Position numbers and translations under genes: made by a program. A model generated the notes under the pieces. It was not told the origin of the DNA and did not search any database. It was given only the letters and a program-made list of their open reading frames with translations. Source: Pseudoxanthomonas daejeonensis (lineage in GTDB: Bacteria; Pseudomonadota; Gammaproteobacteria; Xanthomonadales; Xanthomonadaceae). Taken from it: 64,000 nucleotides of DNA. The stretch covers positions 62,001 to 126,000 of the forward strand of contig NZ_PDWN01000006.1 in assembly GCF_010093205.1 (NCBI RefSeq). The letters run 5' to 3'. This document shows, piece by piece, positions 1-64,000 of this stretch (position 1 is its first letter; the number at the start of each line of letters is the position of its first letter).

Positions 1-713
1 GCATCGAAGTTGGCCTGGTAGGCGCCGCCGGTCTGGCCGTGGTGGCCGATGGACGTCGCGGTGCGCTTTTCCCAGAGGCCTGCGTAGGAATCGGTCGTGC
101 CCGAAAGCGCGGCGCCACCGGAAACCAGGTCATAGCCCTGCGCGGCGAGGCTGTCGTGGGCCTGGCGGAAGCCGGCTTCGCTGAGCCCATGCCGCGCGAC
201 CCACGCCGGCCCGGTGCTCTTTTCCCACCATGCGATGTAGCGCACGCCGGCGCCGGTGGCATACGGGCATACGCCACGCAGGCGGAATCCTTTGCCGACC
301 CACTTGTCGAATTCGGCCTGGTACTGCGCGCCAGTCAGGCCATGGCGCGCGGCCCATTCGCCGCTGCCACCCTGCTCGTACACGCAGGCGAACAGCGTGT
401 TGCCACCGACGGTGGCGGCGGAGAGGCTTTTCGGACGGAAGCCCTTGGGCGCCCATTCGTCGACCGCAGCCTGGTACTGCGCGCCGTTGATGCCGTGGCG
501 TGCGACCCAGCCCGCGCCCGAGACCTTGTGGAAGATGGACGCGTAGCGCGCGGTGGAGCCATCGCGTCCGACGCTGATGCAGACCGGGCGGTAACCCTGC
601 TTCACCACCTCGTCGAAGGTCGCCTGGTACTGCGCGCCAGTCTGTCCATGCCGCGCCACGAACGCAGGACCCGAACCGGATTCGAAACTCGCCATGTATA
701 GAAGCTGTGCCAT
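1..713 (-). CDS. Tandem-repeat protein with BTRD1-like repeats (C-terminus outside window)
   Basis: The frame is open from an ATG at 713 to the window edge, about 237 residues, so the C-terminus is missing. A GGAGGAG ribosome-binding site lies just upstream of the ATG. The visible protein is about five copies of a roughly 51-residue unit, each with a W/F-V-A-R-H-G core followed by a GAQYQ-type element and a K-G-F/Y-R turn (RHG near residues 21, 72, 123 and 174, HHG near 224). This resembles the Bacterial Tandem Repeat Domain 1 family, which is often joined to a beta-lactamase-like serine hydrolase domain; whether that follows here cannot be seen. No signal peptide is evident. Function unknown. 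The repeat call is firm; the family name is from recall of the motif. Confidence 0.72.
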   Translation of the reverse strand, partial: MAQLLYMASFESGSGPAFVARHGQTGAQYQATFDEVVKQGYRPVCISVGRDGSTARYASIFHKVSGAGWVARHGINGAQYQAAVDEWAPKGFRPKSLSAATVGGNTLFACVYEQGGSGEWAARHGLTGAQYQAEFDKWVGKGFRLRGVCPYATGAGVRYIAWWEKSTGPAWVARHGLSEAGFRQAHDSLAAQGYDLVSGGAALSGTTDSYAGLWEKRTATSIGHHGQTGGAYQANFD

Positions 714-1105
714 TGCTCTCCTCCTTGGATGCACATGTCCCCTTTACGACGGCGGCAGGATGGGCCGGCCAGAATCGGCGCACATTTTTTTGCACAAGGA
801 ACTGTCCTGTCGGCGCGCGGATTGCGTGCCGCGGTGCCGTCGCAGACTGTGTGCACGCGTCGTCCGGACGCGGCGCGTGGAGTTTTCCCACCTGGCGCGT
901 GGCACAACGCCTTCGGCGATGAGGGTGCTGAACCTGACCGTTTCGTGCGCCGCGATGCGATCAACGCGGCGTGCCCGGTGCGCAGATGGAAACGGCGTCA
1001 CCCGGTTCGATGCGTAGCGCGCAAGGCATCGAAGAGCTCCCACGGCCGCCGTATCCGGAACGCCGCCGGCCCCCAGCAGTGCCGGGTTCGCTCAGCAGCA
1101 GGACT
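714..1105. other. Intergenic region without a recognised gene
   Basis: This 392-base gap lies upstream of the repeat-protein gene and downstream of the next minus-strand lipoprotein gene. Several frames are open on both strands, but their arginine-rich compositions look like GC-rich noise and none has a convincing ribosome-binding site. It presumably holds the promoter of the repeat-protein gene; no confident -35/-10 pair was found. Confidence 0.5.
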
Positions 1106-1837
1106 TCATTTCACCTTGGCGACGTTGAAGCGGAAGCGGTAGTCCTCGTTGTTCCAGCGGGCGGACACCTCGACCACGTAGGGCGGCCGCACCTTCGGTC
1201 GGGCGACCACGATGTAGCCGCCATAGGCCTGCTGCGGATCGAGGGTCGTCGACTGCAGGATCGTGTCACCGAGGCGCGCACGGGCCGCATCCAGCTGCTG
1301 CCCGACGAAGTCGATGCCCGCCATCGTCGCCGCCGTCGCTGCGGCCGTGCCCGCGGCGGCCAGCGCCGGATCGTAGGTGGTGGTGCTCACCGTGTAGGCG
1401 CCGTCGGGCGTGTACAGCGTGGTGTCCGTGGTCTGCCAGGCCTGGTCGTTGGCGGCGTAGACGGCGGCGGCACCGGTCAGCGCGACCGCGAACGCGGCCC
1501 AGGCCGCGGCGCTCTGCGCTTCCTGTTCGAGCTGGTCGTAGGTGTAGAGCCGCAGCTCCGCGACACCGGCGCGGGCGGCGAAGTGCTCCGGGCCGAAATC
1601 GCTGGGGACGACAAGCTTGTTGTAGCCGGCGACCGCGAAGGTCAGGCGGCCATTGGACGCCACGCCCAGCGGGGTGACCTGGACGGCGCCGTTGGCGCGC
1701 TCCAGGTCCGTGGTCGGCAGGCCATTGCCATAAGTGACCATCGCAGCGCCGGTATCGACCGGCGTGATCGAGTACGTCGTGGCACACGACGACAGCATGA
1801 GCGCAGCGATGGCGCCCAACAGCATCTTCCCGGACAT
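1106..1837 (-). CDS. Hypothetical lipoprotein
   Basis: This 243-residue protein starts with a short basic segment, a hydrophobic stretch and an L-S-S-C lipobox near residue 18, so it is predicted to be a lipid-anchored periplasmic or outer-membrane protein. The middle (about residues 105-130) is Ala-rich and hydrophobic, and the C-terminal 40 residues contain alternating patterns suggesting beta strands. I do not recognise the family and propose no function. The coding call rests on codon composition, the clean lipoprotein signal and the lack of a better frame. It is followed by a gap of about 140 bases before the alcohol dehydrogenase stop codon. Confidence 0.8.
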   Translation of the reverse strand: MSGKMLLGAIAALMLSSCATTYSITPVDTGAAMVTYGNGLPTTDLERANGAVQVTPLGVASNGRLTFAVAGYNKLVVPSDFGPEHFAARAGVAELRLYTYDQLEQEAQSAAAWAAFAVALTGAAAVYAANDQAWQTTDTTLYTPDGAYTVSTTTYDPALAAAGTAAATAATMAGIDFVGQQLDAARARLGDTILQSTTLDPQQAYGGYIVVARPKVRPPYVVEVSARWNNEDYRFRFNVAKVK

Positions 1838-1981
1838 CGGCTCCCCGCGTTCCGCCCCCTGACGGCCTGCGGTGACTCTAAACCACCGGCAGGCCGGAAG
1901 GACCAGGGGCCGGGGTCAGGGTGGGCTTTCCGCACGACCCTGCGCCCGGAGAAGTACGCCCCTGCCCCGCGACCTGCCCGC

Positions 1982-2998
1982 TCAGCTGAAATCCGCGTCC
2001 AGCACGATCCGGTAGCGGGCCTTGCCGGCGCGCAGGTGGTCCATCGCTTCGTTGACGCGGCTCATCGGGAAGTGTTCGGTCTTCGGTTCCACGCCGTGGC
2101 GGGCGGCGAAGCCGAGCATGGTGTCGATCGCGCCGCGCGAGCCGGTGGGCGAAGCCGAGACCGACTTCTGGCCCATGAGCAGCGGGAACACCGACACCGC
2201 GATCGGTTCCAGCACCGCGCCGACCACGTGCAGCCGGCCCTTGGGCGCCAGCGCGGCGAGCAGGCCGTTCCAGTCCAGCGGCACGTTCACCGTGTCGATG
2301 ATCAGGTCGAAGGTGCCTGCGAGTTTTTCCAGCGCGGCGGCATCGCCGGTGGTGACCACGTGGTGGGCGCCGAACGCGCGCGCCTCTTCTTCCTTCGACG
2401 CACTGGTGGTGAATGCGGTGACCTCGCAGCCCCAGGCGCGGCAGAACTTCAGCGCCATGTGGCCCAGGCCGCCGATGCCGATCACGCCAACGCGCGCGGT
2501 CGGCGAAATGCCCAGTTCGCGCAACGGCGCGAACACGGTGATGCCGCCGCACAGCAGCGGCCCGCATTCGGCCGGATCCAGGCCCTCGGGGATCGGCATC
2601 ACCCAGACCCAGTGCGCGCGCACCTTGTCGGCGAAGCCGCCATGGCGACCGCCGATCGTCGGCTGCAGCTCGCGGCACAGGTGCTGGTTGCCGGCCAGGC
2701 AGGGATCGCAGTGCAGGCAGCTGCGTGCGTTCCAGCCCAGGCCCACGCGCTGGCCCATCACCACGCCCTTGGCGTTCGCGCCCAGCGCGGTGACCCGTCC
2801 CACCGCCTCGTGGCCGGGCACGAACGGGTACTGGGTGAAGCCCCATTCGTTGTCGAGCATCGACAGGTCCGAGTGGCAGATGCCGCAGTGCTCGATCGTG
2901 ATCTCGACGTCCTCGGCGCCCAGCGGGCCCGGGTCGTATTCGAAGGGTTCGAGGGCGGCACCGGGTTTCGCGGCGGCCCATGCGCGGTAGCGGGTCAT
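1982..2998 (-). CDS. Zinc-dependent NAD(P) alcohol dehydrogenase
   Basis: A 338-residue medium-chain alcohol dehydrogenase of the cinnamyl-alcohol/YahK-like group, expected to interconvert aldehydes and alcohols with NAD(P)H in the cytoplasm. Catalytic zinc ligands are visible in the EHCGICHSD and GHEAVG segments. The structural zinc site is a four-cysteine cluster (CLHCDPC followed by a later Cys), and the Rossmann motif is GIGGLGHM. The start is placed at the ATG at 2998, preceded by GGAAGGATCGTC, rather than at an ATG 99 bases upstream that adds a basic tail with no counterpart in the family. It appears to be a single-gene unit. Substrate specificity cannot be read from the sequence. Confidence 0.92.
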   Translation of the reverse strand: MTRYRAWAAAKPGAALEPFEYDPGPLGAEDVEITIEHCGICHSDLSMLDNEWGFTQYPFVPGHEAVGRVTALGANAKGVVMGQRVGLGWNARSCLHCDPCLAGNQHLCRELQPTIGGRHGGFADKVRAHWVWVMPIPEGLDPAECGPLLCGGITVFAPLRELGISPTARVGVIGIGGLGHMALKFCRAWGCEVTAFTTSASKEEEARAFGAHHVVTTGDAAALEKLAGTFDLIIDTVNVPLDWNGLLAALAPKGRLHVVGAVLEPIAVSVFPLLMGQKSVSASPTGSRGAIDTMLGFAARHGVEPKTEHFPMSRVNEAMDHLRAGKARYRIVLDADFS

Positions 2999-3125
2999 GA
3001 CGATCCTTCCTGCGGCTGGCGGATGAACCGGAAGATACTCCGCCTGGACAAGGCGCGCGCCGTCGCCGAGGCACCTTCCGCAAAGGTGCACCCGCACTCC
3101 GCTACCAGGCGCCTTGGTTCCGACC

Positions 3126-3611
3126 TCAGCGCAGATCGACCTTGCCGACCTTGTCCTCGTAGTCCTTCTTCGGGTCGATGCCCATCAGCATCTTCACCCC
3201 GGCCAGCAGGTTGTTCTCGTTGAGCCAGACCTCGCCCTGGTCCGGGTCCAGGCGCAGCAGCGCCAGCTTCGGGTCGTCCTTGCCTTCGTACCAGGCGGCC
3301 ACGAACGGATTCCACAAGCGCTCGACCACCGCACGGTCGGTGTCGACCACGAGCATGCCGCCGATGCTGGCGAACAGGTGGTGGCCCTTGCCTGCGAAAG
3401 CGGCGGTCGCGCGCTGCGGCGTGGACAGCTGGCGTACCAGTGCATTGTCGGTGGAGGTGAAGAACCAGATCGGCCCGCGTTCGTCGTGTTCGAGCTGTGC
3501 GGTCATCGGGCGGGTGTGGCCGCCCTCCAGCCCGTCCACGCCGAGCATCACGGTCATGTCGGATTTCAGGGTCTTCCAGAATTTCTTTTCAAGTTCGGCG
3601 TTGTCGGTCAT
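3126..3611 (-). CDS. Pyridoxamine 5'-phosphate oxidase-like general stress protein
   Basis: This 161-residue protein matches the small flavin-binding split-barrel family annotated as general stress protein (pyridoxamine-phosphate oxidase-like). It shows the typical opening of a charged helix then a MTVMLGV strand, the IWFFTS strand, and the AFAGKG and AWYEGKDDPKLALLRL segments. Related proteins bind FMN, FAD or F420; the substrate here is unknown. It is followed on the other strand by a small DUF1328 membrane-protein gene, another type often tied to stress, but they are divergent and no shared control site was identified. Confidence 0.87.
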   Translation of the reverse strand: MTDNAELEKKFWKTLKSDMTVMLGVDGLEGGHTRPMTAQLEHDERGPIWFFTSTDNALVRQLSTPQRATAAFAGKGHHLFASIGGMLVVDTDRAVVERLWNPFVAAWYEGKDDPKLALLRLDPDQGEVWLNENNLLAGVKMLMGIDPKKDYEDKVGKVDLR

Positions 3612-3867
3612 GGCGGGGTTTCCCGTCGGGATTGGACGACCACGCTAGGCGACCCGGGCGGGAGGCGCCGTGAAGCCCCGCGCATCAGATATACGCGCGT
3701 ACCGAACCGATACGGAAAACCGCCAGTGCACCTGCCTGATATGCCCTCGCCCGTGCCACCGCTTCACGGATGAAAGACGCGCGACTCCCTAGCTTCTCCT
3801 CCAGCGTCGCCTCGATGCCATCCACAACCTCGTTCGCCGCCGAGCGCCACCCCGACAGGAGAACACC

Positions 3868-4041
3868 ATGATCAAGTGGGCCATCATTTTCGCCGTCATC
3901 GGCCTCATTGCCGGGGTGCTGGGCTTCGGCGGCATTGCCGGCGGCGCCATGGGCATTGCGAAATTCCTGTTCATCGCCGCGCTCGTCATCGCGGCCGTCC
4001 TGTTCCTGCTCGGCGTGACCATCTTCAAGAAGGTGACGTAG
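3868..4041 (+). CDS. DUF1328-type small membrane protein
   Basis: A 57-residue protein starting at the ATG at 3868 behind an AGGAGAACACC ribosome-binding site. It consists almost wholly of two membrane segments, a first with [20 protein letters not shown] and a second with [18 protein letters not shown], ending in a short basic tail (FKKVT). This matches the DUF1328/YtjA family of small inner-membrane proteins, whose function is not established. It stands alone, facing away from the general stress protein gene. Confidence 0.85.
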
Positions 4042-4194
4042 CGCGAGGGCGGGAAGCGGCCGAAGAACCGGGGCAGCGTTTCCCCGTCCAAGCGCACGGT
4101 TTCGGATACCGGAACGGTTATCGCGGACGACATGTTTGGCCATGGGTTGGCGCGCGTCAGGCTGGCACTCTTGCAGGCTCCGACTTCCGGCCAG

Positions 4195-5055
4195 ATGGAT
4201 GCCCCGATGACCTTCCGCCCGCTCCGTCCCCCGTTCCGGCCCACGGCATTGCTCCTGGGCCTGCTGTTCCTGCTTGCGACCGCCGCACACGCCGCTCCGC
4301 CCGCGCCGAAGCAGACCGTCGTCCTCGTCCATGGCGCCACTGCCGGCGCCTGGGAATGGAAGCGCACCGGCCAGTTCCTCACCGACGACGGCCACGCCGT
4401 GTACCGCGCCACCCTCACCGGCCTGGGCGAGCGCGAGCACCTCAACAGCGCCGCCATCGACCTGCAGACCCACATCGACGACGTGGTCAACCTGATCCTG
4501 TTCGAGGACCTGCACGACGTCGTGCTCACCGGTCACAGCTACGGCGGCATGGTGGTCACCGGGGTGATGGACCGGATCCCCGAGCGCATCCGCCACGTGG
4601 TGTTCCTCGATGCGGCCGTGCCGCAGGACGGCCAGTCGATCTGGGACCTGTTCGGCAGCCGCGGTCCGCTTCCGGCCGACCGCTTCCGCGACGGCTTCAT
4701 GCAGGTGCCGTGGGTCAAGCCCGGCGACAAGCCGCCGTACAGCGTCAAGCAGTCGATCAAGTGCTTCGAGCAGCCGGTGTCGTACCGCAATCCGGCCGCG
4801 CTGGCGCTGCCGGTGACGTACGTGGCCTTCGTGCCGAAGGACCAGAAGATCGAGGAGCGCGCCAGGACCGACAAGAGCTGGCAGAACGCCGATGCGCGCG
4901 GCTGGACGATGCGCACCTTCCCCGGCGGGCACGTGGCCCAGCAGGAGGACCCGCGTGGCGTGGCGACGCTGATCGAGGCGTCGGTCAACGATCGCAACCG
5001 CGCTGTTGGTGCGGCGGCGGCCAGCGCCAAGGCGGCCGGGACGGCGGCGGAGTAG
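4195..5055 (+). CDS. Secreted alpha/beta hydrolase
   Basis: An alpha/beta-fold hydrolase of about 286 residues with a Sec signal peptide (hydrophobic LLLGLLFLLATAAHA ending in an A-x-A cleavage site). The oxyanion region VVLVHGATAGAWEW is followed by the nucleophile elbow GHSYGGMV; a late FPGGHVAQ segment supplies the probable catalytic His. The sequence resembles the plant-type methylesterase / salicylate-esterase-like branch of bacterial hydrolases, so an ester substrate in the periplasm is likely but unspecified. The start is uncertain: ATGs at 4195 and 4207 both lack a strong ribosome-binding site, and an ATG at 4132 would bury the signal peptide. The Ala-rich tail is low complexity. Confidence 0.85.
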   Translation: MDAPMTFRPLRPPFRPTALLLGLLFLLATAAHAAPPAPKQTVVLVHGATAGAWEWKRTGQFLTDDGHAVYRATLTGLGEREHLNSAAIDLQTHIDDVVNLILFEDLHDVVLTGHSYGGMVVTGVMDRIPERIRHVVFLDAAVPQDGQSIWDLFGSRGPLPADRFRDGFMQVPWVKPGDKPPYSVKQSIKCFEQPVSYRNPAALALPVTYVAFVPKDQKIEERARTDKSWQNADARGWTMRTFPGGHVAQQEDPRGVATLIEASVNDRNRAVGAAAASAKAAGTAAE

Positions 5056-5187
5056 TTCCGCCGCGCGCTCCGGCGCCCCCCGGGGGCCAACACGTGTCGC
5101 GCCGGATGGGCCAGGCGCAATGCCGGCCTCGGGGTTACCGCCCGCGCAACGACGAACGGGTCGTGACGTCAGACACCGCGTCCTGCG

Positions 5188-5619
5188 TCAGTCTTCGATG
5201 GCTTCCACGCCCTGCCGATCCAGTTCCGCGAGGCTGGCGCGCATGGTCGCCTGCGGGTTGCGCAGGAAGGTCTTGCCGACGGCGCGCTGGTCGTAGGTGA
5301 CGAGCGTGAAGTGTTCATCCAGCGGCCGCGAGAACTGCCACAGCGTCGGCGTCAGCGGCGAGGCCGGCCCGCCATGCACGAACAGGATCACCGGATTGGC
5401 GCGGTCCTGCCCGCGCGCGGTCACCCACTGGGCGATGCCGCCGGCGTCCTGCGCCCAGGCTTCCTGCACGCCCTCCGGCGCGACGATGCGACCGAGATCG
5501 GCCACGATCCTGCGCGCATCGCCAAAGCGCTCGCTTGTATCCGGGCAGCTTTCGGCCGCCCGCAGCGGCCCGGCGGCCAACAGCACCAGCAACGCGATCC
5601 AGCCCTGCATCCTGCGCAT
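5188..5619 (-). pseudogene. Truncated alpha/beta hydrolase (proline iminopeptidase-like)
   Basis: The ATG at 5619 has a GGAG site and opens a clean signal peptide. The N-terminal part of a prolyl-aminopeptidase-like hydrolase follows, with the oxyanion motif VILFVHGGPASP and the strand VTYDQRAVGKTF. The frame stops after 143 residues, before the G-x-S-x-G nucleophile elbow, lid and catalytic Asp/His that full-length relatives (roughly 350-400 residues) possess. I found no continuation in the 130 bases downstream in any frame. It is best read as a 3'-deleted remnant, although it could still make a secreted, catalytically dead fragment. Confidence 0.72.
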
Positions 5620-5766
5620 GCATGCACTCCGTGTGGGTGAGGTCCGGCGCAGTCTAGGAGCCGCAAAAATCCCCACCCATGTGCCGCAAGTCGTGTCCGC
5701 GAAAGCGGACACCGTGCGGACGGTGCGGACAGTCGAAGATGACGCCGTTCCGGGACCTCTTCGGCG

Positions 5767-6522
5767 TCACACCACCGTATAGCCGCCATCGATCAGGTAG
5801 TAGCCGCCGGTGATGAACGAGGCTTCGGCCGAGAGCAGGAACACCACCAGCGCGGCGACTTCATCCGCCCGGCCCAGCCGTCCCAGCGGATGTTTGGCCA
5901 CCAGCGCCGCCTTCTGCTCGGCAGGCAGGGCATCGAGCAGCGGCGTGTCGATGTAGCCCGGGCCGATGCAGTTGATGCGCAGGCCCTGCGGTCCGTACTC
6001 GGCGGCCGCATTGCGCGTCACCCCGACCACGCCGTGCTTGGCGGCCGTGTAGGCGCTGTTGCCGGGCGCCGCGACCATGCCGTGGATCGAGGCCATGTTG
6101 ACGATCGCGCACTCGCCCGCGCCGGCCTCCAGCATCTTCGGGATCTGGTAACGCATCCCGTACAGCACGCCGTTGAGGTTGATGTCGATCACCCGCTGCC
6201 AGTCGGCCACGTCCAGCTCGCCCACCGGCGCCTGCGCCCCGCCGATGCCGGCGTTGTTCACCGCGTAATGCAGCGCGCCGTACTCGGACACCGCGCGCTC
6301 CACCACCGCGGCGTTGTCCTGGGGCCGCGCCGTGTCCTGGCGGATCGCAATACCGGTGCCGGAGGCGGCGACGATCTCGCCGACCACCCGCTCCACCGCC
6401 TCCTGGTGGATGTCGGTCGCCACGACCTTCGCGCCGCGCGCCGCCAGCGCCTTGGCGATCGCCTCGCCCAACCCGGAACCGGCGCCGGTGACCAGCGCGA
6501 CCTTGCCTTCGAACCCTGCCAT
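5767..6522 (-). CDS. Short-chain dehydrogenase/reductase
   Basis: A 251-residue classical SDR. It has the cofactor motif TGAGSGLG near residue 13, the NNAG structural motif, the catalytic Ser in VNMASIHGM, the Y-x-x-x-K pair in SAYTAAKHG, and the C-terminal GGYYLIDGGYT. An Asp at the end of the second strand (VVATDIH) suggests NAD preference. The ATG at 6522 follows GGAGAAGG, which favours it over an upstream ATG that would add 21 arginine-rich residues. Substrate unknown; the gene stands alone. Confidence 0.93.
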   Translation of the reverse strand: MAGFEGKVALVTGAGSGLGEAIAKALAARGAKVVATDIHQEAVERVVGEIVAASGTGIAIRQDTARPQDNAAVVERAVSEYGALHYAVNNAGIGGAQAPVGELDVADWQRVIDINLNGVLYGMRYQIPKMLEAGAGECAIVNMASIHGMVAAPGNSAYTAAKHGVVGVTRNAAAEYGPQGLRINCIGPGYIDTPLLDALPAEQKAALVAKHPLGRLGRADEVAALVVFLLSAEASFITGGYYLIDGGYTVV

Positions 6523-6666
6523 GAGCCTTCTCCAGTGGGACGCCGGCCGGCGCCGATGGGGTCGGTGTGCGGTGACCGTGCGCAATGACGGCGGCCGCCC
6601 GAAGGCATGGAGCGTAGGCGCGATGTGATTACGTGCCCGTGTACGCGGGTGGCCGGCGTGCAGCGC

Positions 6667-7455
6667 TCACATCCCGTGTGCCGCTGCAGGCAGCACGCCA
6701 AATGCACCCAGCGCCATCCACACCGCCATGGCGACCATCATCAGGTTCTCGGTCAGCGAGACGAAGCCCAGCGGCACGTTGCTCGATCCGCCGACGCAGG
6801 CGCATTTCAGTTCGCGCCGGTCCACGTACACCGCCTTGAACACCGAGATCGCGCCCACCGTGCCGATGAACAGCGCGACCGGAACCGACAGCCAGGTCAG
6901 CGCGCCGGCGATCATCAGGAGGCCGGCCAGTCCTTCGGCGAAGGGATACAGATACGAGTAGGGCACCCAGCGTTTGGCGAGCAGGTCGTAGTTGAGGAAC
7001 ATCGTCGAGAAGCTCTCGATGTTCTGCAGCTTGAGCAGCGCCAGCACGGCCATGCTGAAGGCGATGAACCATTCGACGGCACGCACGGTGAAGGGCGTGC
7101 CGTGGACCGCGTAGCTCGCGGCGAGCGCCATCAGCAGCGTCATGCCGAACAGGGCGACCACCGGCCGGTAACTGGTCGCGTCCGGGTCGGCCACCGGCTT
7201 GCCGAAATGGCGGCGCAGGTCGTCATAGCCGCCGATCCGCTCGCCGTCGATGAAGACCTGCGGTGTGGTCTTCACCCCGTGCTCGGCCTTGAAGGCGTCG
7301 GTCGCCTCGCGCGTGGTCAGCCAGCGGTCGTCGACCTCGAAGCCCTGGCGACGCAACAGGTCCCGGGCCTTCAGCCCATAGGGACAGACATGCTGCTCCA
7401 TCACCATGCGATGCAGGGTGGCGCGCTTGCGGTTGGGGCGATCTGCAGTGTTCAT
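6667..7455 (-). CDS. Glutaredoxin-MauE membrane fusion protein
   Basis: A 262-residue protein with two parts. Residues about 12-85 are glutaredoxin-like with a CPYG motif at 24-27 (monothiol, the second Cys of CxxC replaced by Gly), the cis-Pro segment TTPQVFIDG and GGYDDL. From about residue 95 come four to five membrane segments of the MauE/DoxX-like redox-associated family, including CACVGGSSNVPLG, where the two cysteines are typical of MauE-type quinone-linked thiol proteins. Predicted role: inner-membrane thiol-disulfide chemistry. A GGGAGT site precedes the ATG. It is transcribed divergently from a MerR regulator across a mer-type promoter, so it is very probably that regulator's target. 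Confidence 0.88.
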   Translation of the reverse strand: MNTADRPNRKRATLHRMVMEQHVCPYGLKARDLLRRQGFEVDDRWLTTREATDAFKAEHGVKTTPQVFIDGERIGGYDDLRRHFGKPVADPDATSYRPVVALFGMTLLMALAASYAVHGTPFTVRAVEWFIAFSMAVLALLKLQNIESFSTMFLNYDLLAKRWVPYSYLYPFAEGLAGLLMIAGALTWLSVPVALFIGTVGAISVFKAVYVDRRELKCACVGGSSNVPLGFVSLTENLMMVAMAVWMALGAFGVLPAAAHGM

Positions 7456-7496
7456 GTGTGTACTCCCGACGCGGGTGCCTGGTTCAACCTCGCCGT

Positions 7497-7528
7497 ATCC
7501 TAGTGGCCGTACCGTAGTACGGAGTCAA
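7497..7528 (-). promoter_or_regulatory. mer-type promoter with MerR operator
   Basis: Read on the minus strand, TTGACT (7528-7523) is followed by a 20-base spacer and TAGGAT (7502-7497). The spacer contains the perfect dyad CCGTACTACGGTACGG (6-4-6). Over-long spacers with a central dyad are the hallmark of MerR-activated promoters, and the half-sites CCGTAC/GTACGG equal those of the Tn501 mer operator as I recall it. It points toward the glutaredoxin-MauE gene; the merR start codon lies only five bases beyond the -35 box, so bound MerR should also repress itself. Confidence 0.85.
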
Positions 7529-7532
7529 GCCC

Positions 7533-7916
7533 ATGGACCTGCCGATCAGGAAGTTCGCCGAAGCCGGAGGCGTCGGCGTGGAGACCGTCCGCTTCTACCA
7601 GCGCCGCGGACTGCTCGACACGCCCGGCAAGGGCGACGGCATCCGCCGCTACGGCGACGCGGACGTGCGCCGGCTGCGCTTCATCCGCATGGCGCAGCGG
7701 GCCGGGTTCACGCTCGAGGAAATCCGGGAACTGCTGGCGCTGGATTCCGGCCAGGACCGGCAGCGGGCACGCGAACTAGCCCAGGACCGCATCGCCAGGC
7801 TCAACGAGCAGATCGCCGAGATGGAGCGTGCGCGGGACTACCTGCAGAAGCTCGCCCGGCAATGCAGCCGCGAGGCTTCCGGGCCGTGCCCCATCCTGGC
7901 GTCGTTCGACGGGTAG
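7533..7916 (+). CDS. MerR-family transcriptional regulator (MerR-like, atypical metal site)
   Basis: A 127-residue MerR protein with an N-terminal winged helix (VETVRFYQRRGLL, IRRYGDADVRRLRFI), a dimerisation helix and a C-terminal cysteine segment. Compared from memory with Tn501 MerR, the positions of Cys117 and Cys126 are kept (QCSREASGPC), but the Cys82 position is Arg in SGQDRQRARELAQ. Since Cys82 comes from the partner subunit in the three-coordinate Hg(II) site, canonical mercury sensing is doubtful; a redox or other thiophilic signal fits better. No merT, merP or merA is nearby. The start at 7533 has GGAG eight bases upstream, inside the promoter. Confidence 0.9.
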   Translation: MDLPIRKFAEAGGVGVETVRFYQRRGLLDTPGKGDGIRRYGDADVRRLRFIRMAQRAGFTLEEIRELLALDSGQDRQRARELAQDRIARLNEQIAEMERARDYLQKLARQCSREASGPCPILASFDG

Positions 7917-8047
7917 CGGGCGTTCGCTCCGGCGCCGTCCCTGGGCGCGGATCGACCGGCACCCGTGGAACCTCGAGGCAGCAAGCCACGTGGAACCTTC
8001 TGCAGCCCGGGTTATCCACAGAAACGGAGCTTTTTGCCTCACACGCG

Positions 8048-8275
8048 GAGCAAAAAGCCTCGGCGTCGGACAAATTTTCATCAACGCCGGAGCTCCGGGC
8101 TCGGCGGTCCGAGCAAAAAGCTCCGGTGCCGGACAAAATTTCACCGCCGTCGGAGCTTCGAGCTCGGCGATCGGAGCAAAAAGCTCCGGCGCCGGACAAA
8201 TCTTCACCATCGTCGGAGCCCGGAGCTCTGCGGGCCGAGCAAAGAGCTCCGACGTCCGAGTTATTTTCTGCGTCG
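8048..8275. repeat. 63-bp tandem repeat array, about 3.6 copies
   Basis: Units begin at 8048, 8111, 8174 and 8237 with the period exactly 63 bases; the last copy decays after about 38 bases. Each starts with GAGCAAAAAGCTCCG, which with the preceding CG bases forms a CGGAGC-AAAAA-GCTCCG hairpin, then GGACAAA-TTTTCAC and a second GGAGCT-type palindrome. An inverted partial element (CGGAGCTTTTTGCCTC) lies at 8025-8040. Since 63 is a multiple of three, most frames stay open and encode 21-residue repeats, but no frame has a convincing start, so I treat the array as non-coding. Flanking sequences 7917-8047 and 8276-8374 hold nothing else recognisable. Confidence 0.85.
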
Positions 8276-8374
8276 ACCTGACGCCGGGCTAGTGAAAACT
8301 CAGCTCCATCGCGCCAAGTCAGTAAGCATGGCTCTGAAACCGCCTCGGCTGGCCAATCTCATTTCCACAAAGCC

Positions 8375-8401
8375 GAAAAGTGAACCTGTCCCCGTTTTCC
8401 C
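8375..8401 (+). repeat. Copy of short dispersed motif (GTGAACCTG-CCCCGTTTTCC)
   Basis: The segment reads GAAAAGTGAACCTGTCCCC then GTTTTCCC. Related copies occur at 11081, 11742 (inverted) and 11829, and the half GACCCCGTTTTCCCGG at 9042-9057. It sits 35 bases before the HEPN start codon. Similar tracts flank RAYT-type transposase genes in other genomes, to my recollection; none is present here. Confidence 0.6.
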
Positions 8402-8436
8402 AGGCTGGTGCCACAATCGGCTGAAAGGGGGAGCCA

Positions 8437-8982
8437 ATGCCATCTAAAGCCAGCCTGACCTTCGACCACGCCATCCAGGATGCAGTCGATCTGGTCAACC
8501 ACTTCGACAAGCTCAATACCCAGCCTCCGCCGCCCGAGAATGAAGTCCTCAAACGGGCCAGCTTGGTCATGGCGCTGGCGGCGCTCGAGACCTACTTCGA
8601 GGACCGGCTGGTCGAGGCCGTGGAGACCGTGGCCGGCACCGGGAATGGCCAGTTGGCCCAGTTCATGCGCGACAGTCTGTCCAATGACCTGAAATACTTC
8701 CACACGCCCAGCACCGACCGGGTCCGCCCACTGTTCCAGAAGTACTTGGGCGTCGACATCACCGAAAGCTGGAAGTGGAACATGATGGAACCGGCAGCCG
8801 CCCGCACCGAGCTGAACGCTCTGGCCAAGAAGAGGGGCGATATCGCCCATCGCTCATGGCGGCCGGCGAGCGGCACGCCCACGAAGCACGCCGTATCCCG
8901 CGACGACCTCCGTCGCCATATCCACTTCATCCGACAGGTGGTTCTCTCGACGGATGCAGTGTTGGCCGGCTCTGTTCCATAG
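8437..8982 (+). CDS. HEPN-domain protein (RiboL-PSP-HEPN-like)
   Basis: A 181-residue, mostly helical, soluble protein resembling the RiboL-PSP-HEPN group. It shows the ETYFEDRLVE helix and a KKRGDIAHRS segment with R133-x4-H138, the R-x(4-6)-H signature of HEPN ribonuclease centres. A GGGGGAGCC site precedes the ATG. HEPN proteins often act as RNase toxins or effectors in toxin-antitoxin and antiphage systems. No partner antitoxin, nucleotidyltransferase or second defence gene sits beside it, so the role is open. It lies between a 63-bp repeat array and a lipoprotein gene, bracketed by copies of a short dispersed motif, which suggests an acquired cassette. Confidence 0.8.
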   Translation: MPSKASLTFDHAIQDAVDLVNHFDKLNTQPPPPENEVLKRASLVMALAALETYFEDRLVEAVETVAGTGNGQLAQFMRDSLSNDLKYFHTPSTDRVRPLFQKYLGVDITESWKWNMMEPAAARTELNALAKKRGDIAHRSWRPASGTPTKHAVSRDDLRRHIHFIRQVVLSTDAVLAGSVP

Positions 8983-9074
8983 ATCTACTGCTGTTGCTCA
9001 TGCCTGAAGTGAATGCCGCAGGATGCCGTCGATAGCGGATCGACCCCGTTTTCCCGGATATCCGGAGGTGGCTG

Positions 9075-9569
9075 ATGCACACAATCAAGGGGGCTTACCT
9101 TGTCCTCGCCGTGGGAATAACGGCGTCGTGTACGAACTCCAAATCATTGGCGGAATCGTCGTCGGCCGCTGACAACCAAGCAGCGGCCCTCGTCGACTCC
9201 CTGGCACATGGTGAATTGGCAGATGCGCCCAGAAAGCTGCTTGCTGCTTATCCAGGTCAGCTCCACCCGCCCGCGGGTCCGGACGGCCGGGACTGGACAT
9301 CCACGCCGGAGCCTTGGGGCGGCGGCCAGGTCTCTGTGAGGGTCCGGAAGAATGCCGCGGGCGAGCCTGTTCTCGTGGACATGACACTGGACTTGAAGCG
9401 GTGCGTCGATGTCAGGCAGCTCGGTGCCGACGGCAGTCTTTACTTTGCGAATGATCCAGGCGTGAGAGGCTTCCGATTTGCCAAATGGAACGAGAGCCAG
9501 CGGATAACAATCATGGGTGCCCCCGAAACAGCTTGCCTCGAACGGATCGTCGCGCTCGATAGGTCCTGA
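9075..9569 (+). CDS. Hypothetical lipoprotein
   Basis: A 164-residue protein with a GGAGGTG ribosome-binding site, a short signal sequence and an I-T-A-S-C lipobox at residues 15-19, hence a predicted periplasmic-facing lipoprotein. The mature part holds two further cysteines, in LKRCVDVRQL and in ETACLERIVAL. The neighbouring convergent lipoprotein (9633-10142) has the same arrangement (GDCIDLDRL and SPACLGSIQL) at similar spacing, suggesting distant homology and a conserved disulfide. Family not recognised. The GC content is slightly below that of the surrounding housekeeping genes. Confidence 0.82.
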   Translation: MHTIKGAYLVLAVGITASCTNSKSLAESSSAADNQAAALVDSLAHGELADAPRKLLAAYPGQLHPPAGPDGRDWTSTPEPWGGGQVSVRVRKNAAGEPVLVDMTLDLKRCVDVRQLGADGSLYFANDPGVRGFRFAKWNESQRITIMGAPETACLERIVALDRS

Positions 9570-9632
9570 CCTGGCCTGTCACCCGGAAACGTGCACTCTG
9601 CCGCCGGTTGCCTTCCCAGTTCTCCCGCCCGC

Positions 9633-10142
9633 TCAATCGTTCCTCTTCAATTGAATGGAACCAAGGCAGGCCGGACTCTGAGGACGCGATATAAAAGTCA
9701 CCGAAGCCTGCGACAGGAAAACGTAAGAGAAATCCTGATCTGAGTCGTGGAAGGGACGCCCTCTGCCGGCTCCGGTCTCCGCCTTCAATCGATCGAGATC
9801 GATGCAGTCACCCGGAGCCGCGAGTAGGGCTATGGCGCGCGGTATGCCATTACGAAACGAGACGATCTGGACACTTTCGATCTCACCATGGTTTTTCAGG
9901 ATGAAGCCCGGAGAGCTCTGCTCGGCAGTCGACCCGCTGAAGGGAGCCTTCGCGCCCAGATACTCGGCAAGTGCGCCAAAGGATTCGGGATCGTCCGCTT
10001 TAACGAGAATCTCGGCCAGGGAGAGGCTGCGATTCGATGGACCCGATCCGCGCTTCGCATGCGAAGTGCACCCTGAGAGGACGACCGCAACCAGTGCCGC
10101 GGTCAAGAACGGACGCATTCGCTCTGAGAACATCTTGTCCAT
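9633..10142 (-). CDS. Hypothetical lipoprotein, distant paralogue of the convergent neighbour
   Basis: The start is set at the ATG at 10142, with GAGG eight bases upstream, giving 169 residues. A basic N-terminus, hydrophobic helix and V-L-S-G-C lipobox mark a lipoprotein. The C-terminal half carries GDCIDLDRL and a final VTFISR...SPACLGSIQL, matching in order and spacing the cysteine segments of the lipoprotein at 9075-9569, toward which it converges. Function unknown. It is 44 bases downstream of the methyltransferase on the same strand and may share its transcript. Confidence 0.8.
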   Translation of the reverse strand: MDKMFSERMRPFLTAALVAVVLSGCTSHAKRGSGPSNRSLSLAEILVKADDPESFGALAEYLGAKAPFSGSTAEQSSPGFILKNHGEIESVQIVSFRNGIPRAIALLAAPGDCIDLDRLKAETGAGRGRPFHDSDQDFSYVFLSQASVTFISRPQSPACLGSIQLKRND

Positions 10143-10186
10143 CAAGGAGGCCTCTCTGGGTAGTGGCCGGAACAGTGGCACGTAGT

Positions 10187-10915
10187 TCACTCAATCGGAG
10201 AGTGGACCGAGCCCGGCGCCTGCGCCACCTGCGAGACCCACGCATGGATCAGCCCGGCCTGGAAGAACCGGACCGGGAGGGCGAAGCCGCCGGCGCGCAG
10301 GATCGCTTCCACGCGTTCCGGCGGGAGCACGCCGACGTCGTGCGCGTAGGCGTGGCGCATGCGCGCCAGCGCCTCGGCGGGCACGTCGGCGCCGGCCATC
10401 ATCGCCATCCATCCCTGCAGCAGCACCGCGTACTCGGGCGAGGCCGTGTCGGCGGACAGGTCCGAGCTGGCCAGGCGCCCGCCCGGCCGCAGGCGCGAGG
10501 CGATGCCGCGGAAGAAGGCCGCGCGCGCGTCCACGTCCACGATGAACTGCGACACCAGGAAACAGGTGGCGGCATCGAACCCCGCCTCGGCCGGCAGGTC
10601 CTCGACATAGCCCTCGTGGAAGCGGCAGCGCGCGGCAAAGCCCTCGGCCTGGGCACGCTGCCGGCTCACTTCCAGCATCGCCCCGGAGGGATCGAGCGCG
10701 GTGAAGCGCCAGCCGGGAAATCGTCGCGCCAGGTGCGCCATCTCCAAGCCGGTGCCCACGCCCACGCACAGCACGTGCGCCTGCTCGGGCAGGCCGGCGA
10801 ACAGCGGCTCCAGCAGCAGTTGCAGGCACTGCCGTATCGGCGCGGTCTTCTCCCACTGCCGGTCGTAGCCGGCGGCCTGCTGGTCGAACAGCGACTTCAG
10901 ATCATCGGGGTGCAT
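10187..10915 (-). CDS. Class I SAM-dependent methyltransferase
   Basis: A 242-residue protein with a Rossmann-type methyltransferase fold. The SAM-binding motif I is VLCVGVGTGLEMAHLA near residue 50, followed by an acidic motif II (FTALDPSGAML) and a GYVEDLPAE segment at the motif III position. The helical N-terminus (FDQQAAGYDRQWEKTAP) is typical of UbiE/Trm112-like small-molecule methyltransferases. The acceptor substrate is unknown. The ribosome-binding site is weak. It probably leads a two-gene unit with the downstream lipoprotein. Confidence 0.88.
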   Translation of the reverse strand: MHPDDLKSLFDQQAAGYDRQWEKTAPIRQCLQLLLEPLFAGLPEQAHVLCVGVGTGLEMAHLARRFPGWRFTALDPSGAMLEVSRQRAQAEGFAARCRFHEGYVEDLPAEAGFDAATCFLVSQFIVDVDARAAFFRGIASRLRPGGRLASSDLSADTASPEYAVLLQGWMAMMAGADVPAEALARMRHAYAHDVGVLPPERVEAILRAGGFALPVRFFQAGLIHAWVSQVAQAPGSVHSPIE

Positions 10916-11227
10916 GGGGGTCCATCAGGGGAAGGCGCGGTGGCCACTGTATCGGCCAGCCGACGCCTGTGTCGGGCTGGGCGGCGATGGCCGACGGTGT
11001 CAGAACAAGGGACACCCAGGCAGCTCGTCACGAGCGGCGGTCGTCACAAGCCACCGCGAAGAAAGTCAGCCCGGGCGAGGAAGTGCACTCTGACCCCTTT
11101 ATTCCTCTGTAGGAAAAGCCTTACGCAGATTAGGGCGACCTGATAGCTTGATGCGGACCCTACAAGTCCCAGCAGCCAATGGATTCTGCCCCACTTCAAG
11201 CGCACGAATCAGAACGCGGGGTCAGTG
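10916..11227. other. Intergenic region with a dispersed-motif copy
   Basis: This 312-base gap contains no supported gene. It includes one clear copy of the short dispersed motif at 11081-11105 and a degenerate inverted trace (CGGGGTCAGTGTCAG) near 11216-11230, which runs into the 3' end of the neighbouring gene. The composition shifts from GC-rich to AT-richer at about 11100, marking the left edge of a lower-GC stretch. Confidence 0.5.
11081..11105 (+). repeat. Copy of short dispersed motif (AAGTGCACTCTGACCCC)
   Basis: The sequence AAGTGCACTCTGACCCC followed by TTTATTCC matches the dispersed family seen at 8375 and 11829 in length, order of blocks and orientation. It lies in the gap between the methyltransferase gene and the low-GC membrane-protein gene. 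Confidence 0.6.
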
Positions 11228-11665
11228 TCAGTCGACGTAACTAGAGTTGCCGCATCGGGGTGTGCCCCAAACACCGTTGTTGTCGCAATAGCCGTCGTCT
11301 GGGGCCGAGCATAGCGTGCACCAGAGAACAAATAGGGCTATGCCAAGGACAATCCGCCCCGCCTCTTTTAGACGTTCTCTTGGTGTCACCAAAGGCTTGA
11401 TCACCGAGTGAATGTGCTTTCGTTCAATTTGAAGAAATCCTCCCTGGAGTGTCCGCCCGAAGAGGTCGTGTGTAGAAGTATGTGGGTATTTAAATGCTTC
11501 CAGAATAATGACGCTAACCTTCGGTCCTTCAATCGATTCAATGCGGCATTTAAACGTGTATCCAACGGAGGAGGTAGTTAGCAAAAGCACAACTACGCCT
11601 GGGGCGATATACGATATATTTTCAGGTTCCGAGCTTGCTTCTTGTAAGAATTCTAAGCAGTCCAT
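11228..11665 (-). CDS. Hypothetical membrane protein, low GC
   Basis: A 145-residue protein if the ATG at 11665 is used; AGGTGACAG lies just upstream. A longer frame from 11803 reads through two copies of the dispersed motif, translating as repeated LTQV segments, and is less credible. The N-terminal 90 residues look like a beta-rich soluble domain (VGYTFKCRIESI, VSVIILEAF). One membrane helix (IVLGIALFVLWCTLC) near residue 113 is followed by a Cys-containing tail. Base and codon use are AT-richer than in the surrounding core genes, consistent with recent acquisition. Family not recognised. Confidence 0.62.
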   Translation of the reverse strand: MDCLEFLQEASSEPENISYIAPGVVVLLLTTSSVGYTFKCRIESIEGPKVSVIILEAFKYPHTSTHDLFGRTLQGGFLQIERKHIHSVIKPLVTPRERLKEAGRIVLGIALFVLWCTLCSAPDDGYCDNNGVWGTPRCGNSSYVD

Positions 11666-11741
11666 ATCACCTGTCACCTGAGTCAAGTTGCGCCGCAAAG
11701 AAGTATTGGCGTGAATGGAGGTAATTGGTCTGTGACGGCGT

Positions 11742-11767
11742 ACCTGGGTCAGGTTCACTTCCTGCCG
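11742..11767 (-). repeat. Inverted copy of short dispersed motif
   Basis: On the minus strand it reads CGGCAGGAAGTGAACCTGAC then CCAGGT. A weaker copy with the core CTGAGTCAAGTTGCG lies about 60 bases away at 11687-11703, so the region upstream of the low-GC membrane-protein gene carries a diverged direct duplication. Confidence 0.6.
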
Positions 11768-11828
11768 AAGTGAGTGGCGACGACTGGCGGTTGCGGCGTG
11801 CATCGACCGCCAGGCGCGACGCCATCAA

Positions 11829-11857
11829 CCGGGAAGTGGACCTGACCCCGCTTTCGG
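11829..11857 (+). repeat. Copy of short dispersed motif (AAGTGGACCTGACCCCG)
   Basis: The segment CCGGGAAGTGGACCTGACCC then CGCTTTCGG matches the dispersed family and faces the copy at 11742 head-to-head about 60 bases apart, with the intervening bases between the membrane-protein and Cys-rich genes. Confidence 0.6.
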
Positions 11858-11990
11858 TCAGTAGGAATTGAACTCCAGAATGGAGCGCTACTCAAACCGG
11901 GGGGCGTCGGTGTCACCGGTAGAGTTCGAAAAGTGCTATGCGCAGAGCGGCAACTGATTGTCTATGAAACTCTGGCCGGTCCAGAGTCAA

Positions 11991-12233
11991 CTAACTTCTA
12001 GGCAACCAACCCCTCTCGTTGCGATCAGGTGTCGATATGCCTTTCTCACTGAGAATTCTAAGAATGGCGGTCTCGTGGTGAGGCGACCACCCGTCCCAGT
12101 TACTCTCCCAACAAGTGTTGCAACACATGGCGCCTCCATACATGTGCAGCTTGTGCGCCTCATATCTACCTTTTCCGTAATGGCAAGACGCCCCACAGAC
12201 ATCGCACGCTATCGTGCAAGGATCAGATCTCAT
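11991..12233 (-). CDS. Cys-rich zinc-ribbon-like mini-protein
   Basis: An 80-residue protein with a good ribosome-binding site (AGAGGAATTC before the ATG). It has cysteine clusters CTIACDVCGASC and MCCNTCW, consistent with a metal-binding finger, then a conserved-looking tail NWDGWSPHHE...ILSEKG...RNERGWLPR. I recall similar small proteins annotated as hypothetical but no assigned function; nucleic-acid binding is only a guess. The frame is AT-richer than the core genes. A 7-bp hairpin (ACTCTGG/CCAGAGT, 11969-11987) follows its stop codon and may terminate transcription. The opposite-strand frame here lacks a start signal. Confidence 0.7.
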   Translation of the reverse strand: MRSDPCTIACDVCGASCHYGKGRYEAHKLHMYGGAMCCNTCWESNWDGWSPHHETAILRILSEKGISTPDRNERGWLPRS

Positions 12234-12425
12234 GAATTCCTCTCCGAATGCTTGCGCACTGAATCACCACACGGGCTGTTGCGCAGAGTATGCCTTCCTG
12301 GCGAAGCCGGTAGAGCAAAAAATCCCATTGGGACTAATGATTGACTGTCAGACCTAATCGCACGCGCAACCAACGAGCTTAGTAGCGCGGATCATTTCTG
12401 AATAGCTTGGAAGGCTGATTTCACT

Positions 12426-12457
12426 TAAAAAGTAGGCGGCCATGAGGCCGCCTTTTC
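12426..12457. terminator. Bidirectional rho-independent terminator downstream of aceE
   Basis: A perfect 7-bp stem GGCGGCC (12435-12441) and GGCCGCC (12446-12452) with loop ATGA. T-runs flank it in both directions: TTTT after it on the plus strand, and TACTTTTT on the minus strand. It lies about 25 bases past the aceE stop codon. Confidence 0.85.
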
Positions 12458-12477
12458 TGTTCCAGCTTCGTCCGAAT

Positions 12478-15168
<2,691 letters not shown>

Positions 15169-15428
15169 ATCACTCCGTTCGCCGCGCGCAGGGGTCGCGG
15201 CCTACTTGATCTCGTGGACCACGGAGTTTAGCGCACCGGCCCTGTTTTCCGCCTCGCTACGGGTGCGTATTGCGCCCGTTTCGCCGATGGTTGCGCGTGC
15301 AATCGATACTTGTCCGGGACAGTCCCAGGACACCCGGGCGACACCGCGCGACAGGACGCGGCCGCGCGTGAGGGCCGTCCCCACAACGCTTCTGCTTATG
15401 ATCGGGCGACCCCCCTGCCCGGACGCCC

Positions 15429-17453
15429 ATGTCCGCCTCCTTGAACGGCCGTCCCGATGCCCATGCACCTGCCGGCCCGCCTGCGGGAGAACGGGCGGCG
15501 GGAGCGCAGGCGCCGGAGCCGGTCGCGCGGGTCCGCTGGCGCGACAGCCTGCGCACGCGGATGGTGCTGTGGTCCAGCGTGCTCAACGCCGGGCTGCTGC
15601 TGGTCACCGCCCTGGCCTTCTATGCCGGCGCCCGCGCCCTGATCGTGCAGAACGCCCGCGCCGAGGCCGACAGCCTGGCCCGGCAGACCGTGCGCAGCCT
15701 GGAAGCGACCCTGGAATCGGTCCAGGTCAGCGGCCGCACCCTGGCCGCCAGCGCCACCGGCGTGGGCGCGCAACCGGCCAACCTGCGCTCGTTGCTGGTC
15801 GCCAGCCTGGCCGGCGACCCGGACATCACCGGGGCGATGGTGATCGTCGAGCCGCAGGCGATGCCGGGCGATGCGGACGGCTTCACCTGGTACATCCGCC
15901 GCGACGGCGACACGCTGGTCGAACAGTCGGTCGCCGACCTGGGCTATGACTACCGGACCATGCCCTGGTACGTGCGCACCGTGGCCTCGGCGCGCCCGTG
16001 GTGGGACGAGCCCTATGCCAACGCCGCGACCGGTGGCGAGTACTTCGCCACCTACAACCTGCCTTTGCGCCGGCCGGGCGACCCGCCCAACGCACCGGCG
16101 GTGGGCATGGTCAGCCTGGACGTGCCGATGGAGCGACTGGCGCACCTGCTGGCCGGGTCCAGCGGCGCCGGCCTGCAGTCGATGCTGTTCTCGCCTGAAG
16201 GCCTGGCGGTGGTGCACCCGGATGCGGACACGCAGATGCGGCGCAGCGCGGCCGAACTGGCGGCGATGCCCGGGCGCGAAGACCTGGCACCGCTGGTGCA
16301 GGCGATCGCCACGCACACGCCGGCCACGCTCGACCACCGCGGCCTGGACGGCGACGCGCGTCGCACCGTGGTGCTGCCGGTGGCCGACAGTGGCTGGAGC
16401 TACGCCCTGGGCGTGTCCGAGCGCTACTTCCTGCACCGGCTGGACCGGATCGCGCTGGCGGTGGCGCTGGCCGGGCTGCTCACCCTGTTGCTGGCGCTGT
16501 GGCTGGCGCGGCGCTACAGCCACGCGCTGGCGGTGCCGATCGAACAGCTCACCGACAGCGCGCACCACTTCAGCCAGGGCGACTTCGACTACCCGCTGCC
16601 GCACGTGCAGCGCGACGACGAGGTCGGGGTGATGGCGCGCGCGTTCGACGCGGCGCGCGGTTCGATCAAGGGCCAGCTGCACGAGATCGGGCAGATGGCC
16701 AGCGCCCGGCAGAAGCTCGAAAGCGAGCTGTCGATCGCGCGCGACATCCAGCAGTCGATGCTGCCGGCCGGTCGCGCGTTCGACACCGCGCACATGCACG
16801 TGGAAGCGCACGCGTTGCTGGAACCGGCCAGCGAGGTGGGCGGCGACTTCTACCAGTTCTCCGAGCTGGAACCGGGCGTGCTGTGGTTCGCGATCGGCGA
16901 CGTGTCCGACAAGGGCATCCCGGCGGCGCTGTTCATGGCGCGCACGTTGACCGTGCTCGAACAGCAGGCGCGCCGGCATGGGTCGCCGGAGAAGATCCTC
17001 GCCGCCGCCTCGGTGCGGCTGGCCGAGAACAACGAGACCTGCATGTTCGCCACCGTGCTGTGCGGGCGGCTGGACGTGGCCAGCGGCCGCTTCCGCCTGG
17101 CCAGCGCCGGGCACGAGCCGCCGCTGCTGCTGCACGCCGATGGCCGCAGCGAACTGCTCTCGCTGGAGGGCGGCGGGCCGCTGGGCTTCGAGCCGGGCGA
17201 TGACTTCCCCTTGTACGAAGGCGTGCTCGCCGCCGGCAGCACCCTGGTCGGCTACACCGACGGGGTGACCGAGGCGTTCGACGCGCAGGACCGGGCCTAT
17301 GGCACCGAGCGCCTGCTGGCTGCGCTGGTGCGGGGCGACAGCGCCGAAGCCGCCTGCCAGCGCCTGCTCGACGACGTGCGCCGCTTCGCCGGCGATGCGC
17401 CGCAGTCGGACGACATCACCATCCTGGCGATCAGCCGCCAGCGCGAGGACTGA
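15429..17453 (+). CDS. Membrane sensor SpoIIE/PP2C-type phosphatase
   Basis: A 674-residue RsbU-like phosphatase. A first membrane helix near residues 46-70 is followed by a periplasmic Cache-like sensor (about 75-330, with the typical YDYRTMPWY and WWDEPYANAATGGEYFATY). A second helix lies near 342-362, then HAMP, a coiled linker (ARQKLESELSIARDIQQSML) and a C-terminal PP2C domain. Metal-binding motifs EVGGDFYQF, GDVSDKGIPAALFMA and YTDGVTEAFD, and the final DDITILAI, are all present. It should dephosphorylate a STAS anti-sigma antagonist in response to an extracellular ligand. The next gene is a paralogue, then a STAS gene, giving a partner-switching module. Confidence 0.92.
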   Translation: MSASLNGRPDAHAPAGPPAGERAAGAQAPEPVARVRWRDSLRTRMVLWSSVLNAGLLLVTALAFYAGARALIVQNARAEADSLARQTVRSLEATLESVQVSGRTLAASATGVGAQPANLRSLLVASLAGDPDITGAMVIVEPQAMPGDADGFTWYIRRDGDTLVEQSVADLGYDYRTMPWYVRTVASARPWWDEPYANAATGGEYFATYNLPLRRPGDPPNAPAVGMVSLDVPMERLAHLLAGSSGAGLQSMLFSPEGLAVVHPDADTQMRRSAAELAAMPGREDLAPLVQAIATHTPATLDHRGLDGDARRTVVLPVADSGWSYALGVSERYFLHRLDRIALAVALAGLLTLLLALWLARRYSHALAVPIEQLTDSAHHFSQGDFDYPLPHVQRDDEVGVMARAFDAARGSIKGQLHEIGQMASARQKLESELSIARDIQQSMLPAGRAFDTAHMHVEAHALLEPASEVGGDFYQFSELEPGVLWFAIGDVSDKGIPAALFMARTLTVLEQQARRHGSPEKILAAASVRLAENNETCMFATVLCGRLDVASGRFRLASAGHEPPLLLHADGRSELLSLEGGGPLGFEPGDDFPLYEGVLAAGSTLVGYTDGVTEAFDAQDRAYGTERLLAALVRGDSAEAACQRLLDDVRRFAGDAPQSDDITILAISRQRED

Positions 17454-17490
17454 GCTGCGACGTCCGGGCTGCGACGTCCGGGCTGCGACG
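17454..17490. repeat. 14-bp tandem repeat, about 2.6 copies
   Basis: GCTGCGACGTCCGG occurs at 17454-17467 and 17468-17481, then a partial GCTGCGACG. It fills the short gap between the two phosphatase genes, starting immediately after the first stop codon. Probably replication slippage; no function evident. Confidence 0.8.
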
Positions 17491-17569
17491 GGATGCACGC
17501 CGCGGCGGGTGCGGGCCGGGCTTATGATGCGGCGGTCCGCCCCGGGAAGGCGGCAGGGGCACGGGGACC

Positions 17570-19987
17570 ATGAGCCACGACGCTGCCGATATGCCGAACG
17601 CCGCGGCGACGCCCGAAACCGTGCGCTGGTACCACAGCCTGCGCACGCGCATCGCGCTGTGGTCGGGACTGACCACTTTGCTGTTCCTGCTCGGCGTGAC
17701 CCTGGCCACGGCCTGGTACCTGCGCCGCGAGATCCTGGACAGCGCCCAGCGCGACACGCGCGCCTCCACGATCGAAGCGGCCGGCCGGCTGGAAGACGAA
17801 CTGCGCACGCTGACCCTGGCGACCCACAACCTGGCGCGGCTGGTCTCGCGCGCCGGACTGGCCGACGCGCAGCTGCGCCACGCGCAGGTGGCGGTGCTCG
17901 AATCCGTGCCCGGCACGGCCGGCGTGCTGGTGATCGTCGAACCCGCCGGCCCGCACGCACCGGCGTATGCGCGCTACGCCCGCATCGACGGGCGCCAGCG
18001 CGACCTCGTCGCCGACGGCTACGACTACCGCGCGCAGGCCTGGTACCGGCGCACGGTTGGCGGTGACGCCGGCTGGTGGTCCGAGCCCTACCTCAACCAG
18101 ACCGCCGGCGCGGTCTGGATGGCCACCTACAACGTGCCGCTGCAACCGGCCTCGCGCGGCATGGCCAGCCTGGACCTGCAGCTGGACGACATCGTCGCGC
18201 CGGTGGAAAGCCTGGCCCACCTGCCGGGCGTGCGCGTGACCCTGGTCGCGCCCGAAGGCACGGTCGCCTTCAGCACCATCCCCGACATCGCCCTGCGCGA
18301 CACGCTGCAGGAGTACATCACCCGCGCCGGCCGCAACGACCTGCAGTGGGCCGCCGATGCCGCGCGCCAGCGGCGGCCGTCGCACCTGTCGCACCAGGAC
18401 GCCGAGACCGGGCAGCTGCGCTTCACCGCGGTCGAGCCGGTCGGCGACAGCGGCTGGGTGCTGCTGGTCGGGCAGACCTACGACCCGGTCATCGCCCGCT
18501 TCGACCGCGCCTTGCTGCTGCTGGTCGGGATCAGCCTGGTGCTCGCGCTGCTGGGGACCTTCCTGGTGCGCAAGGTCGGCAAGCAGATCAGCCGGCCGGT
18601 GGAGGAACTGACCCGCTCGGCGGTGCAGGCGATCGCCGGCGAGGAGGACATCCCGCTGGCGCAGCAGCAGCGCCGCGACGAAGTCGGCGTGCTCGCGCGC
18701 ACGCTGGAACGGGCGCGCGTGTCGATCCGCCGCCAGCTGCGCGAGATCGAACAGATGGGCGCGGCGCGGCAGAAGCTCGAAAGCGAACTGTCGATCGCGC
18801 GCGACATCCAGCGGGCGATGCTGCCGCAGGGCCGCACCATCGACAGCGGGCACGAACACCTGCAGGCGCAGGCGTTGCTGGAGCCGGCCAAGGCGGTGGG
18901 CGGCGACTTCTACAACTTCATCGAGCGCGGCGACGGCGAGCTGTGGTTCGTGATCGGCGATGTCTCCGACAAGGGCGTGCCGGCGGCGCTGTTCATGGCC
19001 CGCGCGGTGACCATGCTGGAGGTGGCGATCCAGACCGCGGCCACGCCCTCGCACGCGCTGGCCGAAGGCTCGCGCCGGCTGGAGCGGGGCAACGAGACCT
19101 GCATGTTCGCCACCGTGCTGTGCGGCCGCATCGACGTGCGCAGCGGCGACCTGTGGCTGGCCAGCGCCGGCCATGAACCGCCCTTGCTGCTGCATGGCGA
19201 TGGCCGCGTGCAACTGATCGCGCTGGAAAACGGTCCGCCGCTGGGCTTCGAGGTCAGCGACGACTTCCCGTTGTGGCGCGGCTCGCTGGCACCGGGCGAC
19301 TGCCTGCTGGCCTACACCGACGGCGTCACCGAGGCGTTCGACCTGGGCAACCAGGCCTACGGCATGGAGCGCCTGCAGGCGGTGGTGCGCGCCGGCGTCG
19401 GCGCGGCCGAAACCTGTGCGCAGGTGCTCGCCGACGTGCAACTTTTCGTCGGCGAAGCACCGCCGTCGGACGACACCACGATCCTGGCCCTGAGCCGCAC
19501 CCACGACCTCGACAACCCCGGGGCCGAGGCGCATGCTGTCGGCGCGAAAGGGGAGACATCGGTGCACATGAGCGTGGCGCATACATCACACGATGTGTTG
19601 CGCATGACCAACGCGATCGATGCCCTGCTGGCACGACACGGCGCCAGCATGGCGGCGATGCACGACGCCCGGCTGATCGTGGAGGAAGTGGCCTGCAATG
19701 CCGTCGAGCATGCGGTCGCGCCCGACGCGCCGCTGGAGATGCATGCGCGGGTGGACGGCCGGCAGTTGTGGCTGGAGTTCCGCGACCGCGGCCAGCCGTT
19801 CGATCCGACCGCGCGCAGCGCGCCGGACCTGGACGCGGAGATCGGGGAACGGGAGATCGGCGGACTGGGCGTGTTCCTGGTCCAGGAACTGGCCGACCGG
19901 ATCGAGTACCAGCGCATCGACGACTGCAACGTGCTTCGCATCACCCTGCGGCTGGATGCCGCCCACGACATGGAGAGCCGCGCATGA
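17570..19987 (+). CDS. Sensor SpoIIE phosphatase fused to RsbW-type kinase domain
   Basis: An 805-residue paralogue of the preceding phosphatase with an extra C-terminal domain. Order: membrane helix (about 36-58), Cache-like sensor (YDYRAQAWYRR, WWSEPYLNQTAGAVWMATY), membrane helix (about 310-330), HAMP, the same SELSIARDIQ linker, PP2C (AVGGDFYNF, GDVSDKGVPAALFMA, YTDGVTEAFD, DDTTILAL). From about residue 665 it carries a GHKL-type ATPase of the anti-sigma kinase class, with N-box VEEVACNAVEHA, G1 DRGQPFDP and G2 GLGVFLVQE. Phosphatase and kinase acting on the same STAS partner are thus on one chain. The stop codon overlaps the STAS start (ATGA). Confidence 0.92.
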   Translation: MSHDAADMPNAAATPETVRWYHSLRTRIALWSGLTTLLFLLGVTLATAWYLRREILDSAQRDTRASTIEAAGRLEDELRTLTLATHNLARLVSRAGLADAQLRHAQVAVLESVPGTAGVLVIVEPAGPHAPAYARYARIDGRQRDLVADGYDYRAQAWYRRTVGGDAGWWSEPYLNQTAGAVWMATYNVPLQPASRGMASLDLQLDDIVAPVESLAHLPGVRVTLVAPEGTVAFSTIPDIALRDTLQEYITRAGRNDLQWAADAARQRRPSHLSHQDAETGQLRFTAVEPVGDSGWVLLVGQTYDPVIARFDRALLLLVGISLVLALLGTFLVRKVGKQISRPVEELTRSAVQAIAGEEDIPLAQQQRRDEVGVLARTLERARVSIRRQLREIEQMGAARQKLESELSIARDIQRAMLPQGRTIDSGHEHLQAQALLEPAKAVGGDFYNFIERGDGELWFVIGDVSDKGVPAALFMARAVTMLEVAIQTAATPSHALAEGSRRLERGNETCMFATVLCGRIDVRSGDLWLASAGHEPPLLLHGDGRVQLIALENGPPLGFEVSDDFPLWRGSLAPGDCLLAYTDGVTEAFDLGNQAYGMERLQAVVRAGVGAAETCAQVLADVQLFVGEAPPSDDTTILALSRTHDLDNPGAEAHAVGAKGETSVHMSVAHTSHDVLRMTNAIDALLARHGASMAAMHDARLIVEEVACNAVEHAVAPDAPLEMHARVDGRQLWLEFRDRGQPFDPTARSAPDLDAEIGEREIGGLGVFLVQELADRIEYQRIDDCNVLRITLRLDAAHDMESRA

Positions 19988-20373
19988 GCCTGCTGAGGAT
20001 CGACACCACCCCGCCCGCCAACGGCGTCCAGCGCGTGGCCATCGGCGGACGCCTGGACACGCACACCTACGGCGCGCTTGACGAGGCGCTGGCACCGGTG
20101 CTGGCCAACCCCGCGGTGACCTCGCTGGTGCTGGACCTGGCCGGACTGGACTACATCAGCAGCGCCGGCATCCGCTCGGTGTTCAAGGCGCGCAAGGCGC
20201 TCTCCACCCGCGCCGGCAAGGTGCTGGTGGCCAACCCGCAGCCGCAGATCCAGAAAGTGTTCGACATGGTCAAGGCCGTGCCGCTCAACGAGATCTTCAC
20301 CTCGGTCGCCGAAGCCGATGCCTACCTCGACGCGATGCAGCGCAAGATCGTCGAAGGCGACGACGAGGATTGA
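19984..20373 (+). CDS. STAS-domain anti-sigma factor antagonist
   Basis: A 129-residue single STAS domain protein. The phosphoacceptor loop reads DYISSAGIRSVF with candidate serines 59 and 60, preceded by the conserved LVLDLAGL strand. Its ATG overlaps the stop of the phosphatase-kinase fusion by four bases, so translation is probably coupled. In known partner-switching systems the unphosphorylated antagonist sequesters a kinase/anti-sigma factor; here the fused kinase domain upstream should phosphorylate it and the two PP2C domains dephosphorylate it. The final target (sigma factor, diguanylate cyclase or other) is not encoded next to it. Confidence 0.92.
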   Translation: MSLLRIDTTPPANGVQRVAIGGRLDTHTYGALDEALAPVLANPAVTSLVLDLAGLDYISSAGIRSVFKARKALSTRAGKVLVANPQPQIQKVFDMVKAVPLNEIFTSVAEADAYLDAMQRKIVEGDDED

Positions 20374-20390
20374 TCGCCGCGCATGCCGCG

Positions 20391-20454
20391 TGGAGCGGGG
20401 CTTGCCCCGCTGCGACGTAGCCAGGCAGGCAGCCGGGCAAGCCCGGCTCTACGC
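20391..20454. repeat. Pair of REP-like hairpins in inverted arrangement
   Basis: TGGAGCGGGGCTTGCCCCGC (20391-20410) and GCAGCCGGGCAAGCCCGGCT continuing CTACGC (20429-20454) are two imperfect palindromes of the GTAGAGCCGGGCTTGCCCGGC type common in Xanthomonadaceae, arranged head-to-head 14-18 bases apart. They lie in the convergent gap after the STAS gene, where such elements often sit and may stabilise 3' ends. Confidence 0.7.
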
Positions 20455-20492
20455 GCGGCGTTTCGCGATTCGAAGGGTCCGGCGCCGCCCGC

Positions 20493-20855
20493 TCAACGCG
20501 ACGGCAGATGGCGCGGCACCCGCGCCTGCAACACGTCAACCAGTGCCGGCGCCATGAAGTCGTAATCGTCGGGGATATCCAGGCAGGCGATGCGCGTGCC
20601 ACGCAGGTGCGCGCCGAAAGTCGCCGACAACCGCGTGCGATGCGCCTGCTCCATCACCAGTACCGTGTCCGCCCAGGCCAGCAGCTCCGGTGTCAGCGGC
20701 GTGTCAGCGTCCGGCGCCAGGCCGGCCGAGGCGGTTTCGATGCCCGGCCAGTCGGCGAACAGCTGCTCGGCGGTCGGGCTGCGCAGCCGGTTGCGGCTGC
20801 ACAGGAACAGGACGTTGCGGGTCGCGTCCCGGCCTAGATCCGCATCCCGGACCAG
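20493..20855 (-). CDS. Low-molecular-weight tyrosine phosphatase-like protein, start unresolved
   Basis: The core begins NVLFLCSRNRLRSPTAEQLF, with the phosphatase P-loop C-x5-R, and ends LDIPDDYDFMAPALVDVLQARV. It matches a compact family (about 105 residues) of LMW-PTP-like proteins. The start is a problem: no ATG, GTG or TTG lies between the P-loop and an ATG at 20975 that would overlap the upstream gene by about 140 bases with an arginine-rich tail. The coordinate given uses a CTG at 20855 as a placeholder. Translational coupling to the upstream membrane-protein gene, whose stop is at 20834, is plausible. Function: probable phosphatase, substrate unknown. Confidence 0.75.
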   Translation of the reverse strand: MVRDADLGRDATRNVLFLCSRNRLRSPTAEQLFADWPGIETASAGLAPDADTPLTPELLAWADTVLVMEQAHRTRLSATFGAHLRGTRIACLDIPDDYDFMAPALVDVLQARVPRHLPSR

Positions 20856-21136
20856 GCGGCGAGGAAGACCACCACCAGCAGCTGCGAACCCAGCACCAGC
20901 CCCAGCTCGCTGCGCCGCACCGCGAGCGCGACGACGGCCGCCGACGGAATCGCGACCATGAGCACGCCCACGCACACGGCCAGCAGCTGCGCCGGATCGC
21001 GCAGCACGTGCATCTGCAAGGACACGGTGCAGGCCACGACCAGCCCGGCCGCGGCCGCGGTGCCGATCAGCCAGCGCTGCAGGAACGGCCTGGGCGCAAC
21101 ACTCGGCGCGGGCATCGACGGGGTTTCCTCATTCAT
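20834..21136 (-). CDS. Hypothetical small membrane protein
   Basis: A 100-residue protein with three predicted membrane helices (WLIGTAAAAGLVVACTVSL, LLAVCVGVLMVAIPSAAVV, LGLVLGSQLLVVVFLAAW) after a short Pro-rich N-terminus. No catalytic motif is seen and no family is recognised. Its 3' end overlaps the possible start region of the phosphatase-like gene, suggesting a common transcript running from 21712 to 20493. The ribosome-binding site is weak. Confidence 0.68.
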   Translation of the reverse strand: MNEETPSMPAPSVAPRPFLQRWLIGTAAAAGLVVACTVSLQMHVLRDPAQLLAVCVGVLMVAIPSAAVVALAVRRSELGLVLGSQLLVVVFLAAWSGMRI

Positions 21137-21172
21137 GGCGCAATGATCGCACTGCGCGTGGCCTGGCGCGGA

Positions 21173-21712
21173 TCAACGGCGGAACTCGGCGGCGATGACC
21201 GGCGTGAGCAGCTTCCACGCGATCCAGCCGTGCACGCTGCCCATGACCAGCGCGAACAGCACGCCCAGCACGCCGATGACGGGCAATACCGCGCTGATGT
21301 CCGGACCGCCCAGGTCGCCCGCGGCGGCGAACTGCGTGCCCATCCCGGCCAGCACGCTGGACTGGATCCACAGCCCGGCCAGCAGCCACGCGATCGCCAG
21401 CAGCATCAGTCCGACGAATCCCAGGCGCGCCCAGTTCTGGCGGCGCAGCAGGCCGATCGAACAGGCCAGCGTGGCGATCGACCCCAGCAGCGCGCCGATG
21501 AAGAACAGCTGCGCATGCCCGACCAGGAACGCGACGACCGGCGGCACGCCTTCCGGCGGGGCCTGGTGCAGCCTCTGGCCCAGCTCGCCGTCCAGCAGCG
21601 CGTGGATCATCAGGTTCTGCGCGATCGAAATGACCGTGCCCGAGCCGGACATGGCGATGAAGACCCAGGCCAGCACGGTGACGAACGTCGAGCGCTGCGG
21701 CAGTGCGGACAT
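21173..21712 (-). CDS. Hypothetical membrane protein with four helices
   Basis: A 179-residue integral membrane protein. Helices are evident near residues 10-33, 62-86, 95-115 and 143-166, with a Gly/Pro-rich loop between the third and fourth. Sequence pattern and length resemble poorly characterised xanthomonad membrane proteins; no function is claimed. It is 36 bases upstream of the next small membrane-protein gene on the same strand, so they are probably co-transcribed. Confidence 0.75.
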   Translation of the reverse strand: MSALPQRSTFVTVLAWVFIAMSGSGTVISIAQNLMIHALLDGELGQRLHQAPPEGVPPVVAFLVGHAQLFFIGALLGSIATLACSIGLLRRQNWARLGFVGLMLLAIAWLLAGLWIQSSVLAGMGTQFAAAGDLGGPDISAVLPVIGVLGVLFALVMGSVHGWIAWKLLTPVIAAEFRR

Positions 21713-21882
21713 GCGTGGACCCCTGCGTGGTCGTGCACGTCCGCATGCGGGACGCCGCGGGCGGATGCACCGCGCGATGGTGGTCCGGCGGGCGAATGCC
21801 AGTCAACCGGAGCGGTAGCGCGCGTCCAGAGCGAGGCCCGGCCCCGCATCGGTAGCGACGCAGAAAGCGCGGCATCCGACTC

Positions 21883-21985
21883 TTGTAGGAGCGGGCATGG
21901 CCGCGACACCGAGGTGGCTGGAATCACCGAGGGCGTCGCCCGTGCCGACGGCGTCGGTGTCGCGGTCATGACCGCTCCTACAAAA
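21883..21985. repeat. Long inverted-repeat element of the GTAGGAGCGGGCAT type
   Basis: The left end TTGTAGGAGCGGGCATGGCC and continuing GCGACACCGA is mirrored at the right end by TCGGTGTCGCGGTCATGACC and GCTCCTACAAAAA, giving a hairpin with about 30-base arms and about 40 bases between. A second element with nearly the same arms is at 47716-47827. It lies between a membrane-protein gene and the porin gene. REP/BIME- or MITE-like, with no internal gene. Confidence 0.85.
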
Positions 21986-22003
21986 AGCGACCCGCTCCGT
22001 CGA

Positions 22004-23137
22004 TCAGAACGCGACCTGCACCCGTGCCTCGAAGATTTCCGGGTCCAGGGTCACGCCGGCGCGTTCGGTGCGCAGCCACACGTAGTTGGCCTGCAGCTTG
22101 AGGTGCTTGCCCCAGTACCAGTTGGCGCCCAGGGTCCAGTCGCGCTGGCGGCCGCCGCGGATCACGCCGTCGTCCAGGTCCAGGTCGGCGTAGCGCAGTT
22201 GCACGTCCACCGCGCCGGCATCGCGCGTCGGCTTGAGGTTGCCGAACACGGCATTGGCGTACGGGCGGGTCTCGCCGGTCAGCGCCCACGAAGCCAGCGC
22301 ATACCAGCCGCGGCCGTCGAAGTCCGGGCGCCCGGAGGGGGCGTCGTTGTGGCCGACCAGGTACTCGGCCTGCAGCAGGAGCGGGCCGTCGCGCCAGGCC
22401 GCTTCCAGGCCGACGCGATCGATCGCGTCGCTGGCCATGCGGCCGGTGTCGACCAGGCGCACGTCGGTGAGCGCGGCGTTGGGCCGCGCGCGGAACCGGG
22501 CGATGCCGTCATCGCGGCGCTCGCGCGAGGCGCTGGCGCCCAGGTGCAGCACGCGGGTGTCGTCGGCGATGGGCGTGTGCACGACGCGGCCGGCGAAAGT
22601 GGTGCCTTCGTTCTCGTCCTCCAGGTCCGGGCCGCTGTAGCCGGCCAGGGCGAAGCGCCAGTTCTTGAGCTTGTTCCAGGTCCACTCCAGGCCGACACGG
22701 CGGCCCTGGTAGAACGCGTTCTCCGCGGCCGAGCGCTCCAGGTAGATCGTCGAAGACGTGCCGTAGCCGTAGTCCTCCCAGCCGACCAGGGTCTTCTGCT
22801 GGCCGCCGCGGAAGTCGCCGGCCGCCGTTTCCAGCTTGAGGTAGGCGTCGCCCCAGGTTTCGGCTTCGAAGTCGTAACCGGCGGTCAGCTCGAAGCTGCC
22901 CTTCTTGCGGGCGAACAGGTACAGCTCCTGCCGGCGCCAGTCGTCGGCGTCCTCGAACCGGCCTGCATCGTCGCCGAAACGGTTCACGTCGTACTGCAGC
23001 GTGCCCTTGGCACCGTACTCCACGCCCCCGGCGGTGAAGGAGGTCGGGACGCCGGCGGCCAAGGCGACGGGCGTAACGAGCAGCAGGGCGACGGCAATGA
23101 CCAAGCGACGGGGATGGGCGGCGAAACAGAAGGTCAT
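22004..23137 (-). CDS. Outer-membrane porin, phosphate-selective OprO/OprP type
   Basis: About 378 residues from the ATG at 23137, with a signal peptide (LVIAVALLLVTPVALA-AG). Alternating strands, aromatic girdle residues, and a terminal phenylalanine (EARVQVAF) are typical of outer-membrane barrels. Features such as DDWRRQELYLFARKKG, GYDFEAETWGDAYLKLE and YLVGHNDAPSG match the OprO/OprP family, which conducts phosphate or polyphosphate when phosphate is scarce. No pho box was identified upstream. ATGs further upstream (23203) exist but would precede the signal peptide with a charged tail. Solute specificity is inferred from family only. Confidence 0.88.
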   Translation of the reverse strand: MTFCFAAHPRRLVIAVALLLVTPVALAAGVPTSFTAGGVEYGAKGTLQYDVNRFGDDAGRFEDADDWRRQELYLFARKKGSFELTAGYDFEAETWGDAYLKLETAAGDFRGGQQKTLVGWEDYGYGTSSTIYLERSAAENAFYQGRRVGLEWTWNKLKNWRFALAGYSGPDLEDENEGTTFAGRVVHTPIADDTRVLHLGASASRERRDDGIARFRARPNAALTDVRLVDTGRMASDAIDRVGLEAAWRDGPLLLQAEYLVGHNDAPSGRPDFDGRGWYALASWALTGETRPYANAVFGNLKPTRDAGAVDVQLRYADLDLDDGVIRGGRQRDWTLGANWYWGKHLKLQANYVWLRTERAGVTLDPEIFEARVQVAF

Positions 23138-23330
23138 GGGTCGGTCTGCGGAATCGAAGGGGGAACGGCGGCCACGCCATTGTGACGACCCGCGCATGGG
23201 CACGGCGGCACGGACGGAACGGCGGTGCCGCGATGCGGCGATGCGGCGACACCATCGTTAGCGGCGCGGCGGCCCGGGACTGAACCGGCGGGGGTTACGG
23301 CCGTACCCGCGGCAGGTCGCAATGGGGGCC

Positions 23331-24581
23331 TCAGCCCGCGGACGCCTGCAGGCCACGCAGCGCGTAGAGCGGCTCCAGCAGCCATTCGTAGAGGCGGCGA
23401 CGCTCCCCGAGGATGTCGGCCTCCAGCAGCATGCCGGGGCGCAGCGGTTCGGCGTGGCCGTAGGCGAGCAGGTCCTGGCGATCAAGCTGGACCAGGACGC
23501 GATAGTAGGGCTCGGTCGAACCCGTGGCCGCTGCGCCCGCGATCGCATTGCGCGATACGCGCAGCACGCGGCCGCCCTGGTGGCCGAACTTCTGGAACGG
23601 ATAAGCCTGGTAGCGCAGCTGCACCCGGTCACCGGGACGGATGAAGCCGATCGCGCGACTGGGAACCTGCAGTTGCGCCTGGAGACGCGCCCCGCGCGGC
23701 AGCACGCTCAGCAGCGGTTGTCCGACCTGCACGACCTGGCCGGGCTCGACGAAGCGATTGGCCACGACGCCGCCCAGGGGTGCCTTCACCAGCAAACCCG
23801 CTTCCGCATCCTGGCGTGAACGCTCCTGCGCCAACAAGGCATGTTCGCGCCGGGCCGTGGCGTCGATGGCTTGCCGTTGCGCGGGCAGCTCGGCCAACGA
23901 CTGCTCCAGGCGGGCGATCTCGCGCACCAGCACGGTCGCCTGGCGCTCGAGTGCCTGCCTGGCATTGAGCATCTCCAGTACCGACTGTTCCTGCTGACGC
24001 ACCTGGACAAGGCTCACGTAGCCGGACTCGGCGACCGCCCGATAGCGCTCGGCGGTTTCGCGTCCCAGTTCGACCTGTTCGCCGCGGGTGGCGATCGAGA
24101 CCCGGACCTGGCCAAGTTCGAGACGCAAGGTGGCCAGCTGGCGACGCTGGCCGTGCTCCTGGATCGAGAGTTGCGTGATCTGGGCCTGGGCCAGTTGCGT
24201 GCTCGATAAGTCGCGGTCGTCCAGCCCCCGACCGATGACCGTGTGCGCATCCGCACCGGTCGCGGCCACGCGCGGCAGCTCGATCCGCACCAGTGCCTGG
24301 CCACCCGCGACGTCGGCGCCCTCCTCGACCGTCAGCCGCGCCACCACCCCCGTTACCGGCGCGACCACCGTGGACACGCCCAGGTCCGGCACCAGCTGTC
24401 CGCCCACGCGCGAGCGGCGCGTGTAGTCGCCAAGCAGCAGGAAGGACAGTACGGCGGCCGCGGCCAGCCCCGCGAATAGCGCACCCACCCACAGGGGAAG
24501 CGGCTGCGCGAGCGAGATCGTGCCCAGCCAGGCCTGCCGCCGCGCTTGCATCACCTCGGGGCGGAAGAGCGGCTCGTTCAC
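23331..24581 (-). CDS. HlyD-family adaptor of the bacteriocin exporter
   Basis: A 416-residue periplasmic adaptor starting with GTG at 24581, whose GTGA overlaps the stop of the exporter ABC gene. An N-terminal cytoplasmic tail (FRPEVMQARRQAWLG, characteristic of bacteriocin and colicin V adaptors) leads into one membrane helix near 30-50, a lipoyl half-motif (VVAPVTGVVARLTVEEGADV), a long coiled-coil hairpin (about 120-255), the second lipoyl half (LVKAPLGGVVANRFVEPGQVV) and a beta-barrel domain. It should bridge the C39 ABC exporter to a TolC-type outer-membrane channel, which is not encoded here. Confidence 0.94.
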   Translation of the reverse strand: MNEPLFRPEVMQARRQAWLGTISLAQPLPLWVGALFAGLAAAAVLSFLLLGDYTRRSRVGGQLVPDLGVSTVVAPVTGVVARLTVEEGADVAGGQALVRIELPRVAATGADAHTVIGRGLDDRDLSSTQLAQAQITQLSIQEHGQRRQLATLRLELGQVRVSIATRGEQVELGRETAERYRAVAESGYVSLVQVRQQEQSVLEMLNARQALERQATVLVREIARLEQSLAELPAQRQAIDATARREHALLAQERSRQDAEAGLLVKAPLGGVVANRFVEPGQVVQVGQPLLSVLPRGARLQAQLQVPSRAIGFIRPGDRVQLRYQAYPFQKFGHQGGRVLRVSRNAIAGAAATGSTEPYYRVLVQLDRQDLLAYGHAEPLRPGMLLEADILGERRRLYEWLLEPLYALRGLQASAG

Positions 24582-26728
24582 GCGGGCAGGCCAGCGGCCG
24601 GCTGCTCGTCCCGGTCACGCGCCCCCGAGGTTGATGCACCGCAGGCACCATCGGCGGCAGCGCGTGACCGTTCGCGTATCCGGCCATCGCGCAGCTCCAG
24701 CACACGGTCGGCGCTGGCGATGGTTTCGGGTCGATGCGCAATGATGATGCGGGTGAGGTGCAAGCCCCGCACCGCCTCGTTGACCGCGTGCTCGCGACCC
24801 ACATCGAGGTGGCTGGTCGCCTCGTCCAGAACGAGCAGTTGCGGTTGCCGGTACAGGGCCCGCGCCAGGATCACGCGCTGCTTCTGTCCGCCCGACAGGG
24901 TCGTTCCCATGTCACCGATCAGGCTGTGGTATCCCATCGGCATGGCCATGATCTCGTCGTGCACGGAAGCCAGGCGGGCCGCTTCCTCGACGCGGGGTAG
25001 ATCGGGATCCTCCTCGCCGAGTGCGATGTTGTCGGCGATGTTGCCCGCGAACAGGTGGTCGTCCTGCATCACCGCCGCGACCATCTGACGGTAACCGGAG
25101 GCGCCAAGCTGTCGCAGTTCGCGTCCGCCGATCCGGATTTCACCCTCGGCGGCCGGCAGCAGTCCCAGCAGCAGCTTGGCCAGCGTGGTCTTGCCGCATC
25201 CCGAGGCACCGGCGATGGCGACAGATTCGCCCGGCGTTACCTGGAAGCTGCAATCGCGCAGGACCCAGGGCTCTCCCTCGGCGTAGCGAAAGCCCAGTCC
25301 ATGCACCTCGATGCCCGCGTGCACAGGGGCGGGCTGCTCCGGTTGGTGCAACCCCTCTTCCGGCTCGGTCAGGACGATGTCGGCCAGGCGCTCGCCATGG
25401 AGACGCAGCATCCGGAACTCGATTCCCCGGTCGATCAGCGCCGCCACGCGCTGGGAGAACTGGTCCTTGTACGCCAGGTAGGCGATCAGCATGCCGACGG
25501 AGAACACGCTGTCCAGCGCCAGGAGCGCGCCGATCCAGATCACCACGATCCGTTCGACCCCGAACACCAGCTGGCTGGCCGAACTGAAGCCGAGCGCCAT
25601 CCGCGCAAGCCGCACCTCGCCGTTGATCGTCTCGCCCATCAGGTTGAGATAGGCCGACTGGCGGAAGGCTTCGCAGCGCGCGACCTTGACCGACTGCATG
25701 CCACGAATCGATTCGAACAGGTGGCTCTGCTGACGCGCCGCCGCCACGAGTTGCCGCTCGGTTCCTTCGCGCAGCGGACGGTAGGCGAGCAGCCGGATGC
25801 ACAGGTACAGTGCCACGGCAACGAGGGTGACGATCGCCAGGCGGGGACTGTAGAGCAGCATCATCGACAAGGTAGCCAGGGCCATCATCCCGTCGATCAG
25901 TGCTTCCACGAACCCGGTCGTGATCGTGCGCTGGATCGTCTGCACGCTGCCGAAGCGCGACACCACGTCACCCAGGTGGCGTTTCTCGAAATAGCCCATT
26001 GGAAGGCGCAGCAGGTGCCCGAACACTCCGGCCATCCACTGCATGCCCATCTGCGCGGAGATCCGGACCACTGCCCAACCACGCATGGCGCTGATGCCGA
26101 CCTGCAGCAGCATCGACAGCAGAAAGCCGATGCCGAGCACGACCAGCAACTGGCGATCCGCCGAAACCAGCACCTGGTCGACGACCCACTGCATGAAGAA
26201 CGGCGCCAGCAGGACGAATACCTGCAAGGCCAGGGAGAGCAGCAGGACCATGCCCAGTGCGCGCCACAGACCTGATACAGGGCCGATCAATTTGCGGAGA
26301 GGCACCGCAAGCGTCTGCTTCTCAGGCTTGAACCTTGGCCCGGGCACAAGCTCCAGAGCCACCCCAGTGAAGTTGCGCGACAACTCATCCATGCCTACCG
26401 ATCTCTGCCCGAACGCCGGATCGATAATCTCAGCGCCGTGTCGCGACATCTTCTTCAGCACGACAAAATGATTTAGACCCCAGTGCAGGACGCACGGAGT
26501 CTGGAGCTGCGCAAGCTCACTGGGCTCGAGCCGCAAGGCGCGACTCACAAGACCAAGCTGCCCCGCGCTACCCATGATCCGCGAAAGACTTGCACCCTTG
26601 AGCGAAAACGAAAAGCGGCGCCTCCATTCACGCAACGGCATGGTCATGCCGTGGTGCGAAGCAACTATGGCTAGACAAGCCAAGCCGCACTCAGCGGGCT
26701 CCGCTTGCAGGATGACATTCCGTGTCAT
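24578..26728 (-). CDS. C39-peptidase bacteriocin ABC exporter
   Basis: A 716-residue exporter of the CvaB/LagD type. Domain order: N-terminal C39 cysteine protease (Q8, C14 in QAEPAECGLACL; H87 in LNHFVV; D103 in IIDPAFG), a six-helix membrane domain (about 155-440), and an ATPase with Walker A GASGCGKT (507-514), signature LSGGQ (611-615) and Walker B LLVLDEA (631-637). All protease residues are present, so it should cleave double-glycine leaders during export. It lies 13 bases after the CPBP gene and overlaps the HlyD gene. The precursor is encoded two genes upstream on the same strand. Confidence 0.96.
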   Translation of the reverse strand: MTRNVILQAEPAECGLACLAIVASHHGMTMPLREWRRRFSFSLKGASLSRIMGSAGQLGLVSRALRLEPSELAQLQTPCVLHWGLNHFVVLKKMSRHGAEIIDPAFGQRSVGMDELSRNFTGVALELVPGPRFKPEKQTLAVPLRKLIGPVSGLWRALGMVLLLSLALQVFVLLAPFFMQWVVDQVLVSADRQLLVVLGIGFLLSMLLQVGISAMRGWAVVRISAQMGMQWMAGVFGHLLRLPMGYFEKRHLGDVVSRFGSVQTIQRTITTGFVEALIDGMMALATLSMMLLYSPRLAIVTLVAVALYLCIRLLAYRPLREGTERQLVAAARQQSHLFESIRGMQSVKVARCEAFRQSAYLNLMGETINGEVRLARMALGFSSASQLVFGVERIVVIWIGALLALDSVFSVGMLIAYLAYKDQFSQRVAALIDRGIEFRMLRLHGERLADIVLTEPEEGLHQPEQPAPVHAGIEVHGLGFRYAEGEPWVLRDCSFQVTPGESVAIAGASGCGKTTLAKLLLGLLPAAEGEIRIGGRELRQLGASGYRQMVAAVMQDDHLFAGNIADNIALGEEDPDLPRVEEAARLASVHDEIMAMPMGYHSLIGDMGTTLSGGQKQRVILARALYRQPQLLVLDEATSHLDVGREHAVNEAVRGLHLTRIIIAHRPETIASADRVLELRDGRIRERSRAAADGACGASTSGARDRDEQPAAGLPA

Positions 26729-26741
26729 GCCTACCTTACGC

Positions 26742-27317
26742 TCACCAAATCATGTATAGCAACATGACATATGCGTTTATCGTTCCATGAACGATCACGC
26801 AATGCGCCGTTTTAGCCTTAAACGTGTAGCGCAACCAACATAGTGTTATTGACACGATGAAGGCCCAGATCATTACGCCCTTATGGGCATAAGCAAATAG
26901 AACAGAGACGACGAGAGTGGAAACCAATCGACCAAGCAGTCCATCGATAGAGTGCAAGAGCAAATGACGAACCAACTTCTCTTCAAACCAAGGCGTCACG
27001 ACTAAGATCCCGAGCACTGGAAGGATCACCATCCACTGCCAATCGAAACTCGAAGAGTGAGTGGTCCAAATCCAGAACCCGAACGTCCACACTGCGCAAA
27101 GTCCGAGGGAAGTTAACGACAGCACCCGTAGGGCGCGATGCCCCCAACCAAGTCCAGGGTCGGATTCTGGAAATATACGTACGAGAGCGAGCGTAATGAG
27201 CAGCTGGGCAAGCGTTTCCACGCCAGGAATTCCTGCGTGCTTGCTGATGGCCGCTATAGCCATGTAGATGAACATGGATACAAAGAAGCCTACGAAGTAG
27301 TAGCCCTTCTCCGACAC
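26742..27317 (-). CDS. CPBP-family intramembrane protease, probable bacteriocin immunity or processing protein
   Basis: A 191-residue membrane protein. The start is the GTG at 27317, directly behind a consensus AGGAGG, rather than an ATG further upstream that would run back through a hairpin and the precursor 3' end. It has about six hydrophobic helices and the CPBP (CAAX protease/bacteriocin-processing) motifs EEKLVR (112-117), FAYAHKG with H145, and H177-x3-N181. CPBP proteins next to class II bacteriocin genes (for example in plantaricin and sakacin loci) confer self-immunity; maturation is an alternative. The gene is AT-richer than its surroundings, like the precursor. Confidence 0.85.
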   Translation of the reverse strand: MSEKGYYFVGFFVSMFIYMAIAAISKHAGIPGVETLAQLLITLALVRIFPESDPGLGWGHRALRVLSLTSLGLCAVWTFGFWIWTTHSSSFDWQWMVILPVLGILVVTPWFEEKLVRHLLLHSIDGLLGRLVSTLVVSVLFAYAHKGVMIWAFIVSITLCWLRYTFKAKTAHCVIVHGTINAYVMLLYMIW

Positions 27318-27337
27318 TTGTCCTCCTATAAAGGAAA

Positions 27338-27360
27338 GGGGAGGGTATTCAACCCTCCCC
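27338..27360 (-). terminator. Intercistronic hairpin between bacteriocin precursor and CPBP gene
   Basis: A perfect 9-bp stem (GGGGAGGGT with ACCCTCCCC, 5-base loop) lies six bases past the precursor stop. On the transcribed strand it is followed by TTTCCTTTATA, then the AGGAGG of the next gene. The weak T-tract suggests a partial terminator or 3' stabiliser that makes precursor mRNA more abundant than the exporter mRNA. Confidence 0.75.
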
Positions 27361-27366
27361 CTGCGC

Positions 27367-27561
27367 TCACCTTTCCAAAATTTTGGTGATGGTCCAGGCG
27401 CTTGTGCCAGGCGTATCAGCCATGGCATTCCATACATCCGTTGCTAGCTGCTTCCAGTCACTCGCCGAGCCCTCACACTTGACCCCGCTGGGAAAACCTG
27501 CGGCGCAAACAACTTCGGCACCTGAGACGCTATCGATCTCACCAACATTCAGACTACGCAT
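27367..27561 (-). CDS. Bacteriocin/microcin-like precursor with double-glycine-type leader
   Basis: A 64-residue peptide; the ATG at 27561 is preceded by AAGGAG at eight bases. Residues 1-15, MRSLNVGEIDSVSGA, fit the double-glycine leader pattern (M-x-x-L-x-x-x-E-I-x-x-V-S-G-G/A), with G14-A15 as the predicted C39 cleavage site. The mature 49-residue peptide has two cysteines, 4 and 14 (EVVC, GVKC), which could form a disulfide, and is slightly acidic (six Asp/Glu against four Lys/Arg), unlike most cationic bacteriocins. It heads the operon with CPBP protease, C39 exporter and HlyD adaptor. No family-level match is recalled for the mature part. A signalling peptide is an alternative. Confidence 0.82.
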   Translation of the reverse strand: MRSLNVGEIDSVSGAEVVCAAGFPSGVKCEGSASDWKQLATDVWNAMADTPGTSAWTITKILER

Positions 27562-27590
27562 GACATCCACTCCTTGGTTGTATGCATGTC

Positions 27591-27700
27591 GGGCCACCTT
27601 GGCCCGCACGGCCGGCTTGGCCGGCGTGCTAGCTATCGCATATCCGGACGTCCACCGGGATAGGAAGATCCCGCATCCTGGGGTCAGAATTCCCTGACCC
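27591..27700. other. Structured spacer between maeB and the bacteriocin operon
   Basis: Three inverted repeats lie here: GGGCC-ACCTT-GGCCC (27591-27605), GCAC-GCCGGC-TTG-GCCGGC-GTGC (27606-27629, one bulged base), and GGGTCA-GAATTCCC-TGACCC (27681-27700), the last just past the maeB stop and built from the dispersed-motif core. None has a T-run. The promoter of the bacteriocin operon should be in this gap, but no clear -35/-10 pair stands out. Confidence 0.55.
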
Positions 27701-27703
27701 GCA

Positions 27704-29998
27704 TCACCCCTTCCGCTCCCCCTCCATCTGCGCCCGGATCTGCGCATCGACCGCGGCGATGGCGGTCATGTTCAGCAGCCGGCGCGGGGTAGCGCTGGTG
27801 GTGAGGATGTGGACCGGCTTGCTGATGCCCATCAGGATCGGGCCGATGGCCACGCCCTCGGTGACCACGCGGACCATGTTGTAGGCGATGTTGGCCGCGT
27901 CCAGGTTGGGCAGCACGAACAGGTTGGCGCGGCCCTTCAAGGTGCTGTTGGGCATGATCTTCTGCCGCAGCAGTTCGTCCCAGGCCGTGTCGCCCTGCAT
28001 CTCGCCGTCGACGTTGAGCTTGGGCACGCGCTTGAGCAGCAGTTCGCGGACCTTGCGCATCTTCAGCGCGCCGGGGGTCTCGTGGCTGCCGAAGTTGGAG
28101 TGCGACAGCAACGCCACGCGCGGCTCGATCCCGAACAGCTTCAGGCGGTAGGCGGCCTGCAGGGTCGCCTCGGCGATCTGCTCGGCGGTCGGGTCGTCCT
28201 GCACGTGGGTGTCCAGGAAGAACCACACGCCCTGGTTGTTGATCACCCCGGTCATGGCCGCGGTGGACTGCACGCCTGGGTCCAGGCCGATCACGCTGCG
28301 CACGTAGCCCAGCTTCTTGTGGAAGCGGCCGACCACGCCGGTGAGCAGGGCGTCGGCTTCGCCGCGGGCGACCATCACCGAGCCGATCAGGGTCGGGCGC
28401 GAGCGCATCAGGTTCTTGGCCGCCTGCACGGTGACGCCGCGGCGCTCGGTGATGGCGTGGTAGTGCTGCCAGTAGTCGTTGAAGCGCGGGTCGTCGTCCT
28501 GGTTGGTGATCTCGAAGTCCACGCCGGCCTTCATGCGCAGGCCCAGGCGCTCGATCCGCGCCTCGATCACGTCCGGGCGGCCGATCAGGATCGGGAAGGC
28601 CACGCCTTCGTCGATCACCGTCTGCACCGCGCGCAGCACCACTTCCTCTTCGCCCTCGGCGTAGGCCACGCGCTTCTTGTCGGCGCGGGCCTTGTCGTAC
28701 ACCGGCTTCATCATCAGGCTGGTGCGGTAGACGAACTGGCCCAGCTTCTCGCGGTAGGCGGCCATGTCCTCGATCGGGCGCTCGGCAATGCCCGAGTCCA
28801 TCGCCGCCTGGGCCACGGCCGAGGACAGCTCGACCAGCAGGCGCGGGTCGAACGGGCGCGGGATCAGGTATTCGGCGCCGAAGCAGGGGATGTCGTCGCC
28901 GTAGGCGCTGCCCAGGTCCGAGGCCTCGCGCCGGGCCAGCGCGGCAATGGCCTGCACGCAGGCGACCTTCATCGCCTCGTTGATGCCGGTGGCGCCCACG
29001 TCCAGCGCGCCGCGGAACAGGTACGGGAAGCACAGCGCGTTGTTGACCTGGTTCGGGTAGTCCGAACGGCCGGTGGCGACGATCGCATCCGGGCGCACGC
29101 GCTTGGCGTCCTCGGGCAGGATCTCCGGGTATGGATTGGCCAGGGCCAGGATGATCGGGCGATCGGCCATGGTCGCGACCATTTCGGCCTTGAGCACGCC
29201 GCCGGCCGACAGGCCCAGGAAGATGTCGGCGCCGTTGACGATTTCCTCCAACGTGCGCGCATCGGTGTCGCGGGCGTAGCGCTGCTTGTCCGGGTCCAGG
29301 TCGGTGCGGCCGGAGTGGATCACGCCGCCGCGGTCGAACGCGGTGATGTTCTCCTTCTTCAGGCCCAGCGACACCAGCATGTCCACGCAGGAGACGCCGG
29401 CCGCGCCCATGCCGGTGGTGGCCAGCTTGACCTCGGCGATGTTCTTGCCGACCACGTGCAGCGCGTTGACCACCGCCGCACCGACGATGATCGCGGTGCC
29501 GTGCTGGTCGTCATGGAACACCGGGATGTTCATCCGCTCGCGCAGCTTGCGCTCCACGACGAAGCATTCCGGCGCCTTGATGTCTTCCAGGTTGATGCCG
29601 CCGAAGGTCGGCTCCAGGCTGGCGATGATGTCGACCAGCTTGTCCGGGTCGTTCTCGTTGATCTCGATGTCGAACACGTCGATGCCGGCGAACTTCTTGA
29701 ACAGCACGCCCTTGCCTTCCATGACCGGCTTGCTGGCCAGCGGGCCGATGTTGCCCAGGCCCAGCACCGCGGTGCCGTTGGTGACCACGGCGACCAGGTT
29801 GCCCCGGGCCGTCAGCTCGCTGACCTGCTTGGGGTCTTCGACGATCGCCTCGCAGGCGTAGGCCACGCCGGGGGAGTAGGCCAGCGCCAGGTCGCGCTGG
29901 GTCAGCATCGCCTTGGTCGGGGCGACCTTGATCTTGCCCGGGCGCGGATGGCGGTGGTAGTCGAGGGCGGCCTGCTTGAAGTCTTCTTGTTCGGACAT
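27704..29998 (-). CDS. maeB: NADP-dependent malic enzyme with phosphotransacetylase-like domain
   Basis: A 764-residue MaeB that oxidatively decarboxylates malate to pyruvate, supplying NADPH. The N-terminal catalytic half contains [27 protein letters not shown], the metal/substrate region [15 protein letters not shown] and [11 protein letters not shown], and an NAD(P)-binding motif [11 protein letters not shown]. From about residue 430 a phosphotransacetylase-like domain follows, common to gram-negative MaeB and thought to be regulatory (acetyl-CoA binding). The start is the MSEQEDF ATG at 29998; a longer frame to 30121 is less likely. The gene precedes the bacteriocin operon on the same strand. 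Confidence 0.96.
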
Positions 29999-30118
29999 CG
30001 TATCGGTGCTCGGGCTCGGGTGGCGCTGGGCGCACGGGAATGGGCCGATTCTAACCGTGGCGCGGCACGGCGGTCCCGATCCGCAGGTGCCCCCGCCCCT
30101 GCAGGCGCGATGCAGCCG

Positions 30119-30135
30119 CATAGCCGGCAGCTATG
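30119..30135. promoter_or_regulatory. Inverted repeat CATAGC-N5-GCTATG, candidate LysR-type site
   Basis: A perfect 6-5-6 inverted repeat (CATAGCCGGCAGCTATG) lies between maeB and the divergent D-aminoacylase gene, 113 bases before the latter's start. Two sites of the same spacing and core occur at 38001 and 38063, in the other divergent promoter region of the island that also encodes a LysR regulator. Confidence 0.55.
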
Positions 30136-30248
30136 GACGACTCGCATCTTTTCGGTATCCGGACGCAGCCGGCCTGTCGATGATGGGTTCGCACGATGCG
30201 GCATGAAGCCCGCGATGTGTTTCCACCCCCGTGAATCCAAGGTTGCCA

Positions 30249-31859
30249 ATGGGTCCCTGCTCGCGTCCCTCCCTCGTCCTGGCCCTGTTCGCCGGAATCG
30301 CCGTCCTTGCGCCGGCCGGTGCGCGTGAAACCGCCGATCTGGCGATCGTCGGCGGCCGCGTCCACGACGGCGGCACCGGTCCGTCCCGCATCGGCGACGT
30401 GGTGGTCCGCGACGGCCGGATCGTCGCCGTCGGCGCCGGCGCCGCGCGTGGCTACGAAGCGGCCCGGGTGATCGACGCGCACGGAAAGGTGGTGGCCCCC
30501 GGTTTCATCGACCCGCATACCCATCCCAACACCTACATCCGCTCGGAAGTGGCGGCCGAGCGCCGCGCCTTGCCTTGGCTGTTCCAGGGCGTGACCACGA
30601 TCGGCATTGGCGTGGATGGCGGAGGCAACCCGCGCGTGGCCGACCAACGCGCCTGGTTCGAACAGCGCGGCGTGGGCGTGAACCTGGTGGCCTTCGTCGG
30701 CTTCGGCCCGGTCCGGCGCGAAGTGCTGGGCGAATCCGCCCGCGCGCCGGATGCCGCCGAACTGGCACGGATGGAGGCGCTTGTGGCCCAGGGCATGTGC
30801 GAGGGCGCGTTCGGCTTCTCCACGGGCCTGTTCTACGCGCCGCAGAGTTTCGCCAGCAGCGCCGAGGTGATCGCGCTGGCCCGCCAGGCGGCGCGGCGCG
30901 GCGGCCTGTACGACACCCACCAGCGCGACGAATCGTCCTACGGCATGGGGCTGCTGGCTTCCACCGCCGAGGCCCTCGACATCGGCCGCCAGGCCGGCAT
31001 ACCCGTGCACTTCGCCCACCTGAAGGCATTGGGTGCCGACGTGCACGGCCAGGCACCGGCACTGGTCGCGATGATCGATGCCGCGCGCGCCGAAGGCATG
31101 GCCGTCACCGCCGACCAGTATCCATGGTTGGCTTCGGGCACCAGCCTGTCTGCCGCGGTGCTGCCGCGCTGGGCCCAGGATGGCGGTCGCCCGGCGCTGC
31201 TTCGGCGGCTGGCCGATCCCGGGCAATCCGCGCGCATCGCCGCCGAACTGCAGGCCAACCTCGACCGGCGCGGCGGCGCGGGAGCGATCCTGCTGACCTC
31301 CCCGGGCGCCCGCTGGCGCGGCCGCACGCTGGCGCAGATGGCCGAGTACTGGCGGGTCGATGCGGTGGAGGCGGCACTGCGCGTGATCCGCGGTGACGGG
31401 CTGCCCGACAGCCGTGCCGCCGAGTCCATCGCCTCCTTCAACATGAACGAGGACGACGTGCGACTGCTGATGCGGCAACCGTGGATGGTGACCAGCTCCG
31501 ACGGCACCGACGGTCACCCGCGCCAGTACGCCAGTTTCCCGGAGAAGTACGCGCGCTACGTGCGCGCCCAGGGCGTGATCGACCTGGATACCTTCATCCA
31601 CCGCTCCACCGGCCTGACCGCGCGGATCCTTGGCCTGGCCGACCGTGGGCGCCTGCAGCCCGGCGCCCATGCCGACGTGGTGGTGTTCGACCCGGAGGCG
31701 TATTCGCCCGGCGCCGACTATCTCGCCCCGCAGGAGCTGGCCCACGGTGTGGACGTGCTGCTGGTGAATGGCCGCCTGGCGATCGACGAGGGCCAGGCCA
31801 CCGATGCACTGGCCGGCCGCTTCCTGCGCCACGAGCCGACTCCGGGCGCGTGCCCATAA
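30249..31859 (+). CDS. Secreted N-acyl-D-amino-acid deacylase family amidohydrolase
   Basis: About 536 residues from the ATG at 30249 (AAGG upstream); a GTG at 30231 is an alternative start. A signal peptide (LVLALFAGIAVLAPAGA) implies periplasmic location. Amidohydrolase features are the beta-sandwich DLAIVGGRVHDGGTG, the metal motif GFIDPHTHPN, HFAHLKALG, and the late SSDGTDGHPRQY, as in D-aminoacylases. The second Zn-ligand Cys of classic D-aminoacylase (GNCGxS) is not obvious here, where the corresponding stretch reads VTTIGIGVDGGG, so specificity may differ. It precedes gltS by 38 bases and probably forms an operon with it. Expected products are D-amino acids or glutamate freed from N-acyl forms. 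Confidence 0.87.
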   Translation: MGPCSRPSLVLALFAGIAVLAPAGARETADLAIVGGRVHDGGTGPSRIGDVVVRDGRIVAVGAGAARGYEAARVIDAHGKVVAPGFIDPHTHPNTYIRSEVAAERRALPWLFQGVTTIGIGVDGGGNPRVADQRAWFEQRGVGVNLVAFVGFGPVRREVLGESARAPDAAELARMEALVAQGMCEGAFGFSTGLFYAPQSFASSAEVIALARQAARRGGLYDTHQRDESSYGMGLLASTAEALDIGRQAGIPVHFAHLKALGADVHGQAPALVAMIDAARAEGMAVTADQYPWLASGTSLSAAVLPRWAQDGGRPALLRRLADPGQSARIAAELQANLDRRGGAGAILLTSPGARWRGRTLAQMAEYWRVDAVEAALRVIRGDGLPDSRAAESIASFNMNEDDVRLLMRQPWMVTSSDGTDGHPRQYASFPEKYARYVRAQGVIDLDTFIHRSTGLTARILGLADRGRLQPGAHADVVVFDPEAYSPGADYLAPQELAHGVDVLLVNGRLAIDEGQATDALAGRFLRHEPTPGACP

Positions 31860-31897
31860 ACGATACTTCCCGTTCCGTTGCAGAGGTGACCTCCCAG

Positions 31898-33109
31898 ATG
31901 ATCGAACTGGATGCCGTCCAAACCGTGGCCTTCGGTGGCCTCGCGCTGTTCGCCGGCTATGCCTTGACGCGGGCGATCCCGGTGCTGCGCCGCTACAACC
32001 TGCCCGAACCTGTCCTCGGCGGCCTGTTGTTCGCCCTGCTCGCGTGGTGGGGCCAGAGCCGTGGCACCCAGTTCTACCAGCTCGATACTTCGCTGCAATC
32101 GCCGCTGATGATCGCCTTCTTCACCACCATCGGCGTCAACGCCAGCCTGTCGCTGCTCAAGGTCAGCGGCCGCCAGGTGGCGTTGTTCCTGCTGCTGGCC
32201 AGCGGTTTCGCAGTGATGCAGAACCTGGTGGGCATCGGCGTGGCCTCATTGTTCGGACTGCATCCGATGTTCGGCGTGCTGGCCGGCTCGGCCACGCTCA
32301 CCGGCGGTCCAGCGACCGGCCTGGCCTTCGCCCCGATGTTCGAGGCCGCGGGCCTGCAGGGCGCCGAGTCGATCGCGGTCACTGCCGCGATGGCCGGCAT
32401 CATCTGCGGCGGGGTGATCGGCGGGCCGGCGGTCACCGTGCTGATCCGTCGCTTCGGCATCGTCAATCACAACGCCGGCCGCCAGGCGCCCACCCCGGTC
32501 GCCGACGTGGTCAGCGGCAACGTGATCCACGAAGAGACTGATTCGGCGCGCGAGTTCAATGCGCTCAAGTGCATCGTCCTGCTGCTCCTGGCGATGTGGG
32601 CCGGGTCCTGGGTGGGCCGCGGTTTCCAGGCCCTGGGGCTGACCCTGCCGGCCTACATCGGCGCGATGCTGGTCGGCGCGGCGCTGCGCAACATCGACGA
32701 CTACACCGGCTGGCTGCGCCTGCCGGTGCACACCATCGAGCTGATCGGCAACGTCTGCCTGGCCTTGTTCCTGGCCGTGGCGCTGATGAACCTGCGCTTG
32801 TGGGAGCTGGCCGGCATGGGCCTGCCGCTGCTGGTCAACCTGGTGCTGCAGGTCGGGCTGGTGGCGCTGTTCGTGGCGCCGGTGTTCTGGCTGATGGGCC
32901 GCGACTACGACGCGGCGGTGATGGGAGGCGGCTTCATCGGCTTCATGCTCGGCACCACCGCCAACGCGATGGCGGTGATGCGTACCCTGGTCCAGCGCTA
33001 TGGCATCGCACCGCGCGCGTTCCTGGTGGCGCCGCTGGTCGGTGCGTTCTTCATCGATTTCAGCAACGCGCTGATCATCACCGGCTTCATCAACTTCTGG
33101 CCGCACTGA
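31898..33109 (+). CDS. gltS: Sodium/glutamate symporter
   Basis: A 403-residue inner-membrane protein of the ESS family, importing D/L-glutamate with Na+. It has around ten helices in two inverted halves, with the re-entrant glycine-rich loops LAGSATLTGGPATGLAFAP and GGGFIGFMLGTTANAMA characteristic of GltS. The ATG at 31898 follows GAGGTGACCTCCCAG. It lies directly behind the secreted deacylase gene and upstream of gamma-glutamyltransferase genes, so it probably takes up glutamate released in the periplasm. GltS accepts D-glutamate in E. coli, which suits this context. A GC-rich terminator follows at 33141. Confidence 0.95.
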   Translation: MIELDAVQTVAFGGLALFAGYALTRAIPVLRRYNLPEPVLGGLLFALLAWWGQSRGTQFYQLDTSLQSPLMIAFFTTIGVNASLSLLKVSGRQVALFLLLASGFAVMQNLVGIGVASLFGLHPMFGVLAGSATLTGGPATGLAFAPMFEAAGLQGAESIAVTAAMAGIICGGVIGGPAVTVLIRRFGIVNHNAGRQAPTPVADVVSGNVIHEETDSAREFNALKCIVLLLLAMWAGSWVGRGFQALGLTLPAYIGAMLVGAALRNIDDYTGWLRLPVHTIELIGNVCLALFLAVALMNLRLWELAGMGLPLLVNLVLQVGLVALFVAPVFWLMGRDYDAAVMGGGFIGFMLGTTANAMAVMRTLVQRYGIAPRAFLVAPLVGAFFIDFSNALIITGFINFWPH

Positions 33110-33140
33110 CCCGATCTTGCGCCGCACCTGGAAAGACGCA

Positions 33141-33166
33141 GGGCCCGCTTCTTCCGAAGCGGGCCC
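33141..33166 (+). terminator. Terminator-like hairpin after gltS
   Basis: GGGCCCGCTT (33141-33150) pairs perfectly with AAGCGGGCCC (33157-33166), followed by only TTT. It is 31 bases past the gltS stop, in a region convergent with the gamma-glutamyltransferase gene. The strong stem with a poor U-tract suggests a partly efficient terminator. Confidence 0.65.
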
Positions 33167-33304
33167 TTTGCCATGGGCCCATCCCCGCCCAGCGCGGTGA
33201 CGTGCCCCCGGCCCGGCGCGTGGCAACGCGTCGGGCCGATGCCCCGGGAACTTGACCGGGGAAGCCCGGCCAGCTCCCGTTTGCGAAAAACGGGGTAGCG
33301 ACGG

Positions 33305-35044
33305 CTACTGCGCGACCGCGCCGGCGCCCGGCCGGCGCGGGTCGGCGGCGCCTTCGATGCCGTCTTCACCGACCATGAGGATCTGGGTGCTGCCGATGGT
33401 CTCGCCGGTCTCGATGCGGTGGCCCAGGGCGCGCAGCAGGGCCAGCGTGTCCGGGCTGATGCCGCGCTCGACCTGGAGCGTGCCACTGCGCATGTCCTGG
33501 TGGATGCGCGGCTGGCTGGTGGCCTCGGCGATGTTCATGCCGAAGTCGACCACGTCGACGATGCTCTGCATCACCGTGCCCGGGATGGTGTTGCCGCCGG
33601 GGCTGCCGGTGACCATGCGCACCTTGCCATCGCGCAGGAGCAGCGTCGGCGACATGCTCGACACCGGGCGACGGCCTGCACCGATCACGTTGTTGGTCGC
33701 CCGCGAAGGATCGGTGGCCATGTCGCGCTGCGCCTGCAGCGAGAAGTTGCCGACCAGGTTGCCAAGCAGGAAACCGGTGCCTTCGGCCATCACCCCGGCG
33801 CCGAAGTCCGAGCCCACGGTATAGGTGTTGCTGACCGCATTTCCCTCCGCGTCGATCACCGAGAAGTGCGTGGTCGATGGACTCTCGTAGGGCATCGGAT
33901 CGCCGGCGGCCAGGGTGGTCGCATCCAGCGTGCGCTCCGGCGAGAACAGGACGAAGCGTTCGGCCGCGTAGGCCTTGGACGCCAGCGCGCGCGCAGGCAC
34001 CTGGACGAAGGCCGGATCGCCGGCATGGCGGGCGCGATCGGCCCAGGCCAGCTTGGTCGCTTCGGTCATCGCATGCAGTGCTGCCGCCGAGCCGGCGCCG
34101 TGCGCGCCCATGTCCACGTGCTCGAGCAGGTTGAGCATCTGCACGATGCTGGTACCGCCGCCGCTGGAAGGCGGCATGGTCACCACCGTGTGCCCGCGAT
34201 AGGTCGTGCTCAGCGGTTCGCGCTCCAGCGCGCGGTAGGCCTCCAGGTCGGCGCGGGTGATCAGCCCCCCGTGGCGCTGCATCGCCGCGACCAGCCGATC
34301 GGCGATCGGGCCGCGGTAGAACGCGTCCCCGCCGTGGCGCGCGATCTGCCGGAGCGACCAGCCCAGGTCGCGCTGGCGCAGGCGCTCGCCCGCGCGCAGG
34401 GCGCTGCCGTCCGGGTGCAGGAACACGTTCGCGCCCGCCTCGCTGCGCGCCAGGCGCTCGCGCCCCCAGTCCAGGGCGAAGGCTTCGTCGCGGGTCAGGA
34501 CCACGCCTTCCTCGGCCAGCCCGATCGCCGGCTGCACCAGCTTCGCCCAGGGCAGGCGCCCGTACTGGCGATGGGCCAGGGCCAGGCCGGCGACCGTGCC
34601 GGGTACGCCGGCGGCCATCCAGCCGGCCTTGTCGCCGCCGAGCTTGCCGTCGGCGTCGAAGAAGCGCTCCAGCGTGGCCGCCGCAGGCGCCACCGAGCGG
34701 TAGTCGATGGCCACGGTGCGGCCCTCGCCCGCCAGGTGCACGAGCATGTATCCGTCGCCACCGATGTTGCCGGCGCGGGGCAGCAGCACGGCCAGGGCGA
34801 AGGCAGTGGCCACCGCGGCATCGACCGCATTTCCGCCGTCGCGCAGCACCTGCGCGCCGATCGCGCTGGCGACCTCGTTCTGGCTGACCACCATGCCGCG
34901 CTCGCCATGCACCGGCTTGTGGATGGCCTCGTAGTTCAGCAGCTGCCGGGTCTGCGCCTGCAACGCGGCGGGGCTGGCCAACAGCGCGCACAGTGCCAGC
35001 GCGGCGCAACGTGCCAGCCCGGTACCCAGGACATGGAGATTCAT
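33305..35044 (-). CDS. ggt: Gamma-glutamyltransferase (periplasmic)
   Basis: A 579-residue proenzyme with a signal peptide (AALALCALLASPAALQA). Ggt cleaves gamma-glutamyl bonds, for example in glutathione, by hydrolysis or transfer. The autoprocessing/nucleophile site ESPSTTHFSVIDAEGNAVS places the catalytic Thr at residue 391. Substrate-binding features NTYTVGSDFGAG, GRRPVSSMSPTLL and TGSPGGNTIPGTV match the family. The ATG at 35044 has GGAGTAACGCG upstream. It is downstream of the TonB receptor gene on the same strand (86-base gap) and has a lipoprotein paralogue in the divergent direction at 38136. Context points to use of exogenous gamma-glutamyl compounds. Confidence 0.95.
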   Translation of the reverse strand: MNLHVLGTGLARCAALALCALLASPAALQAQTRQLLNYEAIHKPVHGERGMVVSQNEVASAIGAQVLRDGGNAVDAAVATAFALAVLLPRAGNIGGDGYMLVHLAGEGRTVAIDYRSVAPAAATLERFFDADGKLGGDKAGWMAAGVPGTVAGLALAHRQYGRLPWAKLVQPAIGLAEEGVVLTRDEAFALDWGRERLARSEAGANVFLHPDGSALRAGERLRQRDLGWSLRQIARHGGDAFYRGPIADRLVAAMQRHGGLITRADLEAYRALEREPLSTTYRGHTVVTMPPSSGGGTSIVQMLNLLEHVDMGAHGAGSAAALHAMTEATKLAWADRARHAGDPAFVQVPARALASKAYAAERFVLFSPERTLDATTLAAGDPMPYESPSTTHFSVIDAEGNAVSNTYTVGSDFGAGVMAEGTGFLLGNLVGNFSLQAQRDMATDPSRATNNVIGAGRRPVSSMSPTLLLRDGKVRMVTGSPGGNTIPGTVMQSIVDVVDFGMNIAEATSQPRIHQDMRSGTLQVERGISPDTLALLRALGHRIETGETIGSTQILMVGEDGIEGAADPRRPGAGAVAQ

Positions 35045-35130
35045 CGCGTTACTCCTGTATCGACTTGGGACGTATGACGCACGGCGGCGGCGGGGATCAC
35101 CCGCCGCCGCCGTGCAGGCTGCATCGCCGG

Positions 35131-37890
35131 TCAGAAACTGAAGCGCAGGCCGACGCTGTAGTAGCGGCCGACCAGGTCGTACAGGACCCCGTTGATGCCG
35201 TTGTTGTTGTTGCCGATGCGCACCGGCGCCTTGTCCAGGACGTTGTCGACGTTGAAATAGGCCTCGAAGCGTTCGCCACCGAACGTATAGGCGCCGGACA
35301 GGCCCAGGTACCACGTGCTCGGCACGTGGTTGTCGTCGATGTCCACGCCTTCGACCCAGGTGTTGTCCAGCACGCCGGACCCGACGAAGCGCGCCGAGGC
35401 TCCTATGCGGGCCGGGCCACTGCGCAGGGTCGCGTTGGCCAGCGCGCGCCACTTGGGCGAGCTGCCGGTGTTCTCGCCGGCATAGTCGTAGCTGGCGAAC
35501 GGATTCTCGCTCGTGCTTTCCAGCAGGCGGGTGGCGATCAGGCGCATCTCCAGCGAGGTGTTGTCGCCCATGCCCTCCAGCGGCTGGCTGTAGATCAGGT
35601 CGGTGTCGATGCCGCGGATGACACGCTTGGCGACGTTGACCGGACTCATGGTCAATCCGGAAACCGCACCGGTGGCATCGCGCTGGACCAGGCGGCACAC
35701 CTCGGTGTCACCGTCGTAGCAGCGCTGGATCACCTGCTGGTTGCTCAACGAGGTGATCGCGTCCTTGATCTCGATCTGGTAGTAGTCGACCGCACCCTGG
35801 AAGTTGTCCCACGGCGAGAACACGATGCCCAGGCTGGTGGTGTCGGCCTCTTCCGGTTTCAGGTTGAGGTTTCCGGTCATCACCCGCTCGATGTTGCGCA
35901 GGGTGTTGTTGAACCACGGATCGGTCACGCTCTGGCGCTGGGTCACGCCGGCCTGGTACAGGTCGGCCAGGTTCGGCGCACGGATGTCGCGCGAGCGCGC
36001 GGCACGCACGGTCAACGCATCCAGCGGGCTCCAGGTCACGCCGAGCTTCCAGGTGAAGGCGGTGCCCGAGTAGTCGTAGTCGGCCACGCGCGCGGCGGCG
36101 TTGAGCGAAAGCTCGTCCGCCACCAGCGGGACCAGGGCCTCGACGAAGGCCTCCTTGACTTCATTCTCGCCATTGGTGGGCAGGAAGTTGCCGAACAGCC
36201 ACTCGCGGTTGAGTCCGGCCGGGTCGGCCCAACCCTCGACGCTTTCGCGACGCGCCTCGACGCCGAACGCGGTGATCAGCGGACCGGCCGGCAACTGCGC
36301 CGGCTCGCCGCGCAGGATGGCGGAGACCACCTCCTGCTTCATGGTCTGGCGCAGCTCCGGCGAGCCCAGCACGTAGGCCAGGGCCTGCTCGGACATGTTG
36401 GCGCCACCGAAGGTGTTCAGCGGAACGCAGCCGTTCCCCGGATTGGCCAGCGAGGAACGGCAGACGATGCGGCCGCTGGCCGGATCGACCACCGCGTCGA
36501 TCGCCAGCTTCAGTCGGGTGGTGTTGGAAGTGTTCTGCACCTGGGTGTGCAGCTTGCTGCGCCCGTACTGGTAATAGGCATCCAGCGTCCACGACTGGCC
36601 CAACTGGCCGGACAGACCGACCACGGCGCGGTCGGTAGTGGTCTCCACGCGCGGACTGGCGTCACCCAGCAGCAGGCCGTAGGCGGCACTCCTCACGCCG
36701 GCGTTGTCCATGGCCTGGGCCACGAGCGGGTGCAGATAGGCGTTGTCGCGGGAGATGGTCAGCGAGCCGCCGTAGTAGTTGTACGACGAGTTGGTGCGCA
36801 CCACCGAGTTGGCATGGCCGCCTTCGGCGAACACCTCGAAGTTGTCGTTGATCCAGAACGAGCCACGGGCGAACAGGTTCTGGCGCTCGCTGGCGCCCTT
36901 GAGCGAGACGCTGGCGAAGTGGCCATCGAGTTCACCGCCGGAGCTGCTGCTGCCGGTCAGATCGAGCATGCCGGGATCGAACGTGCGCGGGGTGCCGTCG
37001 GGCGAGAACGCCATCCATTTGAGCGGGCCCGACGTGATCAGGCCACCCACGGCTTCATTGGGACGGTTCAGGAAGGGGACGATGATCCGGTTCGGCTCGC
37101 CATTGGTGGCGGTCCACCCTGGATTGACCATCGTGCCCCAGCCACGGAACCACGGCCGGTCGCGGACCGCGCCGACGCCGTCGGAGGTCGCGTGCTCGGC
37201 ATTGATCAGGAAGTGGCCGCGATCATCGGCGAAGGCCTGGCCGAAGGTGATGCCCGCGCTGGCCTGATCGTCGTCGCCATGGCGCGAGCGTCCGGCCTGC
37301 ACGTAGCCCTTGGTGCCCGTGTAGTACTTGTCGAGCATGAAGTTGACCACGCCGGCGACCGCGTCCGATCCATAGACCGATGACGCACCGCCGGTGACGA
37401 TGTCCACGCCCTTGATCAGGCCGGTTGGCAGCGCGTTGGCATCGACGCTGCCCGTCAGCGTCGAGCCGACGTAACGGCGGCCATCAACCAGTACCAGGGT
37501 GCGCTCGGCGCCCAGGCCACGCAGGTCGAGCAGGCTCATGCCGGTGGCGCCGGAGCTGATCGCATTGTTGCCCTGTGTCGGCGAGCGCGTACCGGCCATG
37601 GCCGGCAGCGTGTTGATGTAGTCGACGATGCTGTTGGGTGCCTCGGCCTGGATCTGCTCCTGGGTGATCGAGGTGACCGGGGTCGGCGACTCGAAGCCGG
37701 CGCTCATCACCCGCGAGCCCGTGACGCTGACCGCGTCCAGGGTCGTCGGTGTTGCGGGTGTCGCGTCGCCAGTGGCTTCGGCGGGCGGGCTCTGACCGTT
37801 CTCGGCGGCGATGGCCGAGGCAGCGCATAGGGTGCCGGCGAGCAGTACGGTGCCGGAAATCAGGCTCAATGGTTTGCTGTGTACGCTCAT
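35131..37890 (-). CDS. TonB-dependent receptor
   Basis: A 919-residue outer-membrane receptor. From the ATG at 37890 there is a signal peptide (LISGTVLLAGTLCAASAIA), a linker, a TonB-box-like TLDAVSVTG, the plug domain (IVDYINTLPAM, SLLDLRGLGAERTLVLVDGRR, GGASSVYGSDAVAGVVNF) and a 22-strand barrel ending in VGLRFSF. It resembles the xanthomonad group with Ala/Pro-rich N-termini and short plug; no siderophore gene is near. Co-orientation with ggt, and divergence from a second ggt and a D-amino-acid dehydrogenase, suggest uptake of a gamma-glutamyl peptide or peptide-like substrate. Two candidate regulator sites lie in the upstream divergent region. Confidence 0.94.
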   Translation of the reverse strand: MSVHSKPLSLISGTVLLAGTLCAASAIAAENGQSPPAEATGDATPATPTTLDAVSVTGSRVMSAGFESPTPVTSITQEQIQAEAPNSIVDYINTLPAMAGTRSPTQGNNAISSGATGMSLLDLRGLGAERTLVLVDGRRYVGSTLTGSVDANALPTGLIKGVDIVTGGASSVYGSDAVAGVVNFMLDKYYTGTKGYVQAGRSRHGDDDQASAGITFGQAFADDRGHFLINAEHATSDGVGAVRDRPWFRGWGTMVNPGWTATNGEPNRIIVPFLNRPNEAVGGLITSGPLKWMAFSPDGTPRTFDPGMLDLTGSSSSGGELDGHFASVSLKGASERQNLFARGSFWINDNFEVFAEGGHANSVVRTNSSYNYYGGSLTISRDNAYLHPLVAQAMDNAGVRSAAYGLLLGDASPRVETTTDRAVVGLSGQLGQSWTLDAYYQYGRSKLHTQVQNTSNTTRLKLAIDAVVDPASGRIVCRSSLANPGNGCVPLNTFGGANMSEQALAYVLGSPELRQTMKQEVVSAILRGEPAQLPAGPLITAFGVEARRESVEGWADPAGLNREWLFGNFLPTNGENEVKEAFVEALVPLVADELSLNAAARVADYDYSGTAFTWKLGVTWSPLDALTVRAARSRDIRAPNLADLYQAGVTQRQSVTDPWFNNTLRNIERVMTGNLNLKPEEADTTSLGIVFSPWDNFQGAVDYYQIEIKDAITSLSNQQVIQRCYDGDTEVCRLVQRDATGAVSGLTMSPVNVAKRVIRGIDTDLIYSQPLEGMGDNTSLEMRLIATRLLESTSENPFASYDYAGENTGSSPKWRALANATLRSGPARIGASARFVGSGVLDNTWVEGVDIDDNHVPSTWYLGLSGAYTFGGERFEAYFNVDNVLDKAPVRIGNNNNGINGVLYDLVGRYYSVGLRFSF

Positions 37891-38000
37891 GATCGAGTGT
37901 CGTCCCCCAAGGTTCGCGATGGTCAGGCCGCCGCTGCGCCTGCGTTCCCCAGAGTGGCGGCACCGTCTCGGGCTTGTCCCGCATGTTTCGGGAGGACGGG

Positions 38001-38017
38001 TATAGCTGCGGGCTATG
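38001..38017. promoter_or_regulatory. Inverted repeat ATAGC-N5-GCTAT, candidate LysR-type site
   Basis: TATAGCTGCGGGCTATG lies between the TonB receptor gene and the divergent second ggt. The core ATAGC-TGCGG-GCTAT is a perfect dyad with the same 17-base architecture as the site at 30119. Confidence 0.55.
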
Positions 38018-38062
38018 GCAGGCCTCCGCCACGCACCATCCCGTCCCGGGCTCGAAGCGACC

Positions 38063-38079
38063 CATAGCTGCGAGTTATT
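38063..38079. promoter_or_regulatory. Imperfect inverted repeat CATAGC-N5-GTTATT, second candidate site
   Basis: CATAGCTGCGAGTTATT repeats the left half and spacer of the 38001 site almost exactly (CATAGCTGCGA against TATAGCTGCGG) with a degenerate right half. The start-to-start distance is 62 bases, about six helical turns. Paired strong and weak sites are typical of LysR-type recognition/activation sites. Confidence 0.45.
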
Positions 38080-38135
38080 GGCGACCCATGCAAAGTGACT
38101 CATGTGCACCGGAAGTGGCCGCTTAAGCTGGTCCC

Positions 38136-39911
38136 ATGCCGGTTGCCGCAGCCTCCCCTCCCCTCGCATCCGACCCTGGCCGCGCCGGCTCCTTGCGCGC
38201 GCCGCTGCGGCAGCTGGCGCTTCTGGCGCTTTGTCTTGGCATCGCCGCATGCCGGACGACGGCCGGCGTGGCGCCTCCGGCCGTTGCCGGTTCCGCTACG
38301 GGGCAGGCGATCGTGGTGGCCGCCCATCCGTTGGCGGTGGAAGCCGGGACCGAAGTCCTCGCGCGCGGCGGCAGCGCGATGGATGCGGCACTGGCGGTGC
38401 AGCTGATGCTGGGCCTGGTCGAGCCGCAGAGTTCTGGCCTGGGTGGCGGCGCGTTCATCACTGCCTACGATGCGCGCACCCGCCAGGTCACCACGTACCT
38501 GGGGCGGGAGCAGGCGCCGGCCTCGGCATCGACGGCGATGTTCGACGACGAGGATGGCCAGCCGCTGCCGCGCGACCAGGCCATGCTCAGCGGACGCGCC
38601 ACCGGGGTGCCCGGCACCGTGGCCGTGTTCGCGCTGGCGTTGCAGGATCATGGGCGACTGCCGTGGTTCGAGCTGTTCGGGCACACCGCGCGTACCGCCG
38701 AAGCCGGATTCACCATCAGTCCACGCATGGCGCGCCATATCCACGGCACGTTCCCGCAGGCCCGGACCAAGGATGTGCAGGCGTTCTTCCGCACGGCCGA
38801 CGGGCGCGTGCTGGACGCCGGCGACACGCTTCGGAATCCCGCCTACGCGGCGACGCTGCGGACGTTGGCGGAACGCGGTCCGCGTGCCTTCTACGAAGGC
38901 GAACTGGCCAGCCGGATCGTCGCGCGTACGCTCCAGGCGCCGCTGCCGGGGGGCATGACCACGGCAGACCTGGCCAGCTACGCCGCCGAGAAGGCGGAGC
39001 CGCTGTGCCGGCCGATCGGGGGCTACCGCCTGTGCACGCCACCGCCGCCGTCGAGCGGAGTCGGGCTGCTGCAGCTGATGGCCCTGCTGGAGCAGACCGA
39101 CATCGGTGCACGCGGGCCACAGGATCCACACGCGTGGTTCCTGTTCGCCGAAGCCAGCCGGATCATGTATGCCGACCGCGACCGCTACGTGGGCGATCCG
39201 CGCTTCAACCCGGTTCCAGTCGACGGATTGCTGGCGCCTGATTACGTGCGTGCGCGGATCGCGCTGATCGGCGCGCGCGCCGCGGCCGATGGTTACCCGG
39301 CCGGCACGCCCGCCGGCGCGCCACAAGCGGGCCGCGACGAGACCACGGAAGCGGCCGGCACGACCCATTTCGTCGTGGTCGACCGCGATGGCAACGCGGC
39401 GTCGGTGACCTCGACCGTCGAGTCGTACTTCGGTTCCGGGCGCATGGTCGACGGCTTCTTCCTCAACAACCAGCTCACCGATTTCGCCTGGGACCATGCG
39501 CAGGGCCGCCCGGGAATGGCCAACGCCATCGCCCCGGGCAAGCGCCCGCGCTCGTCGATGACGCCGGCGATCCTGCTCGACGCCGATGGCCGCCTGGCCG
39601 GCGCGATCGGATCGCCTGGCGGCTCCGCGATCCCCGCCTACATCGGCAAGGCGCTGGTCGGCGCGCTCTACTGGGACCTGGCCCTGGACGAAGCCATCGC
39701 GTTGCCCAACCTGGTCGCCCGCGGCCGGCGCTTCGATGGCGAGGCCGGTGGCTTTGCCCCGCACGTCCTCGACGGCCTGCATGCCCGCGGCGTGGACGTA
39801 CGTCCCGGCGCTGGCGAGGACTCCGGCCTGCACGGCATCCTGCTGCGTGACGGGCGCTGGCAATGGGGCGCCGATCCCCGTCGCGAAGGCACCGCAGCAC
39901 CCCTACCCTGA
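38136..39911 (+). CDS. Gamma-glutamyltransferase family lipoprotein
   Basis: A 591-residue gamma-glutamyltransferase homologue. After a 25-residue basic extension it has a hydrophobic stretch and lipobox G-I-A-A-C (C39), so it is predicted to be lipid-anchored in the periplasm, unlike the soluble paralogue at 33305. The nucleophile segment is EAAGTTHFVVVDRDGNAAS (T409). SYFGSGRMVDGFFLNNQ and GKRPRSSMTPAILLD match the family. It is 15 bases upstream of a dadA-like gene and divergent from the TonB receptor. The two paralogues may differ in substrate; sequence similarity between them is modest outside catalytic motifs. Confidence 0.93.
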   Translation: MPVAAASPPLASDPGRAGSLRAPLRQLALLALCLGIAACRTTAGVAPPAVAGSATGQAIVVAAHPLAVEAGTEVLARGGSAMDAALAVQLMLGLVEPQSSGLGGGAFITAYDARTRQVTTYLGREQAPASASTAMFDDEDGQPLPRDQAMLSGRATGVPGTVAVFALALQDHGRLPWFELFGHTARTAEAGFTISPRMARHIHGTFPQARTKDVQAFFRTADGRVLDAGDTLRNPAYAATLRTLAERGPRAFYEGELASRIVARTLQAPLPGGMTTADLASYAAEKAEPLCRPIGGYRLCTPPPPSSGVGLLQLMALLEQTDIGARGPQDPHAWFLFAEASRIMYADRDRYVGDPRFNPVPVDGLLAPDYVRARIALIGARAAADGYPAGTPAGAPQAGRDETTEAAGTTHFVVVDRDGNAASVTSTVESYFGSGRMVDGFFLNNQLTDFAWDHAQGRPGMANAIAPGKRPRSSMTPAILLDADGRLAGAIGSPGGSAIPAYIGKALVGALYWDLALDEAIALPNLVARGRRFDGEAGGFAPHVLDGLHARGVDVRPGAGEDSGLHGILLRDGRWQWGADPRREGTAAPLP

Positions 39912-39926
39912 GGAAGCGCCAGTCCC

Positions 39927-41162
39927 ATGTCCCCAGCTCCTGCTTCCGCCCGCGGACACGCCGATGTCGCCATCATCGGCGCCGGAGTCGTCGGCGTCGC
40001 CACGGCCTATGCACTGGCGCGACGCGGCTACCACGTCCATCTGCTCGACCGCGCCGCCGGTCCGGCCCTGGGCGCTTCGTTCGCCAATGGCGCGCAGCTC
40101 AGTTACGCCTATACCGATGCAATGGCCGGCCCTGCGTTGTGGAAACAGCTTCCTGGCCTGCTGACCGGGCGCGACCCGTCGTTCCGCGCACGCACTTCGC
40201 TCGATCCCGACTATCTCCGCTGGGGCCTGTCGTTCCTGCGTAATGCGACCACCGCGCGGCTGCATCGCAACACCCTGTCCACGCTCGAACTGGCACTGGA
40301 GTCGCGTGCGGCGATGGACGCCCTGCTGGACAGGCACCCGATCGCGTTCGGGCAGCGGACGGCCGGCAAGCTGCACGTCTACTACAGCGCCGACGCATTG
40401 CCCGCGGCACGGACGATGATCGCGCTCAAGCGCGAGCGGGGCATGCGCCAGCGCCTGGTCGACCCCGCCGAAGCGATCTCGATCGAGCCCGCGCTGGCGG
40501 GTGCGAGCGGCATGGCCGGCGTGGTGTATTCGCCTGACGAGGAAGTCGGTGATCCCTGGGCGTTCAGCAATGGCCTGCTCGAAGTTTCACGCAACCACCA
40601 TGGCGTCGATTGCTCTTTCGGGTTCGACCTGAAGCAACTTCGGCGCGATGGGACGTCCTGGCGGCTGGAAGATGCCGAAGGCCGCATCACCACCGCGCGC
40701 GATGTGATCGTGTGCGCGGGCATCGACAGCGGCCGGCTGCTTCGCCCACTGGGCATCCGGGTCCCGGTGATGGCGGTCAAGGGCTACTCCTTCACCGCGC
40801 CATGCGGCGCGGCCGCCCCATCGGCCAGCATCACCGACACGGCGCGCAAGCTGGTGTTCTGCAGGCTGGGCGACCGCATCCGCGTCGCCGGCCTGGCCGA
40901 GGTCAACGACTGGGATCCGTCGCCGGAACCGTCTCGCGTGCAGGATCTGGTGGCGCTTGCCCGGGCATCGCTGCCGGAAGCGGCCGACTATGAGCGCGTC
41001 ACGAGCCACTGGGCCGGCCTGCGCCCGGTCACGCCGTTTTCCACGCCGATCATCGGCCAGGTCGCACCCGGGCTGGTGCTCAACATCGGCCACGGCATGC
41101 TCGGCTGGACCTTGGCGATGGGCAGCGCCGAGCGCGTCGCCGCGCTGTTCCCGCCACGGTGA
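39927..41162 (+). CDS. D-amino-acid dehydrogenase (DadA-like)
   Basis: A 411-residue FAD oxidoreductase. The dinucleotide motif VAIIGAGVVGVATAYALA starts at residue 14, and the segment ASFANGAQLSYAYTDAMA followed by RTSLDPDYLRWGLSFLRN is characteristic of DadA, which oxidises D-amino acids to 2-oxo acids and passes electrons to the respiratory chain. The C-terminal FAD loop is LNIGHGMLGWTLAMGS. AGGAAG precedes the ATG. It follows the lipoprotein gamma-glutamyltransferase by 15 bases and precedes the LysR gene, so D-amino acids freed in the periplasm are the likely substrates. Confidence 0.92.
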   Translation: MSPAPASARGHADVAIIGAGVVGVATAYALARRGYHVHLLDRAAGPALGASFANGAQLSYAYTDAMAGPALWKQLPGLLTGRDPSFRARTSLDPDYLRWGLSFLRNATTARLHRNTLSTLELALESRAAMDALLDRHPIAFGQRTAGKLHVYYSADALPAARTMIALKRERGMRQRLVDPAEAISIEPALAGASGMAGVVYSPDEEVGDPWAFSNGLLEVSRNHHGVDCSFGFDLKQLRRDGTSWRLEDAEGRITTARDVIVCAGIDSGRLLRPLGIRVPVMAVKGYSFTAPCGAAAPSASITDTARKLVFCRLGDRIRVAGLAEVNDWDPSPEPSRVQDLVALARASLPEAADYERVTSHWAGLRPVTPFSTPIIGQVAPGLVLNIGHGMLGWTLAMGSAERVAALFPPR

Positions 41163-41201
41163 AGGGTGGCCGTCCGACTCCGGTCTGGCCTAAGATGACT
41201 C

Positions 41202-42116
41202 ATGCGGTTGCGCCAGATAGAAGTATTCCACGCGGTCTACACCACCGGCTCGATCAGTGCAGCGGCGCGCTCGCTCCACGTCTCGCAGCCCTCGGTCAGC
41301 AAGGTGCTCCACCACACCCAGTACCAGCTCGGCTTCGAGCTGTTCGCGCTGGTGCGTGGGCGGCTGGTGGCCACCGACGAGGCGCACGCGCTGTTCGTGG
41401 AGATCAAGGAGATCTTCGAACGCATCGGCTCCCTGCAGAAGACGGTGGCCAACCTGCGCAACAGCGGCGGCGGCCACGTTCGCCTGGCGGTGGTGCCTTC
41501 GCTCGGACTGCACGTGGCCCCGCGCGCGATCGCGCTGTTCCGCCGCGCCCATCCGCAGGTGACGTTCGAAGTGCAGACCCTGCACCACGACGACCTGTTC
41601 CAGGCGCTCTACGAACGCGAATGCGACATCGCGTTCGCCTACAACCCCCCGCACCATCCGCGCATGCAGCAACGCATCCTGGACGAGGGCTTGCTGATGC
41701 TGCTCTTCCAGAACGGCGACCTGCCAGCGCCGGGACCATCGGTGCCGATCGGCCAGCTCGACGGGCGGGACATGGTGGGCCTGGCCAGCAGCGGGCCGAT
41801 CGGCGACCTGTTGGCGGGCGAGCTCGAGCACCACGGGGTCAACATCCACGAGGTCGTCTCCAACCAGACCTATTACCTGGCAGCGGCCTTGACCCGATGC
41901 GGCGTGGGCATGACCGTGGTGGACGAATTCACCGCACGCGCCAGCGCGGACGAGCGGATGGGATTCCTGCCGCTCGAACCGCCGATCAGGTTCCGGATCG
42001 AGTGCGTGTACCTCGAAGACCGGCCGCCATCGCGGACCGCCGAGCGCTTCATCGAGATCTTCCAGGCCACCCTGGCCGAGGCCAAGGGCCAGTCCGTAGC
42101 GCGCCTCGAAAGCTGA
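41202..42116 (+). CDS. LysR-family transcriptional regulator
   Basis: A 304-residue LysR protein with the N-terminal helix-turn-helix MRLRQIEVFHAVYTTGSISAAARSLHVSQPSVSKVL followed by a two-lobed ligand domain (VVPSLGLHVAPRAIALFRR, LASSGPIGDLL). It ends the ggt-dadA transcription unit, 39 bases after the dadA-like stop. It is the obvious candidate to bind the ATAGC-N5-GCTAT sites at 30119, 38001 and 38063; LysR-type sites typically contain a T-N11-A dyad, and these have that form. Ligand unknown; D-amino acid or glutamate is a guess. No self-regulation site is seen immediately upstream. Confidence 0.92.
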   Translation: MRLRQIEVFHAVYTTGSISAAARSLHVSQPSVSKVLHHTQYQLGFELFALVRGRLVATDEAHALFVEIKEIFERIGSLQKTVANLRNSGGGHVRLAVVPSLGLHVAPRAIALFRRAHPQVTFEVQTLHHDDLFQALYERECDIAFAYNPPHHPRMQQRILDEGLLMLLFQNGDLPAPGPSVPIGQLDGRDMVGLASSGPIGDLLAGELEHHGVNIHEVVSNQTYYLAAALTRCGVGMTVVDEFTARASADERMGFLPLEPPIRFRIECVYLEDRPPSRTAERFIEIFQATLAEAKGQSVARLES

Positions 42117-42160
42117 CGGCCCGCGCGTGGTGGCGCAGGGGCGGAAGCGTGTCGGACGCC

Positions 42161-42177
42161 ATGAAATTAATTTTCAT
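42161..42177. promoter_or_regulatory. Palindrome ATGAAA-N5-TTTCAT, candidate RpiR operator
   Basis: ATGAAATTAATTTTCAT is a 6-5-6 inverted repeat in an otherwise GC-rich gap, 54 bases before the start of the D-amino-acid operon that encodes an RpiR regulator. AT-rich dyads with TGAAA/TTTCA-like arms are common RpiR-family operators. It probably overlaps or lies just downstream of the promoter. Confidence 0.6.
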
Positions 42178-42231
42178 GTATTGTCCGAAAATCGGAGTGA
42201 AGCACCCACTCATCAATCGGGGACGCAGCGA

Positions 42232-43500
42232 ATGACTGATAATTCCATTCACGCGATCGCGATGCCACTGCGTGGTAAGGGCCTTGGCCCGGCTCCGGAT
42301 CCGGCGGAGGACGAACACGTCGGCAGCTACGGCTGGTCGATTCTCGGCGGCGACATCAGCCTGCCGGCCGCGGTCCTGCGCGACTCGGCCCTGCGGCACA
42401 ACCTGGACTGGATGCGCGGGTTCATGGATGCCTACGGGGTCGAGCTGGCCCCGCACGGCAAGACCACGATGAGTCCGGAGCTGTTCGCGATGCAGCTGGA
42501 GGCCGGCGCCTGGGGCATCACCCTGGCGACCGCGCCACAGGTGCGCGATGCGTACCGGCACGGCGTGCGCCGGGTGCTGATGGCCAACCAGCTGGCCGAC
42601 CGGGCCAACATGGCCATTGTTTCCGGCCTGCTGGCCGACCCGGACTTCGAGTTCTGCTGCCTGGTCGATTCGGCCGCCAATGCGGAGGCGCTGGGCGCGT
42701 TCTTCGCCGGCAGCGGGCAACGCCTGCGGTTGCTGCTGGAAATCGGCGTGGCCGGTGGCCGCACCGGCGTGCGCGACGAGGCGCAGGTACGCGAGGTCGC
42801 CGCCGCCGTCGCCCGCTGGCCCCAGTCGCTGGCGCTGGTCGGGGTGGAGACCTACGAGGGCGTGCTCAAGGACGAAGCGGGCATCCGCGCGTTGCTGCGG
42901 CGCACGCTCGCCACGCTGAAGTCGCTGCGCGCCGGGGGCGCGTTCGCCGAAGACCGCGCGCTGCTGTCGGGCGCCGGCTCGGCCTGGTACGACGTGGTCG
43001 CGGAAGAATTCGCCGAAGTCGCCCGGGATGCGGGCGTGCGCGTGCTGCTGCGCCCGGGCTGCTACCTGACCCATGACGTGGGCGCCTACCGCGAGGCCGA
43101 CGCGCGCATCCACGCCTCCAATCCGGTCGCGCGGAAGATGGCCGAAGGCCTGCGCCCGGCGCTGCAGCTGTGGGCCTGCGTGCAGTCGCGGCCCGAGCCA
43201 GGCCGCGCCATCGTCGGCCTGGGCAAACGCGATGCGGCGTTCGATGCGGGATTGCCCGTGCCGGCGCTGCACTACCGCGCCGGCGACGACGCGCCGCGCG
43301 CCACGCCCGCCCACTGGCAGCTCGGCGCGATGATGGACCAGCACGCGTTCCTGCAGCTGCAGGCCGACGACGACCTGCAGGTCGGCGACCTGCTGTGCTT
43401 CGACATCTCCCATCCGTGCCTGACGTTCGACAAGTGGCGGCACCTGCTGCGCGTGGATGATGCGTGGCGCGTGACCGGCGTGGTGCGCACGTGCTTCTGA
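42232..43500 (+). CDS. D-serine deaminase-like / amino acid deaminase (PLP fold type III)
   Basis: A 422-residue enzyme with an alanine-racemase-type barrel followed by a D-serine-dehydratase-like C-terminal domain. The PLP lysine is in LAPHGKTTMSPELF. The C-terminal segment ISHPCLTFDKWR supplies the His-x-Cys zinc pair of eukaryotic-type (DSD1) D-serine ammonia-lyases. Low-specificity D-threonine aldolases share the fold, so the exact reaction is not certain, but the RidA gene downstream favours a deaminase that releases enamine/imine intermediates. The ATG at 42232 has GGGGAC upstream. It is first in a five-gene unit with GntP permease, RpiR, D-aminoacylase and RidA. Confidence 0.85.
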   Translation: MTDNSIHAIAMPLRGKGLGPAPDPAEDEHVGSYGWSILGGDISLPAAVLRDSALRHNLDWMRGFMDAYGVELAPHGKTTMSPELFAMQLEAGAWGITLATAPQVRDAYRHGVRRVLMANQLADRANMAIVSGLLADPDFEFCCLVDSAANAEALGAFFAGSGQRLRLLLEIGVAGGRTGVRDEAQVREVAAAVARWPQSLALVGVETYEGVLKDEAGIRALLRRTLATLKSLRAGGAFAEDRALLSGAGSAWYDVVAEEFAEVARDAGVRVLLRPGCYLTHDVGAYREADARIHASNPVARKMAEGLRPALQLWACVQSRPEPGRAIVGLGKRDAAFDAGLPVPALHYRAGDDAPRATPAHWQLGAMMDQHAFLQLQADDDLQVGDLLCFDISHPCLTFDKWRHLLRVDDAWRVTGVVRTCF

Positions 43501-43531
43501 TCGCGGTCCAGACACCCGCACGGAAGCGCGC

Positions 43532-44896
43532 ATGACCCCGGGCAGCCTGTTGCTGGTCTACGCCGCCATCGCGATCTGCGCGCTGATCGTGCTGATCGCG
43601 CGTTACCGGCTCAATCCGTTCATCACCTTGACCCTGGTCTCGCTGGGCCTGGCCCTGGCCGCGGGCATGCCGGCCGGCGAGATCGTGGCCGCATACGAGC
43701 AGGGCGTGGGCCGCACGCTGGGGCACATCGCGCTGATCGTGGCGCTGGGCACGATGCTCGGCAAGATGATGGCCGAGTCCGGCGGCGCCGAGCGCATCGC
43801 GCGCACGCTGATCGCCTGGTTCGGCCCGAAGAACGTGCACTGGGCGATGATGCTGGTGGCGTTCGGCATTGGCCTGCCGATCTTCTTCGAGGTCGGCTTC
43901 GTCCTGCTGGTGCCGATCGCGTTCAACGTGGCCCGCCGCACCGGCGTGCCTTTGCTGCTGGTCGGCCTGCCGATGGTCGCCGGCCTGTCCGTGGTGCACG
44001 GGCTGGTGCCGCCGCATCCGGCCGCGATGCTGGCGGTGAAGGAATACCAGGCCGACGTCGGCCGCACCGTGTCCTACGCGCTGATCGTCGGCCTGCCGAC
44101 CGCCGCGCTGGCCGGGCCGGTGTTCGCGAAATTCGTTGCCCCGCGCGTGCAGCTTCCTGCGCACAACCCGATGGAAGCGGCCCTGCTCGATGCCGGCCAC
44201 GGCCACGTGCCCGACGAGGCGCTGCCCGGCTTCGGCATCACCATCGCCACGCTTTTGCTGCCAGTCGGATTGATGCTGCTGGGCGGCTGGGCCGACGTGC
44301 TGGCCACGCCGGGCACGCAGGCCAACGAACTCCTGCGCTTCATCGGCAATTCGGTGGTGGCTTTGCTGCTGGCCACGCTGCTGAGTTTCGTCACCCTCGG
44401 CCTGATGCGCGGCTTCAACCGCGAGCAGATCCTGAAATTCTCACAGGACTGCCTGGCTCCGACCGCGGCGATCACCCTGCTGGTCGGCGCCGGCGGCGGC
44501 CTCAACGGGATCCTGGTCAAGACCGGCGTGGCCGCGGAAATCACCGCGCTGTCCCAACACTTCGCGCTGTCGCCGCTGTTGATGGGCTGGACCGTGGCCG
44601 CGCTGATGCGCATCGCGACCGGCTCGGCGACGGTGGCGATGAGTACCGCGGCCGGGATCGTGGCGCCGATCGCGCTGGCCGCCGGTTATCCGCACCCGGA
44701 GCTGCTGGTGCTGGCCACCGGCGCCGGCTCGCTGATCCTGTCGCACGTCAACGACGGCGGCTTCTGGCTGGTCAAGGAGTACTTCAACATGTCGGTGGCG
44801 CAGACGTTCAAGACCTGGACGGTGCTGGAAACGCTGATCTCGGTGGTCGCCCTGGCACTGACCGCGCTCCTGGCCAGCGTGTTGCCGGCGGCATGA
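43532..44896 (+). CDS. GntP-family permease
   Basis: A 454-residue transporter with about twelve helices of the GntP family, which includes gluconate permeases and the D-serine transporter DsdX. Diagnostic segments include VALGTMLGKMMAESGGAERIA, GLPIFFEVGFVLLVPIAF, VHGLVPPHPAAM and LILSHVNDGGFWLVKEYF. Position between the D-serine-type deaminase and a D-aminoacylase argues for a D-amino acid or N-acyl-D-amino acid as substrate rather than gluconate; this is inference. Its stop overlaps the RpiR start by four bases (ATGA). Confidence 0.92.
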   Translation: MTPGSLLLVYAAIAICALIVLIARYRLNPFITLTLVSLGLALAAGMPAGEIVAAYEQGVGRTLGHIALIVALGTMLGKMMAESGGAERIARTLIAWFGPKNVHWAMMLVAFGIGLPIFFEVGFVLLVPIAFNVARRTGVPLLLVGLPMVAGLSVVHGLVPPHPAAMLAVKEYQADVGRTVSYALIVGLPTAALAGPVFAKFVAPRVQLPAHNPMEAALLDAGHGHVPDEALPGFGITIATLLLPVGLMLLGGWADVLATPGTQANELLRFIGNSVVALLLATLLSFVTLGLMRGFNREQILKFSQDCLAPTAAITLLVGAGGGLNGILVKTGVAAEITALSQHFALSPLLMGWTVAALMRIATGSATVAMSTAAGIVAPIALAAGYPHPELLVLATGAGSLILSHVNDGGFWLVKEYFNMSVAQTFKTWTVLETLISVVALALTALLASVLPAA

Positions 44897-45765
44897 CCAT
44901 GCACGACCTCGTCTACCAGCTGCGCCAGCGCCGTGACGGTTTCAGCCCGGTCGAACGCCGTATCGCCGATGCGATCCTGGCCGACATCCCGGCCGCCGCG
45001 CAGTCCGGCGTCGGCGAGCTGGCGGCGCGCGCCGGCGTCAGCGTCGCCGCGGTGTCGCGCTTCGCCAAGGCGCTGGGTTGCGCGCACGTGCGCGAACTGC
45101 GCGCCGGACTGGCCGAAGCTGGTGCGGTCGGGCGCCGTTTCCTCGACGATGCCGGCGCGCCCCCGCTGCCGGCGTTGCACACCCAGATTGCCGACGATAT
45201 CGACGGCGTCCTTCGCCGCAACCTGGCCGGCTTCTCCGAGCCGGTCGTGCGCGCACTGGCCGAAGCGCTGGCCAGCGCGCGCCGCATCCACGTATTGGGC
45301 ATGGGCGGCAGTTCGGCGGTCTTCGCCCAGGAGCTGCAGCACCGGCTGACCCGGCTCGGCCTGCCGGCGGCGGCCTGTAGCGATGCGGTGGCGATGCGCA
45401 TGCTCGCCGCCACGCTGGAGCCGGGAGACGTGGTGCTGGCGCTTTCGGTCAGCGGACTCAATCCGGAACTGCGCGAGGCACTGGAAATCGCGCGCGGCTA
45501 CGGCGCCCGGGTGGGCGCGATCACCCGCACCGGCACGCCGCTGGCGGCGCAGGCCGGATGGCTGCTGCCGCTGGCGCTGGAAGAGACCGATTTCGTGTTC
45601 AAACCCTCGGCCTCGCGCTATGCGGTGCTGCTGGCGATCGACGTACTGGCCACCACCGTGGCCCTGCTCGATCCGGCCGGAAACCGCGAGCGGCTGCGCC
45701 GGATCAAGCTGGCGCTGGACACCTGGCGCGGCGGCGGCGACGAACGCCTGCCGCTGGGAGACTGA
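44893..45765 (+). CDS. RpiR-family transcriptional regulator
   Basis: A 290-residue MurR/RpiR protein: an N-terminal HTH_6 domain (ELAARAGVSVAAVSRFAKALGCAHVRELR) and a C-terminal SIS domain (ARRIHVLGMGGSSAVFAQELQHRL, LALSVSGLNPELREALEIARGYG). SIS domains bind phosphosugars or related metabolites; RpiR regulators in D-amino-acid deacylase clusters are common in xanthomonads. It is internal to the operon and overlaps the permease gene. The palindrome at 42161 is its best candidate operator, giving autoregulation. Confidence 0.93.
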   Translation: MTMHDLVYQLRQRRDGFSPVERRIADAILADIPAAAQSGVGELAARAGVSVAAVSRFAKALGCAHVRELRAGLAEAGAVGRRFLDDAGAPPLPALHTQIADDIDGVLRRNLAGFSEPVVRALAEALASARRIHVLGMGGSSAVFAQELQHRLTRLGLPAAACSDAVAMRMLAATLEPGDVVLALSVSGLNPELREALEIARGYGARVGAITRTGTPLAAQAGWLLPLALEETDFVFKPSASRYAVLLAIDVLATTVALLDPAGNRERLRRIKLALDTWRGGGDERLPLGD

Positions 45766-45766
45766 G

Positions 45767-47260
45767 ATGGACGTCGACGCAAGCAATGGCGTGCCCGCGT
45801 TCGACCTGGTCGTGCGCGACGTGCTGGTCCTCGATGGCAGCGACACGCCCGGCATGCGCGGCGACGTCGGCGTGCGCGACGGCCGCATCGTCGCGGTCGC
45901 CTCGGCCGGTACGCTCGCGGCCGGCAATGCCCAGGTCGTCGAGGGCGAAGGCCTGGCGCTGGCGCCGGGCTTCATCGATGCGCACACCCACGACGACCTC
46001 GAGGTGATCCGCAATCCGGCGATGCCGGCCAAGCTCAGCCAGGGCGTGACCACGGTGATCGTCGGCAACTGCGGCATCAGCGCCAGCCCGGTCCTGCCCG
46101 GTGGCACGCCCGGCGGCCGCGTGCCCGATCCGATGAACCTGCTTGGCGACGACGGCGAGTTCGCCTACCCGCGCTTCGCCGACTACCGCGCCGCGGTGGA
46201 TGCGGCGCGTCCGGCGGTGAACGTGGCGGCGCTGGTCGGCCACACCGCGCTGCGCCAGAACCACATGGACCGCGTCGGCCGTGCCGCCAGCGACGCGGAG
46301 GTCGCCGCCATGCGCGCGCAGCTGCGCGAAAGCCTGGACGCCGGCGCGCTGGGCCTGAGCACCGGCCTGGCCTATGCCTCCGCGTTCCAGGCGCCGGACA
46401 GCGAAGTGCTCGCCCTGGCGGAGGAACTGGATCACCGGCGTCATGCCTACGCCAGCCACCTGCGCGACGAGTTCGAACAGATCGTCCCGGCGCTGGAGGA
46501 GGCGGTCGCGGTCGGCCGCCACAGCGGCGCGCCGGTGCGTGTGTCGCACCTCAAGTGCGCCGGCGTGGACAACTGGGGGCGCAGCGGCGAAGTGCTGGCC
46601 GCATTGGAGCAGGCCTCGCTGGAGCACGGCGCCCGCGGCCACGACGTGGCCTGCGACTGCTATCCGTATGCGGCCAGCAGCTCGACCCTGGACCTCAAGC
46701 AGGTCACCGCCGACTACGACATCCTGGTCACCTGGTCGCAGCCGCATCCGGACCAGGGAGGCCGCCTGCTGGCCGAGATCGCCAGCGACTGGCACACCAC
46801 CCTGCTCGGCGCCGCGATGCGGCTGCAGCCGGCCGGCGCGGTCTACTACTGCATGGACGAGGCCGACGTGCGCCGGATCCTGGCCCACCCACTGACCATG
46901 ATCGGTTCGGATGGACTGCCGCGTGACCCGCGCCCGCATCCGCGCCTGTGGGGCACGTTTCCGCGCGTGCTCGGCCATTACGCGCGTGACGAGAAACTCT
47001 TTCCCCTGCACACCGGCGTGCACAAGATGACCGGGCTTCCCGCCGCGCGCTTCGGCCTGCACGACCGCGGCGCGATCCGCGAGGGCGCCTGCGCCGACCT
47101 GGTCCTGTTCGATCCGGCCACGGTGCGCGACGTTGCCGACTTCCACGATCCGGTGCGGCCGGCGGCCGGCATCCACGCGGTGTGGGTCAATGGCCGGCTC
47201 GCCTACGACGGGCGCGAAGTGGCTGGCGAACGCCACGGGCGTTTCCTCGCGCCGCGCTGA
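45767..47260 (+). CDS. N-acyl-D-amino-acid deacylase (D-aminoacylase)
   Basis: A 497-residue cytoplasmic amidohydrolase without a signal peptide. It shows the zinc motif GFIDAHTHDDLE, the ligand Cys in TTVIVGNCGISASP (the hallmark of D-aminoacylase), RVSHLKCAG, and the late IGSDGLPRDPRPHPRLWGTFPR. It hydrolyses N-acyl-D-amino acids to the free D-amino acid, which the deaminase at 42232 could then use. The ATG follows GGGAGACTGAG, two bases after the RpiR stop. Compared with the secreted homologue at 30249, it retains the canonical Cys and is cytosolic, so the two act in different compartments. Confidence 0.95.
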   Translation: MDVDASNGVPAFDLVVRDVLVLDGSDTPGMRGDVGVRDGRIVAVASAGTLAAGNAQVVEGEGLALAPGFIDAHTHDDLEVIRNPAMPAKLSQGVTTVIVGNCGISASPVLPGGTPGGRVPDPMNLLGDDGEFAYPRFADYRAAVDAARPAVNVAALVGHTALRQNHMDRVGRAASDAEVAAMRAQLRESLDAGALGLSTGLAYASAFQAPDSEVLALAEELDHRRHAYASHLRDEFEQIVPALEEAVAVGRHSGAPVRVSHLKCAGVDNWGRSGEVLAALEQASLEHGARGHDVACDCYPYAASSSTLDLKQVTADYDILVTWSQPHPDQGGRLLAEIASDWHTTLLGAAMRLQPAGAVYYCMDEADVRRILAHPLTMIGSDGLPRDPRPHPRLWGTFPRVLGHYARDEKLFPLHTGVHKMTGLPAARFGLHDRGAIREGACADLVLFDPATVRDVADFHDPVRPAAGIHAVWVNGRLAYDGREVAGERHGRFLAPR

Positions 47261-47301
47261 CATCCCTTTTCAACAGACCTGTCTTTCAAACGGAGAAGCA
47301 C

Positions 47302-47697
47302 ATGAGCGACATCAAGCGTTACGGAGCCGAAGGTGGAGTTGGCCAAGGCCGGCAGCACATGCCATTCGCACGCGCGGTCCAGGCCGACGGCTGGTTGTAC
47401 GTGTCGGGCCAGGTGCCCAGGCGCGACGGCCAGATGGTTGCCGGAAACGTGACCGAGCAGTCCCACGTCGTGATCGGCAATCTGATGGCGATCCTGGCCG
47501 AGGCCGGCTACGGTCCCGAGCACGTCGTCCGCTGTGGCGTATGGCTGGACGACGCGCGCGACTTCTCCGCGTTCAACGAGGTGTTCAAGCACTACTTCGG
47601 TGAGCATCCGCCGGCGCGCGCCTGCGTGGAATCGCGCATGGTGGTGGACTGCAAGGTCGAGGTGGACTGCGTGGCGTACAAGCGCCAGTCGGACTGA
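47302..47697 (+). CDS. RidA-family enamine/imine deaminase
   Basis: A 131-residue YjgF/YER057c/UK114 protein. The fold-typical segments are ARAVQADGWLYVSGQVPRRDG, the QSHVVIGNLMAIL helix, and a C-terminal RACVESRMVVDCKVEVDCVAYK in which the Arg (PPARACV) is the conserved active-site arginine. RidA hydrolyses reactive 2-aminoacrylate and related imines released by PLP-dependent serine/threonine dehydratases. Its place as the last gene of an operon starting with a D-serine-type deaminase makes functional sense. GGAGAAGCAC precedes the ATG, 41 bases after the D-aminoacylase stop. Downstream lies a long inverted-repeat element. Confidence 0.92.
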   Translation: MSDIKRYGAEGGVGQGRQHMPFARAVQADGWLYVSGQVPRRDGQMVAGNVTEQSHVVIGNLMAILAEAGYGPEHVVRCGVWLDDARDFSAFNEVFKHYFGEHPPARACVESRMVVDCKVEVDCVAYKRQSD

Positions 47698-47715
47698 CCG
47701 CATCGCTGCCCCTCC

Positions 47716-47827
47716 TTTTGTAGGAGCGGGCATGACCGCGACCGGGCAACGGAACAATTCGGGAAACCCCCGGGCACCGTCGCCACGTCCACCGTGGCGG
47801 TCGCGGTCATGCCCGCTCCTACAAAAA
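47716..47827. repeat. Long inverted-repeat element of the GTAGGAGCGGGCAT type
   Basis: The arms TTTTGTAGGAGCGGGCATGA continuing CCGCGACC and the mirrored GGTCGCGGTCATGCCCGCTC continuing CTACAAAAA are perfect inverted repeats of about 28 bases, separated by about 55 bases. It shares its arms with the element at 21883. It sits in the convergent gap between the RidA gene and the QEGLA-protein gene. No ORF inside. Confidence 0.88.
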
Positions 47828-47856
47828 CCGGCGGGCAGCGGCGCTGCGATGCCTCG

Positions 47857-49155
47857 CTACGGCTTCTTTGGGTCGCGCACCGGCTCGTCCCGGATCCGGT
47901 CCATGCGGATCCGGTTGGCGAACAGCGAGAACGCCAGCTGGCCGGCCAGGCCGTTGGCGCGCTCGACCCAGGGCGGCAGCCAGCGCGGCGGCGCAAGGGT
48001 GCCGTCCTGGAACAGCGGCTCGAAGCGGACCACGTCGCGCAGGGTCATCTTGCCGGCGAACAGCCAGCGGCACAGGCGCAGGCGGTCCTGCTTGAGCGCA
48101 TGGCGGAAGAAGGTGTGTACGCCGACCAGGCCGCGCAGGTAGACCGCGTCCTTGGTGAAGGCGCTACCGCCGGTGACCGGCATGCCGCGGAACACGCGCT
48201 GCGCCGAAACGAAGCTTTCGGTCTCGTTCTGGCCGCCGTCGAGGAAATAGCGGAAGACCTGCAGGAAATCGGCGCCCTCCAGGGCCATGGCGATCGCCTC
48301 GATTCGCATGCTGATCCGCTTCAGCCGTTCGATGTCGATGCTGCCGGTGATCTGCTCGGCGAACGTCGCCAGTCCTTCCTGGGTGGCGGTGATCCGTGGC
48401 GAAGACAGGCCCAGGCTGCGCATGTGCGGCTGCTCCTGGCCGTTGAGCGCGGTCAGCGAATGCACCAGGGCCTCGTGGTGGAACAGCTGCCGGCGGTCGT
48501 AGTCGTTGAATGCCGCACCGGCACGCAGGCGGATGCGGGTGGCACCGGCGGCGGCCTTGGCGATCATGTCCGGATCCAGTTCGACCGTGATCACGCGTGC
48601 GTTGAAGAAGTCGTCCAGGTCCGACTGCAGCTGCAGCGACAGAGCGGTGGCCGACACCGGCACCTGTTCTTCCGGCGCGATCAGTTCGTGGTCCAGCTCG
48701 CTGGCGATCTGGATGAAGTGGCTGGCGGCCTCGCGCGTGGTCGGCCCGTCGCCGGGCAGCGCCTGGTCGGGGCGACCGAACAGCGCCGCCGATTCGACGC
48801 AGGCCTGCGGCGTTCCCAGTGCCTCGAGCAGTGCCGCCGCACGGCTCCAGCTTTCGGCCGAATCGTGCAGGTACAGGCCCAGCGGATGTTCCGGGTCGGC
48901 GGCGGCAGCGATGCCGTCCAGCTCGCGTCGTACGTCGGTGAAGTCCAGGCGGGGATAGGTGACCACCGGCAGCACGGCCTGGCCGCGGTGCCAGCGCTCG
49001 AGGAATTCGACCTGGACGCTGGCCGGCCAGCTGGCCAGCGCCAGCAACCTGATTCCGCGCACCGCCTTGACCATGCGCTCGTCGAGTGCGGCGTGGTGGG
49101 CGATGTCGGTCGGGATGGCCAGGGGTGCCTCCTCGGGGATCCAGCGGCCATGCAT
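47857..49155 (-). CDS. QEGLA-motif protein, MATCAP/DUF1704-type putative metallopeptidase
   Basis: A 432-residue protein annotated by family as flavohemoglobin expression-modulating QEGLA motif protein. The frame extends further upstream to 49965, but the family-like sequence starts at the ATG at 49155 (MHGRWIPEE). It carries HExxxH at 227-232 (HHEALVHSL) and TQEGLATFAEQ at 258-268, the zinc-binding and glutamate motifs of the family that also contains the vertebrate tubulin tyrosine carboxypeptidase MATCAP. A peptidase role in bacteria is unproven. It is downstream of rsgA on the same strand (86-base gap). Confidence 0.9.
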   Translation of the reverse strand: MHGRWIPEEAPLAIPTDIAHHAALDERMVKAVRGIRLLALASWPASVQVEFLERWHRGQAVLPVVTYPRLDFTDVRRELDGIAAAADPEHPLGLYLHDSAESWSRAAALLEALGTPQACVESAALFGRPDQALPGDGPTTREAASHFIQIASELDHELIAPEEQVPVSATALSLQLQSDLDDFFNARVITVELDPDMIAKAAAGATRIRLRAGAAFNDYDRRQLFHHEALVHSLTALNGQEQPHMRSLGLSSPRITATQEGLATFAEQITGSIDIERLKRISMRIEAIAMALEGADFLQVFRYFLDGGQNETESFVSAQRVFRGMPVTGGSAFTKDAVYLRGLVGVHTFFRHALKQDRLRLCRWLFAGKMTLRDVVRFEPLFQDGTLAPPRWLPPWVERANGLAGQLAFSLFANRIRMDRIRDEPVRDPKKP

Positions 49156-49241
49156 CGGATGCGCGCCGCACGTGGCCTGCGTTCCGGCAGTGGAGCGCCG
49201 GCCACCGTCCGTGGAGTCTATTCCGCCCGCGGCACGCGCGC

Positions 49242-50360
49242 TCAGCGCCGCGGGTACTTCTCGTCCAGCCGCTTGCGCAGCGACTTGTTCTGCACGCGCG
49301 CGTCGGACTTCTGCGCCAGGCGCGTGGCCAGGCGGTCGGCGGCGCCGGCGATCTCGTCGCGCAGCTTGAGGTAGTTGGCCACGCGCGCGCCGTCCAGTTC
49401 GCCGGCCTCGATCGCCGCGAGGATCGCGCAACCGGGCTCGTTCTGGTGGGCGCAGTCGTTGAAGCGGCACTGGGTGGCCAGCGCCTCGACGTCGGCGAAA
49501 CCGCCGTCGGCCAGCTCCTCCTCGCCGGTGGGCTTGAGCTCGCGCATGCCGGGCGTGTCGACCAGGCAGGCGCCGGAGGGCAGCGCGATCAGCGCGCGGT
49601 GGGTGGTGGTGTGGCGGCCGCGCGAATCGTGCTCGCGCACCTCGGCGGTCTTCATCCGCTGCTCGCCGAGCAGACTGTTGCTCAGGGTCGACTTGCCGGC
49701 ACCGGAGGAACCGACCAGCACCGCGGTCTGGCCCGGGCCGATCCACGGTCGCAGCGCGGCCACGGCATCGGCATCCTTGGCATTGAGCGCCAGCACCGGC
49801 ACGCCCTGCGCACGCAGTTCGGCCAGCATGTCCAGCGCGGCATCGACATCGGCGCCGTCGCGGTCGGCCTTGGTCAGCACGACCACCGGCTGCACGCCGT
49901 TGCCGCCGACCAGCATCATGTAGCGCTCGATCCGGCGCGGGTTGAAGTCGGCGTCCAGGCCACACACGACGAAGGCGGTATCGACGTTGGCCGCGATCAC
50001 CTGCTGCTGGTAGTGCTCACCGGCGGCGGCGCGCTTGATCGCGCTGCGCCGGGGCAGCATGGCCAGGATGCGGCGGCCGTCGTGCAGCACCCAGTCGCCG
50101 ACCGCGGCGCGTTCGTGCAGCGGCACGCCGTCGGCCTTGAACACCGGGCGGCGCTGCCATTCCGGCGGCGACTCGACGCGGAAGCCGGTATCGGGCGCAT
50201 CGGCCAGCACATAGCCGGTGCGGTGCTGCTCGCTGACCCGTGCCGGGTGCGCGCCGGGATGGGCGTGGGCCAGGGACTGCCACGCCGGATCCTCGGACGG
50301 GCCCGCCCACGGCCAACCGATCTGGCGCAGGGGGGTGTAATCGATGTCGGCAGGATCCAT
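49242..50360 (-). CDS. rsgA: Small ribosomal subunit biogenesis GTPase RsgA
   Basis: A 372-residue circularly permuted GTPase involved in late 30S assembly. An OB-fold (about 45-110) precedes the GTPase with motif order G4 (TKAD, 163-166), G1 (GSSGAGKST, 217-225) and G3 (DTPG, 268-271), the permutation typical of RsgA. A C-terminal zinc-binding knuckle CRFNDCAHQNEPGC and basic helices follow. The N-terminal extension is slightly longer than in E. coli, as is common in xanthomonads. Monocistronic or leading the QEGLA gene. Confidence 0.96.
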   Translation of the reverse strand: MDPADIDYTPLRQIGWPWAGPSEDPAWQSLAHAHPGAHPARVSEQHRTGYVLADAPDTGFRVESPPEWQRRPVFKADGVPLHERAAVGDWVLHDGRRILAMLPRRSAIKRAAAGEHYQQQVIAANVDTAFVVCGLDADFNPRRIERYMMLVGGNGVQPVVVLTKADRDGADVDAALDMLAELRAQGVPVLALNAKDADAVAALRPWIGPGQTAVLVGSSGAGKSTLSNSLLGEQRMKTAEVREHDSRGRHTTTHRALIALPSGACLVDTPGMRELKPTGEEELADGGFADVEALATQCRFNDCAHQNEPGCAILAAIEAGELDGARVANYLKLRDEIAGAADRLATRLAQKSDARVQNKSLRKRLDEKYPRR

Positions 50361-50611
50361 GCGGCATTGTATTCGCGGCGCCCCCGGCTGCGCCGGCGCG
50401 CGTTCGCCCGGCTAGCCTCATCGCGGGCAGGGCGCGCTGCGGCGACCCGTCCCGCGGCAGCAACCGGCTGCCCGTGCCCCCCCTGACGGGACGATTTCCG
50501 GTGAAATCGAAACCCCGGTCACGTCCCCCGACAACCCTTGGCGGACAGGCACTTGCGCGGTTTTTTTTCCGCTAACATGCCAGCCCACCCCCCTCCTTCC
50601 TGCTTGCCGCC

Positions 50612-51889
50612 ATGTCCCCCACCGAGAAACCGCTCAGCGTCCGCGAGCGCCTGTCAGAAGTCCGCTACGAGATCCGCGGCGAACTGGCACGGCGAGCCCA
50701 CGCGCTGGAAGCGGAGGGACGCACGCTGATCAAGCTCAACATCGGCAATCCCGGCGCGTTCGGTTTCCGTGCCCCGGCGCACCTGCAGCGCGCCATCGTC
50801 GACGACATCGACCACACCGATCCCTACACCCACCAGCTCGGCCTGCCCGCCGCGCGCGAGGCGCTGGCCGCCGCCTACCGCGCACGCAACGCACCGCACG
50901 TGGACAGCGACCGGGTGTTCGTCGGCAACGGTGTGTCCGAGCTCATCGACATGACCCTGCGCGCGCTGCTCAACCCGGGCGACGAAGTGCTGGTGCCCTC
51001 GCCCGACTACCCGCTGTGGTCGGCCGCCACCATCCTCAACGACGGCCGCCCCGTGTACTACCGCTGCGCGCCGGAGAACGGCTTCCTCCCCGACCCGGTC
51101 GAGGTCGAGGGCCTGGTCTCCTCGCGCACCCGCGCGATCGTGCTGATCAACCCGAACAATCCCACCGGCGCGGTCTATCCGAAGGAACTGCTCGAGCGCC
51201 TGGTGGCGGTCGCCCAGCGCCACAACCTGCTGTTGCTGGTCGACGAGATCTACGACCAGGTGCTGTACGACGGCGCCGCGTTCGAGCCGCTGGCGCCGAT
51301 CGCCGGCGACCACCCGTGCATCACCTTCAGCGGCCTGAGCAAGGTGCACCGCGCCTGCGGCTGGCGCGTGGGCTGGGCGATCCTGACCGGTGCACCGTCG
51401 CGCACCACCGACTACCGCAATGCGCTGGACCTGCTGTCGGGCCTGCGCCTGTGCGCGAACGTGGCCGGGCAGTACGCGATCGCCGCGGCGGTCGGTGGCC
51501 CGGACACGATCAGTGCGCTGTGCGCGCCGGGCGGGCGCCTGTACGAAACCCGCCGCGCGGTGATCGAGGCCTGCGCCGCCAGCGAGCATCTGCAGCTGGT
51601 CGAGCCCAAGGGTGCGCTGTACGCGTTCCCGTCGGTGGTCGGCGCGGCCGCGCGCGGTTTCGACGACCACGCCTTCGCACTGGAACTGCTGGAAACCGAA
51701 GGCGTGCTGATCGTGCCCGGCTCGAGCTTCAACGTGCCCTACCGCGACCACTTCCGGGTGACCCTGCTGCCGCAGGCCGAGGTGATGGGCGAGGTGTTCG
51801 GGCGCATCGACCGCGCCCTGGCGCGGCGTGCCGAAGCCGCGACCAAGGTCGTGCCACTGAAGGCCAAGTCGCGCAACGCGGCGGCCTGA
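50612..51889 (+). CDS. PLP-dependent aminotransferase (AlaA-like)
   Basis: A 425-residue class I/II aminotransferase with the PLP lysine in SGLSKVHRACGWRVGW, the NPNNPTGAVY motif, DEIYDQVLYDG, and the phosphate/carboxylate-binding arginine near FRVTLLP. The overall pattern (KLNIGNPGAFGFRAP, YTHQLGLPAAREA) resembles AlaA/alanine transaminases, converting glutamate and pyruvate to alanine; other amino acids are possible. The 251-base gap upstream contains a CGATTTC-CGGT-GAAATCG hairpin (50492-50509) and a run of eight T just before the start region, which may be regulatory or the end of an untranslated leader. Confidence 0.92.
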   Translation: MSPTEKPLSVRERLSEVRYEIRGELARRAHALEAEGRTLIKLNIGNPGAFGFRAPAHLQRAIVDDIDHTDPYTHQLGLPAAREALAAAYRARNAPHVDSDRVFVGNGVSELIDMTLRALLNPGDEVLVPSPDYPLWSAATILNDGRPVYYRCAPENGFLPDPVEVEGLVSSRTRAIVLINPNNPTGAVYPKELLERLVAVAQRHNLLLLVDEIYDQVLYDGAAFEPLAPIAGDHPCITFSGLSKVHRACGWRVGWAILTGAPSRTTDYRNALDLLSGLRLCANVAGQYAIAAAVGGPDTISALCAPGGRLYETRRAVIEACAASEHLQLVEPKGALYAFPSVVGAAARGFDDHAFALELLETEGVLIVPGSSFNVPYRDHFRVTLLPQAEVMGEVFGRIDRALARRAEAATKVVPLKAKSRNAAA

Positions 51890-51896
51890 CCAGTCG

Positions 51897-52568
51897 ATGA
51901 CGGCGAGCACCGGTTCCGCAGACGCACCCCACGCACCGGCGTTCCTCGCGCTCGGTGATTCGTACACGATCGGCGAAGGCGTCGACCCGTCCGGGCGCTG
52001 GCCGGTACAACTGGCTGGCGCGCTGCGCGATGAAGGTTTTGACCTGGGCGAACCACACGTCATCGCCACCACCGGCTGGACCACCGATGAACTGGACGCG
52101 GGCATCGACGCCGCGCACGCGCAGGCGCCGCTGGGCACGGACCACGCGCTGGTCAGCCTGCTCATCGGCGTAAACAACCAGTACCGCGGCCGCCCGCTGG
52201 ACGAGTTCCGCGTGCAGTTCGCCGCGCTGCTGGCGCGCGCGATCGGCTTCGCCGGTAGCGACCCACGCCGGGTGCTGGTGCTGGCGATCCCGGACTGGGG
52301 CGTGACCCCGTTCGCCATCGCGCAGTCGCGCGATGCGGGGCTGGTGGCCACGCAGATCGACGCGTTCAACGCGACCTGCCGCGAGGAAAGCCTGCGCGCG
52401 GGTGCGCACTGGATCGACATCGCCCCGGCCAGCCGCGAGCACGGCGGCGAAGTACGGATGCTGGCCGACGACGGCCTGCATCCCTCGGCGGCCATGTACG
52501 CGCTGTGGAGCGCGCTGGCGCTGCCGGCGGCACGCACGGCGCTGGCACACGGAACCCTTGCCCGATGA
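51897..52568 (+). CDS. SGNH/GDSL-family hydrolase
   Basis: A 223-residue cytosolic-looking esterase of the SGNH superfamily. The blocks are block I FLALGDSYTIGEG (nucleophile Ser), block III LIGVNNQYRG and block V DDGLHPSAAMY with the Asp-His pair. No signal peptide. It starts seven bases after the aminotransferase stop and overlaps the next methyltransferase gene by four bases (ATGA), so the three form an operon. Substrate unknown; an acyl or acetyl ester is expected. Confidence 0.9.
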   Translation: MTASTGSADAPHAPAFLALGDSYTIGEGVDPSGRWPVQLAGALRDEGFDLGEPHVIATTGWTTDELDAGIDAAHAQAPLGTDHALVSLLIGVNNQYRGRPLDEFRVQFAALLARAIGFAGSDPRRVLVLAIPDWGVTPFAIAQSRDAGLVATQIDAFNATCREESLRAGAHWIDIAPASREHGGEVRMLADDGLHPSAAMYALWSALALPAARTALAHGTLAR

Positions 52569-53257
52569 GCGCCGCGCTGCCACCGCTGTCGGCCGAACGC
52601 GCCAAGCGCATCGCCAGTGCGTTCCTCCCCGACTGGCCGCTGGGCAACCGTTATCACTACTACTACGCGCGGGCCAAGCTGCGCAGCGACCCGCTGTATC
52701 CGGGCGTATGCGAAGCGCTGCGCGGTACCCGCGCGCCTCTGCTGGACCTGGGCTGCGGCCTGGGCCTGCTCGCCCATGCGCTGCACGAGGAGGACCTGGG
52801 TCTGCGCTACTTCGGCGTGGACCACGATGCGCGCAAGATCGTCGATGCCCGCCGCGCCGCCTCGCGCCGCGGCCTGGCCGATGCCGGCTTCGAGACCCAG
52901 GACCTGTCGCGCACCCTGCCGCCGCACCGCGGCAGCGTGGCGATGCTGGACGTGCTGCAGTTCTTCACCCCCGAGCGCCAGCAGGCGATCGTGGACGGCA
53001 TGATCGGCATGCTCGAACCGGGCACGAAGCTGGTGATCCGCACCGGCCTGGACGATGGCAGCGGCCGCGGCCACGTCACCCGGATCACCGACCGCCTGTC
53101 GCACCTGCTGGGCTGGATGAAATCGGCGCCGCGCCACTATCCCGATGCGGCGCAGCTGCGTGCATGCTTCGACGCGGCCGGCCTGCGCAGCGAGTTCTCG
53201 CCGCTGGCCGGCGATACCCCGTTCAACAACTGGCTGGTGGTCGCTTCGCGCGATTGA
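52565..53257 (+). CDS. Class I SAM-dependent methyltransferase
   Basis: A 230-residue methyltransferase. Motif I is LLDLGCGLGLLAHAL, then YFGVDHDARKI as the acidic motif, and VAMLDVLQFF in the position of the catalytic strand. The N-terminal segment FLPDWPLGNRYHYYYARAKLRSDPLYPGV is tyrosine-rich and characteristic of a proteobacterial group near lipid or fatty-acid clusters. It overlaps the SGNH hydrolase gene (ATGA), suggesting coupled translation. Acceptor substrate not known. Confidence 0.88.
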   Translation: MSAALPPLSAERAKRIASAFLPDWPLGNRYHYYYARAKLRSDPLYPGVCEALRGTRAPLLDLGCGLGLLAHALHEEDLGLRYFGVDHDARKIVDARRAASRRGLADAGFETQDLSRTLPPHRGSVAMLDVLQFFTPERQQAIVDGMIGMLEPGTKLVIRTGLDDGSGRGHVTRITDRLSHLLGWMKSAPRHYPDAAQLRACFDAAGLRSEFSPLAGDTPFNNWLVVASRD

Positions 53258-53292
53258 GCGCGCCTGCCTCGCCAGGCCGTCGCGGCCCCGCT

Positions 53293-53946
53293 TCAGGCCA
53301 GCTGCGCCGATTCCACCACGTGCTGCCCGGGCGGTGCCTGCAACGCAGCCTCCACCAGTGCGGCGGCGATGCGCGACGCCGGATTGATCCGCCAGGCTCG
53401 CGGCAGGACCGCGCCGAGCGCGCGCAACACGACCGAGGCCATCGCCTCGCCCGTGCGCGTCTCGGCGCGTTCGCCACCGATCAGTCCTGGCCGCACGAAG
53501 GTCAGCGATGGGAAATCCAGTGTGGCCAGGTCACGTTCCAGCTCACCCTTGACCCGGCTGTAGAAGATGCGCGAACCGGCGTCGGCGCCCTTCGCCGAGT
53601 TCAGCGCATACGCGCCGGCGCCATGGCGGCGCGCCAGGGTGGCGACCTGCAGCGGATAGTCGTGGTCGATCCGGCGGAACGCCTCCTGGCTGCCGGCGAC
53701 CTTGATCGTGGTGCCGAGCGTGCAGATCACCGCATCCACCGCCCACCAGGCGGCATCCACGGGCAGGGCGTCATAGTCCACGCGTACGTCCTGCAGTTTC
53801 GGATGCGGTAGCAGCGGCCGCCGCGAGGGCGCGACCACCCGCCCCACGCGCGAATCGGCCAGCAGCAGGTCCAGCACGTGGCGGCCGACCAGCCCGGTGG
53901 CGCCGGCGAGCAGCACGGTTTTGGGTGGATGACCGGATGCGTCCAT
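53293..53946 (-). CDS. NAD(P)H-binding oxidoreductase (atypical SDR)
   Basis: About 217 residues from the ATG at 53946. It has an N-terminal Rossmann motif LLAGATGLVGRHVLDLLL, VDAVICTLGTTIKVAGS, YALNSAKGADAGSRIFYSRVKGELE and a late RPGLIGG. This matches the HTATIP2/NmrA-like group of atypical SDRs, which bind NADPH but whose substrates are mostly undefined. The stop is 35 bases from the convergent methyltransferase stop. The ribosome-binding site is weak and the ATG at 53967 is an alternative. Confidence 0.87.
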   Translation of the reverse strand: MDASGHPPKTVLLAGATGLVGRHVLDLLLADSRVGRVVAPSRRPLLPHPKLQDVRVDYDALPVDAAWWAVDAVICTLGTTIKVAGSQEAFRRIDHDYPLQVATLARRHGAGAYALNSAKGADAGSRIFYSRVKGELERDLATLDFPSLTFVRPGLIGGERAETRTGEAMASVVLRALGAVLPRAWRINPASRIAAALVEAALQAPPGQHVVESAQLA

Positions 53947-54075
53947 CGCCGCACGATAGCCGATCACGGCGGTGGGGCAAGGCGCTGGTGACTGCGGGGT
54001 CCGAGAACCCGTACCCGGTTCGGCCGGCAGGCCCGGCGCGACCTCGCTGGCCTTCGCACTGTGGGCGAGACACAG

Positions 54076-54855
54076 CTACTGCGGCGGTTCGACGACCCCG
54101 TACCCCTCTTCGGCCAGCAGGCACAGCATGGCCTCGATGATCTCAACGCTGCGACCGTGCGCGGCGCCTTCGTGCAGCAGCACGATCGCACCGGGATGCA
54201 GGCCCCGGGTGATCCGCTGCAGCACGCGCACCGGGTCGCCGTCGACCGCGTCGTAGCCGCGCGCGGTCCACGCCACCCGTGCCAGGCCGTGCGCGTGCAG
54301 CGGCGCGGCGACGAAGGGATTGGTGTGCCCGACCACCGAACGGAACCAGCGCGGCGGCGTTCCCGCCACTTCGGCCAGTGCCTGCTGCGCCCTTTCGATC
54401 TCGCGCGCCATGGTCGCCGGTCCCAGCCGCCAGAAGCGCGCGGCCGGATGGGTCTGGCTGTGGTTGCCGATGCCATGGCCGCGGCGCACGATCTCGGCGA
54501 CCAGCGCCGGGCGCGCCCGCGCGCGTTCGCCGACCAGGAAGAACGTGGCGCGGGCATCGTGGCGGTCGAGCACATCGAGGATGGCGGCCGTGTCGTCGGA
54601 AGGACCATCGTCGATCGTCAGCCACACCGCGCGATCGGCGCCGGGCAACCGCACCAGCACCGGTGCGTACAGCCGCGAGCGCGGCAGGAAAACCGGCACG
54701 ATGAACGCCATGTGCGACAGCACCAGCGCCGGCAAGCCCCAGGCCCAGCCCAGCCACCCCCACAACGCCAGCACCGCCAGCTGCGACAGCAGAAGCCATG
54801 CCCACCACCTTCGCGGGGTGCGTGGGATGCGATGCAGCGTTGCCGGGGCGCTCAT
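54076..54855 (-). CDS. Membrane-anchored polysaccharide deacetylase family protein
   Basis: A 259-residue protein with two N-terminal membrane helices (about 18-60) and a NodB homology domain. Motif 1 is WLTIDDGPSDDT (catalytic base and metal Asp), motif 2 GIGNHSQTHPAA (two metal His), then RSVVGHTNPF and the C-terminal IVLLHEG. This domain removes N- or O-acetyl groups from glycans or related substrates, probably on the periplasmic face. It is divergent from the Grx4 gene; only 60 bases separate the starts. Confidence 0.88.
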   Translation of the reverse strand: MSAPATLHRIPRTPRRWWAWLLLSQLAVLALWGWLGWAWGLPALVLSHMAFIVPVFLPRSRLYAPVLVRLPGADRAVWLTIDDGPSDDTAAILDVLDRHDARATFFLVGERARARPALVAEIVRRGHGIGNHSQTHPAARFWRLGPATMAREIERAQQALAEVAGTPPRWFRSVVGHTNPFVAAPLHAHGLARVAWTARGYDAVDGDPVRVLQRITRGLHPGAIVLLHEGAAHGRSVEIIEAMLCLLAEEGYGVVEPPQ

Positions 54856-54915
54856 CGCCGCATGATGCCACGGGGGTAGAATGGCGGGCCCGGAATCCCC
54901 CTTTGCGAGTCCCCC

Positions 54916-55842
54916 ATGTCCCTCGATCCCGCCCTGCGTTCGCGCATCGAATCGCTGCTCCAGGCCAACCGCGTCGTGCTGTTCATGAAGGGCCAGCCCG
55001 GCATGCCGCAGTGCGGCTTCTCGGCCAAGGCTACCGGCGTGCTGGAAGACCTGGGCATCGAGTACGCCCATGTCAACGTGCTGGCTGACCAGGACATCCG
55101 CGAGGGCATCAAGGTGTTCGGCAACTGGCCGACGATCCCGCAGCTGTACATCGACGGCGAACTGGTCGGCGGCAGCGACATCATCGAGCAGCTGTCGGCC
55201 AGCGGCGAGCTGTCGCAGCTGCTGGGCCTGCCCGCACAGGACCGCACGCCCCCGCAGGTCACGGTCACGCCGGCCGCCGCCGAGAAGCTGGCCGGCGCAC
55301 TGGGCGATGCCGGCAACGCGGCGCTGTCGCTGTCGATCGACGCGCGCTTCCAGCCGCGCTTCCAGATCGCCCCGCGCAACGACAACGCCATCGCGGTGGA
55401 CGTGCAGGGCCTGCGCATCCAGTTCGACCCGGCCAGCGCGCGCCGCGCCAACGGCATCACCATTGACTGGGTCGACGACGTCCGCGGCCAGGGCCTGGCG
55501 ATCGACAACCCGAACGCGCCCAAGTCCGTGCAGGCGATCACCCCGGCCGAAGCCGACCGCCAGGTCCGCGCTGGCGAGCTGGTGCTGGTCGACGTGCGTC
55601 CGCCGGAAGAGCGCGCCATCGCATCGGTCGCGGTGGCGCATCGCACCTTCGACGGCTCCGGCCGCGAGGACCTGGAAGCACTGCCGAAGGACACCCGCCT
55701 GGCGTTCCTGTGCCACCACGGCGGCCGCAGCGGCCAGGCCGCGACGGAATTCAGCGGCAAGGGCTTCGGCAACGTCTTCAACATCGAGGGCGGTATCGAC
55801 CGCTGGGCGACGGAAGTGGACGGCAGCGTACCGAAGTACTGA
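54916..55842 (+). CDS. grxD: Grx4-type monothiol glutaredoxin fused to HesB-like and rhodanese domains
   Basis: A 308-residue three-domain protein. Residues 1-106 are a monothiol glutaredoxin with CGFS (33-36) and WPTIPQLYIDGELVGG, a type that carries [2Fe-2S] clusters. Residues about 114-198 look like an IscA/HesB fold (VTVTPAAAEKLAGAL, IQFDPASA, ITIDWVDD) but lack its cluster-binding cysteines. Residues about 208-305 are a rhodanese with active-site loop CHHGGRSG. The fusion suggests links between sulfur transfer and iron-sulfur cluster trafficking. I recall similar fusions in xanthomonads. A terminator follows. Confidence 0.92.
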   Translation: MSLDPALRSRIESLLQANRVVLFMKGQPGMPQCGFSAKATGVLEDLGIEYAHVNVLADQDIREGIKVFGNWPTIPQLYIDGELVGGSDIIEQLSASGELSQLLGLPAQDRTPPQVTVTPAAAEKLAGALGDAGNAALSLSIDARFQPRFQIAPRNDNAIAVDVQGLRIQFDPASARRANGITIDWVDDVRGQGLAIDNPNAPKSVQAITPAEADRQVRAGELVLVDVRPPEERAIASVAVAHRTFDGSGREDLEALPKDTRLAFLCHHGGRSGQAATEFSGKGFGNVFNIEGGIDRWATEVDGSVPKY

Positions 55843-55882
55843 GCCGGCGGCCGGCCAGCCCGGCCCGCGCAGCGCCCGGAAG

Positions 55883-55910
55883 CGGAGCCCTCGTGGCTCC
55901 GTTTTCTTTT
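55883..55910 (+). terminator. Rho-independent terminator after the Grx4 fusion gene
   Basis: CGGAGCC (55883-55889) pairs with GGCTCCG (55895-55901) across a 5-base loop, followed by TTTTCTTTT. It lies 40 bases past the stop codon and just before the convergent DUF924 stop. Confidence 0.88.
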
Positions 55911-55918
55911 CCGCCGCG

Positions 55919-56458
55919 TCAGAAGCCGCCGCCGGCGTCGAGCCAGGCCTGCTCTTCGGGCGTGCTTTGCCGGCCCAGGGCCCGGTTGCGGTGCGGGAAG
56001 CGACCGAAGCGCTCGATCACCTCCTGGTGGGCGATCGCATACTTCGTATAGACCTCGTTGCCGAGTCCCTCGAACAGTTCGACCGCACGCCGCTGGTCGG
56101 CCAGGTCTTCGGAATGCTCGAACGGCATGTAGAAGAACGCGCGCAGTTCCGGTTCCACCGTGCGGTCGTGGCCGGCCTGCAGCGCAGCTTCGGCGTAGTG
56201 CCGCGCCAGGCCGTCGGTGGCGAAGGCGTGCCCGGTTCCGCGGAACACGTTGCGCGGGATCTGGTCCAGCAGGACCAGCAGCGCCAGCGCGCCTTCGGCG
56301 GTCTCCCGCCAGTCTTCATGGCCGCGCCGCGCCGCGACCAGGTGCGCATCGAGGAACCGGGCCTCGCACTCGCGGTCGAAGCCGGCGTCGCCGTTGAACC
56401 AGGCCTGCATGCCGGCCTGCCGCCAGAATCCCACCACCTCTTCGATCGTCGTTGCCAC
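55919..56458 (-). CDS. DUF924 family protein
   Basis: A 179-residue helical protein. The start is the GTG at 56458, which has GGAGG at six bases; the upstream frame to 56740 has atypical composition. The family signature is seen in VVGFWRQAGMQAWFN, ALALLVLLDQIPRNVFRGTGHAFATD, FFYMPFEHSEDLADQ and FGRFPHRNRALGR. DUF924 proteins have a TPR-like fold and no established role. Convergent with the Grx4 fusion gene. Confidence 0.93.
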   Translation of the reverse strand: MATTIEEVVGFWRQAGMQAWFNGDAGFDRECEARFLDAHLVAARRGHEDWRETAEGALALLVLLDQIPRNVFRGTGHAFATDGLARHYAEAALQAGHDRTVEPELRAFFYMPFEHSEDLADQRRAVELFEGLGNEVYTKYAIAHQEVIERFGRFPHRNRALGRQSTPEEQAWLDAGGGF

Positions 56459-56624
56459 GTCGTGCCTCCGCGAATTTCCGCCAATCATGCGCCATCGCGC
56501 GTTGCCGGCACGTGCAGCGGGCAGATCCGTGACCGCGATCGGCCACACCCCCTCCATCGGCACATTGCATGCCGGGCGCCAGCCGTTTAGGTTCGGTGGC
56601 CACGGCTTCACCTCGGGGAAAACC

Positions 56625-58063
<1,439 letters not shown>

Positions 58064-58067
<4 letters not shown>

Positions 58068-59362
58068 GCCGCCGCCATCGCATGCACCCGCTCGCCCGCC
58101 TGGTCCGGGCCGGCCTGGCCGCCGGTCTTCTCGCTGCGGCATCGCTGCCGTCCTTCGCCCAGGACCTGCTGATCCGCAACGCCACCGTGCACACCGCGGG
58201 TGCGCAGGGCACGCTGCAGAACGCCGACGTGCTGGTCCAGGGCGGCACCATCCGCGCGGTCGGCGAAGGACTGACCGCCCCCGCCGGCGTGACCACGGTC
58301 GAAGCCGGCGGCAAGCCGCTGACCCCGGCGCTGTTCGGCGGCATCACCGACATCGGCCTGGAGGAAGTCTCCGGCGAAGCACCGACCGTCGACGGCGAGC
58401 TGTCGCTGGAAGACCAGCCGGTGCGGCCGGAGTTCGACGTGACCCTGGCCTACAACCCTGCCTCGGTGCTCATCCCGGTGGCGCGCGTGGAAGGCCTGGG
58501 CTTCACCCTGCTGGCCGCCGGCAGCGGCAAGTCCTTCGTCGCCGGCCAGGGCGGAGTCATGCGGCTGGACGGCAGCGCCGACCCGATCGGTCCGCGCGCG
58601 CTCTTCATCCGCCTCGGTGCCGGTGCAGCCGACCTGAGCGGCAAGTCGCGCGCGGCGCAGTGGATGCTGCTGGACCAGATGGTGTCGGAGGCGCGTGGCC
58701 GCGTGCCGACCGATTCACCGCATGCCCTGCTCACCCCTGCCGGACGTGCCGTGCTGGCGCGCTTCCTCAACGGGCAGGGCCGGATCGTGGTCAAGGTCGA
58801 CCGCGCCGCCGACATCCGCCAGTTGTTGCGCTGGGCCGCACGCGAGCGCGTCCGCATCGCGATCGCCGGGGGCGCGGAAGCCTGGCAGCTGGCGCCGCAG
58901 ATCGCGCAGGCCCAGGTGCCGGTGTTCGTCGATGCGCTGGCCGACCTGCCGGGCAACTTCGACCAGATCGGCGCGACCCTGCGCAATGCAGCGATGCTCG
59001 AACAGGCCGGCGTGGACGTGAGCTTCACCCAGGCTGGCGACGCCTCGCACAACGCGCGCAAGGTGCGCCAGCTGGCCGGCAACGCGGTGGCCCACGGACT
59101 GCCGTGGGAGGCAGGCCTGGCCGGCCTGACCCGGATCCCGGCGCAGGCATTGGGCGTGGGCGACCGCATCGGCACGATTGCCGTTGGCCGCAGCGCCGAC
59201 CTGGTGCTGTGGACCGGCGATCCGCTGGACGTGATCAACACCGCGCAGCAGGTCTGGCTCGGTGGCCGCGCCATGCCGATGCGTTCGCGCCAGACCGACC
59301 TGCGCGACCGCTACCTACGCGGCACCGGCGACAGCGGACTGCCGCCGGCGTACTCGCGCTGA
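58064..59362 (+). CDS. Amidohydrolase-like protein lacking the HxH metal motif
   Basis: A 432-residue secreted protein starting with GTG at 58064 (GGGAGGTGTGCT upstream, four-base GTGA overlap with the preceding gene). It keeps the beta-sandwich start DLLIRNATVHTAGAQGTLQNADV and the C-terminal LGVGDRIGTIAVGRSADLVLW of amidohydrolases. Where the barrel strand-1 HxH should be, it reads ALFGGITDIGLEE, and no later His ligands are obvious. It is probably a non-catalytic or differently acting partner of the upstream enzyme, perhaps a heteromeric subunit. That pairing is inference from gene coupling. Confidence 0.88.
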
Positions 59363-59423
59363 CCCTTGCAAGCCCGCGCGCGCCGGCACACGCTGGCGCG
59401 CGTCGTCACCCCGGAGTCGTGAC

Positions 59424-59812
59424 ATGGCCGACATCAATATCTGGGCGGTGCCGCCGCCGCATCCGCTTTCCTGCTCGGCGGCCTCTGGTACGGACCGCTG
59501 TTCAAGCAGGCCTGGTGCCGCGAAGCCGGCGTGGATCCGGACAAGCCCAACGGCCATCCGGCCGCGATCTTCGGCGGCGCGTTCCTGCTCAGCCTGGTCG
59601 CCGCAGCGGTGTTCGCGGTATTCCTCGGCCCGGCACCGGCGCTCGCGCATGCGGTCGGTGCCGGCATCGCTGCCGGCCTGTGCTGGGTCGCGGCCAGTTT
59701 CGGCATCAATTACCTGTTCGCGGGCCGCTCGCTGAAGCTGTGGCTGATCGATGGTGGCTACCACACGCTGCAGTTCGCCCTGTACGGACTGGTCCTGGGC
59801 CTGTGGCACTGA
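59424..59812 (+). pseudogene. DUF1761 membrane protein with frameshift
   Basis: The ATG at 59424 with GGAGTCGTGAC upstream opens MADINIWAV, the expected start of a DUF1761 protein, but the frame then departs at the GTGCCGCCGCCG tract. Restoring one G there (GTGGCC) joins it to ASAFLLGGLWYGPLFKQAWC and the remaining frame to 59812, giving the normal roughly 130-residue, four-helix protein. So either a one-base deletion inactivates the gene or the assembly has an error in a GC-rich run. The downstream frame alone (from a GTG at 59531) would make a 93-residue fragment. Function of DUF1761 is unknown. Confidence 0.8.
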
Positions 59813-59867
59813 ACGATCCCGGCCGCAGGTGCTGGCCGGGCTGATCCATTCCGCCGGGAGTTCGCCC

Positions 59868-60491
59868 ATGTCGCCGCGCTGGTACTTCGATTTCGTCTCG
59901 CCGTTCTCCTACCTGCACTGGCAGAAGATCCGTCCGCTGGTCGAGGCCGGGCGCGTGGACGCGGTGCCGATCGTGTTTGGCGCGGTGCTGCATTCCCATG
60001 GCATCCGCGGCCCGGCCGAGATCCCGAAGAAACGCGAGTTCATCTACCGCCAGGCGCTGTGGCAGGCCGCTCGCGAGGGCGTACCGCTGGCATTCCCGCC
60101 GGCGCACCCGTTCAACCCGCTGGCCGCGCTGCGGCTGTGCGTGGCGGCCGGGTCCACCCCGCAGGCGATCACCACGATCTTCGATGCCATCTGGCGCGAA
60201 GGCCGCAGTGGCGACGATGCCGTGGCGGCGGCCGCGCCGGGACTGGGCATCGACGATCCGGCCTCCGCCCTCGCCGACCCGGGCGTGAAGGAGCGCCTGC
60301 GCGCGAACACCGACGCGGCGCTGGCCGCGGGCGTATTCGGCGTACCGACCCTGGCCGTGGACGGGGAGCTGTTCTGGGGCAACGACAGCCACGCGCTGAT
60401 GCTGGCGGTGCTCGAAGACCCCGGCCTGCTGCGCGAAGGGCCGATGGCGGCGGCCGCCACGCTGCCGGTGGGCATCGAACGCCGCCGCTGA
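59868..60491 (+). CDS. 2-hydroxychromene-2-carboxylate isomerase / DsbA-fold protein
   Basis: A 207-residue protein of the DSBA-like thioredoxin family in its HCCA isomerase branch. It has RWYFDFVSPFSYLHW, where the CxxC of DsbA is replaced by SPFS, the REFIYRQALWQAAREGVPLAFP segment, and the C-terminal GVFGVPTLAVDGELFWGND with the cis-Pro. Glutathione-dependent isomerases of aromatic degradation have this form, but no naphthalene-type pathway genes are near, so the substrate is unknown. GGGAG precedes the ATG at 59868. Confidence 0.9.
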   Translation: MSPRWYFDFVSPFSYLHWQKIRPLVEAGRVDAVPIVFGAVLHSHGIRGPAEIPKKREFIYRQALWQAAREGVPLAFPPAHPFNPLAALRLCVAAGSTPQAITTIFDAIWREGRSGDDAVAAAAPGLGIDDPASALADPGVKERLRANTDAALAAGVFGVPTLAVDGELFWGNDSHALMLAVLEDPGLLREGPMAAAATLPVGIERRR

Positions 60492-60575
60492 ACCGGCTTT
60501 ACGGCAGTCGCCACGCGCGCCGGTTTTGCGATAGGGTTCACACTCAAGAAGTGCGGGCCTACACGGGAGGGGCTC

Positions 60576-61517
60576 ATGCGCATCGGAATCGTGGTCGACT
60601 CGACCTGCGACCTGCCGTCGGACTACATCGAAAGCAACAACGTCGTCCTGCTGCCCATCACGGTGCGCATCGGCGACGCGGTGCTCGCCGACCATCGCGA
60701 CGAGGAAGCCACGTTGAGCTTCCTGCACGCGCACGTGGCCGAGCACGGCCACGAGGCCGAGACCATTCCCTACTCGGTTGACCAGATCCGCGACCTGTTC
60801 CTGGGCAAGCTGGTCGTCGATTACGACCACGTGTTCTGCCTGACCGTCACCAAGAGCCGCAGCCCGATCCACGAGCACGCGGTCCAGGCCAGCTTCGCGA
60901 TCCTCAACGACTACAAACCCGTGCGCCAGGCCGCCGGCTACAACTCGCCGTTCGCGTTGCGGGTGATCGACAGCCAGAACCTGTTCGCCGCCCAGGGCAT
61001 CGGCGTGGTCGAGGCGGTGCGCATGCGCAAGGCCGGCGACAGCGTGCAGAAGATCCGCGAGCGGCTGGAGGAACTGGCGCTCAACACGCACGGCTACATG
61101 GTGCCGCCGGACCTGTACTACCTGCGCAACCGTGCCCGTACCAAGGGCGACCGCAGCGTGAGCCTGTTCAGCGCCGCGCTGGGCACCGCGCTGGACATCA
61201 AGCCGATCCTGCACTGCTACCGCGGCGCGACCGCGCCCGCGGGCAAGATCAAAGGCTTCGAGCCGGCGGTGCAGAAACTGTTCGATTTCACGATCGAGCG
61301 GATCAAGGCCGGGCTGATGACCCCGACCCTGTGCATCAGCTATGGCGGCGAGCTGGCTGAACTGCGCGCACTGCCCGGTTATGCGCGCCTGCGCGACGCC
61401 TGCGCTTCCAACAGCATCGAACTGCTGGAAAGCGTGATGAGCCTGACCGGCATGGTCAACGTCGGCAAGGGCGCCGTGGTGGTCGGCTTCGCGGCCGCCC
61501 CGCACAAGTTCGGCTGA
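60576..61517 (+). CDS. DegV family protein
   Basis: A 313-residue fatty-acid-binding DegV/FakB-type protein with IGIVVDSTCDLPSDYI at the N-terminus, VTKSRSPIHEHAVQ, RVIDSQNLFAAQG, and a C-terminal VGKGAVVVGFAAAP. FakB proteins present fatty acids to the kinase FakA in gram-positives; the role in gammaproteobacteria is not defined. The usual strand-2 lipid loop serine pattern is partly altered (KSRSPIHE). GGGAGGGG precedes the ATG. It seems to be transcribed alone. Confidence 0.92.
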   Translation: MRIGIVVDSTCDLPSDYIESNNVVLLPITVRIGDAVLADHRDEEATLSFLHAHVAEHGHEAETIPYSVDQIRDLFLGKLVVDYDHVFCLTVTKSRSPIHEHAVQASFAILNDYKPVRQAAGYNSPFALRVIDSQNLFAAQGIGVVEAVRMRKAGDSVQKIRERLEELALNTHGYMVPPDLYYLRNRARTKGDRSVSLFSAALGTALDIKPILHCYRGATAPAGKIKGFEPAVQKLFDFTIERIKAGLMTPTLCISYGGELAELRALPGYARLRDACASNSIELLESVMSLTGMVNVGKGAVVVGFAAAPHKFG

Positions 61518-61604
61518 GCCGGACGCGGCGCCGCGCCCGTGGCGCCCACGCAGGCTTCGCGGACGGACTGCTAGATTGCCGGAATCGTCACCTGGAGCCG
61601 AGCC

Positions 61605-61949
61605 ATGCCCGTCCGTTACCAGATCCGCCTGCCCGACGCGGCGCAGGCGCGCGGCCAGGAACCTTCGCTTTCCTTCAGCGCGCACGGCGCCGAAGGCCTT
61701 GCCGCACAGTTGCAGGACGCGCTGCGCACGCCGGGCCTGTTCGAACGCTGGCGCGCCCTGCAGGCCGAGCCCGACGACGTCGACCCGGCCCTGGGGGTTA
61801 CCGATCCGCTGGCCCAGGTCAGCGGTGAGCAGCGCGACCTGTCGATCGACCTGGTCGCGTTGACCGCCATCCCCGGCGACATCCTCAAGCATCGCCTGCG
61901 CCTGCTGGCCGGCAGCCGCTGGGAACTGCGCAACGTCACCCGCGCCTGA
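61605..61949 (+). CDS. Conserved hypothetical protein
   Basis: A 114-residue soluble protein with no signal peptide or membrane segment. The pattern (VRYQIRLPDA, LSFSAHGAEGLAAQLQDALR, VDLVALTAIPGDILKHRLRLLAGSRWELRNV) suggests an alpha/beta fold with two similar halves. Not recognised beyond being a plausible conserved protein. GGAGCC precedes the ATG, and one base separates its stop from the next gene's start, so it is co-transcribed with the Dph6-like gene. Confidence 0.78.
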   Translation: MPVRYQIRLPDAAQARGQEPSLSFSAHGAEGLAAQLQDALRTPGLFERWRALQAEPDDVDPALGVTDPLAQVSGEQRDLSIDLVALTAIPGDILKHRLRLLAGSRWELRNVTRA

Positions 61950-61950
61950 G

Positions 61951-62643
61951 ATGCCGGCCACGCAGGTACTGCTTGCCTGGAGCGGCGGCAAGGACGCGGC
62001 ATGGGCGCTGCACGACCTGCGCCAGCGCGACGACGTGGAGGTGGTGGCGCTGCTGACCACGGTGACCCGCGAGTACGCGCGCGCCTCGATGCAGGGCATC
62101 CGCGTGGACGTGCTGCGGGCACAGGCCGCCGCCGCGGGCCTGCCGCTGCTGGAGGCTCACATCCCGGCCCGCTGTGGCAACGACGACTACGACGCCGCGA
62201 TGGACCAGGCGCTGGCCGAGGCCGGATCGCGTTGGCCGGGGCTGCGCACTGCGGCTTTCGGTGACCTGTTTCTGGCCGACATCCGCGCGTATCGCGAACA
62301 GCGGCTGGCGGCGGCCGGCTGGGAGCTGCTGACGCCCCTGTTCGGCGCCGATACCGCGGCACTGGCCCGGCAGATGCAGGCCGGCGGCCTGCGCGCGCAC
62401 CTGTGCTGCGTGGACACGCAGCAACTGGATGCGCGCTTCGCCGGCCGCGCCTTCGACCACGTCCTGCTGGGCGAACTGCCGGCAGGCGTCGATCCCTGCG
62501 GCGAGAATGGCGAGTTCCACACCTGCGTGCAGGCCGGGCCGATGTTCGCTTCGCCGCTGGACCTGCGGCGCGGCGAGACGGTCCTGCGCGACGAGCGTTT
62601 CGCCTACACCGACTTCAGTCTCGCCACGCCGCGGGCGATCTAG
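61951..62643 (+). CDS. Dph6-like ATP-pyrophosphatase (diphthine-ammonia ligase family)
   Basis: A 230-residue adenine-nucleotide alpha-hydrolase-fold protein. The PP-loop LLAWSGGKDAAWAL at the N-terminus binds ATP, GDLFLADIRAYREQRL is a family block, and DPCGENGEFHTCV matches the C-terminal Dph6 motif. In eukaryotes and archaea Dph6 amidates diphthine; bacteria lack diphthamide, so this protein must have another adenylation/amidation role, unknown here. It follows the hypothetical gene by one base and converges with fghA. Confidence 0.9.
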   Translation: MPATQVLLAWSGGKDAAWALHDLRQRDDVEVVALLTTVTREYARASMQGIRVDVLRAQAAAAGLPLLEAHIPARCGNDDYDAAMDQALAEAGSRWPGLRTAAFGDLFLADIRAYREQRLAAAGWELLTPLFGADTAALARQMQAGGLRAHLCCVDTQQLDARFAGRAFDHVLLGELPAGVDPCGENGEFHTCVQAGPMFASPLDLRRGETVLRDERFAYTDFSLATPRAI

Positions 62644-62652
62644 GTCGCGCGC

Positions 62653-63543
62653 TCAGTGATGGCCGCACCCGGCGTGGTGCTCGTGCGGCACGCCGGCGTG
62701 CGTCTTCGCCTCGCCGTGCAGCGCGGCGGCATGGTGGGCGATGTGCTCGCCGATGAAACTGGCGATGAAGTAGTAGCTGTGGTCGTAACCCGGCCGCATG
62801 CGCAGCTGCAGCGGATGCCCGGCGGCGACCGCGGCGGCCTGCAGCAGCTGCGGGCGCAGCTGGCCGTCGAGGAACTCGTCGTCGCCCCCCTGGTCGACCA
62901 GCAGGGGCAGCTTCTCCGTCGCGTTGCGCACCAGTTCGCTGGCATCCCAGGCCTTCCAGGCCTCGCGATCCTCGCCCAGGTAGGCGGAGAACGCCTTCTC
63001 GCCCCATGGCACCTTCGACGGCGCCACGATCGGCGAGAACGCGGACACGCTGCGGTAGCGACCGGGATTGCGCAACGCGACCACCAGCGCGCCGTGGCCG
63101 CCCATCGAATGACCGCTGAGCGCGCGCGCATCGCTTACCGGAAAGTGCGCCTCGACCAAGGCTGGCAGCTCGCTGGCCACGTAGTCGTACATGCGGTAGT
63201 GCGCCGCCCACGGCTCCCGGGTGGCGTTGACGTAGAAACCGGCACCCTTGCCCAGGTCATAGCCGTCGGCATCGGCCACGCCATCACCACGCGGACTGGT
63301 GTCGGGCGCCACGATCACCACGCCGTGTTCGGCCGCATAGCGCTGCGCACCGGCCTTGGTGATGAAGTTCTGTTCGTTGCAGGTCAGTCCGGACAACCAG
63401 TACAGCACCGGCAGCTTCGCGCCCTGCGCCGCCTGCGGTGGCAGGTAGACGGCGAAGTTCATCGTGCAGCCGAGCACCTCCGATTCGTGCCGGTACACGT
63501 CCTGCCAGCCGCCGAAGCAGGCGCGATGTTCGATGCGTTCCAT
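62653..63543 (-). CDS. fghA: S-formylglutathione hydrolase
   Basis: A 296-residue esterase-D-type enzyme that hydrolyses S-formylglutathione to formate and glutathione in formaldehyde detoxification. Motifs include [28 protein letters not shown], the nucleophile [10 protein letters not shown] and [10 protein letters not shown] with the catalytic His. The ATG at 63543 has GAGGAATTGCTG upstream. The C-terminal tail is His/Cys-rich ([10 protein letters not shown]), an unusual addition that could bind metal. It lies downstream of frmA on the same strand, separated by about 150 bases containing a terminator-like hairpin. Confidence 0.95.
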
Positions 63544-63640
63544 CAGCAATTCCTCAGTTCGTGCGCTCCTGCCAACCATCCAATCGGACAGCCCCTTTGG
63601 TAAAGGGGCGCGGCGGCAGCCGCGGGATTCATAGGTAAAG

Positions 63641-63681
63641 GAAAACGGGGCCCGCGCTTCCGCCATGGGCGCAAGCGCGGG
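63641..63681 (-). terminator. Terminator-like hairpin after frmA
   Basis: CCCGCGCTT (63651-63659) pairs perfectly with AAGCGCGGG (63673-63681); on the minus strand the stem is followed by CCCCGTTTTCC. It lies 16 bases past the frmA stop and may attenuate transcription into fghA. Confidence 0.65.
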
Positions 63682-63696
63682 ATGCAGCGCCTGGTT

Positions 63697-64000
<304 letters not shown>

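What the first reader, a model, noticed from the sequence alone, without database searches (positions are those of the whole stretch)
23331..27561. Uncharacterised bacteriocin/microcin-like operon with an acidic, two-cysteine precursor
Seen: a 64-residue ORF with leader MRSLNVGEIDSVSGA, then a CPBP membrane protease, a C39-peptidase ABC exporter with all catalytic residues, and an HlyD adaptor, all on one strand with tight or overlapping junctions. Known: C39 exporters cut double-glycine leaders, and CPBP proteins give immunity in class II bacteriocin loci. Inferred: a complete export-and-immunity locus for a mature 49-residue peptide with Cys4 and Cys14 and net negative charge. I do not recall a family for it. 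Precursor and CPBP genes are AT-richer than the exporter genes, suggesting module exchange. The cleavage site is Gly-Ala rather than Gly-Gly.
Basis: partly seen in the sequence, partly recalled or inferred. Interest (0 to 1): 0.85.

Follow-up and report, generated by a model that had tools for sequence, protein, structure and literature searches.

The report
Swappable two-cysteine peptide and CPBP locus
A Pseudoxanthomonas-type bacterium carries an uncatalogued small secreted peptide, probably an antibacterial one, that in its relatives is nearly always followed by the same kind of membrane protein, which probably protects the producer, and related species carry different versions of the pair at the same chromosomal spot.

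Summary
On the minus strand lie a 64-aa double-glycine-type precursor (27367-27561), a hairpin, a CPBP/Rce1-like membrane protein (26742-27317, likely GTG start, so no overlap), a C39-peptidase ABC exporter (24578-26728) and an HlyD adaptor (23331-24581). The precursor matches no Pfam or NCBIfam family, but 15 homologous loci were found in its order. A CPBP homologue follows the precursor, same strand, in 15 of 16 loci, although the exporter is adjacent in only 7; 8 have it elsewhere and in G016 none was found. So the unit is precursor plus CPBP; the exporter is shared machinery. In Pseudoxanthomonas the pair sits at one site beside the malic-enzyme gene, and mature peptide plus CPBP are exchanged between species while flank and exporter stay put. 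dN/dS of 0.18-0.37 in three pairs of precursors shows real genes. Best reading: a class II microcin-like bacteriocin with cognate CPBP immunity. One CPBP partner (G104) has lost five of seven motif residues, hinting that protection may not need proteolysis. Activity and immunity are not shown; a signalling peptide is not excluded. A new precursor family of a known kind.

The parts
27367..27561 (-). precursor gene, 64 aa; leader MRSLNVGEIDSVSGA, mature EVVCAAGFPSGVKCEGSASDWKQLATDVWNAMADTPGTSAWTITKILER
   Evidence: ORF and RBS; homologues; dN/dS in homologous pairs
27336..27362 (-). terminator-like stem-loop between precursor and CPBP (11 pairs)
   Evidence: a stem-loop lies in the 70 nt after the precursor stop in 15 of 16 loci, z -1.3 to -5.8, G117 excepted (+0.4)
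26742..27317 (-). CPBP/Rce1-like intramembrane protein, 191 aa from GTG; all seven motif residues kept (E112, E113, R117, F141, H145, H177, N181)
   Evidence: Pfam PF02517 37 bits; motif alignment
24578..26728 (-). C39-peptidase ABC exporter, 716 aa
   Evidence: Pfam; catalytic and ATPase motifs; closest solved relative the bacteriocin transporter 4ry2, E 1e-93
23331..24581 (-). HlyD-family periplasmic adaptor, 416 aa
   Evidence: Pfam HlyD_3
27562..27640 (-). 5' leader region with two GC-rich hairpins before the RBS, similar by eye in G203, G239 and G087
   Evidence: sequences; fold z -3.65
27704..30010 (-). malic enzyme/phosphotransacetylase-like gene, the conserved flank (anchor, not part of the system)
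   Evidence: Pfam malic, Malic_M, PTA_PTB; shared flank

Best explanation
A class II microcin-like bacteriocin locus. The precursor is probably made in excess over the downstream genes because a hairpin separates them; its 15-residue leader is recognised and cut after Gly14-Ala15 by the C39 domain of the ABC exporter; with the HlyD adaptor and a chromosomal outer-membrane channel the 49-aa peptide leaves the cell, where a Cys4-Cys14 disulfide closes an N-terminal hairpin ahead of a Trp-containing helix. The CPBP protein in the inner membrane protects the producer against its own peptide version. Mature peptide and CPBP are inherited and exchanged as a cognate pair, while the exporter is generic, encoded beside the pair or elsewhere. 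Shown: genes, motifs, pair conservation, shared site, exchange, purifying selection. Inferred: expression, cleavage, export, disulfide and fold, toxicity, immunity.
For: A CPBP homologue is directly downstream and co-directional in 15 of 16 precursor loci, gap 42-88 nt (the 88 of G203 rests on an assumed start), including two loci of another family of the order (G649, G581). It follows the precursor, not the exporter: of 51 stretches scanned (30 reaching 1.5 kb either side of exporters, 12 wider ones round exporters, partly the same ones, and 9 malic-enzyme flanks) BLAST finds this CPBP group in 2, both with a family precursor; the G093 exporter stretch ends short of its CPBP. Cysteines: both in 12 of 15 full precursors, neither in 2, one in 1. 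One site: 6 other same-genus loci plus G117 share the malic-enzyme flank with the window. Exchange: malic-enzyme DNA differs 5.4% between G000 and G203 and the exporter is 77% identical, yet mature peptides are 36% and CPBPs 28% identical, whereas G000 and G239 share 57% and 56%; DNA identity to G203 falls from 90-98% in the flank to 33-49% over the end of the precursor and CPBP and is 58-86% in the exporter genes. G060 keeps a CPBP with all motifs behind a precursor whose leader is gone, as an orphan immunity gene would be. Peptide and CPBP distances correlate: Mantel r 0.49, p 0.017, 9 pairs; r 0.35, p 0.012, 14 pairs.
Against: No activity, export or immunity data. G077 keeps the precursor but has no CPBP there, which would be suicidal if the peptide were toxic and exported; G016 has the pair, and no exporter was found. 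Only 1 of 10 precursors touches Pfam Bacteriocin_IIc, weakly (E 0.0043). The Mantel tests do not remove host phylogeny. The structure model is too poor to use (mean pLDDT 46). Pfam gives the G104 partner no match; its kinship rests on BLAST (33.5% over 164 aa, E 9e-23).
Confidence: 0.62

Rival explanations
1. A secreted signalling peptide (peptide pheromone) exported by the C39 system, with the CPBP protein acting as its receptor or as a regulatory intramembrane protease.
For: C39 exporters also carry pheromones (recalled); the weak NCBIfam touch on the G239 precursor is to peptide pheromone VP1 (E 0.026, residues 4-31); paired version changes also fit a peptide and its receptor.
Against: I saw no kinase or regulator travelling with the pair, but I searched the loci only for chosen partners and did not annotate every neighbour. 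A CPBP without catalytic residues (G104) argues against a purely proteolytic role.
Confidence: 0.17
2. The CPBP protein is a maturation or clearance protease: it trims the peptide or degrades its leader.
For: 13 of 15 partners keep all seven motif residues, so most are probably active; the only NCBIfam match, far below cut-off, is to the sorting-type protease MrtJ (20.3 against 75 bits).
Against: The C39 domain already supplies leader cleavage; G104 lacks the motifs and G077 lacks the gene while their precursors still look constrained (dN 0.20, dS 0.55); CPBP stays intact in G060 although its precursor has no leader.
Confidence: 0.12
3. A mostly degenerate relic: the pair once encoded a bacteriocin, but in this strain it is silent or no longer exported.
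For: Decay is seen in relatives (G060 leader lost, G016 Cys and exporter missing, G104 pseudoenzyme, G077 CPBP gone); no sigma-70-like promoter in 23000-28000 (0 found, 0.6 expected), which is weak since promoters here may differ.
Against: In the window all four genes are intact with the motifs, an RBS before the precursor and CPBP, and compact junctions, and G649/G581 show purifying selection on both genes.
Confidence: 0.09

Closest known systems
Class II microcins of Enterobacterales (MccV and kin)
   Same: N-terminal leader cut by a C39 (PCAT) exporter, HlyD-type adaptor, small peptide, linked immunity candidate (background in PMC13174018, passages seen; leader length and disulfides recalled)
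   Different: no sequence relation found in Pfam or NCBIfam; the partner is a CPBP protein; the peptide-CPBP pair, not the exporter, is the conserved unit
Cdz contact-dependent bacteriocin of Caulobacter (PMC5380434, abstract and passages seen)
   Same: type I secretion pair with small secreted toxins and a membrane immunity protein; the authors note that secretion genes stay most similar while toxins vary between relatives, and that CaaX proteases occur in such islands
   Different: Cdz toxins carry glycine zippers, this one does not; in Caulobacter the neighbouring CaaX protease was dispensable, CdzI being the immunity protein
CPBP/Abi immunity of Gram-positive class II bacteriocins (Kjos 2010, seen only as a reference; content recalled)
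   Same: CPBP gene next to a double-glycine-leader peptide
   Different: Gram-negative host; one partner of the group has lost the catalytic motifs
RaxX-RaxA-RaxB of Xanthomonas (PMC6637879, listing abstract and passages seen)
   Same: 60-residue precursor, double-glycine leader, RaxB-type exporter, related bacteria
   Different: RaxX is sulfated on a tyrosine; this mature peptide has no tyrosine; none of the four genes is a sulfotransferase (no wider search for one was made)

Membership tests
class II microcin / double-glycine bacteriocin | N-terminal leader of the double-glycine type | tested here: met
   leaders end GG in 13 of 15 full precursors and GA in 2, G000 and G104; that GA is also cut is recalled
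class II microcin / double-glycine bacteriocin | C39-peptidase ABC exporter and adaptor available | tested here: met
   both adjacent in the window; an exporter of this group is in the genome of 15 of 16 precursor carriers, in G581 only its C-terminal end at a contig edge
class II microcin / double-glycine bacteriocin | match to a curated bacteriocin family | tested here: not met
   0 families for the window precursor; 1 of 10 members touches PF10439 at E 0.0043; I therefore say 'microcin-like'
class II microcin / double-glycine bacteriocin | antibacterial activity and specific immunity | not testable with these tools
   needs peptide and strains
CPBP (type II CAAX protease, Rce1-like) | EE...R, F...H and H...N motifs (recalled as defining) and a family match | tested here: met
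   window protein and 12 of the other 14 partners have all seven residues; G016 EE to EK, G104 lost five of seven; PF02517 37 bits for the window protein
Cdz glycine-zipper bacteriocins | glycine zipper in the toxin | tested here: not met
   mature sequence read directly: one GxxxG (GFPSG), no repeat of it (sequence)
RaxX | sulfatable tyrosine in the mature peptide | tested here: not met
   no Tyr in the 49 residues (sequence)
pediocin-like class IIa | YGNGV box (recalled) | tested here: not met
   absent from the precursor (sequence)

The most novel reading that the evidence does not exclude
One chromosomal site beside the malic-enzyme gene works in Pseudoxanthomonas as a kin-discrimination locus: strains carry one version of a disulfide peptide with its own CPBP protein, the pair is swapped whole between species, and CPBP protects by binding the peptide or its target, not by proteolysis, so that catalysis can be lost as in G104.
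Probability: 0.28. Interest if true: 0.74.

Novelty: new member of a known kind. Interest (0 to 1): 0.5.

Why it matters
It adds an uncatalogued precursor family with a dedicated partner, and it offers natural variants (an apparently active CPBP, a pseudoenzyme, an orphan CPBP, a CPBP-less precursor, matched and mismatched pairs at one site) that make an open question testable: whether CPBP proteins of bacteriocin loci protect through proteolysis or through binding.

Tried and rejected
Search of GTDB contigs with the single precursor found no relative; a closer four-row alignment found three named loci. AlphaFold2 of the precursor with four rows gave mean pLDDT 46: strands at 18-22 and 26-30 and a helix at 33-49, not used as evidence and not sent to a fold search. 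The 5' leader region was tested as a dispersed repeat: one full copy in the genome, 7 other matches of 20-29 nt. Plasmids: no match. PHROGs: best E 0.079, not credible. PDB: precursor profile best E 0.11, CPBP none. Class-wide sample: 1 of 369 genomes, the window's own. In one search, 31 of 395 genomes had a match at E 0.01 or better; I accepted 11 at E 1.7e-9 or better and 3 weaker ones (G326, G093, G124) by leader plus CPBP plus exporter context; of the other 17 I read two (G044, G127: other leader-bearing peptides) and did not read 15. In one search, 9 of 397 matched at E 0.001 or better; G581 and G649 were new, G044 was not accepted. Kept in the 16 although broken or incomplete: G060 (leader lost), G077 (no CPBP), G581 (exporter cut by the contig end). 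The Mantel sets leave out G060 and G077; the 9-pair set also leaves out G326, G124, G093, G649 and G581. For the window's own nearest pair (G000, G239) dS could not be computed. A structure model of CPBP was not made.

Papers: I saw search listings with starts of abstracts and passages of PMC13174018, PMC11885251, PMC6637879, PMC8692603 and PMC5380434. None of what I saw mentions this precursor family; the library omits most subscription papers, so I do not claim it is unpublished.
Full report
What is there. On the minus strand the window holds, in order of transcription, a 64-aa precursor (27367-27561), a terminator-like hairpin (27336-27362), a CPBP/Rce1-like membrane protein (26742-27317), a C39-peptidase ABC exporter (24578-26728) and an HlyD adaptor (23331-24581). 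The CPBP frame has an upstream ATG at 27437 inside the precursor, but a GTG at 27317 sits right behind a good ribosome-binding site, which removes the apparent overlap. The C39 and ATPase motifs are in place. Precursor and CPBP are AT-rich (54.4 and 50.2% GC) against 64.8 and 70.5% for the exporter genes.

A new precursor family. The window precursor matches nothing in Pfam, NCBIfam or plasmids and only at E 0.079 in PHROGs; ten relatives give nothing convincing in Pfam and NCBIfam, the best being Bacteriocin_IIc at E 0.0043 for one. The single sequence finds relatives in 5 of 148 other genomes of the family at E 1.5e-4 or better; a six-row profile finds 11 of 395 genomes, the own one included, at E 1.7e-9 or better; a ten-row profile adds two genomes of another family of the order and none in a class-wide sample (1 of 369, itself). 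With three weak relatives taken in by context this makes 16 loci. The core is C-x(8-12)-C-x-G, mostly followed by (S/A)D(W/F) and a segment like W...A..SP.T.PG. Both cysteines are present in 12 of 15 full precursors, neither in G326 and G124, and only the second in G016. Substitution rates point to purifying selection: dN 0.061, dS 0.343 (G649/G581); 0.20, 0.55 (G104/G077); 0.28, 1.31 (G203/G087); the other pairs tried are near or beyond saturation.

The conserved unit is precursor plus CPBP. In 15 of 16 loci a CPBP homologue follows the precursor on the same strand after 42-88 nt; a stem-loop lies in the 70 nt after the precursor stop in 15 of 16, z -1.3 to -5.8 (exception G117, +0.4). The exporter is adjacent in G000, G203, G326, G124, G093, G649 and, at a contig edge, G581; it lies elsewhere in G239, G117, G087, G215, G188, G060, G104 and G077; in G016 none was found, its only C39 domain being in a 297-aa frame and its best ABC match lacking the C39 part. 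Conversely the exporter does not bring this CPBP: of 51 stretches scanned (30 exporter stretches, 12 wider exporter stretches that partly repeat them, 9 malic-enzyme flanks of which one holds an exporter) BLAST finds it in 2, both with a family precursor; the stretch of G093 ends before its CPBP; one more (G172) has a distant CPBP by motif and Pfam.

One site, changing content. Seven of the homologous loci (G203, G239, G188, G087, G215, G060 and, from another genus, G117) lie beside the same malic-enzyme/phosphotransacetylase gene as in the window; in 6 of the 7 the far side also matches the window's SpoIIE/STAS region, and in G203 the contig ends first. Of 17 genomes of the genus, 7 have the pair there (G060 with a broken precursor), G155 has an exporter there with other leader-bearing peptides, in 8 no pair was found in the stretch read (short stretches for G262, G272, G136), and in G010 only the end of the flank was found, at two contig edges. 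Sixteen of 17 have a match to the exporter at E 1e-100 or better (G113 two, G282 a part of one); G010 has none. In G000, G203 and G155 the only copy is at this site; in the other 13 it is elsewhere and 65-67% identical to the window's.

Exchange. G000 and G203 are closest by the flank (5.4% DNA difference) and share the exporter (77% identity), yet their mature peptides are 36% and CPBPs 28% identical. G000 pairs with G239 (57 and 56%) and G203 with G087 (71 and 49%), although those hosts are further off by the flank (7.2 and 9.5%). Along the G000-G203 alignment, in blocks of 100 bases, DNA identity is 90-98% in the flank, 75-77% over 5' leader and precursor start, 33-49% over the rest and CPBP, 62% in the block across the CPBP end, then 58-86% in the exporter genes. 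Peptide and CPBP distances correlate moderately (Mantel r 0.49, p 0.017, 9 pairs; r 0.35, p 0.012, 14 pairs), without control for host phylogeny.

What CPBP may do. Thirteen of 15 partners keep all seven motif residues. G016 has EK for EE. G104 has lost five of seven (first Glu, Phe, both His, Asn) yet remains a homologue by BLAST (33.5% over 164 aa, E 9e-23) in the right place, though Pfam no longer sees it. G060 keeps an intact CPBP behind a precursor without leader. An orphan CPBP and a pseudoenzyme both fit immunity better than maturation, and the pseudoenzyme suggests that protection may not depend on catalysis. Against this, G104 may be decaying: its relative G077 has no CPBP at that place.

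Judgement. The most likely reading is a class II microcin-like bacteriocin with cognate CPBP immunity (0.62). A pheromone (0.17), CPBP as processing protease (0.12) and a silent relic (0.09) remain. The nearest described systems are class II microcins, the Cdz system of Caulobacter, whose authors report stable secretion genes with variable toxins and nearby CaaX proteases (PMC5380434, passages), and CPBP immunity of Gram-positive bacteriocins (recalled). It is a new precursor family of a known kind; its natural variants make it a good test case for how CPBP immunity works.

Noticed in passing
L121, L122, L124, L127 (second exporter loci of G087, G060, G188, G136): Another uncatalogued group of leader-bearing precursors of about 79-97 aa with two conserved cysteines (a C....PDS block and a C-terminal CGELR-like block), one or two per locus (one of them scanned, no Pfam match above cut-off).
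   Followed up: partly
L096 near 8085, minus strand (G060): At the malic-enzyme site of G060, between the flank gene and the leaderless precursor, sits a 92-aa precursor of that other two-cysteine group with an intact leader (MRSLKVQEIHSVAGG); perhaps a newer cargo that displaced the old one.
   Followed up: partly
L119:1708-2070 (G155): At the same malic-enzyme site G155 has the exporter with two other leader-bearing peptides (54 and 61 aa) and a small membrane-type protein: possibly a two-peptide bacteriocin.
   Followed up: partly
window 27562-27640: Two GC-rich hairpins just before the precursor RBS (z -3.65), similar by eye in G203, G239 and G087; one full copy in the genome. Possible expression control.
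   Followed up: partly
L129:3167-3619 (G172): A second, distant CPBP-like protein (PF02517 23.3 bits, just over the cut-off of 22.4) near a second-locus exporter with several leader-bearing peptides.
   Followed up: no
L002, L003 (G000:C11): Two C39-domain proteins in frames of 287 and 380 aa, too short for ABC exporters, elsewhere in the genome.
   Followed up: no
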